Virus record (IMG/VR): IMGVR_UViG_3300021960_000641
Coordinates: 1-21,027 of that record
Strand: one strand, 5' to 3'
Origin: a virus
DNA length: 21,027 nt
Shown in pieces: positions 1 through 21,027 of the stretch. Made by a program: the position numbers and the translations under genes. The notes beneath the pieces were generated by a model. That model ran no database searches. It had not been told where the DNA came from and saw only the letters and a program-made list of their open reading frames with translations. Positions within the stretch are counted from its first letter, which is position 1. Every line of letters starts with the position of its first letter.

Positions 1-37
1 AACCTGTAATTATGCTAATTTAATTGATTTTATTGAC

Positions 38-898
38 TTAGTCAATCTTTTTAAGATTGTTCCTCATGTCTACTAATAGGTTTCCAGTATATCGATATTC
101 ACCTACATGGGTCAAATCATCACTTACATATAGATAGCATTTACCACCTATTTCTGTCCATCTTTTACAGAAACCAAAGTCTTCACCAAAATACCTTTTA
201 GTTTCTGGTTCATGGTAAGTATCAAAGAAATTGTAATAATAAGGTTTAGTAGATTGTACACCATTTATAATAGTCGGTTGGTTTATCTCTAGATCAGGGT
301 AAGCATCTATCATTTTTTTAAATACTTGTTTTTTAATCAACATACATCCAGTTGGGGCATGAGACACTTCCATAACACCTTTATCAATAGAAATCTCTGT
401 TTGGTTTTCTATTTTAATTGGCCAAGTATAGCCCATCTTAGATATAGTATCTGCATCCATATCTTTGTTTTTAATTCTTTTATGTATTTTATCCCAATCG
501 ATTGCTTTTAATGGATAAGGTGCAGCAATGACTTCTTTGTCTGCTTCAATCATTTTAAAAATAGTTTCAGGTTTAAATTCAATATCAGAGTCAATAAATA
601 AAAAATGACTATACTCATCTTCTGCTTCTAAAAAATTAGAAACACATAAATTTCTTCCTTGTGTTACTAAAGAAGATTTTAATAAAGCAAAACTAACCTT
701 AATACCTTTTTGAGCACAGGCTAATTGAAAAGTTAATAAAGACTGAGTATAATGAATAGAACATTCACTATGCACAGGAGTTGCTACAAAAATACATATT
801 GGATTTTTTTGTAGTCTAGTTGCTTCTTCTAAATTTACTGTAATTACTTTATTTTCTTCTTCATTCTCAACCCATATAGGTTTACTTGGATCTTGCAT
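38..898 (-). CDS. GT-A fold glycosyltransferase-like protein
   Basis: This 286-residue protein probably transfers a sugar from a nucleotide-sugar donor in the host cytoplasm. It has an N-terminal nucleotide-binding-like strand (ICIFVATPVHSE, residues 34-45), a conserved GRNLCVSNFL stretch (81-90) and a DSD motif (FIDSDIEF, 101-108) in which D103 and D105 would hold the metal and sugar nucleotide. This is the layout of the GT2-like, GT-A fold families seen in marine phages. I chose the ATG at 896-898 because GGAG lies six bases upstream; a TTG codon just before it is possible but badly spaced. It overlaps the upstream GT-B gene by 17 bases, so the two are probably translated together. The acceptor is unknown: virion protein, host surface glycan and modified DNA base are all possible. 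Gene identity is fairly sure, substrate is not. Confidence 0.8.
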   Translation of the reverse strand: MQDPSKPIWVENEEENKVITVNLEEATRLQKNPICIFVATPVHSECSIHYTQSLLTFQLACAQKGIKVSFALLKSSLVTQGRNLCVSNFLEAEDEYSHFLFIDSDIEFKPETIFKMIEADKEVIAAPYPLKAIDWDKIHKRIKNKDMDADTISKMGYTWPIKIENQTEISIDKGVMEVSHAPTGCMLIKKQVFKKMIDAYPDLEINQPTIINGVQSTKPYYYNFFDTYHEPETKRYFGEDFGFCKRWTEIGGKCYLYVSDDLTHVGEYRYTGNLLVDMRNNLKKID

Positions 899-1823
899 CA
901 ATAGCTCCTTTTAAAAATATAGTCCAAGCATTAGCTTGTTTTCTCCAACTATAATATTGATTAGTATATTCAATTTGCATTTTTAAATGTTCTTGTACAC
1001 CAAGATCATATAATCTTTCAGCGGAAGCCTCTATTGCATAAGCAAAGTTTTTAGCTAAATTAGTGTATGATTTTTGATAAGGTATATAAGTAGAAAACTC
1101 AGCACAGGTTTCATACAAAGCTCCATAATCTGTAGTAATTATATAAAGACCTGCAGCCATTGCTTCTACTGCTGATATACAAAAAGTTTCTTCCCATATA
1201 TTAGGATAAGCAAATATATCATATTCATGTAAATGTTCTTTTATATATTCATTTGGTTTATAGCCAATATAGTTGACATTAGGTAATTGTTTAGCTTGAT
1301 CAAATAATCCTTGATAAAGACTATTAGATTGATCATAAAAACTTTTACCATAAACTTCTGTAGAAGAATAAACATCTAATTCGATGTTAGGATTTTTAAT
1401 ATACTGCATTGCAGCTAACATAACATTTAAACCTCTCCAAGGAGTCGGGTGAAATATTAATTTAATTTTATCTTTCTTTTTATTTAAGTCTCTAGGTTTA
1501 ATATTATCTACACCATTTTTTATAACCAAACATTTCTCAGTTGGTATATCAAAAAAATACCTAAATTTTTCATAATTCCAATGGCTATTAAATACATACC
1601 AGTCATATTTTTTATGGTTATCTTTGTCCTTAAACCACGGCGCTAGATTTGGTTGGTCGTATGAATTTTTTTGCCAAAGAATATTTATTTTATCTTTAGC
1701 TAATGGTATTTTTTCTGGAACAGAAGTTGTAATTTGTACTTGATCTAGAAGTTTGTTATCAACATACTTTCTTAGATATTCAAATTGAAGTTCTGTGCCA
1801 CCCCTAGGATTTTGGTTTGTCAT
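882..1823 (-). CDS. GT-B fold glycosyltransferase, GT4-like
   Basis: This 313-residue protein resembles retaining GT4-type glycosyltransferases. The visible marks are the GGTELQ motif at the extreme N-terminus (residues 8-13), an acceptor-domain stretch ending in VIKNGVD (100-106), the start of the donor domain at IKLIFHPTPWRGL (120-132), and an EX7E motif (E212 to E220) followed by AMAAGL. The last lies in the donor-binding half of the family. Only seven residues precede the GG motif, whereas relatives usually have a beta strand there. An in-frame stop lies four codons upstream of the ATG, so the short N-terminus is real unless the sequence holds a frameshift. The gene overlaps the 77-residue gene before it by 20 bases and the GT-A gene after it by 17. 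Substrate unknown; same transcription direction as the oxygenase array and fibres. Confidence 0.82.
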   Translation of the reverse strand: MTNQNPRGGTELQFEYLRKYVDNKLLDQVQITTSVPEKIPLAKDKINILWQKNSYDQPNLAPWFKDKDNHKKYDWYVFNSHWNYEKFRYFFDIPTEKCLVIKNGVDNIKPRDLNKKKDKIKLIFHPTPWRGLNVMLAAMQYIKNPNIELDVYSSTEVYGKSFYDQSNSLYQGLFDQAKQLPNVNYIGYKPNEYIKEHLHEYDIFAYPNIWEETFCISAVEAMAAGLYIITTDYGALYETCAEFSTYIPYQKSYTNLAKNFAYAIEASAERLYDLGVQEHLKMQIEYTNQYYSWRKQANAWTIFLKGAIDARSK

Positions 1824-2037
1824 TATTTTGATTCATTACTTTCTGTAAAACGTTCAGTCCTTTCGGTGATACTTCAACTCTAATATCTTGTGCAATATGT
1901 TCTGCAGTTGTTTCAGTATTAGGGTTAGCAATATCCGCCTCTTTCTCCGCTTCGTCTTTATAGATTTTATTAGTTTTAACGTTTCTTAATATGACTGTAG
2001 TTGTACAATCAATTTTTAATAAATCTTCGTGTGCCAT
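1804..2037 (-). CDS. Small conserved phage protein, unknown function
   Basis: A 77-residue acidic, soluble protein with no signal peptide or membrane segment. The N-terminus (MAHEDLLKIDCTTTVILRN) looks like a beta hairpin and the middle is rich in Ala, Glu and Asp. I recall similar short proteins beside structural genes of marine phages but cannot assign a function. The start is supported by AGGAG eight bases upstream of the ATG at 2037. It shares one base with the preceding 113-residue gene and overlaps the following glycosyltransferase by 20 bases, so it is part of the late gene string. A role in virion assembly is only suggested by position. Confidence 0.72.
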   Translation of the reverse strand: MAHEDLLKIDCTTTVILRNVKTNKIYKDEAEKEADIANPNTETTAEHIAQDIRVEVSPKGLNVLQKVMNQNNDKPKS

Positions 2038-2378
2038 TATCCATTCTCCTGTGATCTGTCTATTAAAGCATAACTTATAACACCTTTTACAGTATTTGCA
2101 ACCTCTGTTTGGGCTTTTATACTATCTCCTGCTTCTAAATTTAAAACTTGACCTGCAGCCTGTTCTGTTGCGTCTGCAGTTAAATCTTTGTGGAAAAATT
2201 CATAATCCGTAGATGCAGAAGAATCATGTAAATACATCTCAGTTAAATTATTACTATTATGTTCATTTGTAACATTAATGCTTTTTACAATTGCCACAGA
2301 ACTAGTGTTAATAGTTAATACTGTAGTTAAATTAGTAGTGTTTAAAATAAACCCTTGATTTTTATATTGTATTGTCAT
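2037..2378 (-). CDS. Small beta-rich protein, probable virion component
   Basis: A 113-residue protein that I cannot assign. It is rich in Thr, Asn and Val, without charged clusters, cysteines or membrane segments. Its pattern (a strand set around VLTINTSSVAIVKSINVTNE, an acidic loop, then GQVLNLEAGDSIKAQTE and GVISYALID) resembles a small beta-sandwich of the kind used as head decoration or tail accessory proteins. The phrase LEAGDSI followed by a closing strand recalls small phage proteins that sit near stabilisation proteins. It starts at the stop codon of the 54-residue gene, with no clear ribosome binding site, so translation is probably coupled. Function is inference from composition and position. 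Confidence 0.7.
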   Translation of the reverse strand: MTIQYKNQGFILNTTNLTTVLTINTSSVAIVKSINVTNEHNSNNLTEMYLHDSSASTDYEFFHKDLTADATEQAAGQVLNLEAGDSIKAQTEVANTVKGVISYALIDRSQENG

Positions 2379-2542
2379 TAGGATATAAACCAGTTGTATG
2401 TATCTTGTTCTTCTTTCAAATCTTTTTGAAATGAAAAATTTAGTTCGTTTTTAATAGTATCGACTGATTGTAATATTTGTCTTTGATTTTCAACATCATA
2501 TTCTTGTTTTGGTTCAGGTATGTATGCAGTTATTTTAGCCAT
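2378..2542 (-). CDS. Small conserved protein after the nozzle gene
   Basis: A 54-residue protein starting MAKITAYIPEPKQEYD. I chose the ATG at 2540-2542 because it overlaps the TAA stop of the gp10-like gene by one base (TAATG), the usual termination-reinitiation arrangement. An in-frame ATG at 2593 would add 17 residues that only mirror the coding end of that gene in another frame. The sequence is charged and mostly helical after residue 14 (ENQRQILQSVDTIKNELN), ending in aromatic DTYNWFIS. Very similar short proteins follow nozzle genes in other marine phages as I remember them, which suggests a tail-assembly role. No catalytic motif is visible. Confidence 0.72.
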   Translation of the reverse strand: MAKITAYIPEPKQEYDVENQRQILQSVDTIKNELNFSFQKDLKEEQDTYNWFIS

Positions 2543-4464
2543 TATCTTCTTCCATCTGGTCTCACATCTACTCTCAAAGTTCCATAACGCCAAGTTTCAC
2601 CTATAGCATCATTTTCTATTTTAATTGCAAGAAGTCTTCCTCTTGCTCTAGTGTCTACCTTATCAGTAGAAGATGTTATTGTAAAGGGTCCAAGAGGTGA
2701 ACTAGTCGCAGTCCCACTTGGGTAATCATTTAATAATAAAGTCACTTTTGAATTACCGGTTAATATTTTAAAATCAGGTATAAATCGTCTCATAGACATA
2801 ATAAATTCTCCATCACCTCTTAAATCTGCCATATTATTACTATTAGTAATGTCAAAATCTCCAGATTGAATATAAGCGTTTATAGAAGTAGTACCAGTGC
2901 TATTGACTTGATCAGTTCCTTTTTCATGTTCGTAATAAGTTGATGCACCATACTTATTAGTAATACCTTGTATTGGAAAATTTGGTAAAGCTGTTTTGTT
3001 GTATTGTGTAGCGTAAGGTAAATCAAAAACACTTTGATCTAAATAAGAAGTTCTTGCTAAAGAAGATGTTGTCCAACAAGTTTCTGCATAGTTATAAGTA
3101 ACACATCTATTTATTTGTTCAGAACCTGAAGCAGGATAAAACCAATTAATTTCATTATATAAAGTATTGTGTTCACAATATACTAATTGACTAGAGTTAT
3201 AATTTAAACCTAGATTATCTCCAGTTGTAGTAAATACAAAATCTTCTACTAAACATGGTATGGCTTTTACCGTACCATCATACATAAAGAATCCACCTTC
3301 ACCAGACATCCAAAACACAATACCATTAGAATAACTTAATGCGTTTTGACCTATTAATCCACAGTTAGTACCTACTTGTCTAACTGAAAAAGTAAATGGT
3401 GGACCCACATATTGAATAACATATGCTGAAGTATCTGTTAGTACTAATGTATAATCTTTTCCTGATACTGCTCCAACAATTTCATTACCCTTATCAAGTC
3501 TAAAAGTTCCTGCAGTATTCGTTGCTGTTGGTTGATAAGTATTATAATCTTCTTGATTTGAAAATCTTATAAACATTGGATCTTGAGTTGTATTATCTCC
3601 AATTGTTGTTTCAGTTCCAAAATGAAATAAATGTCTATCTCTATCGGACACTTGAGTTAAAAGTGTTTTAGTAGGAGCACCAGACATAAGAGTTGCTCTG
3701 TTAGCTCTAGGAGATGCAGCTCCTGCATTCCAAGTAAATGTTTCACCATTGTGAATAGTTGCAATTAATATTTGACCAAAATTATCTAGACTCCAGATGC
3801 CTGGATCCAGAGTTACATTGCTAGTTGAACTTTCCGTACCCCAAGTACTTGAGCCCCAGGTATCTGTACCCCAACCAAAACCTACGGTTTGAAAAGTTGG
3901 ACCTACCACTACATATGGATCAATTTGTGCTGAACCTGTTGCTGAAGTAGTGCCTGCTGAAGTAGAAGGCATAACAATCTCAAATGTATTTGCAGTTTTA
4001 TTTAATACTTCAAAAGTATTATTTTCAAAATCTGATGTTGCATAACCAGAACCTGTTGGCACAGTGACAGAAGAAAAAGTTATATATCTTCCATCTAATA
4101 AACCATGAGATGTTTTATTAACTGTAATGGTTGCAGAACCTGTTGTTGCATCAAAGGTTGCTCCAGTAATAACATCATTATCTATGGGTGTAATGTCATA
4201 AAATTCACCCGCATAATATAAAAACAAACCTTGAGATGTACCGATCGCTACATATTTTTCACCAGCAATAGATGTAAAATCATGCTGTGCACGTGCTACA
4301 CCTGGTAAGGTATTATTAGAATTAGTTAATTGAGACCAACCTCCTATTTTTTCAGGAAGTCCGTATCTAAATCTAACAAAATCACCATCTACCCATTGAG
4401 ACTCAGCTCCGGAATCAGTGACCATTTTGTTAAAACCAGCCTTGAAATTTAATTTTTGTAGCAT
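2542..4464 (-). CDS. P22 gp10-like tail stabilisation (nozzle) protein
   Basis: A 640-residue structural protein of the packaged-DNA stabilisation type. In P22-like podoviruses this protein forms the nozzle under the portal and adaptor ring and keeps the packaged genome in place. The N-terminus (LNFKAGFNKMVTDSGAESQW, then VRFRYGLPEKIGGW at 30-43) is characteristic of this family in marine phages. Beta-propeller-like blades follow (for example YVAIGTSQGLFLYY, 71-84, and WMSGEGGFFMYDGTV in the middle). Residues about 99-182 hold an inserted beta-domain (GSATITVNKTSHGLLDGRYITF) that also appears in the 165-residue protein at 18277-18774. The start has no clear Shine-Dalgarno sequence. The gene lies apart from the adaptor genes: fibres and the oxygenase array separate them. 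Family assignment is confident. Confidence 0.88.
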   Translation of the reverse strand: MLQKLNFKAGFNKMVTDSGAESQWVDGDFVRFRYGLPEKIGGWSQLTNSNNTLPGVARAQHDFTSIAGEKYVAIGTSQGLFLYYAGEFYDITPIDNDVITGATFDATTGSATITVNKTSHGLLDGRYITFSSVTVPTGSGYATSDFENNTFEVLNKTANTFEIVMPSTSAGTTSATGSAQIDPYVVVGPTFQTVGFGWGTDTWGSSTWGTESSTSNVTLDPGIWSLDNFGQILIATIHNGETFTWNAGAASPRANRATLMSGAPTKTLLTQVSDRDRHLFHFGTETTIGDNTTQDPMFIRFSNQEDYNTYQPTATNTAGTFRLDKGNEIVGAVSGKDYTLVLTDTSAYVIQYVGPPFTFSVRQVGTNCGLIGQNALSYSNGIVFWMSGEGGFFMYDGTVKAIPCLVEDFVFTTTGDNLGLNYNSSQLVYCEHNTLYNEINWFYPASGSEQINRCVTYNYAETCWTTSSLARTSYLDQSVFDLPYATQYNKTALPNFPIQGITNKYGASTYYEHEKGTDQVNSTGTTSINAYIQSGDFDITNSNNMADLRGDGEFIMSMRRFIPDFKILTGNSKVTLLLNDYPSGTATSSPLGPFTITSSTDKVDTRARGRLLAIKIENDAIGETWRYGTLRVDVRPDGRR

Positions 4465-4502
4465 ATTTTTATTCTACTTTAGTAGGGTATTTAATTCAAG
4501 GA

Positions 4503-5039
4503 TTATATAAATGTTGCTACAAGAACCAATCTGACACCTAATTTAGGGAATTCTTGATAATGTGGTAAATTACCAAAGCAAATACCTTTACCTAATTTAG
4601 GAGTAATTTGTTTAACTATTTTTTTATTATCACAAATAATGGTTTTTGCAGGAGATTCATTTAAATAAATAATAATTTGTTTGTGATCATATCCATGATC
4701 TTGATGAGGTTCACAATTGTCAAAGCCACAATTGAAAGTCATGTTGTATGCTATTCTAGTAAAAAAATAAGGTTTCTCTTTAATACTATCACAAAAATTT
4801 TTAAGTATATCTATTGTTTCGTTATATGTTTCTATATCTGTATTAATTGATTTTTTATGGTCTTCGGAATGTTCTAACCTTTGTAAAACTATATGAGACA
4901 TAAAATAATCTCTTTGGTTTTTACTAACTGAATTTGATTGAAAAAAGAATGGGAAATTATCATTTAATAATTTATTTTCTAGAAACATTTTGTTTCTATC
5001 TGTTAAGAAATTTTTGTTTTCTTTAAAAAATATTTTCAT
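4503..5039 (-). CDS. 2OG-Fe(II) oxygenase, array member 1 (HxD)
   Basis: A 178-residue protein with the C-terminal jelly-roll core of 2-oxoglutarate/Fe(II)-dependent oxygenases. These enzymes couple 2OG decarboxylation to hydroxylation or related oxidation of a substrate. The iron ligands are visible as H112-Q-D114 (EPHQDHGYDHKQIIIYLNES) and H160 (GNLPHYQEFP), with R170 ten residues later as the 2OG carboxylate anchor (GVRLVLVATF). The N-terminal 90 residues are helical and lysine-rich, probably the substrate-specific part. It abuts the upstream gene with no overlap. It is the last gene of the array in transcription order, 38 bases before the nozzle gene. Substrate unknown; protein side chains, surface glycans or lipids, and small molecules are all open. 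Confidence 0.85.
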   Translation of the reverse strand: MKIFFKENKNFLTDRNKMFLENKLLNDNFPFFFQSNSVSKNQRDYFMSHIVLQRLEHSEDHKKSINTDIETYNETIDILKNFCDSIKEKPYFFTRIAYNMTFNCGFDNCEPHQDHGYDHKQIIIYLNESPAKTIICDNKKIVKQITPKLGKGICFGNLPHYQEFPKLGVRLVLVATFI

Positions 5040-5618
5040 TTAATAATTAAAAGAATAAGATATTCTTTCTTCGTTTTTATTTAAATTAGGCATAACGGTA
5101 TGCAATAAATAACTAGGGAATAAATATAATAAACCTTCAACTGCTGGTAACCACCAAGTTTGAGATGTATAATGATTATTCTTTCCTCCTAATTCTGCTT
5201 GCTGTACTTCACGAAATGAAGGAGAATAAAAAGTAATATCTCCACAATCTTTTGGAGTCTTAACATAATACACACCTGAAATCTTTGCACCTGGATGACT
5301 ATGTATCTCGTTATAGTCTTTGTAATAATTAATATTACACCATATATTATCTAAAGAAGTATTACTATAACCTAATTCTTTAGCATACTTATTAACATGG
5401 GTGTTAATATTTTTAATAAGTGTTTTTAGTATTTTTGAATCAACATTATATTTTCCATGAGTGGTTAAATCTTTTGAATGAAAACCACCTTTATTAGAGT
5501 TTGTAACAGCTTCGCCTTTACTATACTTTTGTAAATCATGTGAATATTTTATTAATTGATTATTATCAATTTTTAATTCTACCCGATATATACCTATTTT
5601 AAATATATCATAAATCAT
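5040..5618 (-). CDS. 2OG-Fe(II) oxygenase, HxHP-type (array member 2)
   Basis: A 192-residue protein of the putative 2OG-Fe(II) oxygenase family with an HxHP signature (the TIGR02466 / PF13759 type). Key stretches are NIWCNINYYKDYNEIHSHPG (residues 91-110) carrying H106 and H108, SGVYYVKTPKDCGDITFYSP (114-133), and LFPSYLLHTVMPN (166-178) with H173, then R185 in ERISYSFNY. The proximal motif is HSH, not HxD, so the iron site may be three-histidine or use another acid; this is usual for the family. The length is near the family's usual size of about 200 residues. It is a clear paralogue of the 190-residue enzyme at 7686-8258. One untranslated base separates it from the preceding gene. Substrate unknown. 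Confidence 0.88.
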   Translation of the reverse strand: MIYDIFKIGIYRVELKIDNNQLIKYSHDLQKYSKGEAVTNSNKGGFHSKDLTTHGKYNVDSKILKTLIKNINTHVNKYAKELGYSNTSLDNIWCNINYYKDYNEIHSHPGAKISGVYYVKTPKDCGDITFYSPSFREVQQAELGGKNNHYTSQTWWLPAVEGLLYLFPSYLLHTVMPNLNKNEERISYSFNY

Positions 5619-5619
5619 T

Positions 5620-6102
5620 TTACTTCAGGTAATTAAAATTAATAACTATTCTATATTTGTAATCAGTACAGGTAGTACCTCTATGTTCAGTATCTGAATC
5701 AAATTCAACAAATCTATTACCTTTACTTTTAACTTTTTTCTTTGGTTTTTTAAACTCGGTATATCCATTACAGGTATTTATATAAAATATTCCTGTAGTG
5801 CATTGTTCTTGAAAATCGGTATGCCAAAGGTGGGTAATTATTTTAGAAGTTCTTGTTTGTAAGTTAGCTTTAATTCTTAATAGTTTTTTTGGTTTAATCT
5901 TACAAAGAATAGGAGCTAATAAACTAAAAAACGGAGAATTAATTTTTCCATTATGGAACAGATGGCAAAATTGAAATTTATCTTTTTCATCTTCATCAAC
6001 AACACCATTTAATAAAAACCAAGCAAAAGTATCTTTATTAGAAACAGTATTAGCTATTGATTCAAAATCAAATTTATCTAAAAAATTATCATAAACTATC
6101 AT
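5620..6102 (-). CDS. 2OG-Fe(II) oxygenase, array member 3 (HxD)
   Basis: At 160 residues this is the shortest clear oxygenase in the array, so little more than the jelly-roll core is present. The ligands are H94-T-D96 (HLWHTDFQEQ) and H140 (DTEHRGTTC), with R151 as the 2OG anchor in the closing strand (YRIVINFNYL). The spacing of 44 residues between the triad halves and 11 to the arginine fits the superfamily. Between them lies a basic loop, KKPKKKVKSKGNR (118-130), which might contact an acidic polymer such as nucleic acid or an anionic glycan; that is inference. The start overlaps the stop of the 172-residue gene by four bases (ATGA), so translation is coupled. Substrate unknown. Confidence 0.82.
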   Translation of the reverse strand: MIVYDNFLDKFDFESIANTVSNKDTFAWFLLNGVVDEDEKDKFQFCHLFHNGKINSPFFSLLAPILCKIKPKKLLRIKANLQTRTSKIITHLWHTDFQEQCTTGIFYINTCNGYTEFKKPKKKVKSKGNRFVEFDSDTEHRGTTCTDYKYRIVINFNYLK

Positions 6103-6617
6103 AAATAATTAAACCATCCAGTAATGATGTATTTTGTTTCTTTAGAAGGAGCGCCTCTATGTTTATGAGTAAAATCAGCTGGCCATATGATAGTAGATCC
6201 TTGTGCAGGTTTAGTTTTAAAATTTTGAAATTTCCATTCTGTTTCTCCCCCAGTTTTTACATCATTTAGATAAGTCATAAAAACTAGTAGTCTTCTTAGA
6301 TAAACATCGCCTTCTCCTCTTTCACAATGCCAATTACCATAAACTTGACCAGGATTATATTTTTGTATTTTAATGTTGTCGCCTATTTGCCAGTATCCAT
6401 CAACATCATCTAAATCAAATTTTGTTTTATAATCTTTAATACATTTATCTAACTCAAATAAGTACTCCATCATTAAAGGCTCATTTAAAGTCCTAAATAT
6501 TTGAAACATATCTACCTGTTTCTTTTTCAAGTGTTCTACATCTTTACTGTTTTCGAAATGTTCAATAATTCTTTTACATAAAGAAGTATCTATTTTGTAT
6601 GTTTGTATAAAGTTCAT
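6099..6617 (-). CDS. 2OG-Fe(II) oxygenase, prolyl-hydroxylase-like (HxE)
   Basis: A 172-residue enzyme resembling the prolyl 4-hydroxylase-like branch of 2OG oxygenases common in cyanophages. The core reads YNPGQVYGNWHCERGEGD (residues 87-104), LLVFMTYLNDVKTGGETEW (110-128), KPAQGSTIIWPADFTHKHRG (136-155) and KYIITGWF. The proximal motif is H97-C-E99, so glutamate replaces the usual aspartate; this HxE form is known in some superfamily members. The distal ligand is H153 (or H151), and K162 takes the place of the 2OG-binding arginine, as in animal prolyl hydroxylases. It has the strongest ribosome binding site in the array, AGGAGG five bases before the ATG, inside the end of the upstream gene, with a four-base overlap. 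Prolyl hydroxylation of a protein is the most natural guess. Confidence 0.88.
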   Translation of the reverse strand: MNFIQTYKIDTSLCKRIIEHFENSKDVEHLKKKQVDMFQIFRTLNEPLMMEYLFELDKCIKDYKTKFDLDDVDGYWQIGDNIKIQKYNPGQVYGNWHCERGEGDVYLRRLLVFMTYLNDVKTGGETEWKFQNFKTKPAQGSTIIWPADFTHKHRGAPSKETKYIITGWFNYL

Positions 6618-7138
6618 TTTATCCTCCTAAACATTATATTTAAACTAAATCTTGCATTTTCATTTACTGGAGGTCCTCCCTTATGTGTAAGACCACTTGA
6701 GAATACTTTAGCTTCTCCAGCTACATCTTGATAAAATTTATCTTCAATATAGATACCTCCACCATTGTTATGTATAGAGTATAATATTGAAAACATATTT
6801 TGATCTTCAGTTTCATCATCTTTATGCCAAGCAGTTTCTGAATTTTTAAAATACATATTCCAAAATATTCTAAATATAGAAGCTTCTTTTATATTTAACT
6901 CATTTACAACTCTATCAAAAACAATTTCAGCATATAAATTTAAAGGGGTATCTAATTTTACACCCTCTTTTTCATTATAGGTAGTATTACTAAAACCTCT
7001 ATTTTTTTCTCTAAAAGCTTCTTTAATTCTGCCTTGAGGTAATTCATCAGTAGCAATAAAGTAAGGAATTTGACCAAGATAATTTAAAATTTTTTGATTT
7101 GTTCCTGAACTAAATATGTTTTTAACTTTTTTAATCAT
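6614..7138 (-). CDS. 2OG-Fe(II) oxygenase, array member 5 (HxD)
   Basis: A 174-residue oxygenase. The iron ligands are H105-K-D107 (TAWHKDDETED) and H152 (SSGLTHKGGPPV), and R163 (NARFSLNIMF) anchors 2OG; spacings of 45 and 11 residues are normal. The strand pair MFSILYSIHNNGGGIYIEDK (115-134) and GEAKVFSS (141-148) fit the jelly roll. Asp107 and Asp108 are followed by an acidic run. The N-terminal 90 residues differ from every other array member, so this is a separate subfamily, not a recent duplicate. It overlaps its neighbours by four bases on each side. A weak AGAG lies upstream of the ATG. Substrate unknown. Confidence 0.85.
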   Translation of the reverse strand: MIKKVKNIFSSGTNQKILNYLGQIPYFIATDELPQGRIKEAFREKNRGFSNTTYNEKEGVKLDTPLNLYAEIVFDRVVNELNIKEASIFRIFWNMYFKNSETAWHKDDETEDQNMFSILYSIHNNGGGIYIEDKFYQDVAGEAKVFSSGLTHKGGPPVNENARFSLNIMFRRIK

Positions 7139-7689
7139 TTTACTCTATGTTGAAAAGGTGAGTTTGCTTTGGCTTCGCTATTAAAAACTAATACAGATTT
7201 TCTTTTTTTAGAAGGATTTGGTGGTGATCTATGCCATACATAAGCAGGCATTGCTAATATATCACCTTCTTTAACTTTCATTTTAGTAACTTTATTTTTA
7301 ATCGGATCATAAATTTCAGTTTCGCTTTCTTTAGGAAGTTCTACATATAATATATTAGACATATGAGTTTCAGGATGAATGTGCCATTCATGATATTTCT
7401 TATTTTGATATTGTTGAAACCATACATTATCAATTTTAAACTCTCCGTATGATAACTCTTCAGTTATTTGCTTATAAACAGGTACTGTAATTTCTAAAAA
7501 GTAATCCATGTAATTTCTTTTAACCTCTCCTGGAACCCTCCAATCTGTTTTGGATATGTCTTGAGAATCTATATCTAAAGGATATCCTTCTGCTTTGTCA
7601 AAAAAATCTAATAAAATAGATTTATGTTTCCTAAAATTAGGAATAGTTCCAATAGCATAATACATTGTAACAGGGTTTATCTTAATCAT
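7135..7689 (-). CDS. 2OG-Fe(II) oxygenase, divergent HxHP type
   Basis: A 184-residue enzyme with the core YHEWHIHPETHMSNILYVEL (residues 99-118), GDILAMPAYVWHRSPPNPS (142-160) and a closing strand KSVLVFN. The metal site would be H103-I-H105 and H153, with R163 or a neighbouring lysine for 2OG. The proximal HIHP aligns with the HSHP and HTHP motifs of the two TIGR02466-like members of the array, but the rest is clearly divergent. The phrase AMPAYVWHRSPPN resembles cupin and oxygenase distal strands in general. N-terminal residues 1-60 are unlike any neighbour. The gene overlaps both neighbours by four bases and has no visible ribosome binding site, so it depends on coupling. Substrate unknown. 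Confidence 0.8.
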   Translation of the reverse strand: MIKINPVTMYYAIGTIPNFRKHKSILLDFFDKAEGYPLDIDSQDISKTDWRVPGEVKRNYMDYFLEITVPVYKQITEELSYGEFKIDNVWFQQYQNKKYHEWHIHPETHMSNILYVELPKESETEIYDPIKNKVTKMKVKEGDILAMPAYVWHRSPPNPSKKRKSVLVFNSEAKANSPFQHRVK

Positions 7690-8258
7690 TTTAAATTAAA
7701 TGCTATTGTAATTCTTTCTTCATTGTTAAAATTAGGAGTAACATAATGTTGTGCCCAAGGTGGAAATAAAAACAAATAATTTTCTTTAACTTCAAATACA
7801 AATTCTTCTGAATTGTAACAGTTAGTTACATCCCTAACCTCATGAGGTATATAAGACTCAATACTTTGAAGACTTCTAAAATTTATATTTCCACAATCTC
7901 TAGGTGTTTTTACATAAAAAACTCCAGAAACATAACTCCAAGGGTGAGTATGCATTTTATTAAAATCTTTAAAATAATTTATATTACCCCACATATTAGA
8001 TATTTTAACTTTATTTTTTATTCCTAAAATTTTAGATGCGTACGCATTTCCATGATTTTCAATATCTTGAACTAAAGGTTTAAACTCTTTAATTTTTTTA
8101 AAAGCAATATTTGGTGTTTGATAACCTCCGATATTACTTTTAGTTTCTGATGGATATTTACTTTCAATATCTTTTATTACAGCTCTTATTTTATTTAAAT
8201 CTTGATCAAGTAAAATTTTATTTATTGGAGTTGTAAATATATCATGTATTTCATTCAT
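7686..8258 (-). CDS. 2OG-Fe(II) oxygenase, HxHP-type (array member 7)
   Basis: A 190-residue member of the HxHP-type putative oxygenases (TIGR02466 / PF13759-like). The signature reads ISNMWGNINYFKDFNKMHTH (residues 86-105), SGVFYVKTPRDCGNINF (111-127), LFLFPPWAQHYVTPN (162-176) and ERITIAFN. Ligand candidates are H103, H105 and H171, with R182 for 2OG. It shares the GGY/GGF turn near residue 45, the N-W-NINY block and the TPxDCG block with the 192-residue protein at 5040-5618, so the two are paralogues although four other oxygenase genes lie between them. It overlaps the 114-residue gene before it by four bases and lacks its own ribosome binding site. Substrate unknown. Confidence 0.88.
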   Translation of the reverse strand: MNEIHDIFTTPINKILLDQDLNKIRAVIKDIESKYPSETKSNIGGYQTPNIAFKKIKEFKPLVQDIENHGNAYASKILGIKNKVKISNMWGNINYFKDFNKMHTHPWSYVSGVFYVKTPRDCGNINFRSLQSIESYIPHEVRDVTNCYNSEEFVFEVKENYLFLFPPWAQHYVTPNFNNEERITIAFNLK

Positions 8259-8599
8259 AGGTTTACGTACCAGTTAAAGTTTAATTTTTTATGTATTTCC
8301 TTTATATCAATCGTTTCTAATTTATTATTATATAAATATTCTAATAATTCTTCTGCATCAATTATAATCCATTGGTTTTCTGCTTCAAAAGCAAATTTAT
8401 CTGCTTGAGTTTTAAATGAAAAAACTCTTATTAAACCTTCTTCATATCGTACCATTGACCTTACATCAAATTTTAATAATTGATTAGTCCTTGATTTAAA
8501 TATACCTTGAACATTCCAAAACTCTTCTTCCTTTTGTTTTTCAGATGCATAGGTCATATGATCTAAATGTTTACTAAACCTACCTATTAAATTTATCAC
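8255..8599 (-). CDS. Unknown protein inside the oxygenase array
   Basis: A 114-residue protein that I do not recognise and that has no HxD or distal histidine motif, so it is not an oxygenase. It looks like a mixed alpha/beta protein: a charged helix (ASEKQKEEEFWNVQGIF, residues 18-34), two strands (LLKFDVRSMVRYEEGLIRVF, 41-60), a helix with aromatic residues (ADKFAFEAENQWIIIDAEEL) and a lysine-rich C-terminus. The start is a GTG at 8597-8599, chosen because AGGAG lies six bases upstream; the later ATG (residue 15) has no such site. It overlaps the upstream oxygenase by 20 bases and the next one by four. Placement suggests a partner or regulatory subunit for the enzymes, which is inference only. 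Confidence 0.7.
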   Translation of the reverse strand: MINLIGRFSKHLDHMTYASEKQKEEEFWNVQGIFKSRTNQLLKFDVRSMVRYEEGLIRVFSFKTQADKFAFEAENQWIIIDAEELLEYLYNNKLETIDIKEIHKKLNFNWYVNL

Positions 8600-9200
8600 G
8601 TGGTACTCCTACATGAGGTCTCCCATCATAAATATTTTTTAAAGATCCCTTAGTTTTTGTATTAGTATAATGTAAAAATACTTGTGCGCAGTGCGCTCCA
8701 CTAAATGGATCTCTCCAATGTTCTAATATATTACCTCTATAAATTAACATATCTCCAACATCTAAATCTATTTTTTTTCCTGGTTTATTTTTCTTACCAG
8801 AAGGCTCTAAAAATATAGGCCACTTATCTCCTCCTAAAAATAAGGTAGTTGATATTTCACAACTAAATCTATCTTTATGTCGTTCTAATTCATCACCTGT
8901 TTTATAAAATCTTGCATAACTATAATTAGGGTATAAACTTAATCCAGTTGTTTCTTGCATTAAATCTTGTAATTTTAAAAGTAATGTATCAAAAGCGATA
9001 TCTCCATAAATTGAAAATGTATTATTTATTTGCTCATCATTGTAAGTACCAAACATAGTTTCATCTTTATTAATCATTCCTGATTGGAAATATGTATCGG
9101 TTACTATTCTTCTTATTGTAAAATAATTATATAAAAAAGCAGCTAATTCTTTTGTTATTGCTTTTTTAACAACAGTATAATTTTCTTTTTCAAAACTCAT
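8580..9200 (-). CDS. 2OG-Fe(II) oxygenase, array member 9 (HxD)
   Basis: A 206-residue oxygenase. The core is YARFYKTGDELERHKDRFSC (residues 95-114) with H108-K-D110, STTLFLGGDKWPIFLEP (117-133), VGDMLIYRGNILEHWRDPFS (148-167) with distal H161, and AQVFLHY (172-178) as the last strand. R163 or Q173 could help hold 2OG; the usual arginine about ten residues after the distal histidine is not obvious. The GDMLIYRG and EHWR phrases are typical of a phage oxygenase group I remember from cyanophage genomes. The C-terminal 30 residues (GSLKNIYDGRPHVGVPRDKF) are an extra basic tail. It overlaps its upstream neighbour by four bases and the GTG-started gene downstream by 20. Substrate unknown. Confidence 0.87.
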   Translation of the reverse strand: MSFEKENYTVVKKAITKELAAFLYNYFTIRRIVTDTYFQSGMINKDETMFGTYNDEQINNTFSIYGDIAFDTLLLKLQDLMQETTGLSLYPNYSYARFYKTGDELERHKDRFSCEISTTLFLGGDKWPIFLEPSGKKNKPGKKIDLDVGDMLIYRGNILEHWRDPFSGAHCAQVFLHYTNTKTKGSLKNIYDGRPHVGVPRDKFNR

Positions 9201-9832
9201 TCAAACGGCTTTCCTAAATTCCACATCACTAAAGAAGTTCTTTTTCCTTTTGTCACAGGTGTTACTCTATGCCATATAAAAGAAGGAAATACAATAATAG
9301 ATCCTTTAGGTAGTATTTCTTTACATTTAATTAATTTCTTTTTTAATTTTGGATTTTGAGGTTGGTAAAATTCTAACTCTCCACCACTATATTCTTTAGG
9401 GTCAGTTAGATTACAGGTTACAGATAATTTTCTTACCTTTCCTGCTAAAGTACCTCTATTTGGTTCATAAGCATAAGGCCAACTATCTTGATGCCAATCA
9501 TAATGTTGTCCTTTTCTATAAATTGTATATTGAGCAGGTTCAGTCCAATGCCACTCAAAATTCCAACCTGCTTTTTCATTAGCTTCTTGAACATAAGGAT
9601 GTACGGCATCATACAACCATTGTTGGTCTATCCATGCTACATTAGAATCTCTTAGTTTTTCAAAATGGGTTGTATCTTTAGTGGTCGGTTTTTTACCCGA
9701 TTTAATCATTGCTTCTTCGCTACCTATAGAACCTTTTTGTTCGTTAAAGGCTCTTGCTATATCTCTTACACGATTAATAAAATCGTCTTTTAAAACACCT
9801 GTAAAATAATAATAGATATAATTTAAATTCAT
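9197..9832 (-). CDS. PKHD-type 2OG-Fe(II) hydroxylase
   Basis: A 211-residue enzyme that matches the PKHD-type hydroxylase layout (relatives of bacterial YbiX/PiuC and many phage proteins). Residues 102-119 read YTIYRKGQHYDWHQDSWP with H114-Q-D116. RKLSVTCNLTDPKEYSGGEL (134-153) is the typical central strand pair. KGSIIVFPSFIWHRVTPVTK (176-195) contains distal H188, and R198 in GKRTSLVMW anchors 2OG. Length and spacing match the family well. This is the most orthodox member of the array. It shares one base with the preceding 175-residue gene and overlaps the following one by four. The family is usually thought to hydroxylate protein side chains, but the substrate here is unknown. Confidence 0.92.
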   Translation of the reverse strand: MNLNYIYYYFTGVLKDDFINRVRDIARAFNEQKGSIGSEEAMIKSGKKPTTKDTTHFEKLRDSNVAWIDQQWLYDAVHPYVQEANEKAGWNFEWHWTEPAQYTIYRKGQHYDWHQDSWPYAYEPNRGTLAGKVRKLSVTCNLTDPKEYSGGELEFYQPQNPKLKKKLIKCKEILPKGSIIVFPSFIWHRVTPVTKGKRTSLVMWNLGKPFE

Positions 9833-10359
9833 TAAAACTTTTTATAATGAACTACTAGATAAATTAAGTCCTTATCTCCTCTATTTTTATGTATAAAAAA
9901 ATCTAAACTACTGTTGAAAACAATAAAATGATGTTTTTGTAATGGATGATGCCACAAAAGTCCTTTATCAATATTATCATCATATTCTAAGGTTGCTATT
10001 CCCTCTCCTTGTAACACTAAAACACTAGTGTATTGAGGAGATCTATGAGTATGGTTAGGATTAACATGATTTCTTTTGTAAGAATTTTCTCCTGGTTTTA
10101 AAATTTGTCCATACCAATCTTCAGCTGTTAAAGTAAACATATTAAATGCTTTATATTTATCTCTAATATAATCATGGTACCAAAGAATATTTTGATCTAA
10201 TGGAATTCTAATATCGTTAAATAAATTAGTTAAATCTTTTAACTTTGTAATATCACTATTTTCTATAATTAGATTTTTTATTTTATCTAAATCAATCGTT
10301 TGATAACTATTGATCTCTCCCCAACATATTTCTTGTTGTGTTAAAATGTGTTTCTTCAT
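9832..10359 (-). CDS. Cupin or oxygenase-like jelly-roll protein, divergent
   Basis: A 175-residue protein, first gene of the array in transcription order. It lacks an HxD motif, but its C-terminal half has a cupin-like order: NHVNPNHTHRSPQYTSVLVL (residues 97-116) with H103 and H105, GEGIATLEYDD (118-128), an LLWHHPLQKHHFIVFNS region (134-150), and FFIHKNRGDKDLIYLVVHY (154-172) with H157 and R160. The HTH motif before a strand and a histidine near the last strand resemble the HxHP members of the array, so it may be a tenth, strongly diverged enzyme or a metal-binding cupin. The ATG has no clear ribosome binding site. A 53-base A/T-rich gap separates it from the fibre-block gene upstream. Confidence 0.68.
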   Translation of the reverse strand: MKKHILTQQEICWGEINSYQTIDLDKIKNLIIENSDITKLKDLTNLFNDIRIPLDQNILWYHDYIRDKYKAFNMFTLTAEDWYGQILKPGENSYKRNHVNPNHTHRSPQYTSVLVLQGEGIATLEYDDNIDKGLLWHHPLQKHHFIVFNSSLDFFIHKNRGDKDLIYLVVHYKKF

Positions 10360-10412
10360 AATTTCTATATACTTTTTATAGTAGTATATATTTTTTTAAA
10401 AAAAAGTCTAGT

Positions 10413-10874
10413 CTATGTAATAGGATTCCAAGTAGAATTATTAGGGTTCCAGTAATCTACAAAATTTCCAGTAGCTATATTAGTTCTAACCCATCTAATA
10501 TTAGTTTCATCCCAAACTATTCCTTTTTCAGGGTCGTCACTTGTAGGCTCTGCTACAGGTGGTATCCATTTTGCGTTAACTACATCTTTTACCCATGATG
10601 GATGAATTCTAGGTGGGAAAAACATATCATTAATTTCATCATATGTTCCACCAATAGTTGCCATGTTTCCTCTAAATGGAGTTCCACCTAAAGCGTGTTG
10701 ATTATTAAGCGTATTAAAAGAATATTGTTTCCATTTAGAATAACCTGTAATTGCTGCTTGATGAGCAATACCTGTTGCTTCGTCTTCAACTCCATCTTTT
10801 AAACAATCTTGGTCATTAACATGTTCAACATTAATAACTACATTATTTTCATCTAGTTTTGCAAAGTGTGCCAT
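10413..10874 (-). CDS. Conserved phage protein at end of fibre block
   Basis: A 153-residue protein that starts MAHFAKLDENNVVINVEHV. I recall this start, and the later FFPPRIHPSWV (85-95) and W-rich end (KWIPPVAEP, IVWDETNIRWV), as typical of a protein repeatedly encoded next to tail fibres in cyanophages and pelagiphages. It is aromatic and proline-rich with predicted short strands, no membrane segment, and one cysteine (C24). A tail-tip, fibre-attachment or fibre-chaperone role fits the position, but no function is established to my knowledge. It begins two bases after the stop of the polyglycine protein, and is followed by the only notable gap before the oxygenase array, 10360-10412, which holds T8A7 on the coding strand and no GC-rich hairpin. 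Confidence 0.75.
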   Translation of the reverse strand: MAHFAKLDENNVVINVEHVNDQDCLKDGVEDEATGIAHQAAITGYSKWKQYSFNTLNNQHALGGTPFRGNMATIGGTYDEINDMFFPPRIHPSWVKDVVNAKWIPPVAEPTSDDPEKGIVWDETNIRWVRTNIATGNFVDYWNPNNSTWNPIT

Positions 10875-10876
10875 AA

Positions 10877-11923
10877 TTACGCTTTCTGGTATCTAATTAC
10901 AACGATACCTGATCCTCCTGCTTGTCCGTTTCCTGATCCCCAGTTAGAGCCACCAGCTCCACCGCCTCCACCACCAGTATTAGTAGCACCAGCGTTAAGA
11001 CCTTGTAAAAAACCATTTCCACCACCGCCTTGTCCACCTGTTCCTCCAGGTGCTGGTGGGTTAGTTCGTGGTTCTCCACCACCTCCACCGCCACCGCAGT
11101 AGTATCCTCCTTGACCTGAAGATGAACCTGTTGCAAATGCTGGAGCTGGTCCTCCTACTCCACCATCTTGAATTGTTGTCGATGAGCCTTGGTCAGGAGC
11201 AGCAGATCCACCGCCACCTCCACCAGAACAGGTATAAGAAGTTCCTAATCTTACTCCACCATCATCACCGCCTGGGAAACCTTGTCCTGGAATTCCAGTT
11301 CCTCCTCTACCTAAGAAGCCTCCGCCACCACCGCCAGATCCTCCTGGGATTCCATCTCTAGGGACAGGGCCTTCACATCCACCACCGCCACCACCTGATG
11401 ACGTATAACCCATAGCAGAAGATGATCCACCTGCTCCACCTTTTTGTCGGTCTGAAGTTCCACTTCCACCACCGCCAATTGAAATTGGATAACCAGTTAC
11501 TGAAACTGGAATAGCGTTAATTTGTCTATAACCACCAGCTCCACCTCCGCCAGCTCCGTCATATGCGCCACGGCCACCGCCGCCGCCTCCACCAGCAGCT
11601 ACAACAATGTCAACATTGTTTTGAGCAGGTGTTCCTAATTGTGTTACTGTAAATGTGCCTGGGCCTGTAAATTTATGATATTTGTATCCACCAGTGACAG
11701 GATATTCAGTTCCACCAGTAGCAGTAATATATGCTATGTTTTGTGTACCTCTAAAATTTCCCATATTGATTTGTCCAGAAGATGGAACCGATCCAAAAGG
11801 ACCTGAAGTTCCTGGAGGAACATTAGCTCCACCAGCATAATATTCAGAAATAGATATTGGAGGAGAACCTCCAAATTCAGTTTGTAAACTTGACAATCCA
11901 ACGTTTGTATTAGGGACCGACAT
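10877..11923 (-). CDS. Polyglycine-rich adhesin-like tail protein
   Basis: A 348-residue protein in two parts. Residues 1-60 (SVPNTNVGLSSLQTEFGG, then ISISEYYAGG and SGQINMGNFRG) form a short module common at the start of phage tail proteins. Residues 65-348 are a glycine-rich domain: a small beta unit (YHKFTGPGTFTVTQLGT, VDIVVAA at 104-110) followed by at least six runs of 4-8 glycines, ending in GGSGIVVIRYQ. This matches the phage glycine-rich tail domain type, and the polyglycine runs recall the gp38 adhesin of T-even phages, where glycine-rich helices carry receptor-binding loops. The loops between runs vary and include C183, C232 and C276 and collagen-like GIPGQGFPGG (210-219). AAGGAG lies upstream inside the preceding gene. 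Receptor recognition is likely; whether it is oxygenase-modified is speculation. Confidence 0.82.
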   Translation of the reverse strand: MSVPNTNVGLSSLQTEFGGSPPISISEYYAGGANVPPGTSGPFGSVPSSGQINMGNFRGTQNIAYITATGGTEYPVTGGYKYHKFTGPGTFTVTQLGTPAQNNVDIVVAAGGGGGGGRGAYDGAGGGGAGGYRQINAIPVSVTGYPISIGGGGSGTSDRQKGGAGGSSSAMGYTSSGGGGGGCEGPVPRDGIPGGSGGGGGGFLGRGGTGIPGQGFPGGDDGGVRLGTSYTCSGGGGGGSAAPDQGSSTTIQDGGVGGPAPAFATGSSSGQGGYYCGGGGGGGEPRTNPPAPGGTGGQGGGGNGFLQGLNAGATNTGGGGGGAGGSNWGSGNGQAGGSGIVVIRYQKA

Positions 11924-12907
11924 TTATTTTTTCTCCTTAATTAAATTTTCTACTTTATCAGATAATACTTTAACTGCTTCAATTAGTAAACATGTAAGTC
12001 TATCATATTTTACAGCTTTAATACCATCTTTTCTTTGAGCAACAGCTTCAGGTAAAACTTTTTCTACTTCTTGAGCAATTACTCCGACATCTTTTTTTCT
12101 AACAAAATAGCCATCTTCACCACCTTGTTTTTTAATCCATTCATCTTTCCAATTAAATAATACCCCATTTAATTTTTTCAATGCTTCTAGTGGATCAGGA
12201 ATATTTGTAATATCTTCTTTTAACATAGCATCTGAAGAATAAAAAGCTGTTATATCATCAGTAGCACGTATTTGTCCAGTGGTTCCTGAAGGAGCAGTTC
12301 CTACGCCTATTGAATCTGCTTGTACATCATTGTCTGCCGTTAATGTTCCAGTAATTTCTATATTTCCTGTAGTATTTATATCACCTGTAGTATTTATATC
12401 ACCTGTGATAATAATATTCCCTGTTCCTGTAATATCGTTTGAATTAAGATCTAAATCACCACTTAACTGCGGAGAAATATCTGAAGAAACTTCTGTAAAA
12501 GCTGCATCTACAACATTTGTTCCATCAGAATAAATCATCTTTTTACCTTTATCAGTTGTAGCCCAGGTGACCCCTGTTCCAGAACTTGTTTTAAAAGTAA
12601 CTGTAAATGCACCGATAGTTGCATTTTCAACTATATAGGCTTTTTCAATTCCATCTGGAATAACTACATTTACATTTGATGTAATAACTCCTGTTAATTT
12701 TATAATTTGATTTTTACCATTAGATAAAGCTCCATTTGAAAATACTAAAGTAGCACCAGTCGTTGCATTTAATCCAACCCCTGCATATCCACCTATAGCT
12801 TGTTCAAGGATCAATAAATTTGTGTTTGTAATCTGTCCCCAAGTTCCTGAATTTTCACCAGTTGCCTGAACCGTTAATTTTAAACTTGCTGATGTAGTAT
12901 TTGCCAT
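11924..12907 (-). CDS. Tail fibre with S74 intramolecular chaperone
   Basis: A 327-residue fibre. The N-terminus (LKLTVQATGENSGTWGQITN, residues 9-28) is the attachment-like module seen in many marine phage fibres. The middle has short repeats such as ITGDINTTGDINTTGNIEIT, expected to form a thin trimeric beta shaft. The C-terminal 103 residues are a peptidase S74 domain, which helps trimerisation and then cuts itself off: S225 and K230 in SDAMLK form the catalytic pair, and KLNGVLFNW and DVGVIAQEVEKVLPE are family signatures. Cleavage is therefore expected just before S225, leaving about 224 residues in the virion. It ends in a lysine-rich helix. AAGGAA lies eight bases before the ATG. The chaperone is a relative of the one in the 950-residue fibre. 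Confidence 0.88.
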   Translation of the reverse strand: MANTTSASLKLTVQATGENSGTWGQITNTNLLILEQAIGGYAGVGLNATTGATLVFSNGALSNGKNQIIKLTGVITSNVNVVIPDGIEKAYIVENATIGAFTVTFKTSSGTGVTWATTDKGKKMIYSDGTNVVDAAFTEVSSDISPQLSGDLDLNSNDITGTGNIIITGDINTTGDINTTGNIEITGTLTADNDVQADSIGVGTAPSGTTGQIRATDDITAFYSSDAMLKEDITNIPDPLEALKKLNGVLFNWKDEWIKKQGGEDGYFVRKKDVGVIAQEVEKVLPEAVAQRKDGIKAVKYDRLTCLLIEAVKVLSDKVENLIKEKK

Positions 12908-12943
12908 ATATTAGATTCCTTAAATTATATCATAATATTTCAT

Positions 12944-14308
12944 TTATGCAGCAGTGTCAACTTCCGTCCACGGTTGGATTGTTCCTGTATTTACTTCACT
13001 CCACATCACATTTTTAACACTTCCTTGAGCCATTGTCATTTCAATTCCTGTTAATATAGCTAATGAATCTGGTGCTGTTGCAGTTCCTTCCTGCATAGTT
13101 AAACCAAAACCAGTTAAATCTACTAAAGTATCAGCGTCTAAAACAGCTGTTCCAAGATTTGCTGTAAAGCCTATTCCTGTTACAGAAACATTTGCATCTC
13201 CAATAACTGTCGGAGCATTTTCCTGTATAGTCATTGCTTGACCGGTTACTGCAACATCCACATCAGCAAAAGCAAAAACAGTTCCTTCAGCTATTGATAA
13301 TGATTCTCCTGTTACATCCGTATTAGCATCTGCTATTACAGTTAAACTTCCTATTCCTGCTGTTAATAATTCACCTGTTACATCTATATCAGCTCCTGCA
13401 GTAACTGTTCCAAGACCTAGTGCTGCAGACATTCCAATTCCAGTAACAGATGCATCAGGCGAAGGATCCACTATTCCTTCTTCTGCAGTCATTCCTATGC
13501 CTGTTACATCCGTATTAGCATCTGCTGTTACAGTTAAACTTCCTATTCCTGCTGTTAATAATTCACCAGTAACAGCTATATCTGCACCTGCGGTAACAGT
13601 TCCAAGTCCTAGTGCGGCAGACATACCAATGCCTGTAACGGAAGCATCAGGAGAAGGATCAACTATTCCTTCTTCTGCAGTCATTGCTTCACCAGAAACC
13701 GTAGCAAATGTATTTGCGTCTAAGACAGCTGTACCATCTGCAATAGTCATTGCTTCACCAGTGATACTAACATCTGCATTAGCAGTAATTGCAACAGAAC
13801 CTAAATTAGAAGTTAAAGCTTGACCAGTTAAAGTAAGATTAGCAGTACCTGTAATTGCAACATCACCTAATGACATAGGTAAAGGGAATGTTCCGACGAT
13901 ACCACCGACAGTAGTAAATACGTCAACAGGAATATTAAATGTAGCCGGACTTAATGTAGCAAAAGGTGCTTCACCAAAAGCTGTTAATGTATCGTTTGTA
14001 GGATTATTAGCATTAGCAGTTAATTCAAAACCTGTTACATCAACTTGTTGTCCTATCGCTGCTTCTGTGGTAGTTCCAAGACTACTAGATAATGCATTTC
14101 CTGTTACATCAACTTCTACCTTAGATCCTCCTAAAGCTTGACCAGTTGTCATAGCTAAAGGTGTTCCTGTTATAGAAACATCTACATCTATAGTAACAAT
14201 ACCTGAATTTTCCTGTGCTGTTAGTTCAATACCTAATGGATATGCAACTACATCAGCGTTATCTGCACCAAAAGGTGCCTCTGAATATGCGGTGACTCCT
14301 AGGGCCAT
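12944..14308 (-). CDS. Repetitive beta-structured virion protein
   Basis: A 454-residue protein built from units of roughly 15-22 residues around the pattern VTGxxMTxxxG followed by a Val/Ala/Asp strand, giving an Ala-, Thr-, Gly- and Val-rich chain with few basic residues. This looks like a long beta-solenoid or shaft and resembles repeat proteins beside fibres in T4-like cyanophages. The N-terminus (MALGVTAYSEAPFGADN) has an internal echo, LTAFGEAPFATLSP. Residues about 207-334 are an almost perfect tandem copy of a 64-residue block. The C-terminus ends in two tryptophan phrases (MWSEVN, PWTEVD), which may be the attachment or tip. AAGGAG lies eight bases before the ATG, inside the end of the 950-residue fibre gene. 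Fibre or tail accessory is the best guess; the exact role is not known. Confidence 0.78.
   Translation of the reverse strand: MALGVTAYSEAPFGADNADVVAYPLGIELTAQENSGIVTIDVDVSITGTPLAMTTGQALGGSKVEVDVTGNALSSSLGTTTEAAIGQQVDVTGFELTANANNPTNDTLTAFGEAPFATLSPATFNIPVDVFTTVGGIVGTFPLPMSLGDVAITGTANLTLTGQALTSNLGSVAITANADVSITGEAMTIADGTAVLDANTFATVSGEAMTAEEGIVDPSPDASVTGIGMSAALGLGTVTAGADIAVTGELLTAGIGSLTVTADANTDVTGIGMTAEEGIVDPSPDASVTGIGMSAALGLGTVTAGADIDVTGELLTAGIGSLTVIADANTDVTGESLSIAEGTVFAFADVDVAVTGQAMTIQENAPTVIGDANVSVTGIGFTANLGTAVLDADTLVDLTGFGLTMQEGTATAPDSLAILTGIEMTMAQGSVKNVMWSEVNTGTIQPWTEVDTAA
13307..13690 (-). repeat. Tandem 192-base duplication in repeat protein
   Basis: Two adjacent copies of a 192-base unit (64 codons), about 13307-13498 and 13499-13690, both in the frame of the 454-residue protein. 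The amino-acid copies differ at only a few sites (for example DIAVTG against DIDVTG and LTVTAD against LTVIAD), while the bases differ more often at third positions. This suggests an older duplication kept under selection, not an assembly artefact. Boundaries are approximate, since flanking units follow the same weaker pattern. Confidence 0.85.
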
Positions 14309-14311
14309 AGA

Positions 14312-17164
14312 TTAGGCTCCTTTTTTGAGTTCTTCTATTTCTTTTTTAAGTTCTTTTACGGATTCAATTAATACTGCACAAAGTCTTTCATATCGAACTG
14401 CTTTAGATCCATCTTCCCTTGTTGCTACAAGTTCAGGTAAAACTGCTTCTACGTCTTGTGCAATTACCCCAACTTCTTTTTCATCAACTAAATGTTTATT
14501 TTTTTCTAAAGCTTCTTTTGTCCAGTTATAGTAAACACCATTTAATTTAGAAACTTTATCTAAAGAGTTATCAATGTTTACAATATTTTGTTTTAAATTT
14601 TTATCAGATGTATAAAATGCAGTAACATCTCCTGTTGCTGTAATAGCACCAGTCACTGCTAAAGTAGATCCATCAAATGTCATATTTGCTTCTGCATTCA
14701 TCGCATCTGTGCCAGTTGCAGTAAGAACTCTGTTGTTAGAGCCATTAGTCATGAAGTCAGAAACATCAACAGAAATAGCGTCAGCTGCTACATCAATACC
14801 TGTACCAGCACCAACTGATAGTGATCCAGATGTTGTAACAGACCCAGTTAAACCATTTCCTCCAGTAACTGAAGTTACAGTTCCTGTGTTTGTAGTAAAT
14901 CCACTGTCATTATTAAACCCTGAAATATTAATATTTGCTTTTGTTAATTTCTTTTGAGCATTTGCTGAATCAACTACAACAAAAAAATCTCCATCTCCAT
15001 CTGAAGTAGAAGTTGCAAGTTCTGATAAGTCTACGTTAACTGCATCTGCAGTTACATCAATTAAAGTTCCTGCTCCAACTGCTAGTGATCCAGAAGTTGT
15101 AACTGATCCTGTTAATCCATCTCCACCTGATACAGAAGTAACTGTACCTGTGTTTGTAGTAAATCCAGAATTGTTATTAAATCCTGAGATATTAATATTT
15201 GCTTTAGTTAATTTTTTCTCAGCACCAACAGAATCTACAACTACAAAGAAGTCTCCATCACCATCTGCTGTAGAAGTTGTTAATAAGTTTAAATCTATTC
15301 TAGCAATAGGAACTGTACCACTTGCTAAATCTGATGCGTCTAAGTTTGTTAGGTTTGCACCACTGATCGCAGGTAATGTCGCTGGAAATCTTGCATCCGG
15401 CACCGTACCTGAAGCTAAATCTGATGCGTCTAAATTTGTTAAATTAGCACCACTGATAGCTGGAAGTGTTGCTGGAAACCTTGCATCAGGAACAGTTCCT
15501 GAAGATAAATTTGAAGCATTTAAAGAAGATCCATCAATGAATCCACTATCATTATTAAATCCTGATATATTAATATTACCTTTAGTTAATTTCTTTTGAG
15601 CATTTGCTGAATCAATTACAGCGAAAAAATCACCGTCTGCATCAGATGTTGAAGTAGTTAATTCTGATAAATCTACATCAATAGCATCTGCTGTGACATC
15701 AATAAGAGCACCTGCTCCAACGTTTAATGTAACATCACCTGATGATCCACCACCTGTTAAACCACTTCCTGCTGTAACACCTGTAATATCTCCAGTAGTT
15801 GGAGTTTGATATTCTAAAGCAGTTCCAGCTCCATTAACTGCAAGAACTTGGTTTGCACTTCCGATTGTAGTTAATCCAGTACCACCTTTTGTTGTAGGAA
15901 CTGTAGGTAATCTATCTGATGCTAAAGTTCCTGAAGAAATGTTAGTTGCATTTAAAGATGTTAAATTAGCTCCACTAGCTGTAGGCAGTGTTGCTGGAAA
16001 TCTTGCGTCTGGGACTGTACCAGAAGATAAATTATCTGCATTTAAAGAAGATCCATCAATGAATCCACTGTCATTATTAAATCCTGAAATATTAATATTA
16101 CCTTTAGTTAATTTCTTTTGAGCATTAGCAGCATCTACTACTGCAAAAAAATCTCCGTCTGCATCAGACGTTGAAGTTGCAAGTTCAGATAAATCTACAT
16201 CTATTGTTGGTGTTGCTCCTTCACCGCTATTGTTTTGTAAATCAATTAAAGTTCCAGCAGTTAAATTTTGTACATAATCTCCTGTTGTATTAGTTCCTAA
16301 AGCAGCAGTATTTAAAGTTGCAAGAGATCCTAATCCTAAAGTAGTTCTTTGTGCTGCAGCATCCGCATCATCTAGTAAAGCTTTACCTGCAGTTGTTAAA
16401 TCAAAAGTTCCTGCAGTACCAACACCTGTAAATTGAATACCTTTATCTGCTGCTGAAGTTAATCCTCCAATTGCAGCCAGTTCTGCATCGAGTCTTGCAT
16501 TAGCTACTGTTCCTGTTGCTAAATTAGATGCATTTAAATTTGTTAGTGCTGAACCATTTGCTGCTGGTAATGTAGCAGGAAACCTTGCATCAGGTACTGT
16601 ACCTGAAGCTAAATCAGACGCATCTAAGTTTGTTAAGTTAGCTCCACTAATTGCTGGCAAAGTTGCAGGAAACCTTGCGTCCGGCACTGTGCCACTAGCT
16701 AAATCATCTGCATCTAAGTTTGTTAAATTAGCTCCGCTAATTGCAGGGAGTGTAGCAGGAAATCTTGCATCAGGTAAAGTTCCTGAAGCTAAATTATCTG
16801 CATTTAAATTTGTTAAGTTAGATCCATTGTTTGCAACAATGTTTCCACTCGCATCAAGGATAACTGATTTAGATGCCGGTAATGTACAAAATACATTTTT
16901 AGTTCCTGCAGCAAAATCTACTGCAGCATCACTATTTGATGATGATATAATTGTATCTCTTGATAAAGTACCTGCACCAACAGTTCCAAGCCCTACTTCA
17001 AATTCACCATCAGTAGTGTTTACAATTGCATAATACGTTGTATTCGTATTTCCAATTGCAGATGAAAATGTTTCAAATCCTGTGACTGCTCCTGCAAGAG
17101 TAAACGAACCTGTACCGGTAGTGGTAGAGGTTTCTTTAACTCTATCATTTACGACTAAAGCCAT
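14312..17164 (-). CDS. Long repetitive tail fibre with S74 chaperone
   Basis: A 950-residue tail fibre, the longest gene in the window. Residues 1-110 ([35 protein letters not shown]) are a virion-attachment module common in marine phage fibres. From residue 114 come 30-residue repeats of the type [20 protein letters not shown] plus [10 protein letters not shown], alternating with longer modules containing DGDFFxVxD, [15 protein letters not shown] and [17 protein letters not shown], which should form a trimeric beta shaft. The last 98 residues are a peptidase S74 domain with the S853/K858 pair in SDKNLK and the [13 protein letters not shown] signature. Self-cleavage before S853 is expected, releasing the helical chaperone tail. 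AAGGAG lies six bases before the ATG. It probably binds the host surface as the main side fibre. Confidence 0.9.
15525..16131 (-). repeat. Long-range direct repeat within the fibre gene
   Basis: A stretch of about 80 bases starting at 15525 recurs at 16047 (offset 522 bases, a multiple of three) with only a few mismatches. Both encode the [10 protein letters not shown] plus [10 protein letters not shown] module. Two further looser copies of the NINISGFN module occur near 14900-15000 and 15160-15270. Such repeats are natural sites for in-frame loss or gain of shaft segments. Confidence 0.8.
16487..16825 (-). repeat. 90-base coding repeats in the fibre shaft
   Basis: Four consecutive copies of a 30-codon unit (residues 114-226 of the fibre, the last shorter and diverged) with the core LTNLxAxxLASGTxPDARFPA. 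Further copies lie at about 15290-15510 and 15915-16040. Third-position differences between copies show that they are maintained as protein, not as recent DNA copies. They could allow length changes by recombination. Confidence 0.85.
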
Positions 17165-17174
17165 TTAGTTCTCC

Positions 17175-17612
17175 TTAACCAGATATTCTTAGTATAGCTG
17201 CTGCTGTAGTAAATGCTGGAAACTGTACTGTGAAAGTTCCTGATGTAGCTGTTTTATCTGCTCCAAAATCTAAAACTGCAACTGCTGCATTAGTAACTGC
17301 AGAAGATGTGTTGTAGATTAATGCACCTCTAGCTGTCAACGTTACACCTGTGAATGATAAATCTGCAAAGTCAACAATTGCAACACCTGATGCAATTGAA
17401 GTATTTTGACCTGTCAGAGCACCACCACCAGCTGCGTAAGTACCACTGTTAGCAACTTCATTAGAAGCTGTATAAGCAGTAGTCGCTGAGTTTAGAGTTG
17501 CTGAAGAAGTATAAAGAGCTAGCTTAAACTTATCACCACCAGAAGCAAAATTTTGATCTCCTTCTAGTAATTGTTTCTTAAACGCATTTGCGATCGCTTG
17601 TGTTATAGCCAT
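17175..17612 (-). CDS. Conserved marine-phage virion-type protein
   Basis: A 145-residue protein starting MAITQAIANAFKKQLLEGDQ. After this helix it is beta-rich: FKLALYTSSATL (residues 28-39), an AVADF-like strand (AIVDFADLSF), LTARGALIYN (91-100), AVAVLDFGADKTA (108-120) and GTFTVQFPAF. This pattern is very widespread among marine podo- and myoviruses next to tail genes, but I know of no proven function; a tail or baseplate structural role is inferred. It has no cysteine, signal peptide or membrane segment. AGGAG lies seven bases before the ATG. It sits between the second adaptor-like gene and the long fibre, ten bases before the fibre start, so it could be a fibre-attachment protein. Confidence 0.78.
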   Translation of the reverse strand: MAITQAIANAFKKQLLEGDQNFASGGDKFKLALYTSSATLNSATTAYTASNEVANSGTYAAGGGALTGQNTSIASGVAIVDFADLSFTGVTLTARGALIYNTSSAVTNAAVAVLDFGADKTATSGTFTVQFPAFTTAAAILRISG

Positions 17613-17623
17613 AGTTTATCTCC

Positions 17624-18277
17624 TTATTTTTTTCCAACTCGAGGAACACCATTTTGGTATTCATCTTGTCTTCGTCTTCCCATTTGTTCAATTGAGAAGC
17701 CTTCTGCTACTTGTTTATACCTTCCTTCGTATAATTGCAAGAGATCATTTGGCCCCTTTAAAAAAGAAAATGCTTCAACTAAGCATGCATACAAAAGTCC
17801 GTTGGGAAAATACTTACTTAAGTATGTTGTTGTATTTGTACTCGATAAACCTGGGTCTTTCAAGATATAATTTAATTGAATTTCATAAGTAGCGTCTGGA
17901 GTTGGAGCTAAAACAATAGTGTCTTTATCCCAATAACCGAAATACTTAGGTACTCCTGTAGCTCCTGTTGGATTATATTCTGATATAAAACTAGTATCCC
18001 TATATTCTAAAAAATCTCTATTATCCGGTTGAGAACTGCCATCAGAGTCTACAATTTGAGCTGATCTTATAACCAATAAATCTGCTGGAGTATCTATATA
18101 TCTTTGTGAGATAATTAAATTAGCTGTTGCATACCTTCTGTTATTATCAGAATCTACTTCTCTAAATATTCTCCATTCAGCGTTCTCAATAAAACCATTA
18201 ACAATGGTATCTGTTAAAACATTTGAATCTGTTTCTGTATAATCTCTAATTTTTTGTACAAGTTCTGCGTATGTCAT
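17624..18277 (-). CDS. Head-tail adaptor-like protein
   Basis: A 217-residue protein that resembles phage adaptor proteins of the SU10 / Sf6 gp7 kind, which join the portal to the tail. The visible pattern is an N-terminal helical segment (YAELVQKIRDYTETDSNVLT, residues 3-22), FIENAEWRIFREVD (29-42), a beta insert with ISQRYIDTPADLLVIRSAQI, the phrase PKYFGYWDKDTIVLAPTPDA (109-128) followed by YEIQLNYI, and C-terminal helices (LSKYFPNGLLYACLVEAFSF) ending in a basic tail. It starts at the stop of the 165-residue gene (one shared base). Two adaptor-like proteins in one genome would be the upper and lower adaptor rings; this is inference. Confidence 0.78.
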   Translation of the reverse strand: MTYAELVQKIRDYTETDSNVLTDTIVNGFIENAEWRIFREVDSDNNRRYATANLIISQRYIDTPADLLVIRSAQIVDSDGSSQPDNRDFLEYRDTSFISEYNPTGATGVPKYFGYWDKDTIVLAPTPDATYEIQLNYILKDPGLSSTNTTTYLSKYFPNGLLYACLVEAFSFLKGPNDLLQLYEGRYKQVAEGFSIEQMGRRRQDEYQNGVPRVGKK

Positions 18278-18774
18278 TATGGTGTTAAGGTTACTGGACC
18301 AGCGGTCACAGTTATACCCCCTCCGTTTTCTGTTCTTGTAGGTGTAGCACCTAATAAGAACGTATAATTATTTATATCTGTTACTGTTATACTAAATCCA
18401 TTTGTGTTTTCAAATACAGAATAAGCAATTCCTCCAGGAGTTCCATCTACATTTCTAAATACAACAATGTCTCCAGTTGTTCTTCCATGATTTGTTTCAT
18501 AAACAGAAACAGTTCCTGAGCCTGATGTTAAAGTAAAAGGATTTGATTGTAATAAATTTGGTGTTGCAGGTTCTACTCTTGCAGGTCTTGCTTTAGGTAA
18601 ACCTTGTCCATCAGCAGTAAATCTTCTAGGTTCTAACTGTGGATGCTTAGGCTCGAACTCAGAATAATGGACAAAGGCTCCATTCCATTCTGTAACCATT
18701 TCTTTATATGGAAATGCTTGACCACTTCTATCTGATATTGCCTGTGCGTATTTTCCTCTAGATAAATTAGACAT
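18277..18774 (-). CDS. Small virion protein with repeated phage beta-domain
   Basis: A 165-residue protein. The N-terminus (SNLSRGKYAQAISDRSGQAF, then KEMVTEWNG and EFEPKHPQLEPRRF) is a conserved block I recall from marine podoviruses. Residues about 78-160 are a small beta-domain (NPFTLTSGSGTVSVYETNHG, GDIVVFRNVDG, FSITVTDINNYTFLL) of the HGxxxGDxVxF kind, also present within the gp10-like nozzle protein. That shared module hints at a common binding or decorating role in the tail. The gene starts within the last codons of the 242-residue gene (8-base overlap) and has no strong ribosome binding site. Its job is unknown; its location between two adaptor-like genes points to neck assembly. Confidence 0.75.
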   Translation of the reverse strand: MSNLSRGKYAQAISDRSGQAFPYKEMVTEWNGAFVHYSEFEPKHPQLEPRRFTADGQGLPKARPARVEPATPNLLQSNPFTLTSGSGTVSVYETNHGRTTGDIVVFRNVDGTPGGIAYSVFENTNGFSITVTDINNYTFLLGATPTRTENGGGITVTAGPVTLTP

Positions 18775-19495
18775 TTGGATAATAAGTTTTAGGGGTTATG
18801 AATGTACTTGAAGAAGAACCATCTTCAGCTAGAGCTCTTTGTAATTCATCTTCGTAAAGCATTTTTAATTCTTGGATCCTTTGAGGCGCTTTTTTAATTG
18901 CCAAATAATAAGCAAGGCCCGCGCACATACAAGGAACGAACCTATAAGGTACATCGGTTGCGTTTGTATAATTTCCAACATCTTGAATCCTTTTCACGTA
19001 GTAATAGTTAATTGTATTACCGGCTTCAGATGAGCCAGGAGTAAGATATAAAGTTATTGTAACTCTGTCTATAAATCTTTGTACAAAATATTGTACAGGT
19101 TGTCCTTCAGATGATTTATTTGAAAGAGCTTGATAAGCTGATCTATTAATTTTTGTAAGAGGTGTATCTATAGAAGATGCATTCCGATAAGAGCACTCCA
19201 ATATATCATCAACGCCATATATGCTAGTGGCGTCAGAAGTACCATCACCTGTCGAACGATACATTGTATAAGTTGCTTGACCATCTACCAAAGTTATTGA
19301 GTTATTTGCAACTTCCCAATAATGCAAACCACGGTTTGCCCATTCTTGAAATAAAATGTTTAGAGATCGTCGCGCAGTTTTAATATCATAACCTGCATTT
19401 GGCTGCAAGCCAATTCTCTCATAAGCTTCATCTATGATTTCATCAATCTGAAAATTCTTATCAAAGATATATGTTCCGGAAGTAGTGTTAGCCAT
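18767..19495 (-). CDS. P22 gp4-like tail accessory / adaptor protein
   Basis: A 242-residue protein resembling the P22 gp4 type tail accessory factor that binds below the portal. Features are an N-terminal DEIIDEAYERIGL (residues 18-30), ARRSLNILFQEWANRGLHYW (46-65), a beta insert (NNSITLVDGQATYTMY, VDDILECSYRN), a strand pair with TLYLTPGSSEAGNTINYYYV, and C-terminal helices (RFVPCMCAGLAYYLAIKKAP, LKMLYEDELQRALAEDG). The phrase EWANRGLHYW is typical of marine phage adaptors. AGGAG lies five bases before the ATG. It is followed by the 165- and 217-residue genes, with overlaps, forming a neck-assembly set. Confidence 0.8.
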   Translation of the reverse strand: MANTTSGTYIFDKNFQIDEIIDEAYERIGLQPNAGYDIKTARRSLNILFQEWANRGLHYWEVANNSITLVDGQATYTMYRSTGDGTSDATSIYGVDDILECSYRNASSIDTPLTKINRSAYQALSNKSSEGQPVQYFVQRFIDRVTITLYLTPGSSEAGNTINYYYVKRIQDVGNYTNATDVPYRFVPCMCAGLAYYLAIKKAPQRIQELKMLYEDELQRALAEDGSSSSTFITPKTYYPNV

Positions 19496-19503
19496 TTAAG
19501 CTC

Positions 19504-19779
19504 CTATTTATCTAATAGTATAGTAGCGGCTACATCTGCTCCAATTGCATTTACAGTCATAAATCCTTTAAACAAAATTCCATCTTCTGGAACATTAAAA
19601 GCAAATACATCCCCTGCTGGACAACTTACTTGAAATTGAGTTCCATCTGTATCTTGTAAGGTAATAGATTGAGCAGTAGAAGCATTTGTATTTTCTACAA
19701 TAATACCTCTTAATCTTGTTCTTCCAGCGAATACAGAACCTGTTCCATCGACTCTGACTGATTTAACATCTGATTTCAT
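19504..19779 (-). CDS. Small beta-rich virion-type protein
   Basis: A 91-residue protein. It is an all-beta chain with the order SVRVDGTGSVFAGRTRLRGI (residues 7-26), IVENTN, SITLQDTDGTQFQVSCPAG (38-56), FAFNVPEDGILFKGFMTVNA (60-79) and a closing strand ATILLDK. This looks like a single small beta-sandwich, as in head decoration or neck accessory proteins, and I recall near relatives in many marine phages with no assigned function. One cysteine (C53). AAGGAG lies eight bases before the ATG, giving a good start. It lies after a stable hairpin at 19804-19821. Decoration or tail-completion role is only inference. Confidence 0.75.
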   Translation of the reverse strand: MKSDVKSVRVDGTGSVFAGRTRLRGIIVENTNASTAQSITLQDTDGTQFQVSCPAGDVFAFNVPEDGILFKGFMTVNAIGADVAATILLDK

Positions 19780-19803
19780 ATTTTAAACTCCTTAAATTTT
19801 TAA

Positions 19804-19821
19804 GAGCTCCCGAAGGAGCTC
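19804..19821 (-). terminator. UUCG-loop hairpin, possible leaky terminator
   Basis: On the coding strand the bases read GAGCTCC-TTCG-GGAGCTC, a perfect 7-base-pair stem closed by the very stable C(UUCG)G tetraloop, preceded by an A tract and followed by TTAAAAATTT. The weak T tract argues for partial termination or for a transcript-stabilising 3' end rather than a full stop. It lies between the 102- and 91-residue genes. Confidence 0.6.
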
Positions 19822-19830
19822 CATAATTTT

Positions 19831-20139
19831 TTAACTTGCTGTAATGTTAGTACCAGTAATGACTTGTTTCCAATCTGAACCATCAGAAAAAGCATACACA
19901 GGATTTCCTGTATATCCATTAGAAACATAAATCATAACACCTGCATTACCAACTGCGCTTAAAGTTTCACCAGCTCTTGTGCCAGATGCGATAGTAACAG
20001 TTGAAGTATTTGAACCAACAGTCCAAGCAACACTGCCACCTTGTTGTGTGTCATCTGTACCTGTGTGTGGGTTAACGTTTGCTCCACCAATAAACCCGTT
20101 AAGGGCTACTACTGGACCTTTAAATGTAGTGTTTGCCAT
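19831..20139 (-). CDS. Small secondary virion protein, possible decoration
   Basis: A 102-residue protein starting MANTTFKGPVVALNGFIGG. I chose this ATG (20137-20139) because AGGAG lies ten bases upstream; an in-frame ATG at 20166 would place the ribosome binding site inside the gene. The chain is Gly/Thr/Val-rich: an N-terminal FKGPV arm, SVAWTVGSNTSTVTIASGTR (residues 36-55), then a Gly/Ala turn and VMIYVSNGYTGNPVYAFSDG (68-87). Such short proteins near the capsid gene often decorate the head. It follows the 163-base gap that holds the best promoter candidate, and is followed by the UUCG hairpin. Function inferred from position only. Confidence 0.75.
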   Translation of the reverse strand: MANTTFKGPVVALNGFIGGANVNPHTGTDDTQQGGSVAWTVGSNTSTVTIASGTRAGETLSAVGNAGVMIYVSNGYTGNPVYAFSDGSDWKQVITGTNITAS

Positions 20140-20226
20140 AGTATGTTCTCCTAGTTGATTCCACATAGTCTCTAGGCCGTCGACTATACGCGTCTATGTA
20201 GAATATTAATTATGTATAGTGATTAA

Positions 20227-20255
20227 TTTATATACTAAATTTAAAATTAGTGCAA
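20227..20255 (-). promoter_or_regulatory. Candidate sigma70-type promoter
   Basis: On the coding strand a TTGCAC (-35 like, 20250-20255) is followed after exactly 17 bases by TATAAA (-10 like, 20227-20232). It sits in the only long gap between genes (20140-20302), which points at the virion-protein gene string downstream. The region is very AT-rich, so a chance match is possible, and a phage-polymerase promoter cannot be excluded. Confidence 0.5.
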
Positions 20256-20302
20256 GAAATCCCTACAGAAAAAACGTCGTTTTTAACGATATAGAGTCCT
20301 AA

Positions 20303-20515
20303 TTAACCAGCGTAAAGATGAATTTCACCATCTCTAGGATTGGTGTGGATCTCTGCTTCTTGTTTTTTAATGATGGATCTAATAACTGTTTTAATCTCAT
20401 CACCTAAAACAGACATTTCTGGTGTTATCTGTCCTTTGTTTTCAAGAAATAACTCGTTCCATCTAGACTCGAGTTTGAGTTTCTTGGCGAACAGTACCAT
20501 GTTGTCCTGAGCCAT
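20303..20515 (-). CDS. Small helical protein, unknown function
   Basis: A 70-residue protein, MAQDNMVLFAKKLKLESRWN at the start. The ATG at 20513-20515 is chosen because a perfect AGGAGG lies seven bases upstream; an in-frame ATG at 20530 precedes that site's best spacing. The sequence is amphipathic and charged, largely helical, with IKTVIRSIIKKQEAEIHTNP (residues 40-59) as one helix, and no signal peptide. It overlaps the preceding 86-residue gene by 53 bases in another frame, which is long for this genome. Its strong ribosome binding site suggests a high product level. No function recognised. Confidence 0.72.
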   Translation of the reverse strand: MAQDNMVLFAKKLKLESRWNELFLENKGQITPEMSVLGDEIKTVIRSIIKKQEAEIHTNPRDGEIHLYAG

Positions 20516-20723
20516 TATAAACCTCCTCATAGGTTATATAAAAATCATTTACAGTGCTTGAATACTGTAAATCATTTTGTTCCCAAACTATATCAGATTT
20601 TCCTAGAAAGTCAATGATAGGTTTATGTAGCTCTTCAACGGTATTTATTTCTTTATCACTTTCTAATTCAAACTGTGTTTGAAGATATTTAGTAAAGATT
20701 TTAATTAGATATTTTTGTTTCAT
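20463..20723 (-). CDS. Small acidic protein, unknown function
   Basis: An 86-residue protein. The N-terminus is basic and helical (KQKYLIKIFTKYLQTQFELE, residues 2-21), then acidic, with a two-strand end (IVWEQNDLQYSSTVNDFYIT, 45-64). I do not recognise the family. It starts at an ATG preceded by a modest AGAGAAA, just after the capsid terminator, so it needs either read-through or its own promoter. Its 3' end overlaps the next gene by 53 bases. It lies between major capsid and the small virion genes, but nothing in it shows it is structural. Confidence 0.68.
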   Translation of the reverse strand: MKQKYLIKIFTKYLQTQFELESDKEINTVEELHKPIIDFLGKSDIVWEQNDLQYSSTVNDFYITYEEVYNGSGQHGTVRQETQTRV

Positions 20724-20740
20724 AAGTTTCTCTTTCTATC

Positions 20741-20771
20741 AAAAAAGAAGGGGCCCATCAAGGGCCCCTTC
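20741..20771 (-). terminator. Strong intrinsic terminator after capsid gene
   Basis: On the coding strand the bases read GAAGGGGCCC, loop TTGAT, GGGCCCCTTC, then six T. This is a perfect 10-base-pair GC-rich stem (20747-20756 paired with 20762-20771) with a U tract at 20741-20746, 24 bases after the capsid stop codon. It should end most transcripts of the major capsid gene, limiting expression of the genes to the left unless a second promoter or antitermination acts. Confidence 0.93.
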
Positions 20772-20794
20772 AAAATAATTAATACTCGAAAGTA

Positions 20795-21027
20795 TTAAGC
20801 ACCTTCAACACCGAAGATACCTCTAGGGTCAGATACACCAAATGAGTATCTTTCTCTAGCTTTGTATCTCATGTTACCAGTATCGAAGTCACCTTCCATC
20901 TTAGTAGAAATAGGTGATCTTTCGAAATACTTCATACCATTTGGCACGTCTGTAATGATGTAGAACGCATCAGTGTCTGTTAGGAAGTTGTTAACCACAT
21001 AACCTTGTGGAATCATTCCCATAGAAC
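20795..21027 (-). CDS. Major capsid protein, C-terminal part
   Basis: The last 77 or so codons of a gene that enters from the right edge; the reading frame stays open through 21027, so the start is outside the window. The visible part (PQGYVVNNFLTDTDAFYIIT, then DVPNGMKYFERSPISTKMEG, DFDTGNMRYKARERYSFG and DPRGIFG) is the typical end of the marine podovirus major capsid protein, which forms the icosahedral shell. The motif EGDFDTGNxRYKARERYSFG is one I recall strongly from pelagiphage and related capsids. A strong terminator follows. The gene is partial only because the window ends. Confidence 0.87.
   Translation of the reverse strand, partial: SMGMIPQGYVVNNFLTDTDAFYIITDVPNGMKYFERSPISTKMEGDFDTGNMRYKARERYSFGVSDPRGIFGVEGA

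Follow-up and report, generated by a model that had tools for sequence, protein, structure and literature searches.

The array of 2OG-Fe(II) oxygenase genes in this viral DNA is part of a mobile module, which phages exchange as a whole, and this is the new point of the analysis. The window, i.e., the whole stretch of 21,027 nt that was analysed, is assigned to an HTVC023P-type pelagiphage on the basis of homologous virion genes and gene order (p3287 is 66% identical to its counterpart in HTVC027P and 50% to that in HTVC023P, and the neighbouring genes are the same). Cultured relatives infect SAR11, the ocean's commonest bacteria, and the window phage is likewise predicted to be a SAR11 phage; a contig from a SAR11 single-cell genome carries a glycine-rich gene with oxygenase genes and g3 behind it.

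The array occupies positions 4503–10359, which are filled by eleven consecutive open reading frames, all on the minus strand (g1 to g11 in the order of reading). Adjacent genes are joined by 4-base overlaps at six junctions, with a 1-base overlap, a 20-base overlap, an abutting junction and a 1-base gap at one each, and the single eleven-gene operon described in the initial annotation is real. It comprises nine 2OG-type oxygenases, g1 with the same fold, and g4 (8255–8599), a conserved 114-aa protein that often follows g3, has no Pfam or PHROG match, and was an oxygenase by none of the tests applied. A promoter and terminator scan gave nothing decisive (41 promoters found versus 43 expected, thus no excess).

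Profile searches and structure prediction, the checks suggested with the first reading of the array, place the nine in the 2OG-Fe(II) oxygenase superfamily by its double-stranded beta-helix fold. The Pfam families 2OG-FeII_Oxy_3/_5 match above the gathering score g2 (9197–9832; 2OG-FeII_Oxy_3, 4e-16; phrog_61), g8 (6099–6617; prolyl-4-hydroxylase-like, Pfam 7e-11, PDB P4H 6e-13) and the three PF13759-type members, all of phrog_81: g5 (7686–8258; 7e-21), g6 (7135–7689; 6e-11) and g10 (5040–5618; 4e-23). PHROG 2OG-type families also take g3 (8580–9200; phrog_2954), g9 (5620–6102; phrog_274, 3e-48), g11 (4503–5039; phrog_274, 5e-24) and, weakly, g7 (6614–7138; phrog_2297), for which the Pfam match is weak as well. 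Profile-profile comparison with hhalign interlinks g2 and g5–g11 with values of up to 99.9% (g7 with g9, 97%; g9 with g11, 99%), compared with ~1% or less for unrelated phage families, and connects g1 to g5 (94% over 149 columns), while yielding no link between g3 and the other array genes. AlphaFold2 models were built for g1 and g3, the other eight oxygenases being placed by profile, and both showed the predicted jelly-roll core: the g3 model (pLDDT 92.5) matches Pseudomonas putida P4H (E 1e-8) and PHD2 in Foldseek, and that of g1 (9832–10359; pLDDT 89.5) matches 2OG oxygenases (E 4e-6).

The metal-binding motifs claimed for nine proteins are likewise present, each with a distal histidine, as HxD in g2, g3, g7, g9 and g11, HxE in g8, and HxH in g5, g6 and g10, the last form being shared by PF13759 relatives. 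In a loose search the motif was found in nearly all relatives of the nine genes (e.g., g2, 124/125; g3, 138/138; g10, 98/98; g9, 49/54), and the ligands are invariant in the alignments of g3 and g7. A basic residue after the distal histidine is invariant or nearly so in the alignments of g7, g8, g9 and g11 (K in the window's g8, R in the other three) and is present in the window copies of g2, g5, g6 and g10; in g3 it is not at the canonical place. The tenth protein, g1, shares the fold, but its ligands are mostly lost in the family (HTH...H in the window copy, with the motif found in only 14 of 72 relatives), making it a probable non-catalytic partner and leaving, of the nine or ten oxygenase genes of the initial annotation, nine as potentially catalytic. 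Three of these nine, the HxH members, are putative 2OG users with HxH in place of HxD/E.

Long runs of oxygenases have been overlooked earlier, in part owing to the names "ferrochelatase", "endonuclease V" or "hypothetical" given to their members. The family of g3, phrog_2954, bears the first label; relatives of g3 occur in 154 GenBank phage records, many of which use this label too, and it has entered into ecological inference (PMC11561400). No Pfam match to ferrochelatase was found in g3, and none appears among its best 50 structural matches listed, all of which are of the 2OG-oxygenase type; a ferrochelatase is ruled out by the fold, which is modelled as prolyl-hydroxylase-like. If this reading of g3 is true, "ferrochelatase" would drop off the list of phage metabolic genes. 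Similarly, phrog_274 (g9 and g11) is labelled "DNA endonuclease V", whereas neither gene has a Pfam endonuclease match and their profiles link the two together as well as with 2OG families.

A chimeric assembly, which had been named as a possible refutation of the array, is ruled out since the same gene order recurs in four independent contigs (L086–L089). For the window's own junction between g11 and p3287, an exact 30-nt pattern search had no match and no independent coverage was found. The array is not the largest known, as two other contigs (L090 and L117) carry 11-gene arrays each. Across arrays, a g1-g2-...-g3 frame is conserved around variable inserts; content and order vary between lineages, and array order is retained down to 37–68% identity. 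The genes tested (g1–g9, g4 included) are under purifying selection, with dN/dS of 0.11–0.23 between the window and L088/L089; for g10 and g11, comparison was limited to the near-identical L087. The proposal that the genes belong to different subfamilies and did not arise by simple amplification is borne out by a tree of g5, g6 and g10. Full-length closeness was detectable only between g5 and g10 (39% identity), and even this pair is split in the tree, with the nearest kin of g10 in HTVC008M, while g5 and g6 cluster with same-position orthologues of other phages; simple tandem amplification is thereby ruled out.

The array was initially delimited as a unit of its own, an extent that proves too small: the operon stands, but the exchanged unit also includes positions 10413–11923 on the same minus strand. 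Here lie gGly (10877–11923; PF21722 Gly_rich_2, E 4e-14; phrog_2295), a 348-aa protein with 34% glycine and long glycine runs that is probably a tail-tip adhesin, and g10413 (10413–10874; 153 aa; phrog_7759, function unknown), from its position a probable fibre chaperone. Of 96 cases, 81 have the small gene behind gGly, and in 60 of those 81 the next gene is g1. Pairwise identities of g10413, g1, g2, g10 and g3 are correlated at 0.82–0.90 (42–57 loci), and those of gGly correlate with all five at 0.55–0.62. The backbone genes p3287 (2542–4464, minus; virion stabilization-type, phrog_3287, 5e-80), gS74a (11924–12907, minus; a tail-fibre protein with the S74 chaperone domain PF13884, on the backbone side of the upstream edge) and g17175 correlate with one another (0.61–0.71) and not with the array (rho about 0), although p3287 and gS74a are its near neighbours. 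The adhesin gene, the small gene and the oxygenases thus have a common evolutionary history that is independent of the flanking virion genes. In 250-nt blocks, the window is 94–100% identical to L087 from gGly to g11 and ~66% identical within p3287, the fall from 97–100% to ~66% at 4465–4502 (minus) marking the downstream edge of the module, and a 69-nt remnant of g9 at the L087 junction is a recombination scar. Downstream glycosyltransferases (38–1823) were dropped as part of the module, as they are found in loci that have an array as well as in loci that lack one, and go with the backbone.

The type of fibre also predicts the orientation and content of the array, as seen in 52 loci retrieved via p3287 alone. 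Loci of the gGly/g10413 type carry at least three co-directional oxygenases in 22 of 25 cases, collar-type loci have antisense oxygenases in 17 of 18, and six of the remaining nine are without oxygenases. In addition, an exploratory comparison indicates that the composition of gGly tracks oxygenase number (arginine, cysteine and phenylalanine up, valine down), a trend that holds after dereplication. Array size and the proline content of gGly are uncorrelated, and therefore a prolyl-hydroxylated, collagen-like adhesin is not supported.

The best explanation, which is given about an even chance, is that the oxygenases post-translationally modify the glycine-rich adhesin as part of a tail-adhesin module. 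The module would consist of the gGly tip protein, the g10413 chaperone, and translationally coupled oxygenases (g1–g11 except g4) dedicated to that adhesin. The nine 2OG/Fe(II)-type enzymes would hydroxylate different side chains of the newly made tip protein while it is still unfolded or held by the chaperone, with g1, its iron ligands mostly gone, serving as partner or scaffold; the decorated loops of the tip would then bind the host receptor. In this proposal, to which the roles of g1, g4 and g10413 also belong, modifiers and adhesin would be inherited and exchanged together because enzyme and substrate must match. Support comes from the co-inheritance, the exchange footprint and the predictive value of the fibre type, from the recurrence of the array-fibre link in phages of other families (Mosig and S-CREM1), from the closest matches of several members, which are protein hydroxylases (prolyl 4-hydroxylase, PHD2, LH3), and, in an exploratory way, from the composition of gGly. 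Against it stand the HxH motif of three members, the dispersal of related oxygenases far from the fibres in T4-like cyanophages such as P-SSM2, and the collar-type loci, where co-inheritance of the oxygenases with the collar is not clear. Co-inheritance speaks for functional coupling or joint selection and not for a chemistry, and an array that leaves the adhesin alone could still act in the same niche. A bolder version, offered tentatively and somewhat doubtful, is a swappable chemical code for host recognition in which combinatorial oxygenase sets anchored by the pseudo-oxygenase g1 write site-specific modifications on side chains of a glycine-rich adhesin, and this adhesin and its matching writers move as a unit from one phage backbone to another, perhaps even across the divide of podoviruses and myoviruses.

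Joint travel would equally be expected of host-range and host-targeting genes, and the oxygenases may instead modify host proteins during infection (translation factors, ribosome, envelope), in the way that P. putida P4H acts on EF-Tu, lying beside the fibre because both are host-specific, co-selected and co-exchanged. The top structural match of g3, a P4H from P. putida solved in complex with EF-Tu, fits this reading, but it is less economical to suppose that one late operon following a tail-tip gene supplies ten enzymes against the host, array orientation and content go with fibre type, and SAR11 phages and Synechococcus phages have the same neighbourhood, making host targets unlikely. Tailoring of a small molecule, a modified amino acid or a surface glycan would suit the conserved framing genes g1, g2 and g3 with their variable inserts, as well as the tryptophan halogenase genes that S-CREM1, Sf-FP1 and HTVC008M carry close to their oxygenase runs; as the window array has no scaffold-making enzyme and the glycosyltransferases are indifferent to arrays, such a pathway is considered decidedly unlikely.

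TET/JBP-type 2OG enzymes oxidise bases, a precedent for hypermodification of the phage DNA, and g3 has a sub-threshold profile match to Tet-like dioxygenases (E 0.1). Its fold search is nevertheless dominated by P4H and PHD2, it is a fibre gene that the array moves with, and the hypermodification genes of this phage type are located elsewhere, near the DNA polymerase (PMC9599517), so that base oxidation appears extremely unlikely. Finally, the region is a recombination site and its content differs between lineages, as expected if a hotspot behind the fibre gene gathered oxygenases common in the pool without one shared function. Such neutral accumulation is judged highly unlikely given the low dN/dS, the conserved frame and long-retained order, and the fact that almost solely members of the 2OG-oxygenase superfamily accumulate.

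Among the extra genes of marine phages, those for 2OG oxygenases rank with the most common, and they are usually termed auxiliary metabolic genes. Linking them to one adhesin module makes the question of their substrates testable by mass spectrometry on existing isolates. If adhesin modification is true, phages would be shown to vary their recognition of hosts by way of protein modification, and the block swapped as one unit suggests a testable use for marine phage oxygenases, namely as enzymes that chemically finish the host-recognising part.

Comparison with known systems shows that the arrangement, initially described as an unfamiliar one, has several precedents. In its composition, the putative adhesin resembles the glycine-rich tail-tip adhesins with a chaperone (gp38 of S16/PP01) and, together with the small gene following it, the fibre and chaperone of Pam3 (gp24-gp25), although gGly has no match by sequence to solved structures and the accessible portions of the reports on these systems do not mention oxygenases (PMC12892980, PMC9608196). 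Synechococcus phage S-SCSM1 also holds a large and diverse set of 24 2OG genes (PMC9602691), but these are spread over the genome, and the longest annotated run in the 26 kb examined is four, by tail-fibre genes. The Pelagibacter phages Mosig and HTVC008M have six and five adjacent oxygenases, respectively, adjoining tail-fibre genes as in the window (types g2-g3-g9-m-g10-g5 in Mosig, behind two glycine-rich fibre genes); unlike the window phage, both are myoviruses with shorter runs and no match to g1 or g10413 adjoining them. Closest in phage type and gene families are the eight non-orthologous 2OG genes reported near each other in HTVC023P-type pelagiphages (Wittmers 2022, PMC9599517). Those were described as close together without being adjacent or in a conserved order, and the "ferrochelatase" that always adjoins one of them was taken as a partner enzyme, whereas the present analysis has uninterrupted runs of up to 11 genes (cultured HTVC023P itself carries gGly copies and a g1-g2-g10-g3 array), the g1-g2-...-g3 frame is kept, and the "ferrochelatase" is itself modelled as a member of the 2OG fold. 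The cultured Synechococcus phage S-CREM1 (OP535465) carries nine consecutive oxygenases (ORF72-80; eight annotated as 2OG, plus a JmjC); its description lists ten 2OG genes and, in the passages covered, does not comment on the run (PMC9964418). It is a T4-like cyanophage with a different gene order, a JmjC member and a tryptophan halogenase nearby, but, as in the window, its oxygenase run lies downstream of a Gly_rich_2 protein.

On its minus strand, the virus record (21,027 bases, a partial genome) carries a run of eleven coupled genes, in transcription order from g1 (9832-10359) to g11 (4503-5039). The initial annotation described a run with mostly 4-base overlaps, and this is confirmed, with six junctions overlapping by 4 bases and the remainder within 20 bases. 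The array is bounded on one side by tail-fibre genes (two S74 chaperone-domain genes, then the gene for a glycine-rich protein, a probable tail-tip adhesin, 10877-11923) and on the other by a virion stabilization-type gene (p3287, 2542-4464). The array's G+C content is 25-29%; the structural genes on its right have 33-40%, and the glycine-rich gene has ~46%. A contig from a different metagenome, L087, has this gene set with 94-100% identity at the protein level; in its g2 (2460-3095), a premature stop lies ahead of the distal histidine, either a sequencing error or a broken copy. The order of shared genes is the same in L087, in L088 and L089 (66-84% identity), and even in L090/L091 (37-68%). 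Eleven-gene arrays occur in L090 and L117, and the longest run is seven among 80 loci fetched by the flanking virion gene only. All 66 arrays of at least four genes beginning with g1 have g2 at position 2-3 and contain g3, the latter count being biased because g3 served as bait for part of the loci. The dN/dS of g1-g9 (0.11-0.23 against L088/L089) is similar to that of the adjoining virion gene (0.15). A search with an exact 30-nt pattern found the window's g11-p3287 junction in no independent sequence.

Five array genes (g2, g5, g6, g8, and g10) exceed the Pfam threshold for 2OG-FeII_Oxy_3 or _5, and PHROG families named 2OG oxygenase, 'ferrochelatase', or 'DNA endonuclease (V)' include these and add g3, g7, g9, and g11. 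Profile-profile comparison joins g2 and g5-g11 into one group, to which g1 is connected through g5 and g10 (unrelated phage families, as controls, score ~1% or less); g3 is beyond its reach. The AlphaFold2 model of g3 (8580-9200; pLDDT 92.5) has the 2OG-oxygenase fold, with P. putida prolyl 4-hydroxylase (E 1e-8) and human PHD2 as best PDB matches, and H108xD110 and H161 are invariant in 33 aligned sequences. The predicted structure of g1 has the same fold; its metal ligands are missing from most relatives (motif in 14 of 72). Three of the nine candidate enzymes (g5, g6, and g10) have HxH instead of HxD/E. The conserved 114-aa g4 (8255-8599), frequently found after g3, has no matches in Pfam or PHROGs. 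Given the metal motifs in nine genes, the ligand loss among g1 relatives, and the uncharacterised g4, the array, proposed to hold nine or ten oxygenases, comprises nine enzymes that could be catalytic, a probable pseudo-enzyme (g1), and g4 of no assigned function.

Judging from the g3 model, phrog_2954, the 'ferrochelatase' of phages, has the fold of a 2OG oxygenase. Homologues occur in 154 GenBank phage records, many labelled 'ferrochelatase', a label that ecological studies (PMC11561400, PMC9599517) have taken to mark an auxiliary metabolic gene. The phrog_274 'DNA endonuclease V' proteins (g9, 5620-6102, and g11) also appear to be misnamed 2OG-type oxygenases, and the phrog_1644 'minor coat protein' (L130, 4987-5517) is perhaps another. 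Homologues of g3 are also present in genomes filed as cellular bacteria (Lysobacter, Mucilaginibacter, Mycobacterium, and Pseudonocardia; L208, L214, L219, L228, L242, L245, L249, and L252), with the same HxD...HWR...QVFLHY signature and some within 750-800 aa open frames.

Sequence comparisons suggest that the glycine-rich gene, the small gene g10413 (10413-10874, a probable fibre chaperone), and the oxygenases form one mobile module. Between the window and L087, every 250-nt block of the stretch that begins with the glycine-rich gene and ends with g11 is 94-100% identical, whereas the next gene is ~66% identical, and synonymous divergence is 0-0.12 within the module versus 1.1 outside. Directly after g11, L087 retains a 69-nt remnant of the 3' end of another g9 gene (7790-7862), as expected if an incoming module displaced a resident ending in g9. 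Pairwise identities of g10413, g1, g2, g10, and g3 correlate at 0.82-0.90 (42-57 loci) and those of the backbone genes p3287, gS74a (S74 tail fibre, 11924-12907), and g17175 at 0.61-0.71, while the array correlates at ~0 with p3287 or gS74a, and the glycine-rich gene at 0.55-0.62 with the array versus 0.15 with p3287. Among 52 loci picked regardless of array content, fibre type predicts oxygenases (co-directional 22/25, antisense 17/18, none 6/9). As the loci have common ancestry, tests of significance can serve only as a guide. Phages with tail-collar-domain fibres (e.g., L042, L052, L054, L055, L081) carry oxygenases on the opposite strand, and oxygenases are missing from those with another fibre type (proteins of ~476 and ~347 aa, e.g., L009, L015). 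Downstream of the array, a glycosyltransferase gene and the gene beside it, whose product weakly matches Anp1 (38-1823), are conserved across HTVC023P-type phages, array present or absent.

Most simply, the oxygenases would act on the glycine-rich adhesin with which they travel, hydroxylation of its loops altering receptor binding. This reading, which has about an even chance of being right, fits those relatives of the array that modify proteins (prolyl 4-hydroxylase, PHD2, and LH3). The glycine-rich tip proteins of S16, PP01, and Pam3 show variable loops to the receptor, and that of Pam3 requires a phage-encoded chaperone (PMC12892980, PMC9608196). Across 61 loci, glycine-rich proteins accompanied by more oxygenases have higher Arg, Cys, and Phe and lower Val, with no change in Pro; the trends persist once similar sequences are removed, but are exploratory and may result from shared ancestry. 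Tryptophan halogenase genes lie close to the oxygenase runs of S-CREM1, Sf-FP1, and HTVC008M (L199, 2402-4006; L198, 4553-6109; L106, 4296-5690) and might add a second type of modification.

The p3287 product shares 66% identity with its counterpart in Pelagibacter phage HTVC027P and 50% with the one in HTVC023P. On a contig of SAR11 single-cell genome AG-422-I02 (L200, QCMS01000007.1), oxygenases and g3 come after a glycine-rich gene: a phage captured along with its likely host. This contig is consistent with a SAR11 host for the window phage. In HTVC023P-type phages, Wittmers et al. 2022 (PMC9599517) reported eight non-orthologous 2OG genes close together but 'not adjacent', in no fixed order, and with 'ferrochelatases' as partners; here, by contrast, the oxygenase genes lie side by side in a conserved order, and the 'ferrochelatase' itself is a predicted 2OG-fold protein. 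Cyanophage S-CREM1 already has nine consecutive oxygenase genes in its deposited genome and, like pelagimyophage Mosig and the window, a glycine-rich gene beside them. An arrangement new to the initial annotation, the array is therefore a large, well-ordered variant of one already known; what is new here is the module and a proposed substrate that can be tested.
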